Below are positions 1 through 64,000 of a DNA stretch of 64,000 bases, piece by piece. Numbering within the stretch: the stretch's first letter is position 1; each line of letters starts with the position of its first letter. Below the pieces are notes generated by a model. It did not search any database. It had not been told where the DNA came from and was given only the letters and a program-made list of their open reading frames with translations. The position numbers were made by a program, and so were the translations under genes. The DNA is from Bacteriovorax sp. GTDB lineage: Bacteria; Bdellovibrionota; Bacteriovoracia; Bacteriovoracales; Bacteriovoracaceae. Location: positions 1-64,000 of the forward strand of contig JACMNL010000108.1 in the NCBI GenBank assembly GCA_014378525.1. The letters are read 5' to 3'.

Positions 1-898
1 CACCTTTATAAAATTGCGGATTTTTCAAAAATGTCGAAGATTCGATCGGGTACCAGTTTACTAAATCTTTAGAAAATAAATGACGAACGGCCATTGTGTA
101 ATAGCGGTCACTCCAGTTTGCACAAGTCATCATGTGAAAACCAAATGGAGTTTTCGCCAGACTCGCAAAAACCAGCCTGTCTTTCGGAAACGGATGATTC
201 ATCTTAATCGATTTAAAATTCACTCCATCGTTTGATACAAACATGTCGCGGTTTTCACCGATCGTTATAAATTTATTATTTGTTAAATCTTTGAGGTCCA
301 GATCCTTACTGCCATTCGGATTCCACACAAGACCAGTCTGCGCCATCCATTGCGATACATATCTTTTTCCATCGACATTCACGAAACCAACAAAGGTCCA
401 TGTATTGCCATCATCAAGCGAGTGATAAGTCGCCATAGATTTCGGAGCTGCTGGCGTATCACAACCTTCATAGCATCCTGCAATTTCAGTGAGCATATAA
501 AGTTCAGATCCATTTTTAGAAACTCTTCCTGCTCTGAAATAATTATACTTAGCTGCATCGGGGCCTGTTGGAATCACCATCTTCTCAGTAATTGCTTTTG
601 TTCCGAATAAATCAGTCGAGAGTTTTCTGATTCCGTTTCCAGCAGCGGTTCCACCACCGGCCGTATAAAGAGTTAAGTTTTTTTCATCTTTAATAAAGAA
701 TGGAGTGTAAACGTAATTTAAGCCTTGAAAAGTCGTCGTGACAAAATGCCATTCTATTGGAGGCATTTGATTTGGATCAATGCTGCTCACTGAACTGATC
801 GCTCTATCGTTAGAAGAATTTTTTTGAAGATGAGAACAACTCATGAAGGATAAAGATAAGAGAATAAGTGCCATTTTTAACATTGGAAGCCTCATCAT
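1..898 (-). CDS. Lipoprotein with sialidase-type Asp-box (BNR) motif; C-terminus truncated by left window edge
   Basis: Not in the ORF track (no stop inside the window). Reading the minus strand from ATG at 898 gives MMRLPMLKMALILLSLSFMSCSHLQKNSSND... with lipobox FMSC; the parts I translated are open. Contains SLDDGNTW, matching the Asp-box S-x-D-x-G-x-T-W. Confidence 0.7.
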   Translation of the reverse strand, partial: MMRLPMLKMALILLSLSFMSCSHLQKNSSNDRAISSVSSIDPNQMPPIEWHFVTTTFQGLNYVYTPFFIKDEKNLTLYTAGGGTAAGNGIRKLSTDLFGTKAITEKMVIPTGPDAAKYNYFRAGRVSKNGSELYMLTEIAGCYEGCDTPAAPKSMATYHSLDDGNTWTFVGFVNVDGKRYVSQWMAQTGLVWNPNGSKDLDLKDLTNNKFITIGENRDMFVSNDGVNFKSIKMNHPFPKDRLVFASLAKTPFGFHMMTCANWSDRYYTMAVRHLFSKDLVNWYPIESSTFLKNPQFYKG

Positions 899-975
899 TA
901 TTTTTGTATGCAACAAGTTTAGCAGTACTTTAAATTAAAAGAGTAGGGTGAGTGCGTGTCATTTGAAAAAAAGGC

Positions 976-1010
976 AAAAAAAAACCTCGTGGGTTAAACG
1001 AGGTTTTTTT
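976..1010 (-). terminator. Intrinsic terminator downstream of tRNA-Phe (near-symmetric, could be bidirectional)
   Basis: AAAACCTCG...CGAGGTTTT stem flanked by A-tract and T-tract. Confidence 0.75.
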
Positions 1011-1020
1011 ACTCAAAAGA

Positions 1021-1096
1021 TGGTGCCCGAGGACAGAATCGAACTGCCGACACAGGGATTTTCAGTCCCTTGCTCTACCGACTGAGCTACCCGGGC
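1021..1096 (-). tRNA. tRNA-Phe (anticodon GAA), CCA encoded
   Basis: Reverse complement GCCCGGGTAGCTCAGTCGGTAGAGCAAGGGACTGAAAATCCCTGTGTCGGCAGTTCGATTCTGTCCTCGGGCACCA; acceptor, D, anticodon (CTGAAAA loop) and T arms all fold. Confidence 0.95.
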
Positions 1097-1274
1097 ATAC
1101 AAATTTTGGAGTCTAAAAAGTAATAGAACTGAGCGATTCCGTCAAACTATTTTGTTCAAATATTGGTAAAAATTGGGCCTGAAGGTGCTCTGTAAAGTTT
1201 TCAGATTCCAATAAAAAATTCATAATTGTGTTAAAACCCCACCCACTTAACTAAATAAAACCGGAGTTTTCCCA

Positions 1275-1817
1275 ATGAAAATGAAATCTTTTTTACTATT
1301 GGCGCTCACCATCTCAGCTTTCTCAGTTTTTGCAGACGAAGTTCCGGCAAGAGCTGAACTGGTTATCCCTCAAGCTGTTTTAGACCTGCACACTAAAACT
1401 TGTCCTGAATTTGGAACTGAAGACGGAAAGTATCTTCAAAAAGAATCTTTCAAACTTCCTGGCACTGAATACACTCCCGAAGGATCAACTCTGTATTTAC
1501 TTGGCTGTGAAATGTATGCCTACAACTCACTTGAGAAAGCGTACATTGTTAATTCTTACGAAACAAAGGTAGTCGCTGTTGCTGAAGTTCTGGCTGACGG
1601 ATCAATCGTTGCGACAACTGATCTAATGGGTTCCGGATTTGATCCTAAGGACAACAAACTTGGAACATTTCAGAAAGGCCGTGGAATGGGAGACTGTGGA
1701 TCATCAGCTTCTTACGTTTACAATGCTCGCGAAACAAGATTTGTCTTAACTGAAGCAAGGTACAAAGATGCTTGTGACGGTGAAGAATCTGAATGGCCAA
1801 TTGTATACAAAAAATAA
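1275..1817 (+). CDS. Secreted hypothetical protein
   Basis: Signal peptide MKMKSFLLLALTISAFSVFA; followed by a terminator. Confidence 0.75.
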   Translation: MKMKSFLLLALTISAFSVFADEVPARAELVIPQAVLDLHTKTCPEFGTEDGKYLQKESFKLPGTEYTPEGSTLYLLGCEMYAYNSLEKAYIVNSYETKVVAVAEVLADGSIVATTDLMGSGFDPKDNKLGTFQKGRGMGDCGSSASYVYNARETRFVLTEARYKDACDGEESEWPIVYKK

Positions 1818-1828
1818 TCTGATCGATG

Positions 1829-1855
1829 AAGGGAGACATCTTGTCTCCCTTTTTG
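1829..1855 (+). terminator. Intrinsic terminator
   Basis: AAGGGAGAC-atctt-GTCTCCCTTTTT. Confidence 0.8.
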
Positions 1856-1868
1856 TTAAGCTAGCTGC

Positions 1869-2669
1869 ATGAAGATTACAAAAAACACACTCGATTATCA
1901 GGACCAGAAAACCAACGTCATGTACTTCCTTCCGGATTTAAATGATGAAGTAAAGCCGACTTTTGTTTTACTCACTCATGGCTATACTTCTGATAAAAGT
2001 TCAATCATCACATGGGCCATCCGTCTTGCTGAAGCAGGAGCGTCTGTAGCGCTATTTGATTTACCCGGGCACTATCAGGGAAATTACTCAGAAGTGAAAG
2101 ATTTTTCATATTTCAAAGAACACGCTCATGAATTATTCCCTCAGGCCTTTAATGGCCTCATCAGCGCTTTTTTAGAAGAGTTCCCGTTGAATGAACACTT
2201 CACACAACCAGCGATGCTTAAACTGGCGCTGGGAGGTCACTCACTGGGTGCTATGCTGTCTCTTAAAGCACTAAAGCTTCCTGAGTTTGAACTTTTTGAA
2301 AAACGCGCGATTGGAGTCGGACTCGGCATGGCCCCGAAAGATGTTGTTCATTTATTTGATACACCTTTTTATAAATCAACTTTGAATGTGCGTGAGCAAT
2401 TAGTATCGCCTGAATTAAAACCGGATAATGTTTTTCCGTGGATCAGGGACGAAAAATACAATATCGAACTCGCAGACAGCGATATCCATCTTATTACCGG
2501 CATAGATGATTTAGTAGTTGGTGATGACGGAATGGAGCGATTACAGGAAAGTCTTTCAAAGAAAAATAACCGCGTTTCTATTGATAAGCCATCAAAGCTT
2601 CCTCACCACGAGCCGGCACTTGCGGCCAGCTACGTGAAGAAATATTTAAAAAAAATAAACTGGATTTAA
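1869..2669 (+). CDS. Alpha/beta hydrolase family protein
   Basis: HGYTSDKSS oxyanion region and nucleophile elbow GGHSLGAM. Confidence 0.8.
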   Translation: MKITKNTLDYQDQKTNVMYFLPDLNDEVKPTFVLLTHGYTSDKSSIITWAIRLAEAGASVALFDLPGHYQGNYSEVKDFSYFKEHAHELFPQAFNGLISAFLEEFPLNEHFTQPAMLKLALGGHSLGAMLSLKALKLPEFELFEKRAIGVGLGMAPKDVVHLFDTPFYKSTLNVREQLVSPELKPDNVFPWIRDEKYNIELADSDIHLITGIDDLVVGDDGMERLQESLSKKNNRVSIDKPSKLPHHEPALAASYVKKYLKKINWI

Positions 2670-3157
2670 TCTTCTGCTGTTTTTACAAGATTTGACATGA
2701 GAAAATCGAGTCTCTTGCTTAAGTCCGCAATCTCTTTTTCATTCAAATCAATTCTACAGATCATTTGTGTAGGGACTTTTAAAACTTTCTTTTTTAAGTC
2801 GTGTCCCTTCGTCGTAAGCTTTATCGTCACCATTCTTTCATCTGTAGCTGAACGGGCCCGAACAAGAATATTTTTTGCTTCAAGTTTTTTTAATAAAGGT
2901 GAGAGTGTTCCCGAATCAAGATTTAATCTCTCGCCAATTTCACCTACAGAAATATCATCCTTCTCCCACAACACCATCATGGCCAGATACTGCGGATAAG
3001 TCAGGTCCAGGGGTTTTAACATTGGATCATAGGCGCTCGTTAAGGCCTTACTTGCAGAATAAAGCCTGAAACAAAGTTGATTGTCGAGCAGAAGCCACTT
3101 TGAGGTATCAGCTTCATTTTCTTTTTCTTTCTTTTTTTTGTCTTTATGTCTTTCCAT
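2666..3157 (-). CDS. MarR family regulator, OhrR-like (redox sensing)
   Basis: DNQLCFRLYSASKALTSAY N-terminal motif with conserved Cys typical of OhrR, then MarR wHTH. ORF-track start is TTG; ATG at 3157 has an upstream AGGA. Confidence 0.8.
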   Translation of the reverse strand: MERHKDKKKKEKENEADTSKWLLLDNQLCFRLYSASKALTSAYDPMLKPLDLTYPQYLAMMVLWEKDDISVGEIGERLNLDSGTLSPLLKKLEAKNILVRARSATDERMVTIKLTTKGHDLKKKVLKVPTQMICRIDLNEKEIADLSKRLDFLMSNLVKTAED

Positions 3158-3232
3158 ACTTACATCCTGCAAAATTCATGTCTATGATTCTTACATGAAA
3201 TTAAGTTGTGTACAATATGTTGGCGTATATTA

Positions 3233-3751
3233 TTATTTAATCCAGACAGCGCTGTCACAGAATTCCAGATCACCATCAAATACGTTCGAAATCAATTCGT
3301 AGACCGGTGTTTTTCCTTTAAGTATTCTGTTATAAACCAGGAACATTCCGTTTCCGCCACCTACGCCAATATTTAATCTGTATAAATCAAGGCCGGCAAA
3401 TTTTGTGCTCGTAATTTTTTCAACAGTAAGATCATCAACATCAGAAAGAGTTGCATCTTCCTGGTTTGCACCTTTAGCAGCAGCTACAATTAATTCTTTT
3501 TCAACGTTTTTTAATTTCTTTTCCATCTGTGCCTGAGTGACATCGCGTGGTTCGAAATATTTCACCAGAGTTTCATCCACTGTAAAATATTTTTTTTCGT
3601 AGTCCTGGTGAGTTGAGCATTTACCAATGTAAACAACTGATCCGTCTTCCATTTCTTTAGTCGATTCTTTATAGCTTTCAGTTCCCGACATATCTTTTGC
3701 CTGAGCACCGTATGCAAGTAATAGTGATAAAATTAAAATTGAATTTTTCAT
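3233..3751 (-). CDS. Secreted hypothetical protein
   Basis: Signal peptide MKNSILILSLLLAYGAQA. Confidence 0.65.
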   Translation of the reverse strand: MKNSILILSLLLAYGAQAKDMSGTESYKESTKEMEDGSVVYIGKCSTHQDYEKKYFTVDETLVKYFEPRDVTQAQMEKKLKNVEKELIVAAAKGANQEDATLSDVDDLTVEKITSTKFAGLDLYRLNIGVGGGNGMFLVYNRILKGKTPVYELISNVFDGDLEFCDSAVWIK

Positions 3752-3856
3752 ATAACGTCTCCATCTAAATTATTAAATTAATGTAGAGGCGTTATAGTTC
3801 GATAGATACAAGTTGTATCATTCAATTATGAGATAATATCTATAAGGATTGAAGTT

Positions 3857-4387
3857 TTAGTGACCTTCAAAAGAACAAAGGCAAAAAACTTTATGTCCCA
3901 ATGCCTGAATCTTTTTAGCGCCGCCAAGTTCCGGAAGATCTACCACAAATGCAGTTTCGAAAATCTTTCCGCCAACTTTTTCAATCAACGTGATGGCACC
4001 GATGGCCGTTCCACCTGTTGCAATTAAATCGTCGATCAATAAAACATTTGCGCCAGCTTCAATTGAATCGTGATGAATTTCAATAGTGTCTGATCCGTAT
4101 TCAAGGTCGTAACTTTGGGTGATCGTTTTACCGGGAAGTTTTCCCTTTTTTCTGACAGGAATAAATCCTTTTTTTAGTGCGAAAGCGAGAGCTGCACCTA
4201 AAATGAAACCACGTGCTTCAATTCCTGCGATGTAATCGATAGGAGAGTCTTTATATTTTTCAACCAGCATGTTGATGGTGGTCTGAAAACCCTGCGGGTC
4301 TTTTAAGAGAGTAGTGATATCGCGAAACATAATTCCTTCTTTAGGATAATTGGGAATTGTTCTGATTAGTTTTGCGATATCACTCAT
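3857..4387 (-). CDS. apt: Adenine phosphoribosyltransferase
   Basis: IPNYPKEGIMFRDITTLLKDP, AGIEARGF, PRPP loop VLLIDDLIATGGTA. Confidence 0.95.
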   Translation of the reverse strand: MSDIAKLIRTIPNYPKEGIMFRDITTLLKDPQGFQTTINMLVEKYKDSPIDYIAGIEARGFILGAALAFALKKGFIPVRKKGKLPGKTITQSYDLEYGSDTIEIHHDSIEAGANVLLIDDLIATGGTAIGAITLIEKVGGKIFETAFVVDLPELGGAKKIQALGHKVFCLCSFEGH

Positions 4388-4401
4388 GTGCTCTCCGTAT
4401 A

Positions 4402-4974
4402 TTATTTCTTAGTTACTAAAGTTACAGTCAATTGAAACTCATCATTGATCATTTTGTCACCTAAACCTTGGAAAAATTTTCCAGATCCGTACTTAATGTC
4501 ATATTTTGTTCTATCAACTTTAATTACAGCAGTGGCACCAGCGCGAGTTACGTCAGCGTTAAAAGTTACCGGGTTCGTTTTTCCTTTGATTGTAAGGTCA
4601 CCAGTTACTTTGTAAGTGTCGCCCTTAACTTTTGTTACTTTAGTTGTTTTTAAAGTAGCCGTTTTGTTAGCAGCTGTATCGAAGAAGTCTGCAGAGTTCA
4701 TGTGGTCGATAAATTTTTTGTTGTATTCTTTATCCGTAAGGTCGTTATTTGAAATAGTCGTCATATCAACAACGACGTTTGCTTCTTTGAAAGCTTTTCC
4801 ATCGAAGCTCAGAGTTCCTTCCTGGATTTTTACTTCACCAGTATGCTCACCAGTCACTTTTTTACCTAAAAAAACGATTTTTGAAGCAGCAGGGTCCACT
4901 GCAACTGCTTCAGTTTTTGCAAATACAGATACAGATGAAAGTAGAACAGTAGCTAGTAATAAATTCTTAAACAT
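4402..4974 (-). CDS. YceI family periplasmic protein
   Basis: Signal peptide; VDPAASKIVFLGKKVTGEHTGEVKIQEGTLSF and LTIKGKTNPVTF typical of YceI. Confidence 0.88.
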   Translation of the reverse strand: MFKNLLLATVLLSSVSVFAKTEAVAVDPAASKIVFLGKKVTGEHTGEVKIQEGTLSFDGKAFKEANVVVDMTTISNNDLTDKEYNKKFIDHMNSADFFDTAANKTATLKTTKVTKVKGDTYKVTGDLTIKGKTNPVTFNADVTRAGATAVIKVDRTKYDIKYGSGKFFQGLGDKMINDEFQLTVTLVTKK

Positions 4975-5118
4975 AATTCCTCCTTAAGGATATTGTTTTG
5001 AGATTATAATTCTTGTCAAAAATCCTAACTTAGGTTTGTATAAAAACAAATTATAATTTATTGATTAATTCGATAAGGAAAACTGATCAAATAAATGTAT
5101 AGTCGGAGATTACTACCA

Positions 5119-5994
5119 ATGACACTGGAACAACTTTTGACAATTGAGGCCATTGTAAAAGAGGGTAGTTTTAAAGCGGCTGCAGACGCCCTACATAAGA
5201 GCCAACCCTCAATTAGTATGGCGATTAAAAAGCTCGAGGAAGAGTATCAATTGAATCTTTTTTCGCGCGATGAATACCGGCCGAGCCTGACTTCTGACGG
5301 AAAAGTCTTTTACCAAAAAGTAAGGCACTTACTTAGAGAATACCGTGAGCTGGCCGCCCTTGCTCAACAGATGAGTAAGGGAGTTGAACCGGAAATACGT
5401 GTAAGTATCGACGCCGTCAGCCCGATCTCACTCGTGCTGAAGTTTCTTAAAAACTTTTTCAACAATCACCCCTCGACAAAACTTGTCCTTCAATTTGAAG
5501 TTTTATCCGGAACGATCGAAAGGTTAATTGATGGAGACGTCGATATTGCCATTACTCCCAAACCCTATATTGAACAAAATTTTGATATGCGACTAATGAC
5601 CAAAACAAAAATGGTCACTGTTATTTCTGCACAGCTGATAAAAGGCGAAAAAAAAATTACCGACAATTTTCTTCGGGCCCATAACCAGATCATTCTGGCA
5701 GACTCGGCCAGAAGAATCGTAAAGATCACCAGCGGCGTTCTGGAGGGTGGCAAGAGTCTGACCGTCAATGATGTTGGCTTTAAGAAAGAACTCATCCTGC
5801 AAGGCCTGGGATGGGGTGGACTCCCTCAGGATCTGGTGAAGGCGGAACTTACATCTAAAAAACTTGTTCAAATTAAAACGCCATTGATCAAAGACCGCGA
5901 TATTGAAATCTATATGGTGAGAGATGCCAGTAAGCCTATGGGGCCGGTGCTAAAAGAATTGTGGGAGACGGTAGAAGAAGAAGTGATTGGGTAG
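5119..5994 (+). CDS. LysR family transcriptional regulator
   Basis: MTLEQLLTIEAIVKEGSFKAAADALHKSQPSISMAIKKLEEEYQLNLFSR LysR HTH; the track start 5095 is probably 8 codons too long. Confidence 0.9.
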   Translation: MTLEQLLTIEAIVKEGSFKAAADALHKSQPSISMAIKKLEEEYQLNLFSRDEYRPSLTSDGKVFYQKVRHLLREYRELAALAQQMSKGVEPEIRVSIDAVSPISLVLKFLKNFFNNHPSTKLVLQFEVLSGTIERLIDGDVDIAITPKPYIEQNFDMRLMTKTKMVTVISAQLIKGEKKITDNFLRAHNQIILADSARRIVKITSGVLEGGKSLTVNDVGFKKELILQGLGWGGLPQDLVKAELTSKKLVQIKTPLIKDRDIEIYMVRDASKPMGPVLKELWETVEEEVIG

Positions 5995-6365
5995 AAAGTA
6001 GCTTTGAGGATGGTAAAATAACAAAATAAAAAATCGACGCTTTCAAAATCATTTTTAGAACGTCGATCATCAACGTGTATCCGTTTGTCTCTATGGATAA
6101 ATACTATGGTGCGTTTGGATTTTTTAATAGATGTTTTTTCTAACAATTCATTACTATTTTCTGACACCTGTAGGGGCAAAATCCAAGTGTGCGTAACTGC
6201 TCAAGCAGAGCGCCAATATCCGTGGGTCTACTCGGGTAATACTAAAAATATTTTTTCTGAACTTTTAGTCTGATAAACAAAATCGGCCCTAAAAAGGGGA
6301 GGAATAAACTCAGAATGTTTACACACTCAATTTACAGCTTTGATTATTTAATATAGAAATGCCCT

Positions 6366-6983
6366 ATGAAAAAGCATACCGGCGAATCAATAAGAATTTT
6401 CAAGAATCCAATTCTTGAAGCAACGACTCACGTCCATCCAATTGTTCCTCTTGTCCTGTGGACTCCAGTGATAATTTTTTTATTTTATTACGGAATAACT
6501 ACTCAGGGAGTTAATGCTTCTGAATTAGTAGTTCTCTTTTTTGCAGGCTTCGTTCTCTGGACATTTACAGAATATATTATGCACAGATATGTTTTTCACT
6601 GGGACGCAAAGAGTGCGGCAGGAAAATATTTCGTATTTTTATTTCACGGCCTTCACCACGATGACCCTCAAGATCCTACCAGATTAGTTATGCCACCAGT
6701 GCCGGCGATTCTTCTGGCCAGCATACTCTATTTTATTTTCTCATTTATTTTCCCTGCTAAATACCTTCAGGTGATCATGGCCTACTTCATGATCGGCTAT
6801 CTTTGTTATGACTATATTCACTATGCAACTCACCATTTCCCAATGACAAGTCGTATGGGGAAGTACCTTCGCAAATATCACCTGCAGCACCATTATTCAG
6901 GTGAGCGAAGCAAGTACGGAGTAAGTTCTCCTGTGTGGGATTATGTGTTCAGAACAACCACAGGGCCAAAAGATAATCACTAA
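6366..6983 (+). CDS. Fatty acid hydroxylase / sterol desaturase superfamily protein (FA2H-like)
   Basis: Histidine boxes HRYVFHW, HGLHHDDPQDPTRLVMPP, HYATHHFP, HLQHHY. Confidence 0.85.
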   Translation: MKKHTGESIRIFKNPILEATTHVHPIVPLVLWTPVIIFLFYYGITTQGVNASELVVLFFAGFVLWTFTEYIMHRYVFHWDAKSAAGKYFVFLFHGLHHDDPQDPTRLVMPPVPAILLASILYFIFSFIFPAKYLQVIMAYFMIGYLCYDYIHYATHHFPMTSRMGKYLRKYHLQHHYSGERSKYGVSSPVWDYVFRTTTGPKDNH

Positions 6984-7061
6984 TTTGTCTCTTATTTAAA
7001 GCCAATCTTTTTGTTATCTTAATTTTAGATTGCCTACAATAAATGTTAGGGTATTGACTAT

Positions 7062-8504
7062 ATGACTAAGTCCAAAAACTTTTTCGAACGACTCAGTATT
7101 ACTCAAGAGCTCACGATCAGTGTTATTGCGGTCATTTTTTTAATGATCTCGCTTTTAGGTTTTATCGTAGCAAAAGCACTGATCAAAAATAACGAAGAGA
7201 AAATTGCCTGGCAGAAAAAATCCAACCTGCAGATTGCAATCAGCCTTCTGTCTGACCCTATCTGGACCGTCGATACCAACAACATTAAAAACGCCGCAGC
7301 TACTTTCGTAAAGGAAGACAACCAGATCATCGCTGTCCGCGTTCTCGATGAGTACGGGGACAACCTGGTTGAAAGCCGCGACCCTTCAGTAAATGGCTCC
7401 GAGTTCAAGGAACTTTTAAAAAGTAAAAACCGCTTCATCGATGCCGGCGATATCAAACGTAACAACGAAAAAATCGGAAGTATTGAATTCATTTATTCAA
7501 CCCAGAAATTCAACGATGAATTGACTCTTTTAATTATTAAGCTCGGCCTTTCATTTTTCGTCGTAGGTTTAGGCTTCGGTTCCATTATTTTATGGCGCCT
7601 GAAAAAAACCATCACTGAGCCGGTAAACCGTATCGTAGAGATGTCGGAAAAAATCGCCGAAGGAAATTACCAGTTCCAGGTGGAAGAAGAATATGTTCTC
7701 GAGTTCCAGCAGATTACGGACGCATCGAACGCCGCTATCCGCGCGATCAACGAAAGAGATCTCGAGCTGAAAAGACAGATTGCCAAAGCGGAGCAGGCGA
7801 CAGTCGCAAAGTCTAATTTCGTATCGACCATGAGTCATGAGATCAGAACGCCGTTGAATGCCATTATCGGTTTAACAGAACTGACTCTGGATTCAGATTT
7901 AACCACTGATCAGAGAGACAACCTGGAGACCGCAAAACTTTCTGCCGATTCTCTACTATCAATCATCAACGACATTCTCGATTTCTCTAAAATTGAAGCT
8001 GGGAAACTTGAACTCGAGGCTATGGATTTTGATATCGTCGAAGTTCTTCAGGAGTGTGAAAAAATCCTGGCCCTGTCTGCGAGAAAAAAGAACATTGTTT
8101 TAAGCTCCTCTTTTACAATGGACGAAAATTATGTTTTTAAAGGTGACCCTTTCCGTGTCAAACAAATTCTTTTAAACCTCATCAACAACGCTATTAAATT
8201 TACATCTGAGGGCGGAGAGGTTCATGTAAGGCTCGACGTTCTGGATCGAATCAATCGCGGAGCGCTCGTTAGATTTGAAATTCAAGATAATGGAATTGGT
8301 ATCGACAAAAATAAAATGGATAATCTCTTCGAGGCCTTCAGTCAGGAAGACCAGAGTACAACTAGAAAATTTGGTGGAACAGGTCTGGGACTTTCTATTT
8401 CTAAAAAACTTATCGACCTTATGGGCGGTGTGATCGGTGTGGAAAGTAAGGTTGATGTTGGAAGTACGTTCTGGTTTCAAATTCGATTGAAAGAGGGGCG
8501 CTAA
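7062..8504 (+). CDS. Membrane sensor histidine kinase (HAMP, HisKA, HATPase_c)
   Basis: MSHEIRTPLNAIIGLTEL H-box; NLINNAIKFT N-box; DNGIGI and GGTGLGLSIS G-boxes; two N-terminal TM segments. Confidence 0.92.
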   Translation: MTKSKNFFERLSITQELTISVIAVIFLMISLLGFIVAKALIKNNEEKIAWQKKSNLQIAISLLSDPIWTVDTNNIKNAAATFVKEDNQIIAVRVLDEYGDNLVESRDPSVNGSEFKELLKSKNRFIDAGDIKRNNEKIGSIEFIYSTQKFNDELTLLIIKLGLSFFVVGLGFGSIILWRLKKTITEPVNRIVEMSEKIAEGNYQFQVEEEYVLEFQQITDASNAAIRAINERDLELKRQIAKAEQATVAKSNFVSTMSHEIRTPLNAIIGLTELTLDSDLTTDQRDNLETAKLSADSLLSIINDILDFSKIEAGKLELEAMDFDIVEVLQECEKILALSARKKNIVLSSSFTMDENYVFKGDPFRVKQILLNLINNAIKFTSEGGEVHVRLDVLDRINRGALVRFEIQDNGIGIDKNKMDNLFEAFSQEDQSTTRKFGGTGLGLSISKKLIDLMGGVIGVESKVDVGSTFWFQIRLKEGR

Positions 8505-8505
8505 G

Positions 8506-9288
8506 ATGCGCACCTGTTTGATAACAATTTTATTTTTACTTTCTACATCAGTTCTCCACGCAAATACTCTTAAAATTGTCACTGGCGAGTATGCACCTTA
8601 TACAGGTGAAACACTTAAAGAAGGTGGTGTCAGTACCCAGGTGATCAAGGCCATTTTTTCTGAAATTAAACAGCCAATCAAAATAGAATTTATTCCATGG
8701 AACAGGGCCATGAATAATTTAAAGTCAGGCAATGCCGCAGGATCATTTCCCTGGACTAAAAATGCCGAGAGAGAAATCGATTTTTTATATTCTGAACCAC
8801 TTCATAAATATAAACTTATCAGTTATGTCAGAAATGATTCCATACTTCTGAAGACTTTTGATCTGAAAGGAAAAAAAATATGCCAGCCGAGTGGATGGGA
8901 TATTTCTTTTTTAAATGAAGCATTTGCAACAAAAAAAATTACCATCGAGCGTCCTATCAATATGGAGTCCTGTTTACAGATGGTTTCTCTCGGAAGGGTT
9001 GATATCGTCATCATGAATAATCACGTCGGCGCAGAATTTCTCAATAAATTATCTCTTAAAAATTCTCCTATCACTGGAATTGATAATGATTATTTTGGAA
9101 AAGAGTTTGCCCTTTATTTTATTGTTTCGAAAAAATACCCGAATGCTAAAAAAATAATTGCAGAATTTAACAAAGGACTGGCACTCATTAAGAGCAATGG
9201 AAAGTATGAAAAATTGACTCATGAGTTATTAAAAAAAGAAACTGTTAAATCCAGTTGCGGGACTTGTAGTCGGCTAGGGTCACTTTAA
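8506..9288 (+). CDS. Periplasmic substrate-binding protein (SBP_bac_3-like)
   Basis: Signal peptide; LKIVTGEYAPYTGETLKEGGVSTQVIKAIFSEI pattern. Confidence 0.8.
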   Translation: MRTCLITILFLLSTSVLHANTLKIVTGEYAPYTGETLKEGGVSTQVIKAIFSEIKQPIKIEFIPWNRAMNNLKSGNAAGSFPWTKNAEREIDFLYSEPLHKYKLISYVRNDSILLKTFDLKGKKICQPSGWDISFLNEAFATKKITIERPINMESCLQMVSLGRVDIVIMNNHVGAEFLNKLSLKNSPITGIDNDYFGKEFALYFIVSKKYPNAKKIIAEFNKGLALIKSNGKYEKLTHELLKKETVKSSCGTCSRLGSL

Positions 9289-10231
9289 TCGTTCTTTCAA
9301 AATTGTAATTATAGACCTGACCTAATTCCACTTCACTTTTTGTCCCGTCACAAGTCCAGTTGGTGGCCTTCAATTCATAATATTTATCGGGAGTCAGTCT
9401 GAGCGAGTGCGGACGAATCTTGTATATTAGTGCCAGGAATGACGTAAGTATTTTGAAAAAAATTAATGGTAATGGAAGATAAACCAGCCAGCTTTTTTTC
9501 AATTGCTTTTTAATCTCCATAATAATTTCATTGAACGTTACAGTCTGAGGATTAGAGCTGTAATAAAGCGATGCTTTTCTTTTCTCACAAATCAGTAAAA
9601 TTGTTTCAACTAAATCAAATACACAAACAAAACTATAAAGTTTTTCTTTTGACCCTTTTCCAGGAAGAATAACAACACCGCTTTGAACCATCTTAAAAAT
9701 ATCCAGTACGGCCGGATCGCGAGGCCCTATGACCATAGGTGGTCTCACTATAGCGGTAGTCCATGTGTTTGGTGCATTTTTCTTTAAAATTTCTTCGGCC
9801 TCTTTTTTAGAGCGGCCATAAATACTGATTGGAAAATCAATATCAACTTCAGTACGTTTTTCTGCTCCAAGACTTGGACCTGCGCCTGCAAGACTTGCAA
9901 TCAGAACGAAATGTAGTTTTTCATATTTTGTACGTAAACTGTTAACCACGTTTCCAGTGCCTTCAGCGTTTACGCGAAAAAAAACTGATTCGACATATGA
10001 ATGAACGATGCCTGCAGTATGAACACAAGTATCCAGATCAGACGGTAGAGCATTTACCCAATGAAGGATGGCCTGATCAACGTCACCTTGAATGACTGTT
10101 AATTTTGGATTTTTTAATTCAAATTTATTTGGAGATCTAACCAGAGCAAAAACTTCATGGCCTTCTTTTAACAGGCGCTCACATAAATGAGTTCCGACAA
10201 AACCACTGGCCCCTGTCACTAGTACTTTCAT
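9245..10231 (-). CDS. NAD-dependent epimerase/dehydratase-type SDR; candidate ceramide/3-ketosphinganine reductase (CerR-like)
   Basis: Rossmann MKVLVTGASGFVGTHLCERLL; YGRSKKEAE active site; operon with Spt-like and GNAT genes. Confidence 0.8.
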   Translation of the reverse strand: MKVLVTGASGFVGTHLCERLLKEGHEVFALVRSPNKFELKNPKLTVIQGDVDQAILHWVNALPSDLDTCVHTAGIVHSYVESVFFRVNAEGTGNVVNSLRTKYEKLHFVLIASLAGAGPSLGAEKRTEVDIDFPISIYGRSKKEAEEILKKNAPNTWTTAIVRPPMVIGPRDPAVLDIFKMVQSGVVILPGKGSKEKLYSFVCVFDLVETILLICEKRKASLYYSSNPQTVTFNEIIMEIKKQLKKSWLVYLPLPLIFFKILTSFLALIYKIRPHSLRLTPDKYYELKATNWTCDGTKSEVELGQVYNYNFERTIKVTLADYKSRNWI

Positions 10232-11355
10232 TAAATGTCTCTATGAACCAGGCGGTAGCGTTTATAAGCTTCACCTGACATACGAATTAGAGGTTTATTC
10301 ATCTCTACGTTTGTTTCCAGAATCCAGCTCATCTCCACATTTTTTATGCGGGGATTTTTCTGAAGCATGATCTGAAGGTTTTTATAAAGGAGAGTTTCAA
10401 GTCCCATTTTGCGGTATTCTTTTTTAATACCCATCATGATAACTCGTGCGCGGTTGATACGCGATTTTGCAGTTAAGATTTTATAAATCGCCATTGGAGA
10501 TAGATTTCCACTTGGGATTTGTTTGAAGACCTGGTTTAAGTCGGGAAGTGCAAGAATAAATCCGGCCTCAACTCCATCTACCATCGCATACTGAATTAGT
10601 GTTGGATCAGCGATTGATTTTAGATCTTTAGCTGTGTGATAAAATTCTTCTTTCGACATTGGAACGAATCCCCAGTTTTCTTCCCAGGCAGAGTTATAAA
10701 TATCAAACATGATATCCAGTTCCTTCAGCCAGTTTTTCAAATTGAGATTTCTATAAGTAATACGAGCTTTCTTTTCAGTACGGGCAGCGATGTCTAAAAT
10801 AACTTTCGGCATCTGAACATCGGGGCTCATATTGTAAGCGAGAAGATCCATCGCTTTCGTGAAACCAAGATTGCTTAGTAGTTTTTCATAATAAGGGGGA
10901 TTATATGTCATCATCACCTGTGGAGCATCGTTGTATTTGTCGACTAAAAGCCCGCACTCATAATTTGTTCCATGGTTCATCGGACCCTGCATAGAAGTCA
11001 GTCCGCATTTTTTTAAATATGTTGTAGCTGTATCGACAAGAATTTTTGCAACTTCCTGATCGTTGATAGCTTCAAAAAAGCCAAAGTGGCCGATCTTATT
11101 TTTTTCAAATTTATTGTAAGTGTGATTGTGAATCGCCATGATTCGTCCGGCGACTTTTCCATTTATTTCAGCAACCCAGGCCTTAACGTCTGCAGTTTTA
11201 TAGAATGGGTGCTTTTGATTGAGTAAATCTTTGACGGCCATTTTTAATGGCGGAACCCAATGAGGGTCATTCTTGTAGATTTTCCATGGGAAATTTACAA
11301 AAGTACTGGTGTCTTTTTTATTTTTGAGGTCCAGTTCGCGAATTGAATAACTCAT
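10231..11355 (-). CDS. GNAT-fold acyltransferase; candidate bacterial ceramide synthase (bCerS-like)
   Basis: FVNFPWKIYKNDPHWVPPL...GFFEAINDQEVAKILVDTA...GPMNHGTNYECGLLVD; TAATG overlap with the downstream SDR. Confidence 0.7.
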   Translation of the reverse strand: MSYSIRELDLKNKKDTSTFVNFPWKIYKNDPHWVPPLKMAVKDLLNQKHPFYKTADVKAWVAEINGKVAGRIMAIHNHTYNKFEKNKIGHFGFFEAINDQEVAKILVDTATTYLKKCGLTSMQGPMNHGTNYECGLLVDKYNDAPQVMMTYNPPYYEKLLSNLGFTKAMDLLAYNMSPDVQMPKVILDIAARTEKKARITYRNLNLKNWLKELDIMFDIYNSAWEENWGFVPMSKEEFYHTAKDLKSIADPTLIQYAMVDGVEAGFILALPDLNQVFKQIPSGNLSPMAIYKILTAKSRINRARVIMMGIKKEYRKMGLETLLYKNLQIMLQKNPRIKNVEMSWILETNVEMNKPLIRMSGEAYKRYRLVHRDI

Positions 11356-11371
11356 GAAGCTTCCCCTCTAA

Positions 11372-12643
11372 CTAGTGCAGGTTGCTTGGAATTTCAAAAA
11401 CTTTTTTCGCTTCTGCGAAAACTTCAAGAACTGTCGCCAGGTCTTTTTTGTCATGAGAGGCCATGTAACTTGTTCTGATTAGTGCTTCCCCTTTAGGTAC
11501 AGCAGGTGGAAGAACCGGAGTTGCAAATACGCCATTTTCTTCCAGGAATTTTGTCATCTTAACAGCTTTCATATCATCGCCAATGAAAAGCGGGATGATT
11601 GGAGTTTGCGATCCGTATGTGAAGAATCCAAGATCTTTAAATCCATTTTTCATGAACTCAACGTTTGACCATAAATTTTCAAGGATAGAAGGATCGTTTG
11701 ATACAACGTCGATACAAGCTGAAACAGTAGCAACTGCAGCAGGTGGCATTGAAGCTGAGAACATAAATGATCGTGCCGAGTGACGAACGTAATCGATTGC
11801 GTCTGCAGATCCTGAAATCACTCCACCGATTGAAGCAAAAGATTTCGAGAATGTTCCCATGTTGAAATCAACGTCTTTAACAACGTCGAAGTGGTGCATA
11901 GTACCGCGTCCCTGAGGACCCATAACTCCGAGGCCATGAGCATCGTCAACGTAGACGTAAGCGCCGTACTTTTTAGCAAGCTTTACTATTTCCGGAAGAC
12001 GTAAGATATCGCCTGTCATTGAAAAGACACCGTCAGCTACGATGATCACGCGGTTAAAGCGTGAAACGTTACTTTCTAGCAGCTCCTCAAGAGAGGCCAT
12101 ATCATTATGTTTGTATTTAAATGTTGTTCCAAGAGCGAGTCTTGAAGCATCGATGATAGAGGCGTGGTTTTCAGAGTCAAAAAGCATTAAATCTTTTGGA
12201 CCACAGATCGCTGAAAGCGCACCCAGGTTTGCCTGCATACCAGTTGAAAAAACGATCGCTTTTTCGTGGCCTAAATATTTTGCAATTTTTTCGTCTAGTT
12301 CTTCATGGATAGAAAGGTTTCCGTTTAAAAAACGTGAACCAGTACAACCAGTACCAAATTTTTCTATAGCTTTGATTGCCGCTTCCTGAACAACTGGGTG
12401 GTGAGTAAGACCAAGGTAATTGTTTGATCCGATCATGATCTGCTTTTTGCCTTTTACTGTAACAGTAGAAGCAGCAGTGTCTTCGATCGCTCTAAAGAAG
12501 AAATATAAATCATTATCACGAAGCACATTTGCGCGTTCGATAATTTTACTATCACTGAAAGGTTTTTTGGCCTTTGTGATGACGTTATTACTCATGTCTT
12601 GCTCTTTAAGAATTTCTGATGTGTTGTGTTTCATAGACGGCAA
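11372..12643 (-). CDS. Alpha-oxoamine synthase family, probable serine palmitoyltransferase
   Basis: GSNNYLGLTHHPVVQEAA, GTGCTGSRFLNGNLSIHEELDEKIA, VYVDDAHGLGVMGPQGRG, PLP lysine FSKSFASIGG; operon context favours Spt over Kbl/BioF. Confidence 0.85.
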   Translation of the reverse strand: MPSMKHNTSEILKEQDMSNNVITKAKKPFSDSKIIERANVLRDNDLYFFFRAIEDTAASTVTVKGKKQIMIGSNNYLGLTHHPVVQEAAIKAIEKFGTGCTGSRFLNGNLSIHEELDEKIAKYLGHEKAIVFSTGMQANLGALSAICGPKDLMLFDSENHASIIDASRLALGTTFKYKHNDMASLEELLESNVSRFNRVIIVADGVFSMTGDILRLPEIVKLAKKYGAYVYVDDAHGLGVMGPQGRGTMHHFDVVKDVDFNMGTFSKSFASIGGVISGSADAIDYVRHSARSFMFSASMPPAAVATVSACIDVVSNDPSILENLWSNVEFMKNGFKDLGFFTYGSQTPIIPLFIGDDMKAVKMTKFLEENGVFATPVLPPAVPKGEALIRTSYMASHDKKDLATVLEVFAEAKKVFEIPSNLH

Positions 12644-12769
12644 AACTACTCCTCTGGAGCGCTATCGTCAATTATTTAAGCCGACTGTGAAAATAATATC
12701 CTAACAATATAGTGACTAAAAAGGTACCAAAGGTTCCGTATTTATTGATCTAAGTGTTTAATGTTTAGT

Positions 12770-13540
12770 CTAGTCGACTTTCTTGGACAGGATGGTATCG
12801 AACTTCTTTTTCATCTCTTCACCACGTGCCTCGGTAGAGATCTTTATATAGAGTTCGTCCTCCGTTTTGCGTGGAAGATCTTTAAAAGCGATTCCGACTT
12901 TAACTCGTCCGCTGGGTTTACCGGTTTCATCGGCAAGGGGAATTTGAACGGCAATCTGAACCATGGGAACGTGGTAATTTTTGCGGTCGAAGCGCAACGT
13001 GCAGTCCTGAAAGATTTTACCTTTTGCGAAACGTTCAACATCAGTAGCTTCAATGTTGAAACTGGTTCCGGAAATTGAAATATCTAATGCATCAAAAACC
13101 TGTTCATCAACTTTAAATTGAATAGGGATTACATCGCTGGCGTTTAGTCGAAAATTTCCGCGGGCCTGACTCTTATATATTTCCTGCTGGATTTCCAGCG
13201 AGTATGTTAAGTCTTCAGGGTGGAATTTTAAACGTCCGCCGGTGAAATAATTAATTTTATCTTCGATAGGAACTTTGATCAAAACTTGTTTTCCTGCTTT
13301 AGTAGATCCGGTGATTTTTGTCATCAGTTTACCAGTAGGTTTTAATTTTATGATTCGTGGATTGGCGAAGTACTCAACGGCTTCATAAATTTCTGCCTTG
13401 TCTTCGTTTTCACCTTTTTCCCAGATTGTCAGAGGAGGAGAATCATCCAGCGTACAATGCATCAGCATTGTCTCAGCAAATTCATCGTGAGCTGCCACTT
13501 GAAAATAATGTTTTTTATTCGGGTCCTTCTTTTCTGTCAT
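12770..13540 (-). CDS. PilZ-domain protein (candidate c-di-GMP effector)
   Basis: RGNFR (RxxxR) followed by DISISG (D/NxSxxG). Confidence 0.7.
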   Translation of the reverse strand: MTEKKDPNKKHYFQVAAHDEFAETMLMHCTLDDSPPLTIWEKGENEDKAEIYEAVEYFANPRIIKLKPTGKLMTKITGSTKAGKQVLIKVPIEDKINYFTGGRLKFHPEDLTYSLEIQQEIYKSQARGNFRLNASDVIPIQFKVDEQVFDALDISISGTSFNIEATDVERFAKGKIFQDCTLRFDRKNYHVPMVQIAVQIPLADETGKPSGRVKVGIAFKDLPRKTEDELYIKISTEARGEEMKKKFDTILSKKVD

Positions 13541-13603
13541 ACTTAATAATCGGTACTTATCCTACATAACTTTAATTGATTATAAGCTAGACCCTTAATT
13601 TTT

Positions 13604-14473
13604 GTGACTTTGGTTGACGATTTGAGTACTATTCTCGGTCATATGGACAACTTAAATAGCTTTAATCTCGATAAAATGGAAGTGGAACTAGTAAACGGCA
13701 AGGCCGTCTACAGGATGCGTACAAATAATGGCCTGATCTCGATGAACGAGCTCATCGGGTGTGACTTCAAAATTCATTTTGATAAAGAGATCAATTGCAC
13801 CAACTGCGGAAAAAAAATTCCTAAAACTTACTCCGGTGGATATTGTTATCCGTGCTCTATAAAGCTCGCTGAAGCCGATATGTGCATTTTAAAACCAGAG
13901 ACCTGTCACTTTGCCAATGGAACCTGCAGAGAGCCTGAATGGGGTTTAAAAAACTGCATGATCCCACACTATGTTTACCTGGCGAATTCATCCGGATTAA
14001 AAGTGGGGATTACAAGAACAACCCAGATTCCTACCCGCTGGATTGATCAGGGTGCAGTCGCCGCTATTCCTATTATAAAAGTAGGGACGCGTTTGCAGTC
14101 GGGTGTGTTTGAAAAATTATTATCATCGGAAGTAAAAGATAAAACTGACTGGAGAAAAATGCTCAAAGGCGGCAATGAGGAGATCGATTTAATCTCCCGT
14201 CGTGATGAGCTGTTTGAACTTTTTGGTGATGATCTTGATGACCTGGAAAATAAATTCGGCAGTGATCAGATATCAATTTTAGAAAACGAAATGATCACTG
14301 CGATTGAGTACCCCGTATTGAGTTATCCTGAAAAGGTATCATCCATGACTTTTGACAAGCTGGAAGTCGTAGGCGGCAAGCTTCAAGGTATCAAGGGGCA
14401 GTACTTAATTTTTGATGTTGGTGTTATTAATATTAGAAGCCATACTGGCTACAAAGTTCACCTGGAACTGTAA
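13604..14473 (+). CDS. DUF2797 family protein
   Basis: Cys pairs CTNCGKKI...YCYPC; HYVYLANSSGLKVGITRTTQIPTRWIDQGAV. Confidence 0.8.
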   Translation: MTLVDDLSTILGHMDNLNSFNLDKMEVELVNGKAVYRMRTNNGLISMNELIGCDFKIHFDKEINCTNCGKKIPKTYSGGYCYPCSIKLAEADMCILKPETCHFANGTCREPEWGLKNCMIPHYVYLANSSGLKVGITRTTQIPTRWIDQGAVAAIPIIKVGTRLQSGVFEKLLSSEVKDKTDWRKMLKGGNEEIDLISRRDELFELFGDDLDDLENKFGSDQISILENEMITAIEYPVLSYPEKVSSMTFDKLEVVGGKLQGIKGQYLIFDVGVINIRSHTGYKVHLEL

Positions 14474-14495
14474 TAGGATTTTTAAAGAGGGAATT

Positions 14496-17096
14496 ATGAA
14501 AACAGACGCTCCAAAAGTTATTAAATTAAACGAATATAAAAAACCGGATTACCTGGTTGAAACGGTCGATTTAGTTTTCAATCTCGACAGTACAAAAACT
14601 CTAGTACAGTCAAAAATGAAAATTCAAAAAAATTCAACGGACGCTGCTGCTTTGATTTTAAACGGTGAAGAACTTGTTTTAAAATCAATCAAAGTTAATG
14701 GTGAAACTTTCACTGACTATAAACTTGATGCTGAAGCAAACCTACTAACATTAAATAAAGTTCCGGATTCTTTCACGCTGGAAATTGAAAACGAAATTAA
14801 TCCTGAGGCCAACAAGACTTTAGACGGTCTTTATAAATCTGGAACAATTTTCTGTACTCAAAATGAGCCGGAAGGATTCAGAAGAATTACTTACTACGTT
14901 GACCGTCCGGACAACATGGCGAAGTTCACGACAAAAATTATTGCAGATAAAAAACTTTATCCGATTTTGCTTTCAAACGGTAACCCGGTTGCAAAGGGTG
15001 ATCTTCCAGACGGTAAGCATTTTGTCACATGGGAAGACCCGTTTAAAAAACCTTCTTACCTTTATGCTCTTGTCGCAGGCGATTTAGGATTCATTAAAGA
15101 TACATATAAAACAACTTCAGGGCGTACAGTTGCTCTTGAAATTTATTGTGACAAAGGAAATGAAGATAAGTGTCACCACGCTATGGAGTCGCTGAAAAAA
15201 TCGATGAAGTGGGATGAAGACAGATTCGGCCTTGAGTACGATCTTGATATTTATATGATCGTTGCCGTTGATGCTTTCAACATGGGTGCAATGGAAAACA
15301 AAGGTCTGAATATCTTTAACTCTGCTTACGTTTTAGCAGATCAGAAAAGTGCGACTGATACAAATTTCTACGGGATTGAATCGGTCATTGGTCACGAGTA
15401 CTTCCACAACTGGACCGGAAACAGAATCACTTGCCGCGACTGGTTCCAGTTAACTTTAAAAGAAGGTTTAACAGTTTTCAGAGACCAGGAATTTTCTGCT
15501 GACATGAACTCAAGAAGTGTCGAGAGAATCCAGTCTGTCATGGGACTTCGAGCAGCTCAGTTTGCTGAAGATGCTGGGCCAACATCACATCCGATTAAGC
15601 CAGCTACCTACATGGAAATTAATAACTTCTACACAGCGACTATTTATGAAAAAGGGGCAGAAGTTATCCGCATGATCCAGACACTTTTAGGAGTGGACGG
15701 TTTCAGACGTGGTATGGATAAATATTTTGAGTTATTCGATGGCCAGGCCGTTCGTACGGAAGACTTTATTCATTCAATGAGTGTGGCGAATGACAATTTT
15801 GATTTTACTCAGTTTAAAAACTGGTACGGACAAAACGGAACGCCGCTTTTAACAGCGTCTTCAGTTTACGACGATACAAACAAGCGATTAACTTTAACGT
15901 TGACTCAATCGTTTCCTGCAAATGCACCAGCGGGAGCACTTCCTTATCACATGCCGGTGAGAGTAGGATTAATCGGACCTGACGGAAAAGATTTAGCTGC
16001 AAAAGTTTTAGAATTAAAGCAACCGACTCAGGACTTTGTTTTTGAAAATATCAACGTCAGACCTATCGCTTCTGTGAACCGCGATTTTTCTGCGCCTGTT
16101 AAGTTAACGACAGATCTTTCTTTTAATGACCAGTTATTTTTAATGGCGAACGATTCAGATTCATTCAACAGATTTGAAGCTGCTCAGGTTGTCGCCCAAA
16201 AATTAATTCTTGATTTAATCGAAGATGCAAAAGCAAAACGTCCTCTGGAATTAAATTCTCAGTTCGTTGCTGCTTACGGAAAAATTTTAGCTGACCAGTC
16301 GATTGATGAAGCATTCCGTGCATTATCAATGTCGATTCCGGGAGAAGGAATTCTTCACCAGGAACAGACCGTTGTTTATTATCCGGAAACAGATGCAGTC
16401 AGAACTTTTGTAAAGAAAACGCTGGCGACTGCTCATCAGGAAGTTTTATTAAAACTTTATAAGTCAGTTGATCAGGGAAATGTTTACAAACTTGACCCGA
16501 AATCAATGGGGCAGCGTGATTTGAAAAACAGATGTCTTGATCTTCTTTCATACGTTGCAGGGGATACGTACACTTACCTTCCGTTTGATCAGTTTAAAAA
16601 TGCAACGAACATGACTGATGAAATCGGAGCATTGAGCGTTCTGGTTCACTCGAATTCAAAACACAAAGATGAGGCACTTAAAGCTTTCTATTCTAAATGG
16701 AAATCAGAAACTCTTGTTATGCAGAAGTGGTTAACAGTTCAGGCACAGGCAAGTGATGATTCAACATATGATGTCGTTTTACGTCTTGAAAAAGATGAGG
16801 TTTACGATCGTACGATTCCGAACCTTGTGAGATCGCTGCTTGGACAATTTGTAGCGACAAATAAAGTTCAGTTCAATCACCCCTCAGGTCGCGGTTATAA
16901 ATTAATTGCTGACCGTATGCTGGAGCTTGATAAACTGAACCCACAGGTTGCTTCGAGAATGGCGTCGGGATTCAAGGACTATAAACGTACTCCAAAAAAT
17001 CTTCAGGACCTGATGAAAGTTGAACTTGAGAGAATCATCAAGACCGATGGCCTTTCTAAAAACGTTTACGAAATTGTTTCTAAAATTCTTGCCTAA
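14496..17096 (+). CDS. pepN: Aminopeptidase N (M1 family)
   Basis: GAMENKGLNIFN, HEYFHNWTGNRITCRDWFQLTLKEGLTVFRDQEFS. Start at ATG 14496 (RBS AGAGGGAATT) rather than 14412, which overlaps the upstream CDS. Confidence 0.95.
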   Translation: MKTDAPKVIKLNEYKKPDYLVETVDLVFNLDSTKTLVQSKMKIQKNSTDAAALILNGEELVLKSIKVNGETFTDYKLDAEANLLTLNKVPDSFTLEIENEINPEANKTLDGLYKSGTIFCTQNEPEGFRRITYYVDRPDNMAKFTTKIIADKKLYPILLSNGNPVAKGDLPDGKHFVTWEDPFKKPSYLYALVAGDLGFIKDTYKTTSGRTVALEIYCDKGNEDKCHHAMESLKKSMKWDEDRFGLEYDLDIYMIVAVDAFNMGAMENKGLNIFNSAYVLADQKSATDTNFYGIESVIGHEYFHNWTGNRITCRDWFQLTLKEGLTVFRDQEFSADMNSRSVERIQSVMGLRAAQFAEDAGPTSHPIKPATYMEINNFYTATIYEKGAEVIRMIQTLLGVDGFRRGMDKYFELFDGQAVRTEDFIHSMSVANDNFDFTQFKNWYGQNGTPLLTASSVYDDTNKRLTLTLTQSFPANAPAGALPYHMPVRVGLIGPDGKDLAAKVLELKQPTQDFVFENINVRPIASVNRDFSAPVKLTTDLSFNDQLFLMANDSDSFNRFEAAQVVAQKLILDLIEDAKAKRPLELNSQFVAAYGKILADQSIDEAFRALSMSIPGEGILHQEQTVVYYPETDAVRTFVKKTLATAHQEVLLKLYKSVDQGNVYKLDPKSMGQRDLKNRCLDLLSYVAGDTYTYLPFDQFKNATNMTDEIGALSVLVHSNSKHKDEALKAFYSKWKSETLVMQKWLTVQAQASDDSTYDVVLRLEKDEVYDRTIPNLVRSLLGQFVATNKVQFNHPSGRGYKLIADRMLELDKLNPQVASRMASGFKDYKRTPKNLQDLMKVELERIIKTDGLSKNVYEIVSKILA

Positions 17097-17108
17097 GGAT
17101 TTACTAAG

Positions 17109-17558
17109 TTGAATTTCAGGCAAAAAGTATTATTTAAAATTATGAATTTCTGGCCTCCTTTCTGGGGGGCCGGCATTCATATTGATCATATTTCAAAAGA
17201 CTTTCTCGAAATAGATGTCTCTCTGAAATTAAAATTCTGGAATAAAAATTACGTCGGTACTCACTACGGTGGATCGCTTTATTCAATGACTGATCCGTTT
17301 TACATGCTGATGCTGATCAATCTTTTGGGCAAAGGTTATATTGTCTGGGATAAAGGGGCGACCATCAGGTTTATAAAACCTGGAATCGGGAAAGTGTTTG
17401 CGCAGTTTCGATTAACAGAAGGACAGCTCTCTGAATTTAAAACCGAGCTCGAATCAAAAAATAAAATTGAACCGGTGTTAACTGTTTATATAAAAGATGA
17501 TGAAGGCCAGGTAATAGCTGAAGTAGATAAAGTTTTATATATCAAAAAGAAACGTTAG
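17109..17558 (+). CDS. DUF4442 / hotdog-fold thioesterase-like protein
   Basis: WNKNYVGTHYGGSLYSMTDPFYMLM and WDKGATIRFIKPG. Confidence 0.75.
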   Translation: MNFRQKVLFKIMNFWPPFWGAGIHIDHISKDFLEIDVSLKLKFWNKNYVGTHYGGSLYSMTDPFYMLMLINLLGKGYIVWDKGATIRFIKPGIGKVFAQFRLTEGQLSEFKTELESKNKIEPVLTVYIKDDEGQVIAEVDKVLYIKKKR

Positions 17559-17917
17559 ATTTTTTCACAATCCTTTTTTTTCGTTAACGTAAGTCCTGTG
17601 TCTTCTGGATTGAGAGGATCGGGAACTCTGCGCTCGATACTTACAATTTTATTTGCAAGGCCTTTAACCGGTGTGAGTTTTTTCTGCAGTACAATTTTAG
17701 CAGAGATTGCAGCATCGAGATAGGCCCCGATTTGTCCCTGTAAATCAACAGGCATTGTGATGGTGTATTGAGACATGGTCTTTTCATTCACTACAATTGA
17801 AATTCCCACACCACCGCGAACAACTCCCTTTAGAGAGTACTCTCCGCAATCTGTAACTATGTCAGCTTTTGCTAGAACGGGAATAAAAAGCAAAGCGAGC
17901 AGAAGAGAGTATTTCAT
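17555..17917 (-). CDS. Secreted hypothetical protein
   Basis: Signal peptide MKYSLLLALLFIPVLAKA; track start at 18022 overlaps the upstream CDS. Confidence 0.65.
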   Translation of the reverse strand: MKYSLLLALLFIPVLAKADIVTDCGEYSLKGVVRGGVGISIVVNEKTMSQYTITMPVDLQGQIGAYLDAAISAKIVLQKKLTPVKGLANKIVSIERRVPDPLNPEDTGLTLTKKKDCEKI

Positions 17918-17930
17918 TAAAGCAGATTCC

Positions 17931-19403
17931 TTAAAAAATAATTTTGCGACAAGGATCGTTTGAGTTGAGACTTTGTTTTTGTCTGTACATCTCATCGTAA
18001 AATTTCTTTTCCTGAAGTGCAATTTTTTCTGCAGTGTCGCGGTTTTGTCCGATCGATTTTGCGATTTTCAAACCCTGTTCTTTGGCATCTTTCATTTGAG
18101 GATACTGAGTAAGGATTTGTGTTTGTTTTTCTTTGATGGCCTTCCATCCTTCAAGCGCCGCAAATGCGCTTGCCTGTGAGCCCGGATCTTTTTCAGTTGC
18201 ATTAAATTTTGAAATGCTGGCCATAACTTTATCGGGTTCAGCGCGGATAATATCACTCCAGCTCATGCTTAAAGAAAATTTTCCTGCAACAGGTTTTCCG
18301 CCTTTTCCTTTGAGAGAAGACATTGCAGTGGTAACAAAAGCTTCAGTTTTCGTTAGCATTCCCACACCGAGTTGTTGCTCTTGTCTAATGATGGCGTCCT
18401 GGCCTGCCTTGTAATCGGTTAAAAGTTTTTTTAATTCTTCTCCGTTAAATCCTGACTTTGTTCCGGAACTCGCAGATTGAAGTGCGGTAATTTTATCAAT
18501 CAATACTTTGAACTGCGTATCTCTCGTACAGGCCACACAATCTTTTGAACTCGCAATCAGGTAGTCAGAAAGTTTATCAGCTTTTGGATCGTAGTAATAA
18601 AGATAAGGAGTGATCGCGGCATAAACTTCAGCTACAATCTGGTCATTTTCATCTGTAGAAATCATCGGAAAAGATGCATCAATTGCCTGAGCGCGCGCAG
18701 CTAAAAATGCGCTCTCCAGTGTTTCACCTTTTTTTAAATTCTTCACAAATTTACCGGTAAAAGCACTGTCACCGGCATACCCATAATGCTTTGGCCCTGT
18801 CGCTGTGATTATACATGTATTGGGAGCATTGGTTTTAAGCGCCATCGTATTTCCCGAGTGACAGCTTAAATCTACAATCCCTAATTTGATTCCTTTTTCA
18901 TTAGTTAATTTAACCAGTTCTTCGAGATCATCCATACTCACAAGTGGTGTCCCTGAAAGCTGGTTTAAATCTGTCGTCGCATTTCCACCGGAAACTGCAA
19001 TTAAATGTGTTTTACCTGTTGTCCCTTTTGCGGCACCATGAGTGTTCACCATGATCATCAACTGATCACCGGATTTAATTTCACCCATTAAAATTTTTGC
19101 CTTGTATTCACTGATCATTTTTTTATATGAGTCTGCAGTGAATGATGAAACAGGAGCTTCTGATTTGTTGTATTTTGAAGTCATAATGGCTTCAGTCTCA
19201 GGGTGACCCCCGTTGAAGGAAACCTGGTAGCGCCAGTTGGAAGTTTTTAAAGTATCACCGAAAGTTTTCATCGTGCTGTCGAAGATTGTATCTTTTCCTT
19301 CGGGTTCACCACCGCCACCCATGATCATCATGAAGTTGTCGGCCTTCGCCAGAGGAGAAGTTAAAAAAAGTGCAATGAGAAAGAGAGTTTTAAAATTCAT
19401 CAT
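17931..19403 (-). CDS. Secreted caspase-like (clan CD, metacaspase-type) peptidase candidate
   Basis: Signal peptide MMNFKTLFLIALFLTSPLAKA; candidate His in MVNTHGAAKG (His122) and Cys in VDLSCHSGNT (Cys181) with caspase-like spacing. Confidence 0.6.
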   Translation of the reverse strand: MMNFKTLFLIALFLTSPLAKADNFMMIMGGGGEPEGKDTIFDSTMKTFGDTLKTSNWRYQVSFNGGHPETEAIMTSKYNKSEAPVSSFTADSYKKMISEYKAKILMGEIKSGDQLMIMVNTHGAAKGTTGKTHLIAVSGGNATTDLNQLSGTPLVSMDDLEELVKLTNEKGIKLGIVDLSCHSGNTMALKTNAPNTCIITATGPKHYGYAGDSAFTGKFVKNLKKGETLESAFLAARAQAIDASFPMISTDENDQIVAEVYAAITPYLYYYDPKADKLSDYLIASSKDCVACTRDTQFKVLIDKITALQSASSGTKSGFNGEELKKLLTDYKAGQDAIIRQEQQLGVGMLTKTEAFVTTAMSSLKGKGGKPVAGKFSLSMSWSDIIRAEPDKVMASISKFNATEKDPGSQASAFAALEGWKAIKEKQTQILTQYPQMKDAKEQGLKIAKSIGQNRDTAEKIALQEKKFYDEMYRQKQSLNSNDPCRKIIF

Positions 19404-19442
19404 CTCATTATTAAAACATGAGACTCAGCTTTGGTTCAAGAA

Positions 19443-19481
19443 AATCCCCCCTCCGCAAAAGCTTCCGTTTTCAGGAGGGGT
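19443..19481 (-). terminator. Intrinsic terminator of the aldolase gene
   Basis: CCCCTCC...GGAGGGG stem; minus strand ends in ATTTTC. Confidence 0.75.
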
Positions 19482-19493
19482 AACTTATAGATA

Positions 19494-20516
19494 TTATTGA
19501 AGTAAACTTTTTCCAGTTGATTTTAAATCGTCACAGGCAATGGCAATTCTTTCTGTCATTCCTTTTTCTGCGGCCTTTAACCACTCACGAGGATCGTAGT
19601 GTTTTTTAGAGCCAACTTCACCGTCGATCTTTAAAACTTTATCGTAGTTTTTCAACATGAAATCTACTACAGGTCTTGTGTATGTATATTGAGTGTCAGT
19701 ATCGATGTTCATTTTTACAACACCGTATCCAAGTGTTTCGTGAATTTCAGAAAGCTCTGATCCCGATCCACCGTGGAAAACTAAAAAATGTTCTGCTTCT
19801 TTACCAAATTCTTTGGCAACAGCGGCCTGTCCGTCTCTTAAAATTGTCGGCTTTAATTTTACGTTACCTGGTTTGTAAACACCGTGAACGTTGCCGAAAG
19901 TTGCAGCGTACATGAAAGTTCCGATCGGACGTAGAACTTTTGCGATCTGAACCATTTCTTCTTTAGAAGTATAAAGTTTATCAGCAGGAGCGTGATCGTT
20001 ATTTACGCCATCTTCTTCTCCACCAACAACTCCAGTTTCCACTTCAAGAATTAAATCTGATTTAACAAATCTTTCAAGTAACATTTTCGATGTTTTGATA
20101 TTTTCTTCAAGAGGAAGTTCTGATCCGTCGAACATGTGAGAGTTGAAAAGATTTGGTAATCCTTTTGCTCTTCTTTTTTCAGTTTCAGCTACCAGAGGAA
20201 GCATGAATGAATCAACGTATTGTGGATGACAGTGGTCAGTATGAAGTGCGATTAACACATTATATTTTTCTGCAACTAGGTGAACGTGTTGAGCAAGTGA
20301 GATGGCCCCTAACGCCATATCTCCGACAGAACCAGAAGCGAATTTTCCGCCTCCTGTGGACACCTGAATGATCCCGTCAGATTTTTTATCGGCAAACGCT
20401 TTTAGTGCGGCATTGGCCGTCGACATCGATGTGACGTTGATTGCCGGATATGCGTATCCATTTTTTTTAGCGCTTGAGAGCATTTGTTTATATTGTTCTG
20501 GTGTGGCGACAGGCAT
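19494..20516 (-). CDS. fba: Class II fructose-bisphosphate aldolase
   Basis: YAYPAINVTSMSTANAAL, ALHTDHCHP, FHGGSGS, VVKMNIDTDTQYT. Confidence 0.92.
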   Translation of the reverse strand: MPVATPEQYKQMLSSAKKNGYAYPAINVTSMSTANAALKAFADKKSDGIIQVSTGGGKFASGSVGDMALGAISLAQHVHLVAEKYNVLIALHTDHCHPQYVDSFMLPLVAETEKRRAKGLPNLFNSHMFDGSELPLEENIKTSKMLLERFVKSDLILEVETGVVGGEEDGVNNDHAPADKLYTSKEEMVQIAKVLRPIGTFMYAATFGNVHGVYKPGNVKLKPTILRDGQAAVAKEFGKEAEHFLVFHGGSGSELSEIHETLGYGVVKMNIDTDTQYTYTRPVVDFMLKNYDKVLKIDGEVGSKKHYDPREWLKAAEKGMTERIAIACDDLKSTGKSLLQ

Positions 20517-20657
20517 TATGAACTCCTTGATTGCTTTATTGGGAGGAGTTTATCCAATCCTCTTCTTTATCGCACTAAAAATTGCACCCGCAGGTGCATT
20601 TTTTATGCAAACTTGGTAAGCTGTTATCTCTTATATTTTTTATGACTTGGGGTATCT

Positions 20658-22703
20658 ATGCTGAAAAAAGTAGAAAAAAAATACTCGGCGAAAAAAACGC
20701 CGAAAGCTGAACTAAAAAAATGGTACGAACTCATGACTCTTGGGCGCTTACTTGATGAGCGTGCACCAAATTATTTAAAACAAGCTGTTGGCTGGTCTTA
20801 CCACGCGCCATACGCAGGCCACGATGGAATTCAACTCGCTATCGGACAAACTTTTGTTCGCGGCGAAGATCATCTTTTCCCATACTACCGCGATATGCTT
20901 ACTGCAATTGCTGCTGGTGTAAATGCTGAAGAAATTATTTTAAACGGGATTTCGAAAGCGACTGACTTAGCTTCTGGCGGCCGTCACATGTCGAATCACT
21001 TTGCTAAACCAGAATGGCACATCCATAACGTTTCTTCGAACACAGGTAACCATACGCTACACGCTGTTGGTGTTGCCCGTGCAATGAAGAGATACAAACA
21101 CAAGGGTGTCGCGTTTTCATCTCAAGGTGAATCTTCTGTATCAGAAGGTTACTGTTATGAAGCGATCAATGGAGCTTCAAATGAAAAACTTCCTGTTGTT
21201 TTCGTTTTCCAGGATAACGGTTACGGAATTTCTGTTCCTAAGCGCGATCAGACAGCGAACGAGCGAGTAGCAGATAACTTTTCAGGATTTTTAAACTTAA
21301 CAATCATTCACTGTGATGGAAAAGATGTTTTCGATTCTATGTCAGCAATGGATGAAGCAAGAAAAATCGCGATTGAAAAATGCGAGCCGGTTATCGTACA
21401 CGCAGACTGCGTTCGTATAGGAAACCACTCAAACTCAGACAAACACGAATGGTATAGAGATGATGCTGAACTGGCCGCTGCTAAAGCTCAGGATCCATAC
21501 CCACGTTACAGAAAAGAACTTCTTGATTCAAAAGTTTTCACTGAAGCTGAACTTAACAAGATCGATGAAGAGCAGAAAAAAGTTGTTCTTGAAGCTCATA
21601 CAAAAGCGATGAAGGCACCAAATCCTGATCCGGCAACGATCTACGATTTTCTTTATGCTGAACCATACGTTTCAACAAAATATCCGGAAGGAATTCACAA
21701 TGCCACGACTGAGCCGATGAAATTCATCGATTCATTAAACGGAACATTGAAAGCAGAATTCCGTCACAACCCAAATACTTTTATCTGGGGCCAGGATATG
21801 GCCAACAAAGAAAAAGGCGGGATCTTTAACGTTTCAAAAGGAATGCAGCAGGAATTCGGAATCGAGCGCGTATTCAACGGGCCGATCGCTGAAGATTATA
21901 TTCTTGGTACTGCAAACGGATTCTCCCGCTTTAGAGATGACATCCGCGTGTGTGTGGAAGGTGCAGAGTTCGCCGACTATTTCTGGCCGGCAATGGAGCA
22001 ATATATCGAGATGTCTCACGACTACTGGAGATCTAACGGCGCGTTCTGCCCGAACGTTGTTATCAGGCTTGCTTCAGGTGGATACATAGGTGGTGGACTT
22101 TATCACTCGCAAAACCTTGAAGGATCTCTTGCTGCCATTCCAGGAATCAGAATCGTTGTTCCGGCATTCGCTGACGACGCTGCAGGATTATTAAGAACAG
22201 CTTTCAGATCTAAAGGGCCTACATTATTTTTAGAGCCAAAAGCATTATACAACTCGAAATCAGCTATGACCCCGGTACCGGAAGATTTCGAAGTTCCGTT
22301 TGGAAAAGCTCGTGTTAGAAGAGAAGGGACTGACTTAACAGTTTTGACATACGGAAACACAGTTCATATGTGTCTTGAAGCCGCAGAAAAATTAGCAGGT
22401 GAAGGTCACAATGTTGAAGTTATCGATCTTCGTTCAATTGTTCCTCTGGATGTAGACGCGATTATAAAGTCAGTGAAAAAAACAAACAAATGTTTGATCG
22501 TTCATGAGGACAAAGTATTCGGCGGATTCGGTGGAGAGTTAGTGGCAATAGTGAACGAAAAAGCTTTTGAACACCTTGATGCTCCGGTTAAGCGCGTTGG
22601 TTCAACGAATACACCGGTAGGATTCAATCGTATACTTGAGAAAGCAATTCTCCCTAATACTGATCGTGCATATCAGGGTATGCTTGATCTCCTAAAGTAC
22701 TAA
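20658..22703 (+). CDS. 2-oxoacid dehydrogenase E1, fused alpha and beta subunits
   Basis: TPP motif GESSVSEGYCYEAINGAS...NGYGI in N-half; beta-subunit features GPIAEDYILGTANGFSRF and LRSIVPLDVDAIIKSVKKTNKCLIVHED in C-half. Confidence 0.9.
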   Translation: MLKKVEKKYSAKKTPKAELKKWYELMTLGRLLDERAPNYLKQAVGWSYHAPYAGHDGIQLAIGQTFVRGEDHLFPYYRDMLTAIAAGVNAEEIILNGISKATDLASGGRHMSNHFAKPEWHIHNVSSNTGNHTLHAVGVARAMKRYKHKGVAFSSQGESSVSEGYCYEAINGASNEKLPVVFVFQDNGYGISVPKRDQTANERVADNFSGFLNLTIIHCDGKDVFDSMSAMDEARKIAIEKCEPVIVHADCVRIGNHSNSDKHEWYRDDAELAAAKAQDPYPRYRKELLDSKVFTEAELNKIDEEQKKVVLEAHTKAMKAPNPDPATIYDFLYAEPYVSTKYPEGIHNATTEPMKFIDSLNGTLKAEFRHNPNTFIWGQDMANKEKGGIFNVSKGMQQEFGIERVFNGPIAEDYILGTANGFSRFRDDIRVCVEGAEFADYFWPAMEQYIEMSHDYWRSNGAFCPNVVIRLASGGYIGGGLYHSQNLEGSLAAIPGIRIVVPAFADDAAGLLRTAFRSKGPTLFLEPKALYNSKSAMTPVPEDFEVPFGKARVRREGTDLTVLTYGNTVHMCLEAAEKLAGEGHNVEVIDLRSIVPLDVDAIIKSVKKTNKCLIVHEDKVFGGFGGELVAIVNEKAFEHLDAPVKRVGSTNTPVGFNRILEKAILPNTDRAYQGMLDLLKY

Positions 22704-22718
22704 TCATTTTTTTACTTA

Positions 22719-22755
22719 TTCCCCTTCGATATTTTCAGAAGGGGAATTCTTTTTC
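22719..22755 (+). terminator. Intrinsic terminator
   Basis: TTCCCCTTC-gatattttca-GAAGGGGAA-TTCTTTTT. Confidence 0.85.
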
Positions 22756-22830
22756 CACTTACATTCTCTTAGTGCATTTTAATTTTCGTGCTATTCTTAT
22801 CTAAGTGATTCTTATTTATCTGGACTACTG

Positions 22831-24183
22831 ATGAGCAAAACTCTTGTTGTTTGTGACAACGAATTTCTAAGCATTCTCTACGTTATGAACCTTGAAGTTT
22901 ATCTGGCAACTTCAATTGAACTTGTTGCAACGACAGAAGCAGCAATTGCTATTCATAAACATAAAAAAGATTTTGATCTCATCATCTCTCTCGATACGAT
23001 TAATAAAAAAGATGCTTTTAAAGAACTGAATGAATACAGAAGTGGTTACGGAGTAAAAACTCCACTCATAAAAGTAGGCCACGATAGCGATACTGAAATC
23101 GATGCAAAAACATTTACCGTTTCTTCACGCTATAACATTCAGTCGCTCTTAAAAAGATCGGCTTCAATCTTAGGTGTGACTGCAAAACAAATGGCCGAGA
23201 TGCAAATGAGTGCCTATTACCCGATTTCCATTACACCGATGGAAGGTTTAACTAAAGCTCCTTGCAATATTTATTCTGAAAATAATGGATCACACAAGCT
23301 TATTGCAGCGTCCACAGAGTCCCTGGAAGAAAGTTTAAAAACTGTAAAGGCCTCAGGTGCAGAAAAAATATTTGTTAAAAGCACAGACCGTCTGGTTGTC
23401 GTAAATAATGTTTCGTTACTTTTAATTGAAAGAATTACGCTCGCTCTAAAAAATAGTGAAGGAGCATCAACTGATAAAAAAGTAGAAATGCTAAATGATG
23501 GTTTTGAATTTGCCATGGCGAATTTATTTACCAGCGAAGAAATTAAAGCAGAAATGGTTTCTATCGCCAGTGCCTCTGCAAAAGTCATGGGTGATGTTGT
23601 AAAGGACAACGCTCAGTTAAAAGGACTTCTTGCTTCGATGATGAACAATAAGAGCGGGTATATCTTTACTCACTCGATGATCGCTAGCTATGTGGCCAAT
23701 CATATAATCAAAAATGTTACGTGGGGTGGAGACGGTCAGACGGATAAGATCAATTTCGTTTTATTCTTCCACGATATTTATATGGCACCGCTGTACATGA
23801 AGTATCCTCAGTTAAAATTTGAAAAAGCTTTACTTGAAAGTAAGTTGTTAAATGAGAAAGAAAAAGACATTGTTATGAACCACGCGAAACTTGCTGCCGA
23901 GCTGGTTGTTACCTATAAACGTTGTCCGATGGGAGCTGATGTTTTAATTAAACATCACCATGGGATGAAAAAAGGGTCGGGGTTTGCGAATAAATATCCT
24001 GAGGATCTTTCACCGTTATCAAAAGTGTTGTTGATCGCTGAGGGGTTTGTTGAACAGTTTATTATGATGACAGATGCCAAGCAGAGACCTGAGATGAAAT
24101 TGATTATTCCTAAGCTGGTGGAAGAGTTTGTTTCGCCTTCTTATGTAAAGATCATTCAGACGTTAGTGAATATGCCTTTATAG
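22831..24183 (+). CDS. HD / HD-GYP-like domain protein with N-terminal receiver-like region
   Basis: TLVVCDNEFLSILYV...FDLIISLDTI N-terminus; THSMIASYVANHI, FFHDIYM, HHHGMKKGSGFANKYP C-terminus. Confidence 0.7.
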   Translation: MSKTLVVCDNEFLSILYVMNLEVYLATSIELVATTEAAIAIHKHKKDFDLIISLDTINKKDAFKELNEYRSGYGVKTPLIKVGHDSDTEIDAKTFTVSSRYNIQSLLKRSASILGVTAKQMAEMQMSAYYPISITPMEGLTKAPCNIYSENNGSHKLIAASTESLEESLKTVKASGAEKIFVKSTDRLVVVNNVSLLLIERITLALKNSEGASTDKKVEMLNDGFEFAMANLFTSEEIKAEMVSIASASAKVMGDVVKDNAQLKGLLASMMNNKSGYIFTHSMIASYVANHIIKNVTWGGDGQTDKINFVLFFHDIYMAPLYMKYPQLKFEKALLESKLLNEKEKDIVMNHAKLAAELVVTYKRCPMGADVLIKHHHGMKKGSGFANKYPEDLSPLSKVLLIAEGFVEQFIMMTDAKQRPEMKLIIPKLVEEFVSPSYVKIIQTLVNMPL

Positions 24184-24630
24184 TTTGCAGAATTCGTTAC
24201 GAAATTCGGTTTGAATTTCAATCGCATCCCATTCAAGACTTTCGTCATTGATGTCCCAGTTTAAGTATTTTACCTGAACGTAGTGAACCAGCTCATGTAC
24301 GAGTGAGTCGTCCATACAGCGTTTTTGTTCTTCGTAGTAAGAAGAATCATCCAGAATATAAATTTCGTTATTTTCAAGTGCGTAGGCATTGGTGAAAACA
24401 TCAGGTCTCATGCCCCATTGTTTTTCGATGGCATCCTGAAATTGTTTTAACGGGGTTTTACTTTCAAAAAATATTTTGGGCATTGGGATGGAATTATTTT
24501 TTGTCTGGTGTTTTTTCTCAAGTACTTTAGAGAATAAAAAATCGACAGGGTACTTTAAAGTGGCCGGAGTTTTAGCGGCAAACAGAGTAGATGAAAAGGA
24601 AAGGAGAATAACAAGAATTAATTTTTTCAT
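24178..24630 (-). CDS. Secreted putative zinc-metallopeptidase-like protein
   Basis: Signal peptide; VHELVHYVQ (HExxH). Confidence 0.65.
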   Translation of the reverse strand: MKKLILVILLSFSSTLFAAKTPATLKYPVDFLFSKVLEKKHQTKNNSIPMPKIFFESKTPLKQFQDAIEKQWGMRPDVFTNAYALENNEIYILDDSSYYEEQKRCMDDSLVHELVHYVQVKYLNWDINDESLEWDAIEIQTEFRNEFCKL

Positions 24631-24631
24631 G

Positions 24632-24676
24632 AAAAAATCTTAGGTCCTCACGGGCAATTTGTCGAGAGGACCTAAG
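24632..24676 (-). terminator. Strong intrinsic terminator of the CHASE2-cyclase gene
   Basis: 11-bp perfect stem CTTAGGTCCTC/GAGGACCTAAG, minus-strand tail ATTTTTTC. Confidence 0.9.
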
Positions 24677-24685
24677 GTTTAGGAA

Positions 24686-26902
24686 TTACTTTGACTTATG
24701 AGTGTATGACCCGTCCCAATTGGGTGGAGGTGGCACGGCCATAAAGTCCTGACACATATGCAACATGCGCTCAAAACTTTTATCTTCAGGATGTTTATTA
24801 TGAAGTTCCTGAAGCACTTCAGAGGCCTTCGTAAATTTTTCATCCAGATACATTTGAAAAGCATTTTCATACACATGCAGGTCATCTTTAAAATTAATTA
24901 AATGATGATTCGGATGAAGAACTTCGTAAATCGTTACAGAATTTTCTTTCCCTTTAACTTTTACTTTATCGAGAGTTCTAAATGTAAATTCCTTTGCCAG
25001 ATGTTCTGGAATCGCATTTTTTGTATACTCGGAAATGTTCAGCTGAACACCGTAGTACTTACATAAAGATTCAAGACGGGCACCAAGGTTCATGTTATCG
25101 CCGAGAGCAGTATAAGAAAAAATCTGGTTTGATCCCATGTTTCCAACTGAACATTCACCGGTGTTTAGACCGATTCCGTGTTTGAATTGCGGGAATCCGT
25201 CACGCGCGAATTCTTCATTGATGGCCGGTAGTCTTTCAATCATCTGAATGGCACCTTTTACGGCCCAGTAAGGATGATCCTGCAGATCAACCGGAGCTCC
25301 CCAGTAAGCAACCATTGCGTCTCCGATATATTTGTCGAGAGTACCGTTGTGCTCGAAAAGAGTGTCAGTCATCATGGTCATATATTTATTCAGGCACATA
25401 GTAAGCTGTTCAGGAGTGAGTTTTTCTGAAATGCTGGTGAAGTCCCTTACGTCAGAAAAGAAAACCGTAATATTTTTTTTCTCACCACCAAGTCGGACTT
25501 TTTCCGGGTTCTTTAGAAGATCGTTAACAATTGAAGGAGCAAGGTAACGGGAGAAAGTACCTTTTATTTTTTTCTTTTCCTGATTTGACTGATAAAAATG
25601 CAGGAATGTTGACCACGAATAACAACTCAACACCGAAAACATACAGAAGAAGAGGCGGTTATTGTAGCCCCGGGGAATAAAATAATATGAATCCAGATAA
25701 AAAAGCCCTACCAGAATTAAGTTAACTGCAAAAAAATCCAGAATGGCGTTTCCCATTAACATGATGGTGATAATAAGTACGCTTCCACCAATCAACATGA
25801 TCCACGAAATTTTTGTCGACTCAAGTTCAGATACCAGATATTTTCCATCGAGAAGCATGTGTACCATGTTCATGTGGAATACGATTCCCGGAAGAATCGG
25901 ATCAACGGGTGTATTTCTTAAATCGTTAGCACCAAATGCAGTTGATCCAACGAAGACCAGTTTATTTTTAAAGATGTTTATCTTTTCCTTATCATCATCT
26001 TTCGAACTTAAAATATCGTACACACTTACAGTTGGAAAGTGGTCGAGTCCACCAAACCATCTGATCTTCGATTCTCCGTTATAGTTAACGTATAAATTAC
26101 CTTTTTTGGTTTTTAAATAAGCTGTTTCAGATGAAGGAATGTTTACTGAAGTTTTATCACCTGAAAACATTTCATAGGCCTGAAGGGCAAATGAAGGAAG
26201 ATACATTGAACTTACATTGGCCGTAATTGGGTAGTGGCGGAAAACACCATCTGCATCGGCCTCTGCTTCAATATGTGCAATTCCAACATCCGAATTGGCA
26301 AGCGGTTCTATTGGATAGACTTTTCTTTCAGCTAAAAATTCCTGAAGATTTGATCCTTCAGATTGTCTGGCATCCATCATGTAGTTTAAAAGCTGGTCTG
26401 GAGCTTCCTTGAAATAATTTTCTTCATCAATTTTTTCGCTTTCTCTTTTTACGACGGAATAAGGAAGTATGATTTTATTTCCAGGAGTAGACTGAAAGTT
26501 TTTTAAAGTCTGGGCAAGAAGAAGATCGGGGGACTCGGCATTGCAGGCAAGTTCCGGTTCTGAAAAGAAAATATCGAAGGCCACAACTTTGGCGCCGTAG
26601 GTATGAAGTTTATTAACCAGTTTTACAATTTGTGTACGCGACCACGGCCATCTTCCGATTTTTGAAAGTGACTGGTCATCAATGGCGGCAAGAACCAGAC
26701 GGTCATCTTTTTTCTCGCGATCGATTGTGAGCTTCATTCTTAAATCGTAAAAACGGTCTTCAAAAAATGAAGCGTAATTTACGAAAAAAGACTGGTTGCT
26801 GTAAGAGTTGAGATCTCGCGCACTGGTGGAGAGGAAGATACTGGCCGCGCTGAAAGTAATAAGGGCCAAAATTCCCAGATACTGGAAGATTCTAAAAAAC
26901 AT
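24686..26902 (-). CDS. CHASE2-domain class III adenylate/guanylate cyclase
   Basis: CHASE2 DDRLVLAAIDDQSLSKIGRWPWSRTQIVKLVNKL; TM helices; cyclase VFFSDVRDFTSISEKL and LDKYIGDAMVAYWGAP with metal-binding Asp retained. Confidence 0.92.
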   Translation of the reverse strand: MFFRIFQYLGILALITFSAASIFLSTSARDLNSYSNQSFFVNYASFFEDRFYDLRMKLTIDREKKDDRLVLAAIDDQSLSKIGRWPWSRTQIVKLVNKLHTYGAKVVAFDIFFSEPELACNAESPDLLLAQTLKNFQSTPGNKIILPYSVVKRESEKIDEENYFKEAPDQLLNYMMDARQSEGSNLQEFLAERKVYPIEPLANSDVGIAHIEAEADADGVFRHYPITANVSSMYLPSFALQAYEMFSGDKTSVNIPSSETAYLKTKKGNLYVNYNGESKIRWFGGLDHFPTVSVYDILSSKDDDKEKINIFKNKLVFVGSTAFGANDLRNTPVDPILPGIVFHMNMVHMLLDGKYLVSELESTKISWIMLIGGSVLIITIMLMGNAILDFFAVNLILVGLFYLDSYYFIPRGYNNRLFFCMFSVLSCYSWSTFLHFYQSNQEKKKIKGTFSRYLAPSIVNDLLKNPEKVRLGGEKKNITVFFSDVRDFTSISEKLTPEQLTMCLNKYMTMMTDTLFEHNGTLDKYIGDAMVAYWGAPVDLQDHPYWAVKGAIQMIERLPAINEEFARDGFPQFKHGIGLNTGECSVGNMGSNQIFSYTALGDNMNLGARLESLCKYYGVQLNISEYTKNAIPEHLAKEFTFRTLDKVKVKGKENSVTIYEVLHPNHHLINFKDDLHVYENAFQMYLDEKFTKASEVLQELHNKHPEDKSFERMLHMCQDFMAVPPPPNWDGSYTHKSK

Positions 26903-26929
26903 AGACTAATTCTCCAGGACAGTTATTGA

Positions 26930-28522
26930 TTAGAAGCTGTAACGATATTCAGTCGTAAAAACATTTTTATTATAGGCATAGCTAATGTCTTTCGAGCTGG
27001 TTTTCGTATAGTCATAATTTATACTGATCTTACTGTGAGAGTTTAACTCTTTTGAAAGATCTATTGATGGATTGAAGTTCTTTTCAGTTCCTCTGGTGGC
27101 CATCATTTCTTTTGTATCGGTGAGTGTATAGGCCAGACCGAATCCAAGAGTAAAAGTCGGAGCGATTTCAGGAATGATATAGTCCAGACGGAACAGGTAA
27201 GTGTTCGTACTGGTCGATTTATTATTATAGTTGTCGATGAAGCTGGCATCAAAAAGAGCGATTAATAAATGCTGGATTGGAAGGAAAAAAGTCTGGTCAC
27301 CGGTTAAGGAAGTTGTATGGTTGCTTATTGTTTCGTTGGCACCATTGTAATTTTTTCTTTTAATTTTTACTGAAGTGTCACCGATGTCAAAATAACTAAA
27401 GCTTTCGCCAAAAGTGAAAGTGGTAGAGTCAGCATAAAATTCTTTTTTCTTCTGTGAATGCCAGTCTTTCATAGTGCGTGAGTAATCTACATCAAAAAGC
27501 ATGCTTGCAGGTTTTTGCTTGAAAAGATGCTCATATTTATTTTTTACACTAAAGTTCATGATATAAACATCGTTCTGATAAACTTCCGGACTCGATCTGT
27601 CAGTGTGTTGGGAATAAGTCATACGTGCTTCAGGAGAAATGATAAACTTCTTTTTTGCCACAAAGTCGTATTTACCATAGGCTTCAGTTTCAAAAATATA
27701 AGATTCTTTTTTTGACTGTTGTATATTGTTTTCTTCATTTGTTAAAGAAATGTTGTCATCGAATTTTAATTTTTGTGAAGCATAACCTGAATAGCGTTTT
27801 GGCGAAATTCTTCTGCCATTGGCAAGTACATCAGGATCCAGGTTGAATTCATTTTTAAGTTCAAAAATTCTCTGGTTGATATCATTGGCAAGAGCAGAGC
27901 TCTTATCCATTTCAAAACTTTTTTGCATCATCGGAAGAATAAATTTTTCTACTCTTCTGTTAACATCTATTGGTTCAACTGATTTTTCTCTGGCAATAGA
28001 TAGAAGTGTTTCTGAAATCTGAAAAGTCGCGATCTGTCTCATTTTTAAGTCAGAATCTTTTTCTTTAAGAACCATTGAGTAATAATCTTTTGCGACTTCA
28101 TACTCTTCAAGAATTTGTGAGATGTGGGCAACGTAGTAGAGTGAAGCCGGACGATTAAATTTTTTCTCGGCAGATGTTTTGAAAGCTTCACGTGACTTGC
28201 GAAGTTCATTGGCCGCGTATAGTGACTGGCCGTATTCGTAAAATAAATCAACGCTATCGTTTTTTAATTCAATTGCTTTTGCAAACTGAATATTGGCCTT
28301 ATCGAATTCCTGCATCTTCGAGTAACTAAGACCAGAGAGATATGCCTTTGATGAAAGTGAATTCTCATCAACGCGAAGCTGGTTAAGAGCTTCCAGTGCC
28401 TGAGGATAGTGGCCGCTTTTATACTGCTTATAAAATTCTTCAAGTGTGTTTGCATTGGCCGTGCTCAGTAAAAGTAAAGCTGCAGGCACAGCGATTTTAT
28501 ACCTAAATCGAATGAGGGCCAT
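26930..28522 (-). CDS. TPR-containing protein with C-terminal outer-membrane beta-barrel-like region
   Basis: Signal peptide MALIRFRYKIAVPAALLLLSTANA; TPR-like helices; C-terminal alternating beta-rich region ending EYRYSF. Start at 28522, not 28552. Confidence 0.7.
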   Translation of the reverse strand: MALIRFRYKIAVPAALLLLSTANANTLEEFYKQYKSGHYPQALEALNQLRVDENSLSSKAYLSGLSYSKMQEFDKANIQFAKAIELKNDSVDLFYEYGQSLYAANELRKSREAFKTSAEKKFNRPASLYYVAHISQILEEYEVAKDYYSMVLKEKDSDLKMRQIATFQISETLLSIAREKSVEPIDVNRRVEKFILPMMQKSFEMDKSSALANDINQRIFELKNEFNLDPDVLANGRRISPKRYSGYASQKLKFDDNISLTNEENNIQQSKKESYIFETEAYGKYDFVAKKKFIISPEARMTYSQHTDRSSPEVYQNDVYIMNFSVKNKYEHLFKQKPASMLFDVDYSRTMKDWHSQKKKEFYADSTTFTFGESFSYFDIGDTSVKIKRKNYNGANETISNHTTSLTGDQTFFLPIQHLLIALFDASFIDNYNNKSTSTNTYLFRLDYIIPEIAPTFTLGFGLAYTLTDTKEMMATRGTEKNFNPSIDLSKELNSHSKISINYDYTKTSSKDISYAYNKNVFTTEYRYSF

Positions 28523-28531
28523 GTTACATCC

Positions 28532-28562
28532 TATAACAAAAAAAGCACCCACTTGGGGTGCT
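28532..28562 (-). terminator. Intrinsic terminator/attenuator between fecR-like and TPR genes
   Basis: AAGCACCC-acttg-GGGTGCTT with minus-strand T-tract. Confidence 0.8.
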
Positions 28563-28601
28563 TATCAATTTCATGTTCTTAATTATTATAATAGAAATTA
28601 T

Positions 28602-30098
28602 TTACTGTGCATCAAAAATAAATTTTACTTTGCTGGTTGTAGCAGCAGCTGCACCAGTTTCACTTGCAGTCTGTCTGAGTATTTCTGTTTTTTTCTTTTG
28701 ATCATCGGCAATTGATTGCAACGTATTACCAACTACCGGTGCAGACGCCAGAACTGCTGCTGTTGCAGCTGCCGGAACAACTACTGCGTTTGTAGTTACG
28801 AAGGCCGCCATCTCTGGTCTTCCTGCGAACATACTTGGTGGTGCTAAAGCTGGAGCTGGAGCTGGAGCAGGTGCTGCAGTTGTTGTTGTATCTCCGGTGC
28901 TGGCCGGAGTTCTGTCATCAGCTTTCTTTTTGTCATCTTTATTTTTATCATCTCTCTTTTCTTCTGCTGCCGGTGCCTGTGCTTTCTGGTAAGCGGCCGC
29001 ATCGATCACTTTAAACTGTCCATCTGTTCCCAGAGCAAGACCAACAGGGGCCTTATATTCCCCAGTAGATTTGTCAATCTTTCCAAAAGTTTCCGGCACA
29101 GTAAATGTTCCTGAATTTTTATCAAATACAGCATTGGTCGGAGGCGGAATAATGTTAACAGTTGCAAGGTCGACGATACTACCTGCAGGAAGTTTATATT
29201 CACCGGTCTTCACGTTAAAGAACCCTTCCGGATTTGATGTTGAACTTGCTGTTGTTTTATCAATCTGTGGTTGTGATGCTTTCACGTCGACACCCATCTT
29301 TGAAATTTCTTTATCCATGACAGTTGATGAATTTGAGAATGCCGCTCCATCTGCTCCAGGTGGAATTGGGTTTCTAAATTGTTTTGAGCTCGAAGTTGAT
29401 GTTGATTCTTTTAACCCAGTCTCATTTCCTTCCAGTGCTACAATTTGTTTTGTTCCAAGTTTTGTCGGAACCATTGCACGTTCGGCAACGTTTAAGTTAA
29501 CGGCAGAAATCTGGCCTTGAGTAACCATTACGGCCTTATCGCTTGAGACAACTTTTTCAAGTTTCCCTTGATCAAGCTGTTCGTTGCGGTTGTCTTTCCC
29601 GATGTGGGCCATTGCCACTTTACCTTCGAAAGTAATCAGTGCAGTGTTCTGGTTTTCAGGATTGTAGTTAACCTGGAAATCTGTTCCACGAATACCCATC
29701 GCTGCAGTTTTCGTTTTGATATAAAGTTTACTTTTATTTTTATCATCCATTTCCATATAATCTTTTGTAACCTGAGATCTGATCTGCCCTTTTACAAGAG
29801 TAATAATACCGGCCTCTTTTTTGGGAAATGCATTGATGACCATTTGTGAATTCGGTCCGAGGTTCATCTGAGATTTATCGATGAAGAGAAGTTTCACGAA
29901 ACTTTTATCTGCAGTCTGAAGTGTTGCTCCTTCAGGTAATGACTGATCTGTCTTTACATCTACCACTGATCCATCAGAAAGCTTTGCTTTAACCTGGCCT
30001 CTCATGATGACTACTTTTGCCACATTCTCAGATGCAAAAACATTCACAGTGAAAATGACAGTTGTGATGGCCACGACGATTACTAATTTTGAATTCAT
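28602..30098 (-). CDS. FecR-domain secreted protein with Pro/Ala-rich C-terminus
   Basis: Signal peptide; VVIMRGQVKAKLSDGSVVDVKTDQSLPEGATLQTADKSFVKLLFIDKSQMNLGPNSQ; KTKTAAMGIRGTDFQV. Confidence 0.88.
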   Translation of the reverse strand: MNSKLVIVVAITTVIFTVNVFASENVAKVVIMRGQVKAKLSDGSVVDVKTDQSLPEGATLQTADKSFVKLLFIDKSQMNLGPNSQMVINAFPKKEAGIITLVKGQIRSQVTKDYMEMDDKNKSKLYIKTKTAAMGIRGTDFQVNYNPENQNTALITFEGKVAMAHIGKDNRNEQLDQGKLEKVVSSDKAVMVTQGQISAVNLNVAERAMVPTKLGTKQIVALEGNETGLKESTSTSSSKQFRNPIPPGADGAAFSNSSTVMDKEISKMGVDVKASQPQIDKTTASSTSNPEGFFNVKTGEYKLPAGSIVDLATVNIIPPPTNAVFDKNSGTFTVPETFGKIDKSTGEYKAPVGLALGTDGQFKVIDAAAYQKAQAPAAEEKRDDKNKDDKKKADDRTPASTGDTTTTAAPAPAPAPALAPPSMFAGRPEMAAFVTTNAVVVPAAATAAVLASAPVVGNTLQSIADDQKKKTEILRQTASETGAAAATTSKVKFIFDAQ

Positions 30099-30250
30099 AA
30101 AAATCCTTCATTTTAAGGCGCTTAACAATCAACTCATCGTTAATTATAGGACACTTCTTTAGTGAACTTTTATTGAGTGGCAAATGACTGGAATCCTGAG
30201 CACAAATTCAGAAAGCGACTCTAAGATGACATAAAAAATTGGTTCGTGCA

Positions 30251-30324
30251 CCTCAATAGCTTGAATCTTTGGAGTAAATAAGTCGGATGTTTCGTAGTCC
30301 CGCGTAAGCTAAGAGGGGACTTTT
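30251..30324 (+). promoter_or_regulatory. Candidate structured leader/attenuator upstream of hemF
   Basis: Terminator-like hairpin AGTCCC(30296-30301)/GGGACT(30316-30321)+TTT; alternative helix CCTCaaTAGCTT(30251-30262)/AAGCTAaGAGG(30306-30316). Confidence 0.45.
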
Positions 30325-30378
30325 GATTGTCACTATGGTAAATCTAGATTCATTAAAAATCTCCTGTGGAATATAACA

Positions 30379-31278
30379 ATGTCTGATTTAGAAACTAAAA
30401 AAATTCATTTTCATGAATACGTAAGATCATTACAAAACGAAATTACGAATGCACTTTTAAGTGTTGATCCAAAATTAAATCTTGAAGAAGATATCTGGGA
30501 GCGCACTGACCACAAAGGAAATCCCGGAGGCGGTGGAATTACCCGGGCCTTTACCGGCGACATTATTGAAAATGCCGGAGTCAATACTTCACTTGTTTTT
30601 GGTGCTATTGATCCTGCGTTCGCTGGAAGACTTGGTGGAACAGGTGAAGAAATGTGGGCCGCTGGAATTTCACTGATCATTCACCCAAAAAATCCCAGAG
30701 TGCCGACAGTCCATGCCAACTTCAGAATGATTCACGCCGGAGAAAAATTCTGGTTCGGTGGAGGAGCAGATCTAACTCCCTATTACCCTCATGTTGAAGA
30801 CTTCAGGCATTTTCATTCAACATGGAAAAATGCACTGACACCATATGGTTGTTACGAAGAAATGAAAAAAGAGTGCGATACTTATTTCACTAATACTCAC
30901 AGAAATAATGAAATGCGCGGGATCGGAGGATTTTTCTTCGATCATCTGAATTCACAAAATTTAGATACTGATATGGCGATGGTGAAAGATATTTCTTCTC
31001 ACTTTATCCCTTCATATTTTCCACTGGTGGAAAAAAGAAAAGACGAAAACTATGATGCTGATGATGAAGATTTCCAACTTCACCGTCACGGGCGTTATGT
31101 AGAATTTAACCTGCTTCACGACCGCGGAACTATGTTTGGTTTAAGAACCAACGGAAGAACAGATTCGATTCTTATTTCACTTCCTGCTCGTGCGAAGTTT
31201 TCATATAAGTACAAACCTAAGGCCGGATCAGTTCACGAAAAAATGATGGAGTACTATTATCCTCACGAGTGGAACTAG
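30379..31278 (+). CDS. hemF: Oxygen-dependent coproporphyrinogen III oxidase
   Basis: FGAIDPAFAGRLGGTGEEMWAAGISLIIHPKNPRVPTVHANFRM, FGGGADLTPYYP, RGIGGFFFD. Confidence 0.95.
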   Translation: MSDLETKKIHFHEYVRSLQNEITNALLSVDPKLNLEEDIWERTDHKGNPGGGGITRAFTGDIIENAGVNTSLVFGAIDPAFAGRLGGTGEEMWAAGISLIIHPKNPRVPTVHANFRMIHAGEKFWFGGGADLTPYYPHVEDFRHFHSTWKNALTPYGCYEEMKKECDTYFTNTHRNNEMRGIGGFFFDHLNSQNLDTDMAMVKDISSHFIPSYFPLVEKRKDENYDADDEDFQLHRHGRYVEFNLLHDRGTMFGLRTNGRTDSILISLPARAKFSYKYKPKAGSVHEKMMEYYYPHEWN

Positions 31279-32178
31279 ATGTTCATTAATATCTGCCTTC
31301 TGTTATTTGCCACTCTCATATGGGGTTTTGGTTTTATCGCGACGAGATGGGTGCTGGTTGCCTATGATCCATTTTGGGCACATGCCATCAGATTTTCGAT
31401 TGCGGCCATCTGTTCAATGCCTTTTCTATTTTATAAAAAATCTTTCACGAGACCTGATAACATTCTGAAGAAAGCTTTCATTAGTTCTGTTTTCCTATTG
31501 GGGATTATGCTTTTTCAGACCATCGGACTTTCGATGACAACTGTAGCGAAGAGTGGATTCATTACAACTTTGTACGCACTTTTTATTCCGATTCTCACAA
31601 TGATTGTTTTTAAGAAAAAATATAAACCAACTTTCTGGTTGTTAATTCTTCTGGCAATGTTCGGCATGGCACTTATGTGCAACCTCGAAATGAAGGACAT
31701 GAACCTCGGCGATTTCCTGACCCTTATCTGCGCGCTCTTTGGGGCCGTTCATATTATTTACGTGGGGAGAGTGGCCAACAACATAAAGTCTGCAGTTGAA
31801 TTTAACTTCTTACAGAACTTTTTCGTAGCGATCATGTCCGTACCTATAGCTTTTATTTTTAAAGGCCCTGTAGGTCTCTCAGCGATCTTTGATCCAGCTA
31901 CGAATGTACTGAATGGCTTTTTATACCTGGGAATTATTTCAAGCATGATTTCTTTCACCGCACAGATCGTTGCCCAGAAAAAAATTCCGGATCACATCGC
32001 CGGACTTATCTTTTTAACAGAGTCGCCATTCGCTGCTTTTTTTGCATTCGTCGTTTTTGGAGAAGTGTTGAATCAGATGAATTTCATTGGAGCGGGATTG
32101 ATTATTATATCGATTATTCTGGTTCCGGTTCTGGGAAGAGAAGTGACTGCGAAGGCAAAAGCACCGCGCAGTCACTAG
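31279..32178 (+). CDS. DMT/EamA family transporter
   Basis: About 10 TM segments; N-terminal LLFATLIWGFGFIATRW. Confidence 0.85.
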   Translation: MFINICLLLFATLIWGFGFIATRWVLVAYDPFWAHAIRFSIAAICSMPFLFYKKSFTRPDNILKKAFISSVFLLGIMLFQTIGLSMTTVAKSGFITTLYALFIPILTMIVFKKKYKPTFWLLILLAMFGMALMCNLEMKDMNLGDFLTLICALFGAVHIIYVGRVANNIKSAVEFNFLQNFFVAIMSVPIAFIFKGPVGLSAIFDPATNVLNGFLYLGIISSMISFTAQIVAQKKIPDHIAGLIFLTESPFAAFFAFVVFGEVLNQMNFIGAGLIIISIILVPVLGREVTAKAKAPRSH

Positions 32179-32191
32179 AGTATCAATCTAA

Positions 32192-32833
32192 CTATTTGTT
32201 AAATTTTTTGTACACGTTCATAACTTGAGACTTAACAGTTCCAGTCATGTTTAACATTAAGAACACACCAGCGTTCTCTCCGTTAGCGTCGTTACCAACA
32301 ACTGAAATTGTACCAGCAGCTTTTGAGCCAATGTAGTATCTGAATGAAGCGATTGCTCCATCAACACCGATTGCAGCTGGAACGAAGATACCAAATACAT
32401 CTTTACCTAAGTAAAGAGACATGTTGTGGAATTTTTCGATTGAGAACGCTACAGCGGGAAGTGATCCTGATGCTACACCTGGAAGGTTACGTCCACCGGG
32501 AAGCTTCGCGGGATCTAACTTATCAAGACCACCATCAACGATATCTTTTAGTGAAACAGAAACTTGCATTAAAGTTCCGTTAGACTCAAGATCCGGTGAG
32601 ATTTCTAAGAAAGAGTATTTGTATTTTGGAATGTTGTAACGAAGTCCACCATCGATTTGAACATTTTCGAATACCATAGAGATCATCATGTTGTCCTGAA
32701 GTAGAGTAACAGTCGGCCCGTTAATCCCTGCAATTTGAACGTTAGATGTTGAGTTGTTCCCGCAAGAAGTTGCGAAACCAAGAGTAAAGATCGTAGCTGC
32801 GGTCAATAATGACGTTTTCCATTTCGTTAACAT
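32192..32833 (-). CDS. Lipoprotein, unknown function
   Basis: Signal peptide with lipobox-like FATSCGNNS. Confidence 0.7.
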   Translation of the reverse strand: MLTKWKTSLLTAATIFTLGFATSCGNNSTSNVQIAGINGPTVTLLQDNMMISMVFENVQIDGGLRYNIPKYKYSFLEISPDLESNGTLMQVSVSLKDIVDGGLDKLDPAKLPGGRNLPGVASGSLPAVAFSIEKFHNMSLYLGKDVFGIFVPAAIGVDGAIASFRYYIGSKAAGTISVVGNDANGENAGVFLMLNMTGTVKSQVMNVYKKFNK

Positions 32834-32903
32834 AAAATGTTCTCCTGTTAGTTTTCTTAGTACAGACTAATTTTATGTTTCTTCGGAAACGACTAAAAAA
32901 TAA

Positions 32904-33053
32904 TTAGGATCTATTTTCGATTGAAAATTTAATTTTTAGGAATTCGATGATTTCTTCATCGTTTAAGTTGGGATGTTGACTCTTTTGCTCGGCAATAAGA
33001 GTCTCAATTTTTGAAATAATAACTAACAAGAGATTACAATTTTGAACGATCAT
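32904..33053 (-). CDS. Small ORF, 49 aa (below ORF-track cutoff)
   Basis: MIVQNCNLLLVIISKIETLIAEQKSQHPNLNDEEIIEFLKIKFSIENRS*; SD GGAGG 5 nt before ATG; promoter-like TTGACA-16-TACAAT just upstream. Confidence 0.6.
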   Translation of the reverse strand: MIVQNCNLLLVIISKIETLIAEQKSQHPNLNDEEIIEFLKIKFSIENRS

Positions 33054-33070
33054 TAGATCCTCCTGTTAGT

Positions 33071-33098
33071 ATTGTAATCTTTTTGTTTGAGCTGTCAA
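33071..33098 (-). promoter_or_regulatory. Near-consensus sigma70-type promoter
   Basis: TTGACA (33098-33093), 16-nt spacer, TACAAT (33076-33071). Confidence 0.6.
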
Positions 33099-33122
33099 AC
33101 AATTTCTAAGTTGCTAATTAAA

Positions 33123-33704
33123 TTAAAATTCCGGTGCAATATAGACTTCAATCTCCGGATTCAGTTCATCACGAAGAATCGATTTAATAGCTTCCAAAGT
33201 ACCAGTCGCTGACGAAGGGCAGGTTCCACAAGCTCCCTGATATTTAACCATTAAAATATTTTCTTCATAAGTCAGCGCCTGGATATCTCCACCATCTCCT
33301 TGAAGGCCCGGACGTATTGTTTTATCTAAGATCGCTTCGATTTGTTGAAGTTCAGGAGAAAGATTTTTTCTTCTGTCAGATTCAGGATTCGGATCATTGT
33401 AATTTGGATTGTGAGTAGGCATGAACTCTTTTAGTGTTTTCATGATTCCAATTTCAACATTGTTCCAGTCTTCGTAAGAAAATTTCGTCACAGCAATCAC
33501 GTTTTCAAAAAAGTGCAGCTGATCAATTCCTCTTACCTTGAAGAGTTCAAGTGCGAGTTTATTTTCTCCGCATTCACTTGGTGACTTATAAGTAGAGTTA
33601 CCTTCATTTTTTACCGGATAGTTTAAAATAAATTTAAGCGCATTCGGATTTGGTGTCGGCTGGATATCGATATCAATTTCTGTATTTGTGTATTCTGCAT
33701 TCAT
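33123..33704 (-). CDS. Nfu-type Fe-S scaffold (Nfu_N + NifU C-terminal domain)
   Basis: IQPTPNPNALKFILNYPV and GDGGDIQALTYEENILMVKYQGACGTCPSSATGTLEAIKSIL (CxxC). Confidence 0.9.
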   Translation of the reverse strand: MNAEYTNTEIDIDIQPTPNPNALKFILNYPVKNEGNSTYKSPSECGENKLALELFKVRGIDQLHFFENVIAVTKFSYEDWNNVEIGIMKTLKEFMPTHNPNYNDPNPESDRRKNLSPELQQIEAILDKTIRPGLQGDGGDIQALTYEENILMVKYQGACGTCPSSATGTLEAIKSILRDELNPEIEVYIAPEF

Positions 33705-33713
33705 ATGAACCTC

Positions 33714-34940
33714 TTATAATAAAAATTCTTTTGCTTTTTTTATAGCTGCAATAAAAACATCCACATCATGGAAGTTGTTGTAGAGAGAAAAACTCGCACG
33801 CGCTGTCGCCGTCACGTTGTAACGTCTGTGCAGCGGTTGTGTGCAATGGTGACCTGTTCTGATCGCCACGCCTTGCTTGTCTAAAATTGTCCCAAGATCC
33901 TGCGGGTGAACACCTTCAATGACAAAAGCAATGACACCTGCTTTATGTTTTGCTGTTCCGATTAAACGAACACCGCTTATTTTTTTTATTTCAGCAGTAG
34001 CATATTCCAGCAGTTCATTTTCATAATGAGCAATATTATCGAGACCGATTTTTTTCACGTAATCAAGGGCAGCTTTGAATGCGATCACTTCAGCAATGGC
34101 CGGAGTTCCAGCTTCAAATTTGTTCGGAAGATTATGATACGTTGTTTTTTCAAAACGCACTTCTGAAATCATTGATCCGCCACCCTGGTAAGGAGGCATC
34201 TCGTTTAATAAATCTTCTTTTCCGTATAAAAATCCCAGACCGTTCGGCCCGTACATTTTGTGAGCTGAAAAAACCAGGAAGTCACAGTCCAGTTCCTGCA
34301 CATCAATTTTCATGTGGGCCACTGACTGAGCTGCATCGATCGTCACTTTTGATCCCACTGCATGAGCAAGTGTGATCATTTCTTTTATTGGATTAATTGT
34401 TCCAAGCGTGTTTGATGTATGAACAATGGCCACCATCTTTGTCTTGGGATTTAATAATTTTTTATACTCTTCTATAATCAATTCGCCGTCATCGTTGACT
34501 GGAATGACTTTAATGATGGCACCAGACTTCTCTGCAACCATCTGCCATGGCACGATGTTCGAATGGTGCTCCATCTCGGATAAAATTATTTCATCACCGG
34601 CCTTCAGGTATTTTTCACTGAAAGAGTTGGCGACTAAATTCAGGGCATCAGTTGTCCCTTTCGTATAAATAATTTCGTGAACGTGTTTAGCGTTTAATAA
34701 TTCCTGAACAGCGATACGTGTTTCTTCAAACTGGCGTGTGCCCATTTCAGAAAGGGTATGTATCCCTCTGTGAACGTTCGCTACATCGTATGATAAATGT
34801 TTTGTCATCGCATCGATTACGACCTGAGGCTTCAGCGTTGTGGCCGCATTATCAAGATAGATAAGCGGTTTATTGTTCACCTGAGTTTTTAACTGAGGAA
34901 AATCTTCTCTGTATTTTTCCATCTCTGTGCGTGTTTTCAT
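33714..34940 (-). CDS. sufS: Cysteine desulfurase SufS
   Basis: YLDNAATTLKPQVVIDA, SEMEHHSNIVPWQ, FSAHKMYGPNGLGFLYG, RTGHHCTQPLH. Confidence 0.95.
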   Translation of the reverse strand: MKTRTEMEKYREDFPQLKTQVNNKPLIYLDNAATTLKPQVVIDAMTKHLSYDVANVHRGIHTLSEMGTRQFEETRIAVQELLNAKHVHEIIYTKGTTDALNLVANSFSEKYLKAGDEIILSEMEHHSNIVPWQMVAEKSGAIIKVIPVNDDGELIIEEYKKLLNPKTKMVAIVHTSNTLGTINPIKEMITLAHAVGSKVTIDAAQSVAHMKIDVQELDCDFLVFSAHKMYGPNGLGFLYGKEDLLNEMPPYQGGGSMISEVRFEKTTYHNLPNKFEAGTPAIAEVIAFKAALDYVKKIGLDNIAHYENELLEYATAEIKKISGVRLIGTAKHKAGVIAFVIEGVHPQDLGTILDKQGVAIRTGHHCTQPLHRRYNVTATARASFSLYNNFHDVDVFIAAIKKAKEFLL

Positions 34941-36202
34941 AAAGTCATCTCGCTGAGTGCAGTCTTTTCAAAACTTTCATCAAGAAGTGCAATTGCCAGT
35001 TTCTGGATTTTCAGGTTTTCAATTTTAAACAAAACATCCATTGCAAAACCATGGCACAACATTCTTTTGGCCTTGTCTTTTTTAATCCCGCGTGACTCAA
35101 GATAAAATTCTTCATCAGGAGAAAGCTGACCGATCGTTGCTCCGTGAGCGCATTTTACATCGTCAGCAGCAACCAGAAGTTGTGGGCGTGTATCGATGTG
35201 AGCTTTTTTAGAAAGCATTAAATTTTTATTCAGCTGGTTTGAATTCACTAACTGAGCATCTTTGGCGATCTGGATTTTACCGGTGAAAGCTCCGTGAGAT
35301 TCTCCGGCAAGTATTCCTTTGAACAACTGATCAGAATTGGTGTGAGCAGCATTGTGGTGAATTACCGAAAAGATGTCAGCGTGCTCTGATTTTTTGAGGG
35401 CGTACAGACCGTTCACGTGAGTTTCTGCACCTTCACCGTTCACTGATACATCAATGTTGTGGCGTGAAGTGAAAACCCCCAGGTCAATGGTCATTGATTT
35501 AAACTGCGCGTGGCCTTCGAGGTTCGCTTTAGTTAAACCGATATGAGTTGAAGCCTGTGCTTCAAGCTGGATTTTTACATGTTCAACATATGAGCTTTCT
35601 TTCAGGTTGAAAGTGATCGAGCTGTTTGTCGTATACTGGAAAACTGCATTTTGAGTTGAAGTAAAGATTTCAGCGAATGAAACTTTAGAAAACTCTTCTG
35701 CAGTTACAGTGATTCTTGGTGAAATAAACTTATTAACACCGGCATCGTCCACTAAGTGAACAATGGTCACCGGAAAATCCAGCAATGTATTCTTTTTTAT
35801 TTTGATGAAGAGAGGGGACATCGATACAGAAAAATTCAAAGTATCAAATGAATCAAAAAATTCCGTAGAAGGAACCTGTTGATCGATAATGATTCCATCC
35901 GGAAGTACTGATTGATGACGGTTAAAAACACCATTGTTGAAAATGATCATTCCACGGCGGTCAATGACCAGTGAAGGAACATCCTGAACGATTTCAGTAT
36001 TTCTGGCAAAAAATCTTGGAGATAGATTTTTTGAAATATTCGTATAGATCCAGTCTTCATTTTTCTTTGTAGGAATTCCGAGTAACTTAAATTTTTCGAG
36101 AGCGTTTTTCATCGCTTCGTTATAGCTAGGCCCCAGTTCACTTGTATTTTTGTAAACTTCAGCAGAATTCTTAATCAGTTCGTTAAATAGTACTTGTTCC
36201 AT
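34937..36202 (-). CDS. sufD: Fe-S assembly protein SufD
   Basis: DTRPQLLVAADDVKCAHGATIGQLSPDEEFYLESRGI. Confidence 0.93.
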   Translation of the reverse strand: MEQVLFNELIKNSAEVYKNTSELGPSYNEAMKNALEKFKLLGIPTKKNEDWIYTNISKNLSPRFFARNTEIVQDVPSLVIDRRGMIIFNNGVFNRHQSVLPDGIIIDQQVPSTEFFDSFDTLNFSVSMSPLFIKIKKNTLLDFPVTIVHLVDDAGVNKFISPRITVTAEEFSKVSFAEIFTSTQNAVFQYTTNSSITFNLKESSYVEHVKIQLEAQASTHIGLTKANLEGHAQFKSMTIDLGVFTSRHNIDVSVNGEGAETHVNGLYALKKSEHADIFSVIHHNAAHTNSDQLFKGILAGESHGAFTGKIQIAKDAQLVNSNQLNKNLMLSKKAHIDTRPQLLVAADDVKCAHGATIGQLSPDEEFYLESRGIKKDKAKRMLCHGFAMDVLFKIENLKIQKLAIALLDESFEKTALSEMTL

Positions 36203-36210
36203 TATTTACT

Positions 36211-36984
36211 CTATTGCTTTTTTTCAGCATGTTCTTTAATCAACCATTCGTAACCTTTTTCTTCCAGTTCCAGAGCGAGTTCTTTTCCGCCGCTTCTAAT
36301 AATTTGCCCCTGGTATAAAACATGGACATGATCAGGAACGATGAAGTCGAGCAGGCGCTGATAGTGAGTCACAAGAATCGTTGCATTGAAGCGGCTCTTA
36401 AGTGAGTTTACACCTTTTGCAACAATTTTTAGTGCATCGATATCAAGTCCTGAATCCGTTTCATCTAAAAGAGCAAGGCGCGGGTTTAAAACGGCCATCT
36501 GTAAAATTTCGTTTTTCTTTTTCTCTCCACCTGAAAATCCAGTGTTCACCGGACGGTCAAGGAAAGCTTCGTTCATCTCAAGAAGTTCAAGTTTTGGTTT
36601 TAGGAATTTTCTGAAATCTGAAGACGACATTTCAGGAGCACCGTTGAACTTACAAATCTCGTTGAAAGATTCAAGTAGGAAAGTGAAGTTCGACACTCCC
36701 GGAATTTCTACCGGGTACTGGAAGCCTAAAAAGATTCCGCTTTTTGCGCGCTCATCTGCTTCCAGTTCAAAAAGATCTCTATCCTTTGAATTGATTTTGT
36801 AAGTGATCGTGCCGCCGGATACTTCGTAAGAAGGGTGTCCCGCGATGACTTTTGAAAGAGTACTTTTTCCAGAGCCGTTTGGCCCCATGATAGCGTGCAC
36901 TTCACCGGCCTTAACAGTTAAGTTAATTCCTTTTAAGATTTCTTTGTCGCCGATTTTGGCGTGGAGATTTTTAATTTCGATCAT
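36211..36984 (-). CDS. sufC: Fe-S assembly ATPase SufC
   Basis: GPNGSGKSTLSKVIAGHP, GFSGGEKKKNEILQM, LLDETDSGLDIDAL. Confidence 0.97.
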   Translation of the reverse strand: MIEIKNLHAKIGDKEILKGINLTVKAGEVHAIMGPNGSGKSTLSKVIAGHPSYEVSGGTITYKINSKDRDLFELEADERAKSGIFLGFQYPVEIPGVSNFTFLLESFNEICKFNGAPEMSSSDFRKFLKPKLELLEMNEAFLDRPVNTGFSGGEKKKNEILQMAVLNPRLALLDETDSGLDIDALKIVAKGVNSLKSRFNATILVTHYQRLLDFIVPDHVHVLYQGQIIRSGGKELALELEEKGYEWLIKEHAEKKQ

Positions 36985-36987
36985 TTT

Positions 36988-38418
36988 CTAACCTATGCTG
37001 TTTTCAAGTTTCATTTCTATTAATTTTACTGCTTCAACTGCGAACTCAAGCGGAAGTTCCTTGAAGACGTCTTTACAAAAACCATTCACGATCATTGAAA
37101 TACATTTTTCTTCCGATAAACCGCGGGACTGAAGATAAAATAACTGCTCTTCAGAAATTCGCGAAGTCGAAGCTTCGTGTTCAACGATGGCCGTATTATT
37201 TTTTACGTCGATGTATGGAAATGTATTTGCACGTGCCTTGTTTCCAATCAGCATAGAATCGCACTGAGAGTAGTTACGTGCTCCCGTTGCCGAAGGATTA
37301 ATTTTTACAAGTCCGCGGTAATTATTTTCTGACTGCTCAGCTGAAATCCCTTTAGAGATGATTGTCGACTTGGTGTTTTTACCAATGTGAACCATCTTCG
37401 TTCCGGTATCTGCCTGCATGAAGTTGTTTGTCAGTGCCACTGAATAAAAAGCACCTTCAGAGTTATCACCGATTAAATTACACGATGGATATTTCCATGT
37501 AATGGCAGAGCCTGCTTCAACCTGTGTCCAGGAAATTTTTGAGTTTTTCCCGAGACAGTTTCCGCGTTTTGTAACGAAGTTGTAAATTCCACCCAATCCG
37601 TTTTTATCTCCGGCGTACCAGTTTTGAACTGTAGAGTACTTAATCTCAGCGTCATCCATCGCTATAAGTTCAACGATCGCAGCGTGCAGCTGGTTTTCAT
37701 CTCTTTGTGGAGCTGTACAACCTTCAAGATAATTTACGAATGAGCCTTCTTCAGCAACGATCAGTGTTCTTTCGAACTGACCTGTTTCTTTTGCATTGAT
37801 TCTGAAATACGTCGAAAGATCCAGCGGACACTTTACACCTTTCGGGATGTAAACGAATGACCCGTCAGAAAATACGGCCGCGTTTAGTGCAGCGTAAAAA
37901 TTATCAGAATGAGGGACAACTGTTCCCAGGTATTTTTTTACCAGTTCCGGGTGCTCTTTCACGGCTTCTGAAATTGAACAGAAGATAACTCCGACTTTTT
38001 CCAGTTCAGCTTTGTGAGTAGTGGCGACAGAAACTGAATCAAATACCGCATCAACAGCGACACCGGAGATACGTTTTTGTTCGTTAAGTGGAATTCCCAA
38101 TTTTGCAAAAGTGGCAAGAAGTTCAGGATCGATTTCATCGAGACTTCCAACAGCATCTACTTTTTTCTTTGGTGCTGAATAATAATATAGCGCCTGGTAG
38201 TCGATATCGGGAATTTCTAAATGGGCCCATTTCGGAGTCGCCATTTTTAACCAGTGAGCATAGGCCTTCAGTCTGAAATCGAGAAGCCATGTGGGCTCTT
38301 CTTTTTTTGCTGAAATCATTCTCACGATGTCTTCAGACAGACCTTTCGGGAAAGCTTCTGTTTCGATATCTGTAAAAAATCCGTATTTGTAATCAGAGTT
38401 TAAAATATCTGTGCTCAT
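36988..38418 (-). CDS. sufB: Fe-S assembly protein SufB
   Basis: [67 protein letters not shown]. Confidence 0.97.
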
Positions 38419-38864
38419 ACATGCACCTCTAAATTTTTTGACTTGTTGAACTCAGTACCTTGAAGGAGTTCAGCGAGAGTTAAGTTTTCAAGAAAAGAAT
38501 TAAGTTTGCGGTTCAGGTTTTCGACGGGAGTAGAGATGTTACACGTTCCCATCAGTTCGCAAGTTCCTTTGTGATTAGAACAGACGCGACCGATTTCCTC
38601 GCGGCCTTCTATCATCTGAACCAGTTCCATATAAGTAATTGCAGATAAAGATTTGTTAAGCGAGTAGCCGCCTTTTATTCCTTTAACTGAATTTAAAATA
38701 TCGTGGTTGTTCATCACCTGCATGACTTTAGCTGTTGTATCGAAAGGCGTGTGAAAGGCATCGCAGATCTCTCGAGCTGAAACCAGAGGAGTTGAATCGT
38801 TTTTGTCGGCCATGAACTTCAGGGCCATCAGGGCGTATTCGACTTTTTTATTGATCTTTAACAT
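38415..38864 (-). CDS. Rrf2 family regulator (IscR/SufR-like) with three cysteines
   Basis: [15 protein letters not shown]...[55 protein letters not shown]. Confidence 0.9.
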
Positions 38865-38912
38865 AGGAGGTTTTCCTGTTATTTTTCCACTTCTTAACTA
38901 ATTATGGCGTGA

Positions 38913-38930
38913 GCGTATCCTAAAATACGC
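38913..38930. promoter_or_regulatory. Candidate operator for the suf operon
   Basis: Perfect inverted repeat GCGTAT-cctaaa-ATACGC within about 70 bp of the Rrf2 start. Confidence 0.45.
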
Positions 38931-39054
38931 CAAAAAGAAACCTACTTCGCGTTTGTCTCAGTGAAAATCATGTTTTATCCTAACGAAATGCTCCAGAAAA
39001 CCGATAATTTTGCAGTAACAATATTGTTCCCGAGTGACTGACAAGAAAATAAAG

Positions 39055-40854
39055 ATGAATGCAAAGTTTAAATATTTAGTAACCGTTCTCATTGCTGTTC
39101 TATCGATGAATGCGTTTGCTGAGTGCCCGCAGTTTGAAACGGCCCTTGAAGCAGCAATGCGAAGAGTACTGACAAGAGAGTCTTCAAAAGATTCGGCGAA
39201 AGATGCCGCAAAAAAAGAAACTCCGACTCTCACTTCAAAAGAAACAAATGATCAGGCAGCCTCTATACGATGGGGAAGTCCGAGTGCTGAAAAATTTAAA
39301 GTTAAGTACAAAGCTGAATCGACGACGGATTTCAACAACAGAACTTTTGTGACGTTGATGGAAACTGATAAAAAATTAAAACCAAAGGTTATGTACTTTG
39401 ATGTGGAAAATGCTGTTCAGAAAAAACTGAACGACTCCCTCATTGGGGATAAAGCGATGGTGGATGCCATCAACAATGCATTCATGGATAAATTCATGGC
39501 AAACCTGAAAGAGTTTCCTGAACTTTCAAAAGCTATCGAAGGGCGTTACAAAGATTATAAATCCATTAGACTGCGAGTGAAAATTACAGACAGTGGAAAC
39601 AATGCCGAAGTCGAATCGATGCTGAATGCTGTTTATCAAAAAACCAACCGCGAGTTTGTGGCAGAGTTTGAAAAAGAAGGTCTGACGAAACTTCTTCCTC
39701 CGAGAACGGATGAAGTTCCTGATGTGAGTACATGGTTTTTAGCTGGTTCCGGTGAAACTCCACTGGAGGCCAATATGGCGGCACGTGCAGCGAGAAAGGC
39801 CGGTTATAAAATGGGAAGTTCGAGATCGGTGAATTTCGAAGAACAGATTGAAAACATGCATGCTGATGTGAAAGATATTGAATCCATCAGGGCAAAACTC
39901 GCTCTGGATAAGGATCTTTTTAAGAGTGGAATTATGCAGGCGTCTTCCGATGGTGCCGTCATTCCAACCAAGGATATGATCGGGATTTTGAGAAAAATTA
40001 AACCATCGGATTGCGAAAATTCCGCCGAGTATTCTGCAAAAATAAGGGCCAAAGTAAAAACTATTTTTAATACAGATATCTCTGATGCCCATATTGAGCA
40101 GCTGACAAACTACTTTCAGAAAGTCGATTCACTTTCACCACCATTATTTCAGCGTGAACGTGTATTGATTAATTTAGCAGAAGCAAAGGGCGGAATTGTT
40201 TCTGTAGATTTCACTGGTGTCGGTGTAGATAATGCTTATGAACAAATGAGAGCACTTTCAACGGTCAATTACTCTCAGGGTGATAAAGCGAAAGTTTTAA
40301 AAGATGCTTTTACGAAAATTCAAAATAATGTTGATGAAGTGACAACAGATATGAATAAAGCAAAAAGAACATTCACTGTTGCGACAACTGACGAGGCCAA
40401 TCCAAGTCTTAAACCGAAATTTTCCGGAGATGACGGGATTCTTATGCCAAAACTTAACTGGGGACAGACGCAGAAAGTAGACCTGGTAAAAAAACTGGCA
40501 CAAACAACTGATCCATCTAAATACCGCGTGACCTTTGTGAAGACGGAGTTCAATTCAGGAGCTATACTACCTGAAGCGGAACGCTCACAAAGAGTCGTTC
40601 GCGCAGAAACAATTGAAAAATTAGTCAGAGAGTCGGTAGTCGGAGCAGGAGCAAAAAAAATCTCCAGCGAAAAATCGAAAAAAATGATTTTTGCTGTTGA
40701 TTATTCACCCGATGCCAAAGGCGGAACTTTTAATCTTATCATTGGTGGAGTGAAACCTACTGATGATGAAAGAAAAGTTATTACGGAAGCCTTTAAGCGC
40801 GCGCTTTCCATTAAAGATGAGGAAAGGCTGGGACACCTGATTGAAGCAAATTAA
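39055..40854 (+). CDS. Secreted protein of unknown function, about 600 aa
   Basis: Signal peptide MNAKFKYLVTVLIAVLSMNAFA; no recognised domain. Track start 39034 is GTG. Confidence 0.75.
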   Translation: MNAKFKYLVTVLIAVLSMNAFAECPQFETALEAAMRRVLTRESSKDSAKDAAKKETPTLTSKETNDQAASIRWGSPSAEKFKVKYKAESTTDFNNRTFVTLMETDKKLKPKVMYFDVENAVQKKLNDSLIGDKAMVDAINNAFMDKFMANLKEFPELSKAIEGRYKDYKSIRLRVKITDSGNNAEVESMLNAVYQKTNREFVAEFEKEGLTKLLPPRTDEVPDVSTWFLAGSGETPLEANMAARAARKAGYKMGSSRSVNFEEQIENMHADVKDIESIRAKLALDKDLFKSGIMQASSDGAVIPTKDMIGILRKIKPSDCENSAEYSAKIRAKVKTIFNTDISDAHIEQLTNYFQKVDSLSPPLFQRERVLINLAEAKGGIVSVDFTGVGVDNAYEQMRALSTVNYSQGDKAKVLKDAFTKIQNNVDEVTTDMNKAKRTFTVATTDEANPSLKPKFSGDDGILMPKLNWGQTQKVDLVKKLAQTTDPSKYRVTFVKTEFNSGAILPEAERSQRVVRAETIEKLVRESVVGAGAKKISSEKSKKMIFAVDYSPDAKGGTFNLIIGGVKPTDDERKVITEAFKRALSIKDEERLGHLIEAN

Positions 40855-40866
40855 TTAGGATAAAAA

Positions 40867-41769
40867 ATGTTTGTAGTTGGCGAACTTCGCGATAAAAAAA
40901 TGATCGATTTAATGAAAGAAGAACTGCACTCCATGGGAGTAGCGGCTTCCGTTCATCACGTCGAAAAAGATGATATGTATTTTCTAACAGTGGAAAATGC
41001 AGAAGAACTTCCAAAGGCGCAGGATTATTTCCGCGTGAAAATGGGGTTTAGAAAAAAAATAGAAGTGGATGAGGAGTGGGTGAAGATTAAAACTCTTCCT
41101 CGTGGCCCGGTCACTTATGCTATCACTGTTGCTTGCGTAATTCTCTATGCACTTTCATACACTGATATGGGAAAACATCTGCAGTCAGTGATGTTCATGG
41201 GAAGTCCTGAAACCGGCTTTCTCTATGAAGTCACTCACGGACAAATCTGGCGCCTCATTACTCCGATTTTTATTCACCTGAGCATCCTGCATATTCTATT
41301 TAACATGCTTTGGTTTAAAGACCTGGGTTACATCATTGAAAACCGATTTGGAAAAAATGACCTGCTGATTTTGATGGCCGTGAGTGGAGTCGTCTCAAAC
41401 TTGCTTCAATACTGCGTGAGTGGTCCCGAGTTCGGTGGAATGTCAGGCGTGCTCTACGGCATGCTGGGATTTGTGTGGGTGTTTAAAAAAATTCACCACG
41501 ATTTTGAATACTCTCTGCCGGCCAGAGACATCACCATTATGATAGGCTGGCTTCTGGTATGTATGACGGGATTTTTAGGTCCCATTGCCAATGCAGCTCA
41601 CGCTGGAGGGCTCTTTGTAGGAATGCTTTATGCAATCTATAAAGCACCGGAAAGCTGGAGCAGATTACACACCAAATATTTTTCTCTCGCCTTCCTATTT
41701 TTAGCTTTAACAATCGGCATTGAAGGTTTAAAACTGGGCGGAAGATATTTTGTACTATTATGGCTCTAG
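40867..41769 (+). CDS. Rhomboid family intramembrane serine protease (GlpG-like)
   Basis: HLSILHILFNMLWFKDLG; GGMSGVLYGMLGF; NAAHAGGLFVGML. Confidence 0.9.
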   Translation: MFVVGELRDKKMIDLMKEELHSMGVAASVHHVEKDDMYFLTVENAEELPKAQDYFRVKMGFRKKIEVDEEWVKIKTLPRGPVTYAITVACVILYALSYTDMGKHLQSVMFMGSPETGFLYEVTHGQIWRLITPIFIHLSILHILFNMLWFKDLGYIIENRFGKNDLLILMAVSGVVSNLLQYCVSGPEFGGMSGVLYGMLGFVWVFKKIHHDFEYSLPARDITIMIGWLLVCMTGFLGPIANAAHAGGLFVGMLYAIYKAPESWSRLHTKYFSLAFLFLALTIGIEGLKLGGRYFVLLWL

Positions 41770-41784
41770 CCAGAGGAATTGATC

Positions 41785-42030
41785 ATGTCAGTAGAAGCAC
41801 GAGTAAAAGAATTAAAAGCAAGCTTTGCGGAAAAAACTCCAAAGCAAATGAGAACGATCAGAAACAGTTTAAACAACCGTATTAAGTCGTTTGAGGACGA
41901 AGCCTTCGGAAAATCACTTCCCAAAGTTTCTGCTTCACATATGTTTTTTGAAATGGAATTAAAAGAATTGAAAGACCTTCGCGAATTCGCGATGAAAAAA
42001 ATTAGATCAGACGAGAAAGCAGAAAAGTAA
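41785..42030 (+). CDS. Small conserved-looking hypothetical protein
   Basis: Coding-like, charged 81 aa, tightly packed between rhomboid and secreted-protein genes. Confidence 0.6.
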   Translation: MSVEARVKELKASFAEKTPKQMRTIRNSLNNRIKSFEDEAFGKSLPKVSASHMFFEMELKELKDLREFAMKKIRSDEKAEK

Positions 42031-42041
42031 CGAGATAAATA

Positions 42042-42380
42042 ATGAGAGTGATATTTTTTTTAATGTCAGTTCTGATCAGCTTTCATGCTTACGGGCAGGA
42101 AGATGCAGAACTGACACATAAGAAAGCAAATTATCCCATCAACGATTATTACAAGGCCGGAAACTTTTTAATCTATAACTGCGAAAATGATTATTACGTA
42201 TGTGTGGATGAAGATGCCTTCAAACTTTGCGGTGATAAAAGAAAGGAAGCGATCGATAAAAAATTAAAATACTATCCGTGTGCTCCTCTGAATAAATTCC
42301 CGACTAAAGCAAAATGTGGTGAAAAAAATTACGAAGTGATTGAGTCACTGGCCAAAAAAAGATTTTGTTACCCGAAATAA
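42042..42380 (+). CDS. Small secreted Cys-containing hypothetical protein
   Basis: Signal peptide MRVIFFLMSVLISFHAYG; mature part has several Cys. Confidence 0.65.
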   Translation: MRVIFFLMSVLISFHAYGQEDAELTHKKANYPINDYYKAGNFLIYNCENDYYVCVDEDAFKLCGDKRKEAIDKKLKYYPCAPLNKFPTKAKCGEKNYEVIESLAKKRFCYPK

Positions 42381-43135
42381 AAGAAATGTTTTAGCTCCAT
42401 ATCTTCCGGTGAGTTTTCGCCGTGATCTCCCATTCCATTTTTTAGATCTACATGTCCTCCGTGATCAGGAGTAAAGCAAACGACATAGTCTTTTTGCCAT
42501 GATTTTTCTGCCTGTCTAAGCAACATCTTCCATGAGTCTGTATGATGCTCAAGCGCTTTCATGGCAAGCTCAGAGAAGAGGCCTGTATCGTGAAGAAGGT
42601 CATCATACTCCTGGTGATAAACGACGATCACATCATGTTCGTTTTTTTCCAGTAATTCGAAAGTTTTTGCAGTCACTAACGGATCATAGTCCATTGAAAA
42701 ATAATCCAGTTCCCGTTCTTTGAATAAAAGATCGATGCTGGAATTTTTTACTGCTACGATTGCTACTTTTTTTCCTGCCCTCAATAGAGCATCAAATAAA
42801 GTGTCACATTTTAGAATTGGTTTTGCGTATTTTATTATTCCGTGTTCCTGAGGCGCTCCACCGGTAAATAAACTGGCAAAACAAACGGGAGTAACGGGTG
42901 GGAAGACAGAAAGAAGATCTACTTCATGAGTGCTGTGCTTGCTCATTTCCTGGTGCAGTTCTGGATATTTTTTAAAGGCATGTGTACCGAAAGCATCCGG
43001 ACAATAGATGAGTGCCTTTTTTATGACTCCATTTTTATTTTTTAAATCGAGGTAGGAATTTTGATTTGCCAGCTCGGGAGCAGTAATTCCCATTAACTCA
43101 CAAAGTGCAGGTGTAAAAGATCTTAGATCATTCAT
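42368..43135 (-). CDS. Alkaline phosphatase/nucleotide pyrophosphatase superfamily (type I phosphodiesterase-like) protein
   Basis: PPVTPVCFASLFTGGAPQEHGI; FTPDHGGHVDLKNGMGDHGEN metal-binding region. Confidence 0.75.
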   Translation of the reverse strand: MNDLRSFTPALCELMGITAPELANQNSYLDLKNKNGVIKKALIYCPDAFGTHAFKKYPELHQEMSKHSTHEVDLLSVFPPVTPVCFASLFTGGAPQEHGIIKYAKPILKCDTLFDALLRAGKKVAIVAVKNSSIDLLFKERELDYFSMDYDPLVTAKTFELLEKNEHDVIVVYHQEYDDLLHDTGLFSELAMKALEHHTDSWKMLLRQAEKSWQKDYVVCFTPDHGGHVDLKNGMGDHGENSPEDMELKHFFYFG

Positions 43136-43143
43136 ATTTTTAA

Positions 43144-43635
43144 TTAGATATTTTTGTACATTAAAACGTGTGCGCCAATGCCCGGTATATCAAAAACATT
43201 TTCATCGAATTTATGGAATCCAACTTTTTCATAATATCCCACAGCAGTTGTGCGGGCATTACACCAAAGAAGTGTGCAGAAGTTTTGCTTGATAATAGGG
43301 AAGGCCATATTGAGAAGTTCTGAGCTTAAGCCGCGTCCCTGGAATTCAGGAAGGGTGGCCATACCGCGCAGCTGGTACTGATGCTGGTCTTTAAAAAGTG
43401 TATTGCGTTCATAAAAAAATGAAGCGACAGAAACGAGTTTAGAATCTTCAAAAGCGCCCAGGTGAAAAGAAACATCGTCATCGTCATCGGATTCGAATTT
43501 TACTTTTTTTGGATCGTGATCAGGTATCAGAACTTGTTGTCTGATCGGGTACGTGTCCGAGGCATTTAATCTTAAAACTTTCATTAAAATTTTATAATAT
43601 GCTTTATTAACGTTGTCATTTTTTGTTTTGTTCAA
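43144..43635 (-). CDS. GNAT family N-acetyltransferase
   Basis: YQLRGMATLPEFQGRGLSSELLNMA acetyl-CoA motif A. Confidence 0.85.
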   Translation of the reverse strand: MNKTKNDNVNKAYYKILMKVLRLNASDTYPIRQQVLIPDHDPKKVKFESDDDDDVSFHLGAFEDSKLVSVASFFYERNTLFKDQHQYQLRGMATLPEFQGRGLSSELLNMAFPIIKQNFCTLLWCNARTTAVGYYEKVGFHKFDENVFDIPGIGAHVLMYKNI

Positions 43636-44216
43636 TGACTTAGCGTGGAAGAAATCCTAAACAGTTTTTCCATAGAAAGTCTTGCAAGTGTCTGCGAAAA
43701 AAACTCGAAAATTAAATCAGGAAATCCTGTTGTTGGGCCACTCCATGCAGCAGTTGAATAAAACAGGCAACGATTTTTGGTATTTATGGCGTAGATTGTG
43801 CCCTTTAACTCCTTCAAAATTCCCTGCTCGAAAACGAAGGGATACTGCCCTTCTTTTGTAATTCGCGGAAGCTTGAATATTAAGCGCATATCATAGGGAA
43901 GAAGCGCATGTTTCAACTGAAAATTTAACACTTCAGTTTTCTCGTCATAAGTAGACTCTTTGACGAAATCGAGAAGTTTTGAATAGCTTTCGTACAGAGA
44001 GAGAGTTTTTAAGGCATAAGCACAGCTTTTTTCGTGTAATCCTGCGATTGAGAAATTCAGCTCCTGGATTTTTTTATCTCCAATAGTTGAACTTTTTACA
44101 TGAGATTCGGAGAATATTTCGCCCTCCAAAATTTTTTCTTTTAATTTTTTTTTATATGGCAAAACGTTAAGATTTATATCCTCCGCACATAGGGAAAGTG
44201 AGACGATTAACGTCAA
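43632..44216 (-). CDS. Hypothetical protein
   Basis: ORF overlaps the downstream GNAT gene by 4 nt; possible N-terminal signal. Confidence 0.6.
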   Translation of the reverse strand: MTLIVSLSLCAEDINLNVLPYKKKLKEKILEGEIFSESHVKSSTIGDKKIQELNFSIAGLHEKSCAYALKTLSLYESYSKLLDFVKESTYDEKTEVLNFQLKHALLPYDMRLIFKLPRITKEGQYPFVFEQGILKELKGTIYAINTKNRCLFYSTAAWSGPTTGFPDLIFEFFSQTLARLSMEKLFRISSTLSH

Positions 44217-44343
44217 GATAGGAGCGGTGCAATAACTTAATTTTTTTATGCGCTGTACCTTTTTAAGACCTTGTTGGGTCTTTAACCTAGTCGAGATTAG
44301 TGACTATTATTTCCCAATATTTAGATAATGAAAAGGATGCATA

Positions 44344-46494
44344 ATGAGTAGTGTAGGCCCAGTTGTCAGAAAAGGCAGCACCAAAGACGCTTTGATCGAA
44401 AGTAAAGATCAACGCTGGCACGTTAGAAATCGTGTCACGCTGGTTTTTGGAAGTAACGACGTAGAAGACCTAGAAGCCTATATTTATAAGCCTAATGGGA
44501 TTGAATTCAAAACCATTAAGTTTCACCAGGCAAAATCAAAGGCCGTTGAAGAGATTTTAGATAACAGTATCGACGAGTATTATCGCGGTCACGTTACTGA
44601 AATTCACACCAAACTTTCAGAAGATAAAAAGACGGTCACAATCACGGATAACGGGATTGGATTTCCAGTCGATAAAGTCGCACAGGTTTACACAGAATTC
44701 AGAACAGGATCAAAGTTTAAAGACGAAGAAACTGATGAGAAGGGATTTTTATTTCGTACACTGGGACAAAACGGTCTTGGTGCCGCAGCAACTTGTCTTA
44801 CATCAGACATTTTTGTAGCGACAGTTAAGCACTATAACTCGAAGATGGAACAAACTTATGAGTTCATCAACGGGGCACTTACTACTAAAAAAACAAAACC
44901 GAAGCCTTTCAAAGGCGCTTCAGGTGTAAGTGTTACGCTTACACTTTCGAAAGAAGTTTATAAAAACAACGAAATTTCTGAGGATTTACTCAGAAAACGT
45001 ATCATCGATCTGGCGTACAATAACCCGGGATTAACGTTCTATTTTAACGGTGAAAAATATCACTTTAAAAAAGGACTTTTTGAGTTAGCTCAAAGAATTG
45101 ACCCGAATAGTGCACAAATTATCGGTGAAGATGTCTACATTTACGAAACAGAAAACGCGAAAGGGAAAAAAGTGAAAGGGAAAATCGATTTCCACTTATC
45201 ACTGACTCTTGACCAGCGCTCGGAAGAGCGTGAAAAGTTCATTTCTTTTGTGAATAGTACACCTACTTTTGACGGTGGATTCCACCACGATAGAGTAAAG
45301 AGAATTTTCATTAACACTGTTAAGGAAAAGATCGAGCGCGCAGCTAAAAAAGAAAAAATTTCTGTCGTTGATAACGATGTTCTGACGGGAATCACTTTCG
45401 TCATGGGCATCACTATGCCGAATCCGCGTTTTGAATCACAGACAAAAAGAAAGCTCGTCCGTGACTTGAACCTTGAAAAAGGAATCGAGCATTTCATGGC
45501 CGACAATATCGAGAAATTCCTTCGTAAAAATAAGGAATACCTGGAACTGGTTGTTGAGCGTGCAAAATCGCGCCATAGATTCCAGGAGCTGAAAGATGCT
45601 TCTCTAAAAGGTAAAAAAGCAAAAAGAATGAGAGTTGAAAAACTTCTCGATGCCAATGAAAGAAAAGACAGAAATCTTTGTACACTTTTCATCTGTGAAG
45701 GGGACTCTGCTATCGGCGGACTTCGTTCAGCTAGAAATAAATTGTACCAGGGTGGTATTGCGCTTAAAGGGAAACCGATGAACGTCATGCAGGCTTCAAT
45801 CAACGATGTATTAAACAATCAGGAGTTCATGGATATCATGTCTTCGATTGGACTTACTATCGGAGTCAAAGCAGTTGTCGATGATCTTCGTTATTCGAAA
45901 ATCGTTTTCCTCGCTGACTCGGACGTGGATGGTGGTCACATCAACACGCTTTTAGTTAACTTTTTCTTCACATTCTGGCCGGAAATGTTCGAGCAAAGAG
46001 CGATTCAATTCGCGAAAGCTCCGCTTTTTGAAGTAATCACTGATAAAGAAACTCTGTTCGTTGAAAGCGAAGAGCAGTTAGAAAAACTTAAAAAATCTAC
46101 AGTTAAGATTAAAGAAATCCAGAGAAACAAGGGTCTCGGAGAGATGTCTCCGGAAGCTTTCAAGCACACGCTTAACCGTGAAGAGTTCACGATTATCCAG
46201 GTTGAAGACATGTCTTCAGCAAAAAACACGCTTGATATCTGTTTTGGAAAAGATACAAATTTAAGAAAAGAACTTTTACTTGATACAGAATCGACAGGGA
46301 TTACTGCGAGTGATTTGAATGAACCGAAAAAAGGTGCGAAGGCAGGGAAATCTGCTGCATCTATGAAAGCTGCACAAACTAAAGGCGGTGGTTCAAAAGC
46401 TCCGGTAGTTAAAGCGACTGCGAAAGTTGCTAAGGCCACTGCAAAAGCTAAAGCTCCTGTTGTAAAAACGACTAAAAAAGCTAAAAAGAAATAA
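44344..46494 (+). CDS. Type IIA DNA topoisomerase ATPase/TOPRIM subunit (GyrB/ParE-like)
   Basis: EILDNSIDEYYRGH, ITDNGIGFPV, QNGLGAAATC, TOPRIM FICEGDSAIGGLRSARN and DSDVDGGHINTLL; Lys/Ala-rich C-terminal tail. Confidence 0.92.
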   Translation: MSSVGPVVRKGSTKDALIESKDQRWHVRNRVTLVFGSNDVEDLEAYIYKPNGIEFKTIKFHQAKSKAVEEILDNSIDEYYRGHVTEIHTKLSEDKKTVTITDNGIGFPVDKVAQVYTEFRTGSKFKDEETDEKGFLFRTLGQNGLGAAATCLTSDIFVATVKHYNSKMEQTYEFINGALTTKKTKPKPFKGASGVSVTLTLSKEVYKNNEISEDLLRKRIIDLAYNNPGLTFYFNGEKYHFKKGLFELAQRIDPNSAQIIGEDVYIYETENAKGKKVKGKIDFHLSLTLDQRSEEREKFISFVNSTPTFDGGFHHDRVKRIFINTVKEKIERAAKKEKISVVDNDVLTGITFVMGITMPNPRFESQTKRKLVRDLNLEKGIEHFMADNIEKFLRKNKEYLELVVERAKSRHRFQELKDASLKGKKAKRMRVEKLLDANERKDRNLCTLFICEGDSAIGGLRSARNKLYQGGIALKGKPMNVMQASINDVLNNQEFMDIMSSIGLTIGVKAVVDDLRYSKIVFLADSDVDGGHINTLLVNFFFTFWPEMFEQRAIQFAKAPLFEVITDKETLFVESEEQLEKLKKSTVKIKEIQRNKGLGEMSPEAFKHTLNREEFTIIQVEDMSSAKNTLDICFGKDTNLRKELLLDTESTGITASDLNEPKKGAKAGKSAASMKAAQTKGGGSKAPVVKATAKVAKATAKAKAPVVKTTKKAKKK

Positions 46495-46509
46495 TAAGGG
46501 ACCTGAATA

Positions 46510-47943
46510 ATGGAAGAAAGATACCTTCACTCACTTGAATCAGTTTCATTAACTGAAGTTGTAAAAGAAGAATATAGAAACTATCAGATCTACACTTTAA
46601 TGGATCGTGCGATTCCATATCTGCAGGATGGATTAAAACCAGGACAAAGAAGAATTCTTTTTACTCTGTGGAAAAATCAGTCGAAAGGATTGATGAAAGT
46701 TTCTTCGGCAACGGGATTAGTTTTAACTCTTCACCCTCACGGACCTGCTTCTGTTGAATCAGCTATCGTAAACATGGCTCAGGATTATACTTTCTCGAAC
46801 AACTATCCCCTTATCGATAAAAAAGGATATTTCGGAGAGAGAATGGAAACTGCTCCGGCAGCTTCTCGTTATATCGAATGTAAACTTGGAAAAGTAGCAG
46901 ACTATATTTTGTTCGACGACATGAACCAGGTTGATATGGTTCCAAACTACGATGAAAAAGTTATGGAGCCGGTTTGTCTTCTTCCAAAACTTCCGATCAT
47001 GTTAATGAACGGAGCTGAAGGTATCGGTACAGGATTTTCTTCTGTTATTCCTTCGTTTCACCACAGTGATTTGATTGCTTCAATCATTCAGTTCGTTGAA
47101 ACAGGTAAAGCTAAAAAATTAAAAAGTTATGTTCACACATACAAAAATAAAATTGAAGTAGATGAGAAGGGCCGTTTTGTTTTCTCTATGAAGTTCGAAG
47201 AAATTCATGGATCGATTTATATTACTGAACTTCCACGCGGGTACGATGCGACTAAGATCTATCGTTACTTAACAAAATTCCTTGATGAAGATTACATCAA
47301 AGACTTCGTGGACTCTTCTGTAAATAACGATATCATGATCGAACTTATTTTCAAAAAAGGTCAGCAGCCAAAACTTTCTGACGTCATTGAAAAAATGTCG
47401 AACTCTTCTACGTTAGTTCCAAACTACACATTGATTTCTGAACGTGGTGTTCGTATTTTCAATGCGCCTGAAGAAATTATTGAAATCTTCGGAGCGAAAA
47501 GACTGGAAGTTGTTAAGCGCCGTTATGAATTAATGGTAGAAGATTTAGAAAAGAAACTTCGTCAGAACAATGAGATCATCAGATTCATCAAAGAAAAAGA
47601 ATACGAAGTTGCGACAAAATCAACGAACAGAAAATCTTACGTTGAGTATCTTGATAAGAAAAAATTCACATTCGCCGAATATCTGGCCGACATGCCGATT
47701 TATCGTATGACCAAAGAGGAAGTTGAAAAACGTATGCTCATGGTGAAAGACGATACGAAGTCGATGGCCGATTACGATAAGATCGCGAAGTCAAAAAACC
47801 TGGTTGAAAAGAAGCTGATTGAAGAATTGCGTGAAGTTGATGAGAAATTAACTTCGTGGATGAAGTCAAAGGACGCTGAAAAGGCCAACTTACAGAAAAA
47901 AATTGAAAAAGAGACCATAAAAAAGAAAGTAAAACGCAAATAG
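46510..47943 (+). CDS. Type IIA DNA topoisomerase cleavage subunit (GyrA/ParC-like, short)
   Basis: YLQDGLKPGQRRILFTLW, active-site AASRYIECKL, LMNGAEGIGTGFSSVIPSFH; 477 aa, no C-terminal beta-pinwheel. Confidence 0.9.
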   Translation: MEERYLHSLESVSLTEVVKEEYRNYQIYTLMDRAIPYLQDGLKPGQRRILFTLWKNQSKGLMKVSSATGLVLTLHPHGPASVESAIVNMAQDYTFSNNYPLIDKKGYFGERMETAPAASRYIECKLGKVADYILFDDMNQVDMVPNYDEKVMEPVCLLPKLPIMLMNGAEGIGTGFSSVIPSFHHSDLIASIIQFVETGKAKKLKSYVHTYKNKIEVDEKGRFVFSMKFEEIHGSIYITELPRGYDATKIYRYLTKFLDEDYIKDFVDSSVNNDIMIELIFKKGQQPKLSDVIEKMSNSSTLVPNYTLISERGVRIFNAPEEIIEIFGAKRLEVVKRRYELMVEDLEKKLRQNNEIIRFIKEKEYEVATKSTNRKSYVEYLDKKKFTFAEYLADMPIYRMTKEEVEKRMLMVKDDTKSMADYDKIAKSKNLVEKKLIEELREVDEKLTSWMKSKDAEKANLQKKIEKETIKKKVKRK

Positions 47944-48061
47944 TTGAGCATCATGCTCTCTTAAATGTAATTGCTTGAATTTTTTTATAGATCAAAATGA
48001 CTTTCTAAGTTAACCTACTAATATATGGTTTAGGCGCGCTTTGTTTTCATGGAGGAAAGTA

Positions 48062-48493
48062 ATGAGTCTTACGAAGGCCGATATTGTCGAGCGAGTATAC
48101 AAAGAAGCTGGTTTCTCGAAGAAGGAAGCTGCAGATTTAGTAGATCTTGTTTTCAAAGTTATTAAAGACACTCTCTCAAAAGGAGAGAAAGTAAAAATTT
48201 CTGGATTCGGAAATTTTTCAATCAGAGATAAAGCAACACGTGTTGGGAGAAATCCACAAACAGGTGAAGCGATGGACATTTCTGCCCGTCGAGTTCTGAC
48301 ATTTAAGCCTTCACAAGTGCTTAAAGAAGATGTCACAATTAGATATGCTCACCGCCTTGATGAAAAAGGTAACGAGAACAAATCACTTCCACCAAAAGAA
48401 GGAACGGCAAGAGCTCTGAGCTCATTCATGTCGAACATTGATGAAGGTGAAGAGGATCATGATTTTTCTCCAGAAGATGACGACAACGATTAA
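48062..48493 (+). CDS. ihfA: Integration host factor alpha-like DNA-binding protein with acidic C-terminal tail
   Basis: MSLTKADIVERVYKEAGFSKKEAADLVDLVF...KISGFGNFSIRDKATRVGRNPQTGEAMDISARRVLTFKPSQ; RBS AGGAGGAAAG-type before ATG 48062. Confidence 0.85.
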   Translation: MSLTKADIVERVYKEAGFSKKEAADLVDLVFKVIKDTLSKGEKVKISGFGNFSIRDKATRVGRNPQTGEAMDISARRVLTFKPSQVLKEDVTIRYAHRLDEKGNENKSLPPKEGTARALSSFMSNIDEGEEDHDFSPEDDDND

Positions 48494-48513
48494 TTAGTAA
48501 TCAGGAATAATTG

Positions 48514-49014
48514 ATGTTTGGACCGATTGAAATTCCCAACAAATCTTCCTTCAAGATCAATGAAGTTTGCGCGCTCACTGGTGTAAAATCTTACGTTTTA
48601 CGTTTTTGGGAGTCGGAATTTACAGAAATTGCTCCGATCACTTCTTCTTCGGGTCAGAAACTTTACGAACATCGCGACATCGAAGCGATCCTTCTTATCA
48701 AAAAATTATTATTTGAAGATAAAATGACAATTGAGCGCGCGAAGGCAGAGATGAAAACTCTCATGCCTCGCGAGTCTCTTGTTGAGGCAAATTTTGCCGA
48801 CAATTTTTCATTCGAAGACGAAAGAATCAACGAAGATGAATTTTTATCTTCAGACGAATCTTCGGCCTATCCGGTGCGCGAAGCTGTTCGCGAGTCCATG
48901 ACTAAAAGAGTTTTAATTGAAACTGATTTTCAAAAGCTGACATTAGCTAAAACGAAATTGGTGGAGATTTTAAAGATTACTGAATCGCTTCATGACAAGA
49001 ATCACTGGGGCTAG
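48514..49014 (+). CDS. MerR family transcriptional regulator
   Basis: FKINEVCALTGVKSYVLRFWESEFTEIAPITSSSGQKLYEHRDIEAILLIKKLL. Confidence 0.88.
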   Translation: MFGPIEIPNKSSFKINEVCALTGVKSYVLRFWESEFTEIAPITSSSGQKLYEHRDIEAILLIKKLLFEDKMTIERAKAEMKTLMPRESLVEANFADNFSFEDERINEDEFLSSDESSAYPVREAVRESMTKRVLIETDFQKLTLAKTKLVEILKITESLHDKNHWG

Positions 49015-49908
49015 ATCCAGCTTTCCTTTTAAATGCAAATTCACATTAACTAAATCCGGTTCAATCACTGACAACATTTTTTTATAGTAGTCTAAGACGA
49101 TCTTATTCGTGTTTTGAAGTTTAAGCTCAGCTGAGACTGTCTCGAATTGCTTCAAGCCTTTTAAAGTCTCATTAAGAGCTTCTGCCGGGAATTTTAGCCA
49201 TGGGTTCACATCGAGTTCGTGTTCTGAAAGTTTTTCTTCAGCTAATTCTGAAAGATCGTCGATTAACTGGAAATTAACTCCCAGCAGACGGGAGTATTTC
49301 CACAGATTTTTTTCTGCTTTGTAATTTTTTATATTCGCAATCAGTGCACTTCCTAAAATTGATACCTGAATTAGGCGCGCTGTCTTTAGTTCGTGAGTTC
49401 TTAGCGTGCTGGCAAAAGATTTTGTCATTTCATGCGAGAGGTCCATGACTTGTCCGTGTATGAGACCTTTAGGGCCTAGTGCCCAGCTAAAAAATTTTAA
49501 TAATTCCAAGGCGCGTTGATTTTTTACTTTTGCTAATAGTTGATAAGAAATATTTAAAAGGCCGTCGCCTGCTAAAAGCGCCTGCCATTCTCCGAAAGCT
49601 ATGTGTGTACACGCTTTCCCGCGCCTTGTGAGGTCATTATCCATACAAGGAAGGTCATCATGAAGGAGCGTGTAGGTATGATGAAATTCGACCGCTGAAG
49701 AGAGTCTGGCGTGGTCTGAATTTAAATTTGTTTTTGAAGTTTCATATAGCGCCGGGTTTAAGTCCTGCAGCACTGACCAGACCAGGTGGGGTCTGAAAAG
49801 TTTTCCGCCCGGAAGAACAGCGTATTCATAAATATCACGCACAGAATGGTTTGGAAGATTTTCCACCAGTTGATGTGCTAGCATTTTTTCGAGTTGTTCT
49901 GATTGCAT
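48970..49908 (-). CDS. Polyprenyl synthetase (farnesyl/geranylgeranyl diphosphate synthase-like)
   Basis: GKLFRPHL, LLHDDLPCMDNDLTRRGKACTH first Asp-rich motif, FQLIDDLSE second. Confidence 0.88.
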   Translation of the reverse strand: MQSEQLEKMLAHQLVENLPNHSVRDIYEYAVLPGGKLFRPHLVWSVLQDLNPALYETSKTNLNSDHARLSSAVEFHHTYTLLHDDLPCMDNDLTRRGKACTHIAFGEWQALLAGDGLLNISYQLLAKVKNQRALELLKFFSWALGPKGLIHGQVMDLSHEMTKSFASTLRTHELKTARLIQVSILGSALIANIKNYKAEKNLWKYSRLLGVNFQLIDDLSELAEEKLSEHELDVNPWLKFPAEALNETLKGLKQFETVSAELKLQNTNKIVLDYYKKMLSVIEPDLVNVNLHLKGKLDLAPVILVMKRFSNL

Positions 49909-49916
49909 TTTTTATT

Positions 49917-50849
49917 CTACAAAAATTGCGGAGCACCAGGATTTCTAAGTGGCCCGTTGACTTTCATTTTGTAATTACCACTGGTGTTAGACTCAGGCAA
50001 GAAGAGTTTAACGAAGGCGAAATTCACCAGGATAAATTGAGATAGCTTCAAGTTTCCATCAAGAGCAAGTTGAGAGCCCATGAAGTCATTTTCTCTCACG
50101 TGCAGCTGGCCTTTAAGATTCATTTCAATCGGAGCTTTATCTTTTCCAATTTGAATTTTGTCTATCACCATTGTTTGTGGATTCGAAAAATGTGCAGAGA
50201 TATTTAAAGTTTGCAGGTTGAGCTGAGTCAGCTCGAAGCCCTTAATGTTTTGAGAAGGAAGAGAAAAGTTATTTGATACAACAGCAATTTCACCGTCTCT
50301 TACCTGACCGGATTTAAATTCAAAAAATCCTTCGATTGATAATGTTCCTGAGATCGGGGACATGTTTGTTTCAGTCATCGGAGCGAAAAGTTGTGTATCG
50401 ATAATTGTCTTTTCAATTTTTACGTTTTGAGAAAAGACCGAGAGAACAGGGTATAAGTTGATGTGTGATTTTCCGCTCGTGGCTTCTACATGAAGACGTA
50501 TACCTACCGGATAAAAACTAGGTGAGCTGAATGCAATTTTGATGTCTTTCAGCTCCAGACGATTATTGTACTGTCCGAAGCAGGCACCCATGATCACTGG
50601 GTTTTTTACGATGACTTTTGGAAAGAAATAAGAAAGCTCCGCTTTTTCAAACTGAATCGGGCAGGCCGTATTGTTTCCCAAAGTTGTCTGCAGGTATTTA
50701 TTGATTTTTTCTTCGAGAGAAAAGTTAACCAGAAATCCCATGAATAAAAGGAAAAATCCGATAACTACGAGTCTTGGTGTCGTCCAGTATTTTGGAGCGT
50801 AGATCTCTTCGTTCAGTTCGTTGTACTGGATGCGTTTTCTTTTACTCAT
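49917..50849 (-). CDS. gspN: Type II secretion system protein GspN
   Basis: AsmA/GspN-like single-TM periplasmic protein at the end of the gsp operon. Confidence 0.7.
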   Translation of the reverse strand: MSKRKRIQYNELNEEIYAPKYWTTPRLVVIGFFLLFMGFLVNFSLEEKINKYLQTTLGNNTACPIQFEKAELSYFFPKVIVKNPVIMGACFGQYNNRLELKDIKIAFSSPSFYPVGIRLHVEATSGKSHINLYPVLSVFSQNVKIEKTIIDTQLFAPMTETNMSPISGTLSIEGFFEFKSGQVRDGEIAVVSNNFSLPSQNIKGFELTQLNLQTLNISAHFSNPQTMVIDKIQIGKDKAPIEMNLKGQLHVRENDFMGSQLALDGNLKLSQFILVNFAFVKLFLPESNTSGNYKMKVNGPLRNPGAPQFL

Positions 50850-50852
50850 TGA

Positions 50853-51488
50853 CTATTGTGCCTCGGGAACGAAAGGATTTTGTCCCATGTGCATAAGAGT
50901 GATTGAACCTTTCAGTAAACTGTTTTCTTTATTTTTAATCAGGTCCACTTTTAAAACTTTAAAGCGCTCCACTTCCATAAGTCCTCTCATGAAATTGGAA
51001 AAATCGCTCGTTCCGAAATCAGTAAAAGTAATATCTGCTTCGATTTTACCGACACTCGATGAAGTCGAAGTCTGGTGAAAATTAGTAATATGAACTTTAT
51101 TCTGGTCAATTGAGTTGGTTGAAAGAATATTTCTTAATTTGTTATCCATCTCGTTCTGGCTGGCGATGGCAGCGGGAGCGAGATAGTTTGCACTGACATT
51201 GTTAAGTGCGTTTTTATTTCCGTCAAACAGAGCAATCTGTTCGATGATTTGTTTTTTGCTGGCGATCGCTTGTTTCGTCGATGAATTTCCCCACCATAAA
51301 ACGGCCACAAAAATAAACGGGATTAAAATAAAGGTAAACGTCGTCACCTGGGCAACAACTTTTTGCTGGTCTTCATCGAGGCCCGAAATAACGTCAGTAA
51401 ATTTCTGGAAGACACCTTCGTTTTTTAACAGATCAAGTTTTTGAAAAATGAATTCATCTATCTTGATAAAGAAACTTGTTTTTTCCAT
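50853..51488 (-). CDS. gspM: Type II secretion system protein GspM-like
   Basis: One TM, small periplasmic ferredoxin-like tail; position between gspL and gspN. Confidence 0.65.
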   Translation of the reverse strand: MEKTSFFIKIDEFIFQKLDLLKNEGVFQKFTDVISGLDEDQQKVVAQVTTFTFILIPFIFVAVLWWGNSSTKQAIASKKQIIEQIALFDGNKNALNNVSANYLAPAAIASQNEMDNKLRNILSTNSIDQNKVHITNFHQTSTSSSVGKIEADITFTDFGTSDFSNFMRGLMEVERFKVLKVDLIKNKENSLLKGSITLMHMGQNPFVPEAQ

Positions 51489-53068
51489 TATTGCCTGTCC
51501 TCGAACTCAACTGTCAGGGTCGTTAGGCCGGTCTGATAGTTTACTTTTAGCTGAGGGAGTCCCGAGCCTCGTAGAAGCGTGCTCATTTTTTCCAGTTCAG
51601 CAGGATCTTCTGCAGTGAAAAGTGCTTTAACCGTAAGTCCGTCGCTGTGGAAATTTTCCAGACTGACTTTTGGATTGTTGCTGATTGTTTTACTTAAAAC
51701 AGCAAGTGGCTTAAGTGCGTTGACTTTCTGGCTTGATAATATCGAGCTCACTTCATCCGTCACGAGTTTGTTTTTCTTTTTGATGATGCTTAAAACTCTC
51801 GCCGGATTTTTATCGTAGGCCTTTCTATCGGCCTGGGAAATTCCAAGGTTAGAGCGTTTTAATAATGCTTTAATTTTTGTATCCGCATCCTTGTTTTGTT
51901 TTTGAAGGAAAACAAAACGCTCGCCAGTCAGTCCGAGAATTAACAGCAGGGCGATGAACGTCGTTCTTACCCAGATGAAAACGGCAGAGTGAACCGAGAT
52001 GAAAGCATTCGATGCTGTCTGAAATTTTCCGGTAAGGAAATTGATAATCGATGAAGGAGTCTTTTGAGAGATCGCCATCATCTTTGCCAGATAAAAATTT
52101 TTATCATGGGCCGTATAATCATTTTTTAAATCTAATAGAGGAGGAAGGTTCTCAACAGTGATACCTGTGTGGTAATTGATAAAGTTATCTATGTTGTTGA
52201 TGCTGCTTGATCCACCCAGAATAAAAATCTTTTCAATGTTTGTTCCGTATTTTACACGGTGGCCGATTTCCCAGCGTCTTAAATCCAAAACCATCGGGTT
52301 GAAGATCTGTTTCATTAAAAGGGCAAAACCTTTTTGCTCGGGAGACACGGCTTCCAGCTGGTCGTCGTTTAACATGAAAGCATTTTCATGTTTATAGATG
52401 ATCGCATCTTCCATTGAGATCTGGTATGTTTTCGAGATGACTTCATTGATCGCCTGTCCCGCAACATACGATGTATGGTTCGATACAATCTGGCGGTCCT
52501 GAACGAAATAAATTTTTGTTGTCTTGTGACCGAGATCAATTATGCAGCAGGTGTCGTTCATACGGATATGATCGATGTAGGCCTGCATGATGGAAATTTC
52601 CGAAGTTAAAATAGAAGGCTGAGCTTCTTTATTTTCAAAGTAACTGAAAAAATCCTTGAAGACATTTAATTGCGTGATGTTTGAAAGAACAGAAAAACTA
52701 TTGTTCTTTTTATTGATGCGTGAACCAAAATGAGCACTGCTTAATGAGTAGGGAAGGTTTTCTTCCAGCTGAAAAGGGATAATCTGTTCAGTTTTTCTTT
52801 TTGATGTGCCCGGAATTTCCAGGTATCTCGTTGTAAGCATTTCATTCGGCATCTGAAAAATTACGCGAATATCATTGGGTTTTTTTTGAATGTAGTTGGA
52901 GATAATTTCTTTTTGTAATTCAGAAAGTCCCGTGATGTTCGGGTAATGAGGCTTCACCTCATCAAGAATGATTTCCTGTTTTTCAACAAGTACATAATTT
53001 TTTCGTTCAGGTCTTACTTCAATAAACTTGATAGAATAAGATCCGATATCAATGGCCAGTATGTTCAT
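51488..53068 (-). CDS. gspL: Type II secretion system GspL / PilM-like actin-fold protein
   Basis: MNILAIDIGSYSIKFIEV; CCIIDLGHKTTKIYFV; C-terminal TM. Confidence 0.8.
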   Translation of the reverse strand: MNILAIDIGSYSIKFIEVRPERKNYVLVEKQEIILDEVKPHYPNITGLSELQKEIISNYIQKKPNDIRVIFQMPNEMLTTRYLEIPGTSKRKTEQIIPFQLEENLPYSLSSAHFGSRINKKNNSFSVLSNITQLNVFKDFFSYFENKEAQPSILTSEISIMQAYIDHIRMNDTCCIIDLGHKTTKIYFVQDRQIVSNHTSYVAGQAINEVISKTYQISMEDAIIYKHENAFMLNDDQLEAVSPEQKGFALLMKQIFNPMVLDLRRWEIGHRVKYGTNIEKIFILGGSSSINNIDNFINYHTGITVENLPPLLDLKNDYTAHDKNFYLAKMMAISQKTPSSIINFLTGKFQTASNAFISVHSAVFIWVRTTFIALLLILGLTGERFVFLQKQNKDADTKIKALLKRSNLGISQADRKAYDKNPARVLSIIKKKNKLVTDEVSSILSSQKVNALKPLAVLSKTISNNPKVSLENFHSDGLTVKALFTAEDPAELEKMSTLLRGSGLPQLKVNYQTGLTTLTVEFEDRQ

Positions 53069-53142
53069 GCTATAAGTTTAGCAGAAAGAGCAGTGTTGGA
53101 TAGTGAAATCATAAGAGTATGTTAGGGGAAAAAGATACCTGA

Positions 53143-54573
53143 TTATTCCAGTCGCATTTCAATAACTCTCGGTTGTAAAAGTTCAACCGGGTCTGCTTTA
53201 TCTTCTTTTTTATTTGGATCGGCCTTCGCCACTGTTCCGTCTGAATTCGTAGTTCCGGCCAGCTGACCTGTTCCATCAGGATTTGTTCCTACAGGCCCTG
53301 GTTTTTTTGCAGGCTGGGGTTTAATTGGTAAATCTACATAGGCCACAAGGTTGTAGACTGCATTGTTCATGGTTCCGCGACTGTTTACTTTATAAAGTTT
53401 TCCTGCCGTATCAATCACAAGACCTGCCGATTTCAGTTCGTTGATTCGCTCTGTGTACTCAGCATCTGTGACAATATTCAGGGTGCCGGTCACAACATTT
53501 TTAAAATCATCAGCGTTTTTAAACTTAGTTGCCTTAATTTTTTTATCCGGATCTCCGTCTCTGTATTTGAAAAATTCTTCAATCTGGATATCGTTGATGG
53601 CCGGGAAAATTATTTTTAAATCCTGAATAGTAAGTTCGTTCACAGCGATGACACTGACTTCGTGGACACTCATGCGCTCTTTTATTAAATCAACAAGAGC
53701 ATCATCCCATGATGGAAGCAGGTAAAGCTCGTCGATAGATTCAAGCGGAGCATGTTTAGGCGTAATATTTTTTTGTGAGAATTTTCCTTCTATTTCCGGG
53801 CGCTGGCTGTCCGAGAATTTAGAAGAATCATTCACATAATATTTTAATTCTTTGACGAGATAAGCAGGGTCGAGGTTCGAGTATTTCGAATGAAACTCTT
53901 CATCCGAATCACTTTTATCTTTTAATAATCGTGTGATTGTTTCGACCATCTTTTTTTCGATGATGACATCTGCAGGCTCCGCTTTTTTATTCGGGTCAGA
54001 AGAAGCACCTGCACCTGCGGCCGGATCTTTTGGAGTGTCATCATCTGGATTATCGAGGGCTGCCTGATCTTTTGCCGATTGATCAGGTGTCGTTGTTTTT
54101 GGCCTTAATCGCAGACCATTTGGATTTAAAAATCCTGAAACTTTTGTGAATGTGACTGAAACTTCCCCTCTGAAAAGAGTATTTTTTTCAAAATCTTCCA
54201 GTGCCGTTTTCTGGATGATGCCGGCCCCTTTTGGAAGCGGAATTGGGTAGACGAAAGTCTGTGTAAGAATTCCTTCCAGGTCACTGGTTGGAAATGCAGT
54301 CTTTAAACTTTCTTCTTTTTCAAGTTTGTTTCTTCCTTCCTGATAAAGGCGAAGTTCTGCAAGTGCAAAATTCAATCCTGATTCAGCATTGAGTCTCGCC
54401 TGGATTTTATCCTGTTGGTTATAAACTTTTATTTTGTTGAGTTTGGTTTCGAAAGTAAAATCGGCAAGCAGGAAAGTGAGGATAACGATGACACCCAGAA
54501 CCAGCATCAGCGCCATTCCGCTTTCATTCTTAATTGTTTTCTGGAAAAAATCTTTCGATGATTTATTGTACAA
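53143..54573 (-). CDS. gspK: Type II secretion minor pseudopilin GspK
   Basis: NESGMALMLVLGVIVILTFL prepilin-like leader; long C-domain. Track start 54645 overlaps gspJ; TTG at 54573 is a plausible start. Confidence 0.8.
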   Translation of the reverse strand: MYNKSSKDFFQKTIKNESGMALMLVLGVIVILTFLLADFTFETKLNKIKVYNQQDKIQARLNAESGLNFALAELRLYQEGRNKLEKEESLKTAFPTSDLEGILTQTFVYPIPLPKGAGIIQKTALEDFEKNTLFRGEVSVTFTKVSGFLNPNGLRLRPKTTTPDQSAKDQAALDNPDDDTPKDPAAGAGASSDPNKKAEPADVIIEKKMVETITRLLKDKSDSDEEFHSKYSNLDPAYLVKELKYYVNDSSKFSDSQRPEIEGKFSQKNITPKHAPLESIDELYLLPSWDDALVDLIKERMSVHEVSVIAVNELTIQDLKIIFPAINDIQIEEFFKYRDGDPDKKIKATKFKNADDFKNVVTGTLNIVTDAEYTERINELKSAGLVIDTAGKLYKVNSRGTMNNAVYNLVAYVDLPIKPQPAKKPGPVGTNPDGTGQLAGTTNSDGTVAKADPNKKEDKADPVELLQPRVIEMRLE

Positions 54574-55468
54574 CGCCGTCTCCCGGTGCAAGGACACCTG
54601 TTGGATCAGGAGTTCCCGGAGGAACTGCGCCGCCGCCGTAAGCACCGTTTGCGCCCGGTCCGGTCTTTAAATCATCCTGTTTTGTATTGAAATAGGGAGC
54701 AAGCACGCGGAAAGTTTTTTCCGTTTTTTGTTCGTGTTCATCATCATCAATCCACACCATTTTCATCTGAATCGAGCGGATAATGTTTTTATTTTCATTT
54801 AAATCCTGAAGTGACGTCGTATATTTTTTTGCACGCTCATCCCAGAAAGCAAACTCTACACTTTTAATTTTTTCCATCACAACCTGGTTTTTTGGTTTGC
54901 TCCAGTCGATCGCAGGATTAAAAATATCCTGTGAAATACTCTGACGGACGAGTTCGTACAGACCGGATGTTTTATCATCTGGATTGTCAGGATCAGGCTC
55001 CATCGGTTTTACGCTGTATTTAATCCACGCGAAACGCGACTCTTTTGAATCGGCCATTTTTCTGCGGTTTGCTTGTGTGAAAAAAATAATTGTCGACTTG
55101 TCTTCTGATTTAAATTGCGGAATCAGTGCTCCGTTATTTGTTTTGCCTTCAAATGACCCGTTGGCGTTAGTATTGTTGTCGGCATAGACATCACTCGAAG
55201 TTGTGGCCGCTGTCGGAACAAGTTTTGAATAAGCGTAAAGCGGGTTGGCCATCTGTGAAATATCGCTGTCGAGTCTTCCGATCGCTGTCAGAGTCTGGAC
55301 AATGCGACGGTCTTCTTTAACAACTCTGTCTTTAGTGTCTGTATTGGTGTCGATCATTTTATAGGTAGAAAAAGAAATGAAAGCGAGAATGGTAATAGAG
55401 ATCAGAACTTCAATAAGCGTGAAGCCGGAATTTGATTTAAATGTTGGAGGCATTTTAAAATGTTCCAA
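54563..55468 (-). CDS. gspJ: Type II secretion minor pseudopilin GspJ
   Basis: KSNSGFTLIEVLISITILAFISFSTYKMI. Confidence 0.85.
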   Translation of the reverse strand: MEHFKMPPTFKSNSGFTLIEVLISITILAFISFSTYKMIDTNTDTKDRVVKEDRRIVQTLTAIGRLDSDISQMANPLYAYSKLVPTAATTSSDVYADNNTNANGSFEGKTNNGALIPQFKSEDKSTIIFFTQANRRKMADSKESRFAWIKYSVKPMEPDPDNPDDKTSGLYELVRQSISQDIFNPAIDWSKPKNQVVMEKIKSVEFAFWDERAKKYTTSLQDLNENKNIIRSIQMKMVWIDDDEHEQKTEKTFRVLAPYFNTKQDDLKTGPGANGAYGGGAVPPGTPDPTGVLAPGDGVVQ

Positions 55469-56003
55469 TTTTTACGTCCGCCTGCTGGTTCATGATCCAG
55501 CTTGATAATCTGAATAATTCACCGGTTGTTTTATTTTTTGCAGTTACTTCTACCTGCCAGATCATCTTTTCCATGTTCTCTTTGTAGACAGCGAAAATCC
55601 TTTTTTGCATCTGTGCCTTCTGGCCTTCTTCTTCAGTTTGCCCGCCGTCTTCTGCGCCTTTGGCACCCATAATTTTAGTCACATCAGGAACTGTGAATTT
55701 TTTGAATTCTACGATCGTCTGATAATTAGTGTCTGCTTCAACATCCTTTGTTTCTTTCGTCAAAGTAAGTGAATCGGAGAGTGTCGGTGGATTGGAAATG
55801 ATGTCGTTGATTTTATTTTCTGCGTAGTCTTTTAAAATAATATCGCCTTTCAGTCTTCCTGAGTCGAGCATGTTGTAACCAAAACCCGTTCCGAAAGTCA
55901 CAGCGAAAACTGCAAAAATGGCGATCGCAATCATGACTTCAATTAACGTAAAGCCTGATTTGTTATTCAGTAAATGCTTAGGGCCTATTTGTCTTTTAGC
56001 CAT
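55455..56003 (-). CDS. gspI: Type II secretion minor pseudopilin GspI
   Basis: NNKSGFTLIEVMIAIAIFAVF. Confidence 0.83.
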   Translation of the reverse strand: MAKRQIGPKHLLNNKSGFTLIEVMIAIAIFAVFAVTFGTGFGYNMLDSGRLKGDIILKDYAENKINDIISNPPTLSDSLTLTKETKDVEADTNYQTIVEFKKFTVPDVTKIMGAKGAEDGGQTEEEGQKAQMQKRIFAVYKENMEKMIWQVEVTAKNKTTGELFRLSSWIMNQQADVKIGTF

Positions 56004-56704
56004 GTCTCAAAAATCTCTTTGGCCTTCGCAGTCTGGACATCCAGGATGTCTTTGCTGCCGGAAGCTTCCAGTTTAAAACTTTTTTTCACAACCTTCTGGT
56101 TGAAAGGGCTGATCTCAAGGGAAACAATTTTTCCATCATCGGCGAGAATGACGATAGCATCATCTTTTTCACCGGTAGGAAAAGCATAAATCGAAACATC
56201 ACCTGTCGTTTTAAGTTTCTGTGAGCCCGAGCTTCCAATACCCATTATTTTAACACCGTCATTCACTTCTGTGTTGGAATCCTGAAATTCTTTTACTTTG
56301 TTGAATTTCATGTTTGTATCGCGGACTAATTTGGCCGCCTTTTCTTCTTCCTCTTTTGTCACCGTCGTCGTTTCGAATTCCGCTTCAGGTGGAAGAATAA
56401 ACGAATCACTCGGACCGTATTCAACTGCGTATTCCTGCGGAGCTTTCCCTAACATGAAATGAAAGCGTACGACTGCATTTCTTAAAGCTGCTTCATCGCC
56501 GATGAATCTGATTCCGCGTTCAATGTCTTCTGATTGTTTGTCGAGGTTTCCACTGGTGGAAAAGGGGTCATTAAGAGTAAGAGTTAAAACAGAAATAATC
56601 AAAACCAGAGCAATCAGGATCTCTATTATCGTGAAGCCCTGGTTTGATTTAAGAATTTTTTTTAATGAATTGGGACTATTCAGCTGGAGCGGCCTCACCA
56701 CCAC
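55985..56704 (-). CDS. gspH: Type II secretion minor pseudopilin GspH
   Basis: KSNQGFTIIEILIALVLI. No ATG near the leader; GTG codons at 56696-56704 lie inside gspG. Exact start uncertain. Confidence 0.78.
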   Translation of the reverse strand: MVVRPLQLNSPNSLKKILKSNQGFTIIEILIALVLIISVLTLTLNDPFSTSGNLDKQSEDIERGIRFIGDEAALRNAVVRFHFMLGKAPQEYAVEYGPSDSFILPPEAEFETTTVTKEEEEKAAKLVRDTNMKFNKVKEFQDSNTEVNDGVKIMGIGSSGSQKLKTTGDVSIYAFPTGEKDDAIVILADDGKIVSLEISPFNQKVVKKSFKLEASGSKDILDVQTAKAKEIFETWLKDK

Positions 56705-57218
56705 CTGCTGCTGGAGCAGCGTCACCACTACCTGCTGCCGGAGCTCCACCTTTGGGTGTTCTGAAGAAAATGTCGGCATTGTTTCCATCACCACCAGCTT
56801 CTCCATCAGGACCTAGCGAAGAAATATTGAAAGTCTTTCCATCAGATTCATAAATGTAATCATTTTCCCATGGATCTTTTGGAACACCTTCACCTTCGAT
56901 AAATCCAGTTGCTGGATAATCTTTACATTCGCGTCCACCAGTTGGTTTTGTCACAAGAGCTTCAAGGCCTTGTTCGCTAGTAGGGTAAAATCCACATTTT
57001 CTTCTGAAATCTTTTAAGCGTGAATCCAGGTTACTGAACTGGATTTTTGCGGCCTTAATTTTTCCTTCTTCTAAACTTTCAAAAAACTTTCCACCAACAA
57101 ACGTACCAACTACTGCAAGTAGAGTTAGTGCAATTAAGATTTCGATAAGTGAAAACCCTTGTTGGTTTTGTACCAGGGTTTTTTCAAAAAAAGTTTTTCT
57201 TAAAAACGAGTTATTCAT
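56676..57218 (-). CDS. gspG: Type II secretion major pseudopilin GspG with Gly/Ala/Pro-rich tail
   Basis: QNQQGFSLIEILIALTLLAVVG; CGFYPTSEQGLEALVTKPTGG; DPWENDYIYES. Confidence 0.95.
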   Translation of the reverse strand: MNNSFLRKTFFEKTLVQNQQGFSLIEILIALTLLAVVGTFVGGKFFESLEEGKIKAAKIQFSNLDSRLKDFRRKCGFYPTSEQGLEALVTKPTGGRECKDYPATGFIEGEGVPKDPWENDYIYESDGKTFNISSLGPDGEAGGDGNNADIFFRTPKGGAPAAGSGDAAPAAGGGEAAPAE

Positions 57219-57261
57219 TTGATCTCCGTATGATATTTTCTTTTTAATCTTTTTTTAATTT

Positions 57262-58476
57262 TTAGCGGGCCATCGAGTTCATGTTAATCAACGGTACGAC
57301 AACCGAGAAGATAATAAACGCTACAACTGCTCCCATTAATACCATCATTATAGGTTCTAAGGTCGATGTTAGTCCACTAAGTTTTGCATTGACCTGATCT
57401 TCATAATTTTCTGCAACAATTTTAAGCATGGGCTCTAATTCACCGGACTTTTCACCCAGTTTAATCATGTGCGTGACCATTGGAGGAAAGAGTTCTGATC
57501 TGATAAGCGGGCCGGTTAAAGACGCACCTTCCGATACACTTTGTCTCGACTCATCAATTGCACGTTTTATGTGCACGTTAGAAATAAGATTTGAAACAAT
57601 TTTCATTGAAACCAGAATTGGTACACCTGACTGTAGTAGTGTGGCAAGTGTCGAACAAAATCTGGCCACGTTAATCATCGTGACAATTTCGCTGATTATC
57701 GGAGCTTTCAACGTTAAGGCGTCAAACTTTGATCTTCCTTTTTCTGTCGCCAGGTATTTTTTCGACCCGATCCATCCTGCCACAATTCCGATAATAACCA
57801 GCCACCAGTAGTTGATGAGAAAATTTGAAATCCAGATACAGATTTTTGTCTGTAATGGCAGTTCTCTCTTCATACTGATGAAAATTTTTGTAATTTTCGG
57901 GATTACGACAACGAAGATTACGCTGATCATGATACCACCGACACCCATCATAATTACGGGGTAGGTCATGGCACCTTTAATTTTATTTGTAAGTTTCAGC
58001 TGGCCTTCAGTAAAGTCGGCAAGCTTTAGTAAAACAACTTCGAGTGTTCCCGAAGTTTCACCTGCATCAACCATGTTGACATAAACAACGTCGAAAATTT
58101 TCGGATAATCGGCAAGAGCTTTCGCAAGCGAAGACCCTTCGTTAACTTTTTGTCTGATTTCTGAAAGAGTAATTTTTAAACTTGGATTTTCTGTCTGGTC
58201 TACCAGCGCCGTAAAAGCTTCTACCACCTGAATTTTGGCCCGTAGTAAAGTAGCAAGCTGACGGGTCATAAGAGCAAGATCATTGATTGAAACCGGATTA
58301 CCAAAAGTAATTCCCGCACTTTTTTTAACAGAAGCAGAAGATTGTTCGTGAATTTCCAGCAGCATGATACCCATGGATTTCACGCGCGCTTTGGCCGCAC
58401 CCATCCCTTCAACACTCACAGTGCCTTTTACTTCAGATCCGCTCTTATCGAGGCCTTTATAGTTATAAATTGCCAT
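57262..58476 (-). CDS. gspF: Type II secretion inner-membrane protein GspF
   Basis: MAIYNYKGLDKSGSEVKGTV; LALMTRQLATLLRAKIQVVEA; repeated T2SSF domains. Confidence 0.95.
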   Translation of the reverse strand: MAIYNYKGLDKSGSEVKGTVSVEGMGAAKARVKSMGIMLLEIHEQSSASVKKSAGITFGNPVSINDLALMTRQLATLLRAKIQVVEAFTALVDQTENPSLKITLSEIRQKVNEGSSLAKALADYPKIFDVVYVNMVDAGETSGTLEVVLLKLADFTEGQLKLTNKIKGAMTYPVIMMGVGGIMISVIFVVVIPKITKIFISMKRELPLQTKICIWISNFLINYWWLVIIGIVAGWIGSKKYLATEKGRSKFDALTLKAPIISEIVTMINVARFCSTLATLLQSGVPILVSMKIVSNLISNVHIKRAIDESRQSVSEGASLTGPLIRSELFPPMVTHMIKLGEKSGELEPMLKIVAENYEDQVNAKLSGLTSTLEPIMMVLMGAVVAFIIFSVVVPLINMNSMAR

Positions 58477-60215
58477 TAGTGTTGTGTTTCCTCATCTTCT
58501 TCATTGATCGCGCGAACCATTTCTTCAACAGAAGTAATTCCCTTGAAAACTTTTTCAAGCGCATCCTGACGGAGAGTTTTCATTCCATTTTTCATCGCCA
58601 TCTTTTTTACAGAGTTGGCGTCTGCTTTTTTTAGTATCAGAGGACGAATATCATCGGTGATCATTAAAAGTTCAGAAACAACTGTCATGTTTCCGTATCC
58701 AAGATAATTACATTTTGGGCAGCCCTTAGCTTTATATAAAGTTGCTTCAGGTGGAACAGAATGTACATCGAGCATCTGGAAATCGTATTCAGTCGGAGTG
58801 TACGATTCTTTACATTCGTTACAAAGAGTTCTGATTAATCGCTGGGCAAGAACCGCAGCGAGCGAAGAAGCAATCAAGAACGGCTGTACACCCATATCAA
58901 TAAGTCTGTTGGGTGCAGACGAAGCATCATTCGTGTGGATCGTAGATAAAACAAAGTGACCCGTAAGTGAGGCCTGGATCGCCATCTCTGCTGTTTCTAA
59001 ATCTCGAGTTTCACCCACCATGATAACATCGGGGTTTTGACGAAGTATAGAGCGGAGTGCTTTAGCAAATGTTAATTCAATTTTATGATTAACCTGGATT
59101 TGTGAAATACCCTGAAGTTCTATCTCCACCGGATCTTCAACAGTAATAATCATTTTATCAGGAGTGTTGATGCGATCGAGCATCGCGAATAATGTTGTCG
59201 TCTTCCCGTGACCTGTTGGTCCCGATACATAAACGACTCCGTGTTTTCTTTGCGATAATTCGTCAAGGACTTTTAAATTTCTTCCGTGGAAGCCTAGTGC
59301 TTCAAGAGTCAGAGTGTTGTTGGATTTTTCTAAAATCCTCATTACGATACGCTCACCGTTTTGAATAGGAACAACTGAAACCCTGATATCGATATCTTTA
59401 CCGGCCATTTTAATTTTAATACGGCCGTCCTGAGGAAGACGCTTTTCAGCGATGTCCATGGACTTTGTCATAACTTTCAAGCGGGAAGTCACAGAGGCCT
59501 GCGTTTTAATCGGCTGTCTTAAAATTTCACGCATAACTCTGTTGATACGGAAACGGTACACAACTTCTTTTTCATAAGGCTCGATGTGAATATCTGAGGC
59601 GCGTTCTTTAATCGCACGAAAAATGATCGAGTTAACAAAACGAATAACCGGAGCTTCATCAGCACCTGCTTCAAGAATATCAATCGGGCCGTCTAAGTCT
59701 AAATTTTCATCGAAGTCACCTTCGATTGAATCAACGACGTTTCTGTTGGCGCGTTCATAAATTCTGTTAATCGCATCCTGAACTTTAAGCGGTGAAGAGA
59801 CCACCATCTTAACTTCTTTCTTAAAAATTTCCTGAATGTCATTGATGGCATCAAAGTTAAACGGGTCTGTGACCAGAAGTGTAATCGAATAATCTGTTTC
59901 CAGGATAGGAAGCACTTCGTGAGTCTTGGCGTAGTTGATGCTGATATTTTGAGTCAGGTTCGGATCGATTTCTTCGAGTTTCAATTCAGTCATGTAGGGG
60001 ATATCAACCTGGTGACAGATTACTTTGATGATGTCATGCGGGTGAATATAGTTCTTCTTCAGAAGAATTTCTCCCAATAGCATTCCGGATTCCTGCTGGA
60101 TCTCCAGAGCTTCTTCGAGCTGGTCATCTGTCAGTGACGTGTGCTTTAAAAGAAGCTGGCCGATTTTTTCTTTCTGGCCTTCAACTTTTTCGAGCATGTG
60201 GTCTGTTATTTTCAC
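58476..60215 (-). CDS. gspE: Type II secretion ATPase GspE
   Basis: GPTGHGKTTTLFAML, VMVGETRDLETAEMAIQASLTGH, Zn motif CNECKES...CPKCNYLGY. Confidence 0.96.
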   Translation of the reverse strand: MKITDHMLEKVEGQKEKIGQLLLKHTSLTDDQLEEALEIQQESGMLLGEILLKKNYIHPHDIIKVICHQVDIPYMTELKLEEIDPNLTQNISINYAKTHEVLPILETDYSITLLVTDPFNFDAINDIQEIFKKEVKMVVSSPLKVQDAINRIYERANRNVVDSIEGDFDENLDLDGPIDILEAGADEAPVIRFVNSIIFRAIKERASDIHIEPYEKEVVYRFRINRVMREILRQPIKTQASVTSRLKVMTKSMDIAEKRLPQDGRIKIKMAGKDIDIRVSVVPIQNGERIVMRILEKSNNTLTLEALGFHGRNLKVLDELSQRKHGVVYVSGPTGHGKTTTLFAMLDRINTPDKMIITVEDPVEIELQGISQIQVNHKIELTFAKALRSILRQNPDVIMVGETRDLETAEMAIQASLTGHFVLSTIHTNDASSAPNRLIDMGVQPFLIASSLAAVLAQRLIRTLCNECKESYTPTEYDFQMLDVHSVPPEATLYKAKGCPKCNYLGYGNMTVVSELLMITDDIRPLILKKADANSVKKMAMKNGMKTLRQDALEKVFKGITSVEEMVRAINEEDEETQH

Positions 60216-60239
60216 GCTGGTTTTATCCTTTATTAAAAA

Positions 60240-62816
60240 TTACTGAACAACAGGTGCTGGCGTCGTCGGTGCCGCAGCTGCAGTTGTTGTATCTTTATTA
60301 GCATCTTTGTTCTCAACTTTTTTGATAATTTCCTGATAGTCAGGAACATCAACAGCAGATGGATCAGTATTGTTTACGTTGTTCTCAGGATTCGCTTCGT
60401 TTCTGTCTTTATATTGGTTCCCCTGAGTCGTATCGTAAAGAGGTCCTTCACCTTGTTTTTTCGCTTTGTCGTAAAGGCCTTTAACTGTCGTTGCGAAAGC
60501 ATCATCATCCCCAACCATGTTCTTTAAGTGGGCCTGACGACGGTTAAGAAGATCTTTTACGTTTTCTGAGTTTGCTTTTTCATACGAAGCTAAAATTTTA
60601 GGAGTCATGAAGAAAAGTAAGTTAACTTTTTCCACTGTCTTCGTTGTATTTTTAAATAACCAGCCAAGAACCGGGATATCTCCCAATAGAGGAACCTTAC
60701 TTACAACATTCGTTTCTTTATCGCGCATTAAACCACCCATGGCGATGGTATCTTTATCACGCACAACAACTGTCGTGTTGATCGATCTGATAACAGTCGC
60801 TGCTCCACCTTGAGTCGAAGAGAGTTGTCTGTCAGAAAAATCTTCGATCTTCTGGTCGATTTTAAGTTTAACAAAGCGGGTAACTTTGTTGATCTGTGGA
60901 GTGATTTTTAAAGTAAGAGCGACTTTCTGTTGTTTAACTGAAGTTGAAGTCGAACCATTTGTTGCGTTCGTTGTTTCTGTAACCGGAACCTGTTCACCCG
61001 ACTCGAATGCGCCTTCAACGTTATCCATTGTAAGGATCTGTGGAGTCGCAAGAACGTTTGTATTGTTGTTCGTTGCAATCGCATTGATGATTCCGTTAAC
61101 AGAGTTAACCTGAGTTGTTTTTCCATCAGGTGTCGTTAAATCAACTTTTCTTCCGATACCACCACCAACAAACAGACCTGAAAGGTTTGTAATATTGTTT
61201 GTCATTAGAGATAGTAGATCGTTTGTATTTCCGTAACCGGCCTTTTGCGATCCACCAGAGCCGTATGCACCGATGATTGAAATTCCGAATCCTCTTTTGT
61301 TTCCAACAGAAGTTTCCATCATCAGACCTTCAACATAAACCTGGTCGCGTGGAATATCGAGTTGAGCGATAACTGCTTTCACTGTTTCATAATCAGTAGG
61401 GGAAGCTGTGACAACAAGAGCGTTGTTGTCTTTATCAGAAGTGATTTTTACTTCACTGTTAAATAATGTAGCAGTTGTAGCAGTGCCGGCATTTGGCGAA
61501 GTAAATCTTGTAAGACCTCCGGCACCACCTGGTCTCGTTGCATTTCCAACCAGAGAAGAAAGTGTTTTTGATAGGGCTTCAGAGTCACCGTAGTTTAAAT
61601 AATAAACGTGAATTTGTCCTGAACCTGCAGCGACAACTTTTACATCCAGTTTTTCTATAAGGCCTCTAAGTTCGCGTGCACCTTCAGAGTTTGCCATTGC
61701 GATGATCGAGTTTGTTCTCGGCTCTGCAATGATTCTTGAAACGTTTGACTGTGATGTTGATCCTGAGCTTGAGACAGCAGGGTTAGCTCTTGCGGCAGCT
61801 CCACCGGCACCGTTTTTTAAAATTTTATCAAGTAGAGTGGCAATCTCCTGCGCAGAAGAGTTTCTTACTTTAATAATCTGAAGCGACTCTTCGTGACCAG
61901 GAATATCGATGAACTTAATAAGTTTCATTAAACGATTGATGTGCGTCCCAGTTTCCTGAACGATAACAGTGTTCGTTTGTTTGATTTCAATGATACGTCC
62001 GTAACGTGACATGAAAGGACGGAATGAGTTCGCCACTTCTCTCGAGTTAACATACTTAAGAGGAATGATCTGCATTACGTAGTTTTCAGTATTCGGAGTG
62101 TATGTTCCAGTATACATCGTGGTTGGACTATATCTGATGTCGCGGTTGTTAACGATCGTGTAGAACGCACCAGATTTTACCAGTGAATAACCATTAATTG
62201 AAAGAGCTTGCAGGTAAGCTTTCCATGCATCCCCGATAGTGATCGGCGTAGGAGATGAAATTGAAATCTTTCCTTTGATGTCTTTATCAAGGATAAGATT
62301 TAATCCTGTAAGTTTCTGCATATGTTTTGTTAAATCTAAAATCGAAACGTTCGGAAAATCAAAACTTGTTACAACTTCAGGCCCGAATGCTGTTTCAGGG
62401 TTTAAGTTAACAAACTTTTTATCTGTTTTTGTAGGGGAAGCTGATCCGGTTCTTTTTCTTCCAAATGCATCTGATCCGCCTGAGCCGCCTCCGGTTGATC
62501 TCACTTCATTAGAGTCCATATCGCCGCCGGCACCGGCATCTGATACATCATCACCGCCGCTTGAATCTTCATCATCACCTGGTGCAAAGTTTGACGTGTC
62601 CTTTATGAGTGAGTTCGCCGATTTTCCTGTATCAGGAATTGCGATATCACGGGGAGTGACAAGGCCTGCAGACGCTTTCGCCGGGCGGGTAAATTTAGTT
62701 TTACTCTTATACTTGTCGAACTGTGCTTTTACTTCAGGGGAAAGTCCCGCTGAAAGCAGAAGCGTAGCTGTAAGCACTCTAGAGAGATAAACATTTTTTT
62801 TTGCGTTGTCATTCAT
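60240..62816 (-). CDS. gspD: Type II secretion secretin GspD
   Basis: Repeated N domains, secretin VPLLGDIPVLGWLFKNTTKTVEKVNLLFFMTPKI. ATG 62816 precedes the signal peptide; TTG 62858 overlaps gspC. Confidence 0.95.
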   Translation of the reverse strand: MNDNAKKNVYLSRVLTATLLLSAGLSPEVKAQFDKYKSKTKFTRPAKASAGLVTPRDIAIPDTGKSANSLIKDTSNFAPGDDEDSSGGDDVSDAGAGGDMDSNEVRSTGGGSGGSDAFGRKRTGSASPTKTDKKFVNLNPETAFGPEVVTSFDFPNVSILDLTKHMQKLTGLNLILDKDIKGKISISSPTPITIGDAWKAYLQALSINGYSLVKSGAFYTIVNNRDIRYSPTTMYTGTYTPNTENYVMQIIPLKYVNSREVANSFRPFMSRYGRIIEIKQTNTVIVQETGTHINRLMKLIKFIDIPGHEESLQIIKVRNSSAQEIATLLDKILKNGAGGAAARANPAVSSSGSTSQSNVSRIIAEPRTNSIIAMANSEGARELRGLIEKLDVKVVAAGSGQIHVYYLNYGDSEALSKTLSSLVGNATRPGGAGGLTRFTSPNAGTATTATLFNSEVKITSDKDNNALVVTASPTDYETVKAVIAQLDIPRDQVYVEGLMMETSVGNKRGFGISIIGAYGSGGSQKAGYGNTNDLLSLMTNNITNLSGLFVGGGIGRKVDLTTPDGKTTQVNSVNGIINAIATNNNTNVLATPQILTMDNVEGAFESGEQVPVTETTNATNGSTSTSVKQQKVALTLKITPQINKVTRFVKLKIDQKIEDFSDRQLSSTQGGAATVIRSINTTVVVRDKDTIAMGGLMRDKETNVVSKVPLLGDIPVLGWLFKNTTKTVEKVNLLFFMTPKILASYEKANSENVKDLLNRRQAHLKNMVGDDDAFATTVKGLYDKAKKQGEGPLYDTTQGNQYKDRNEANPENNVNNTDPSAVDVPDYQEIIKKVENKDANKDTTTAAAAPTTPAPVVQ

Positions 62817-62850
62817 GTGGTGACCCAAGTTTTGTTCAATTAAATATTTT

Positions 62851-64000
62851 TTATTCAAAATTAAATTCTAAATTCGTATTCATCCCGTTTCTTGTACGCC
62901 CGATCTGGAACTGGTCGATCTCTTTAATTCTTCCGAGAAGACCCATAAGCTCGTTCAGGTTTTCAATTTTTTTCCCGTTGATGCTGGTAATAACATCGTC
63001 GTTACCGATATCAAGCTGGGAGTAGATACTTCCCGGAACAACTTCCGTCATTTTGAATGAGAGAGATCCGTCAGGGTTCGTAATCTGGATTGCTTTTGCC
63101 TGAGTTAATACTTCACTCATATTGCTGATCATCTTGTCTCTGAACGCGCGCTTGATTTTGAAGTTGTTTCCTGTATTTTTAATTTCAGGAATTGTGCTCT
63201 TGAATAGTTTTGCACCGGCAAGAGGATTCAAAATTTTCAAGTTCGGCATTGGAACAGGAGCTTCCTGGTCTTCACTTGCGATATATTCGCAGTCACCAGT
63301 CGTTAAATTCTTTAAAATAATTTTCATGCGGTTGATCTTTGAAACTTCAACCGAGTTATTCAATTGTTCACCTTCTCTAACGTTCACCAGTTCAGCACCG
63401 CCGCGAATCTGTACAGAGGCCACAGATTTTACAGAGTCCTGGAGGACGATCGTATCGAGTAGTTTAAGCGGCTCAGACGTTGGTTTTTCAGCATCTAAAC
63501 ATACGATGCTTGCGATATCTTTTTGTTCTTTTTTAACTCCGGCCTTGTCACTTTCTTTTATATTGAAAAGGTTGGTTGAAGAAATTTTATTCAGATCCTG
63601 TGTCGTTGTATCAGCTTTCTCCATTGGAACGACGATGCTGCTTTTTACACCACCTGCAACGATCGGTGCAGATCTACCCATGAAAAGTGCAGCACTTTTA
63701 CCGATTAGATAAGTGAAAACTACAACCAGAAGAATAACGAAAGCACCGTGGATTTTTCCGCGTGAATAGGGAGAAAAAAGTTTCAGGATGAAATCATTCC
63801 ATCTGAATTTATCGAAGCTCTTCATTGGATTTTCGCCGCTGAATCTTGCCTTGAAATTTTTTTCAGTTTCTTCGCGGTTAAATCTTGGAAATTTAAATTT
63901 AAAGCGCGACGAAGTTATGTCCGGTTTTTCTGGAGCATCAACTTCCATCTGCTGGTAACTGATATTACTGTCTGTTCTGTCAACTTCATCAAGGTTATCG
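62851..64000 (-). CDS. gspC: Type II secretion protein GspC, 5' end beyond right edge
   Basis: TM segment, HR domain, PDZ-like VPGSIYSQLDIGNDDVITSINGKKIENLNELM. Frame stays open upstream of the track's ATG (DNLDEVDRTDSNISYQQ-M). Confidence 0.85.
   Translation of the reverse strand, partial: DNLDEVDRTDSNISYQQMEVDAPEKPDITSSRFKFKFPRFNREETEKNFKARFSGENPMKSFDKFRWNDFILKLFSPYSRGKIHGAFVILLVVVFTYLIGKSAALFMGRSAPIVAGGVKSSIVVPMEKADTTTQDLNKISSTNLFNIKESDKAGVKKEQKDIASIVCLDAEKPTSEPLKLLDTIVLQDSVKSVASVQIRGGAELVNVREGEQLNNSVEVSKINRMKIILKNLTTGDCEYIASEDQEAPVPMPNLKILNPLAGAKLFKSTIPEIKNTGNNFKIKRAFRDKMISNMSEVLTQAKAIQITNPDGSLSFKMTEVVPGSIYSQLDIGNDDVITSINGKKIENLNELMGLLGRIKEIDQFQIGRTRNGMNTNLEFNFE

Follow-up and report, generated by a model that had tools for sequence, protein, structure and literature searches.

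Genetic organization and conservation of the locus

The window considered here, i.e. the whole stretch of 64,000 nucleotides analysed from Bacteriovorax sp. (contig JACMNL010000108.1, positions 1 to 64,000), carries on the minus strand, between positions 9245 and 12643, three ORFs in the order spt-GNAT-SDR. The features of the locus are the following:

11372-12643, minus strand: spt, alpha-oxoamine synthase, predicted serine palmitoyltransferase (SPT), 423 aa, TTG start
11356-11371, minus strand: intergenic gap of 16 bp from the spt stop to the GNAT ATG, read from the sequence
10231-11355, minus strand: bcerS/aca-type acyltransferase, 374 aa, tandem GNAT fold, predicted long-chain-base N-acyltransferase
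10229-10233, minus strand: TAATG overlap of the GNAT stop and the SDR ATG, read from the sequence
9245-10231, minus strand: cerR/epi-type SDR, 328 aa, predicted ketone reductase (of oxidised ceramide or 3-ketosphinganine)
6366-6983, plus strand: fatty-acid hydroxylase (PF04116), 205 aa, predicted ceramide fatty-acid 2-hydroxylase of the Scs7/FA2H type
12770-13540, minus strand: PilZ-like ORF upstream of the trio, a conserved neighbour (PilZ E-value of 0.022, below cut-off)

A preliminary description of this DNA had presented a packed trio with a 16-bp gap and a TAATG overlap, with which both coordinates and sequence agree, and had noted no adjacent acyl carrier protein (ACP) gene; inspected by eye, the ORFs of at least 80 aa between 4 and 18 kb indeed include neither an acyl carrier protein nor an acyl-ACP synthetase beside spt. 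The TTG start of spt has an AGGAG five bases upstream, and an alternative ATG start lies three codons inside, at 12634. Pfam searches return Aminotran_1_2 for spt, a weak Acetyltransf_1 for the GNAT protein and Epimerase for the SDR. Scans for promoters and terminators give site numbers about equal to those of shuffled sequence. The PilZ-like ORF adjoins spt in most of the family loci checked.

Most of the relatives checked retain spt, GNAT and SDR in this order, with identities dropping to 30-50% within the phylum, and the trio is encountered in the same order in Myxococcota, Actinomycetota, Gemmatimonadota and others. As three genes in identical order recur both in most relatives and in other phyla, this arrangement is not a matter of chance.

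Predicted acyltransferase and reductase of the trio

The GNAT protein aligns over its full length with YghO of E. coli (34% identity over 370 aa, E-value of 3e-69), a protein given in PMC9386255 as orthologous to the Caulobacter acyltransferase CC_1154. In this comparison, E. coli and Sphingomonas homologues stand in for the Caulobacter proteins, so the likeness to CC_1154 is established via YghO. The predicted structure (pLDDT of 90) has tandem GNATs as best fold matches and, in the tree, a support of 100/100 sets the protein, together with YghO and the Sphingomonas homologues, apart from other GNATs, one long-branched paralogue being without clear placement. The E. coli reference cluster, spt-acp-epi-aas-yghO, is of a type treated as a ceramide cluster in PMC9386255; it is not within the 3.02-3.07 Mb region of BL21(DE3) and was recovered intact on an E. 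coli record in a plasmid collection. The GNAT-fold protein is thus predicted to be of the bCerS type, as originally proposed.

Regarding the SDR, the Epimerase domain scores 90 bits and the motifs TGASGFVG and YGRSK (YxxxK) are readable in the sequence. Identity amounts to 30% with the Sphingomonas homologue and 23% (3e-16) with the SDR of the E. coli cluster, and the tree places the protein with reductases of sphingolipid clusters, of the CerR/epi type, against GalE, RfbB and others (97/91), one long-branched paralogue from the same genome falling inside the grouping without clear placement. Homology to CerR/Epi is accordingly supported with moderate strength, the case being less strong than for Spt and the GNAT protein.

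The order of the last two ceramide steps is itself disputed in the literature (PMC9386255 vs. PMC11087976). The SDR may act on free 3-ketosphinganine before acylation, in a eukaryote-like order, instead of on oxidised ceramide; one group put forward such a reduction-first order for Caulobacter (PMC9386255), and it was shown for BT_0972, an SDR of another kind (PMC9278070), but acylation before reduction is what localisation and the cerR deletion point to in Caulobacter (PMC11087976). Reduction first is judged less likely than not.

A linked hydroxylase and an unlinked phosphonate cluster

Besides the trio, the window encodes a PF04116 protein with readable histidine boxes (HRYVFH, HGLHH, HYATHH and HLQHH), whose only relatives in the PDB are the Scs7 entries 4zr1/4zr0 (3e-30, full length). 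In yeast, Scs7 is a ceramide fatty-acid hydroxylase. In 30 out of 37 genomes of the same family, no more than 6 kb separates the hydroxylase gene from the GNAT gene of the trio and, conversely, a bCerS-type GNAT is also present in 73 of the 77 genomes with a strong hydroxylase match, a count in which shared ancestry is not factored in. Like yeast Scs7 and human FA2H, the protein displays hydroxylase-domain similarity over its full length and keeps the histidine motifs, but it differs from them in being bacterial, in having no cytochrome b5 domain and in being encoded beside a ceramide operon. Judging from these features, it probably 2-hydroxylates the amide-linked fatty acid of ceramide.

Outside the window, contig C121 of the same genome bears a phosphonate cluster in the order PhnW-Ppd-PepM/nucleotidyltransferase-LysE-CDP-alcohol phosphotransferase-nucleotidyltransferase-TauD, namely a 2-aminoethylphosphonate (AEP) transaminase (PhnW), a phosphonopyruvate decarboxylase (Ppd), a PEP mutase-nucleotidyltransferase fusion, a CDP-alcohol phosphotransferase, a second nucleotidyltransferase and a TauD dioxygenase. 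The PEP mutase, Ppd and AEP transaminase all exceed the NCBIfam cut-offs, and the PEP mutase presents the motif EDKIFPKTNS, matching EDKxxxxxNS. In the CDP-alcohol phosphotransferase (CDP-OH_P_transf), the pattern DxxDGxxARx8GxxxDxxxD can be read. For TauD, the nearest PDB relative is FrbJ and the nearest NCBIfam model is TmpA, a phosphonate dioxygenase. A small GNAT of this cluster was considered as a part of ceramide synthesis and set aside, as it is a single-domain acetyltransferase of 174 aa. PEP mutase and TauD are present in all 14 genomes of the genus, and the core order of the cluster is kept in at least five genera.

According to PMC12366243, which cites Watanabe 2001, the sphingolipid head group of B. 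stolpii (Bdellovibrio/Bacteriovorax) is 1-hydroxy-2-aminoethylphosphonate, an unusual C-P-bonded group reported since at least 2001; the literature searched contained no description of the genes for it. As predicted from sequence, the C121 enzymes are the set expected for this very head group. Ceramide in the genus is most likely capped by the products of the C121 cluster, at somewhat better than even odds; against this, many relatives have the trio but no phosphonate cluster. The rival view, in which the trio makes ceramide but the phosphonates decorate a polysaccharide or glycerolipids, the sphingolipid head group coming from elsewhere, draws on the absence of linkage between cluster and trio, on the chain-length and O-antigen-ligase-like genes sharing contig C121 with the cluster, and on diacylglycerol being a possible acceptor for the CDP-alcohol phosphotransferase. 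It appears unlikely, though of some weight: the reported head group (Watanabe 2001, as cited there) is exactly a hydroxylated AEP on a sphingolipid, the cluster does include a CDP-alcohol phosphotransferase, and it was found only alongside bCerS, in 15 out of 15 phylum genomes carrying the PEP-mutase fusion (shared ancestry not factored in). Moreover, its core order recurs in other genera that had no match to the C121 polysaccharide genes.

The oxoamine synthase and the nature of the lipid

The best PDB match of Spt is the SPT of S. multivorum (8guh/3a2b, 379 bits), ahead of the BioF/Kbl entry 8s1y (302 bits) and of cysteate acyltransferase (246 bits). Among NCBIfam models, SerpalmtaseCFB ranks first with 486 bits, its cut-off of 640 not being reached, followed by TIGR01825 (BioF/Kbl family, 406 bits) and the bioF model (388 bits). 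By alignment and in S. multivorum numbering, N52, S81, H138, D210, H213, T241 and K244 are kept, as is the GTFSKS motif; the SPT catalytic and serine-binding sites are all conserved except for A79T. In the tree, the protein is placed with known SPTs and apart from both Kbl and BioF, with a support of 100/99. Two choices define this tree: PF00155 paralogues from the same genome, used at first as an outgroup, were left out because of their very long branches, as expected of ordinary aminotransferases, and a P. veronii "8-amino-7-oxononanoate synthase" was rejected as an outgroup and treated as an SPT, because its gene is located in a yghO cluster.

Instead of serine, the trio could use a different amino acid to form a related lipid, alanine or glycine giving 1-deoxyceramide and cysteate giving a sulfonolipid, since alpha-oxoamine synthases differ at few residues and position 79 is here Thr instead of Ala, and many 1-deoxyceramides occur in a Black Sea bacterial community with such genes (PMC11334938). 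This is improbable, as the E. coli cluster SPT has Thr at this position too, the score for cysteate acyltransferase is well under that for SPT, and a 1-deoxy base would offer no C1 hydroxyl to a phosphonate head group. That the synthase is a Kbl or BioF with a GNAT and an SDR as unrelated neighbours is largely refuted, for its high TIGR01825 and bioF scores both stay under that of the SPT model, the tree excludes these families, and the three genes co-travel across phyla.

Homology, trees and clustering thus uphold the initial proposal of a Spt, bCerS and CerR route as in Caulobacter, and the trio is read as an operon making the ceramide backbone, with a probability of about 0.88.

Proposed route and comparison with known systems

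From the gene content, homology, catalytic motifs, conserved order and co-occurrence observed, we infer substrates, an order of steps and a head-group acceptor. Spt, the GNAT protein and the SDR would build the ceramide backbone, the amide-linked fatty acid of which would be 2-hydroxylated by the Scs7-like enzyme. PEP mutase, phosphonopyruvate decarboxylase and AEP transaminase would yield 2-aminoethylphosphonate, to be hydroxylated at C1 by the TauD dioxygenase; a nucleotidyltransferase would then activate the phosphonate as a CMP ester and the CDP-alcohol phosphotransferase would transfer the head group onto ceramide. Taken together, the trio, the linked hydroxylase and the C121 cluster may well encode nearly all of the biosynthesis of 1-hydroxy-2-aminoethylphosphonate ceramide. 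On this reading, held at slightly above even odds, one of the enzymes would be a new transferase of phosphonate to ceramide, and another would hydroxylate AEP at C1 in a biosynthetic role.

The trio itself is of a kind already known; the hydroxylase linkage and the C121 cluster, both absent from the preliminary description, matter more. With the cluster, the connection to sphingophosphonolipids proposed there becomes a set of genes that can be tested. If the assignment is true, a candidate gene can be named for every reaction leading from phosphoenolpyruvate and serine to the complete lipid, and the role of this lipid in predation, bacterial ceramide 2-hydroxylation and the phosphonate-sphingolipid transferase can therefore be tested by gene removal.

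Compared with the genes of Caulobacter and E. coli BL21 (spt, bcerS = aca/yghO, cerR = epi, acpR, aasR), the window has homologous and clustered Spt, acyltransferase and SDR, but its trio comprises the core genes only, tightly packed as spt-bcerS-cerR without adjacent ACP or acyl-ACP synthetase, and its Spt sits on another SPT branch. It differs in this from the rhodobacterial subtype, in which acpR and aasR are linked. A distinct SPT subgroup of Bacteroidetes and delta-Proteobacteria, including Bacteriovorax stolpii, is separated from the ACP-linked rhodobacterial one in PMC9386255, with which the absence of an adjacent ACP fits. The B. stolpii SPT A7BFV8, from what is probably the same or a sister genus, is 420 aa long (Ikushiro 2007, cited in PMC6148460 and PMC8895605), the same length as the aligned SPT of a relative (G003); the passages of PMC6148460 and PMC8895605 on this enzyme describe the SPT alone, not operon partners, a hydroxylase or a head-group cluster. 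Trios of Myxococcota, Rubrobacter and Streptomyces plasmids share the three genes in identical order but only about 27-46% identity with that of the window, and the genes annotated next to those of Rubrobacter and Streptomyces do not include an Scs7-like hydroxylase. Finally, C121 resembles known AEP/HAEP pathways (PepM-PntC fusions, PMC6697681; FrbJ, TmpA) in its PEP mutase-nucleotidyltransferase fusion, Ppd, AEP transaminase and TauD-family hydroxylase, but adds to them a CDP-alcohol phosphotransferase, in genomes with ceramide genes.

Organization of the locus

In the window, the three ORFs exactly match the arrangement reported in the preliminary description, namely a 16-bp gap followed by a TAATG overlap. 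The relevant features are as follows:

6366-6983, plus strand: hydroxylase (PF04116)
8506-9288, plus strand: solute-binding protein, convergent with the SDR gene and sharing 44 bp with its 3' end (9245-9288)
9245-10231, minus strand: CerR-type SDR (Pfam Epimerase)
10231-11355, minus strand: bCerS-type GNAT (Pfam Acetyltransf_1, weak)
11372-12643, minus strand: spt (Pfam Aminotran_1_2)
12770-13540, upstream of spt: PilZ-like protein (PilZ match below the Pfam cut-off), kept in most of the family

The start codon of spt is TTG, with AGGAG 5 bases upstream and an alternative ATG three codons on. When positions 9001-12900 are compared with the relative genome G012, DNA identity is about 90% for spt and only about 74% for GNAT and SDR, with a sharp step near 11400; spt may be under strong constraint, recombination may have taken place, or both may apply.

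Identity of the three enzymes

Among solved structures, the best relative of Spt is the Sphingobacterium multivorum SPT (379 bits), followed by the BioF/Kbl-type 8s1y (302), Sphingomonas SPT (253), a cysteate acyltransferase (246) and Kbl 1fc4 (239); the top NCBIfam model is the CFB-type SPT, whose score of 486 bits falls short of the strict cut-off (640). With Kbl and BioF serving as outgroup, a tree places the protein among SPTs (100/99), in a Bacteriovoracales branch apart from the rhodobacterial and Bacteroidota SPTs. The residues reported around PLP and serine (N52, S81, H138, S185, D210, H213, T241, S243 and K244) as well as the SPT-characteristic motif GTFSKS (PMC10196870) are all conserved, and A79 is replaced by Thr, a change shared with the SPT of the E. 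coli cluster.

The GNAT is scarcely detected by Pfam. Using tblastn, it matches at full length E. coli YghO (ECD_02850), the orthologue of Caulobacter CC_1154, an acyltransferase required for ceramide (PMC9386255), and many cluster-linked homologues; one E. coli record carries the full spt-acp-epi-aas-yghO cluster. Its AlphaFold2 model (pLDDT 90) matches tandem GNATs. In a tree, the GNATs linked to such clusters, YghO and the one from Sphingomonas among them, split from three other homologues at 100/100, one very divergent paralogue remaining without placement.

In the SDR, the motifs TGASGFVG and YxxxK are present, and identity to the SDRs from clusters in Streptomyces, Aureispira, Rubrobacter, Sphingomonas and E. 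coli runs 32-23%. A tree (97/91) joins it to these and sets apart GalE, RfbB, RfbD, Fcl, Gmd, RfaD and paralogues from its own genome, with one long-branched own SDR falling inside the group. The Spt-like, bCerS-type and CerR-type names first proposed are supported by these trees, that of the SDR being the weakest assignment.

Conservation and genomic neighbourhood

Of the 27 loci examined in relatives, 20 keep the spt-GNAT-SDR order, contig-end fragments counted, and it persists where identity has dropped to 30-50%, in a different family of the same phylum. It also occurs in named Myxococcota, Gemmatimonadota, Bacteroidota and other genomes, as well as on Rubrobacter and Streptomyces plasmids, while further named loci hold all three genes in a different order. 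The closest named matches, from Bacteriovorax, Halobacteriovorax and Bdellovibrionales, reach 50-53% identity and, judged on these values, are not of the same genus as the organism at hand.

Besides, the relative genome G006 has a further bCerS-like copy (L036), which shares 68% identity with that of the window and has neither spt nor SDR adjoining. In Myxococcota, three loci that hold the whole trio (L075, L118, L125) have a second GNAT-containing ORF close by, possibly another acyltransferase step. On Roseomonas and Sphingomonas plasmids (L048, L041, L040), the bCerS-type gene is near lptF/lptG and a sterol or fatty acid desaturase; lptF/lptG also adjoin the E. coli cluster, and a tie between sphingolipids and Lpt-type transport is suggested.

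The sole PDB relatives of the hydroxylase are Scs7 (3e-30, full length), the yeast ceramide fatty-acid hydroxylase. A histidine kinase gene, plus in some genomes the solute-binding-protein gene, separates it from the SDR in the genus; in other genera it shortly follows the SDR, convergently. With shared ancestry left in the counts, a bCerS-type GNAT is present in 73 of 77 genomes with a strong hydroxylase match (241 phylum genomes), and in its own family both lie within 6 kb in 30/37; such recurrent proximity speaks for a common function.

A candidate phosphonate head-group pathway

A PEP-mutase search of the same genome found another contig, C121, with a phosphonate cluster on one strand (L132:4246-14372):

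2-aminoethylphosphonate (AEP) transaminase (TIGR03301, above cut-off)
phosphonopyruvate decarboxylase (TIGR03297, above cut-off)
small GNAT
PEP mutase (TIGR02320, above cut-off; EDKIFPKTNS), in fusion with a nucleotidyltransferase
LysE-type transporter
CDP-alcohol phosphotransferase
second nucleotidyltransferase
TauD dioxygenase (nearest models FrbJ and TmpA, acting on phosphonates)

Each of the 14 genomes of the genus has PEP mutase and TauD, in some cases as fragments at a contig end, and both are rare in the rest of the family; the order PhnW-Ppd-PepM/NTP-(LysE)-CDP-OH-PT-NTP-TauD is found again in four further genera. All 15 phylum genomes with the PEP-mutase fusion have a bCerS-type GNAT (genus-level chance about 0.008).

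Comparison with known systems

Neither a phosphonate cluster nor bCerS was found tied to Bacteriovorax in a literature search, and recent papers on Bdellovibrionota genomes leave sphingolipids unmentioned; this search covered mostly open-access papers and is no proof of novelty. The trio itself is not new, because Spt-bCerS-CerR is already described and Spt-like proteins are reported in up to 40 phyla (PMC11334938). The predicted activities on C121 match at each step, C1 hydroxyl included, the 1-hydroxy-2-aminoethylphosphonate head group reported for B. stolpii sphingolipids (PMC6148460), and we infer that ceramide would be its acceptor.
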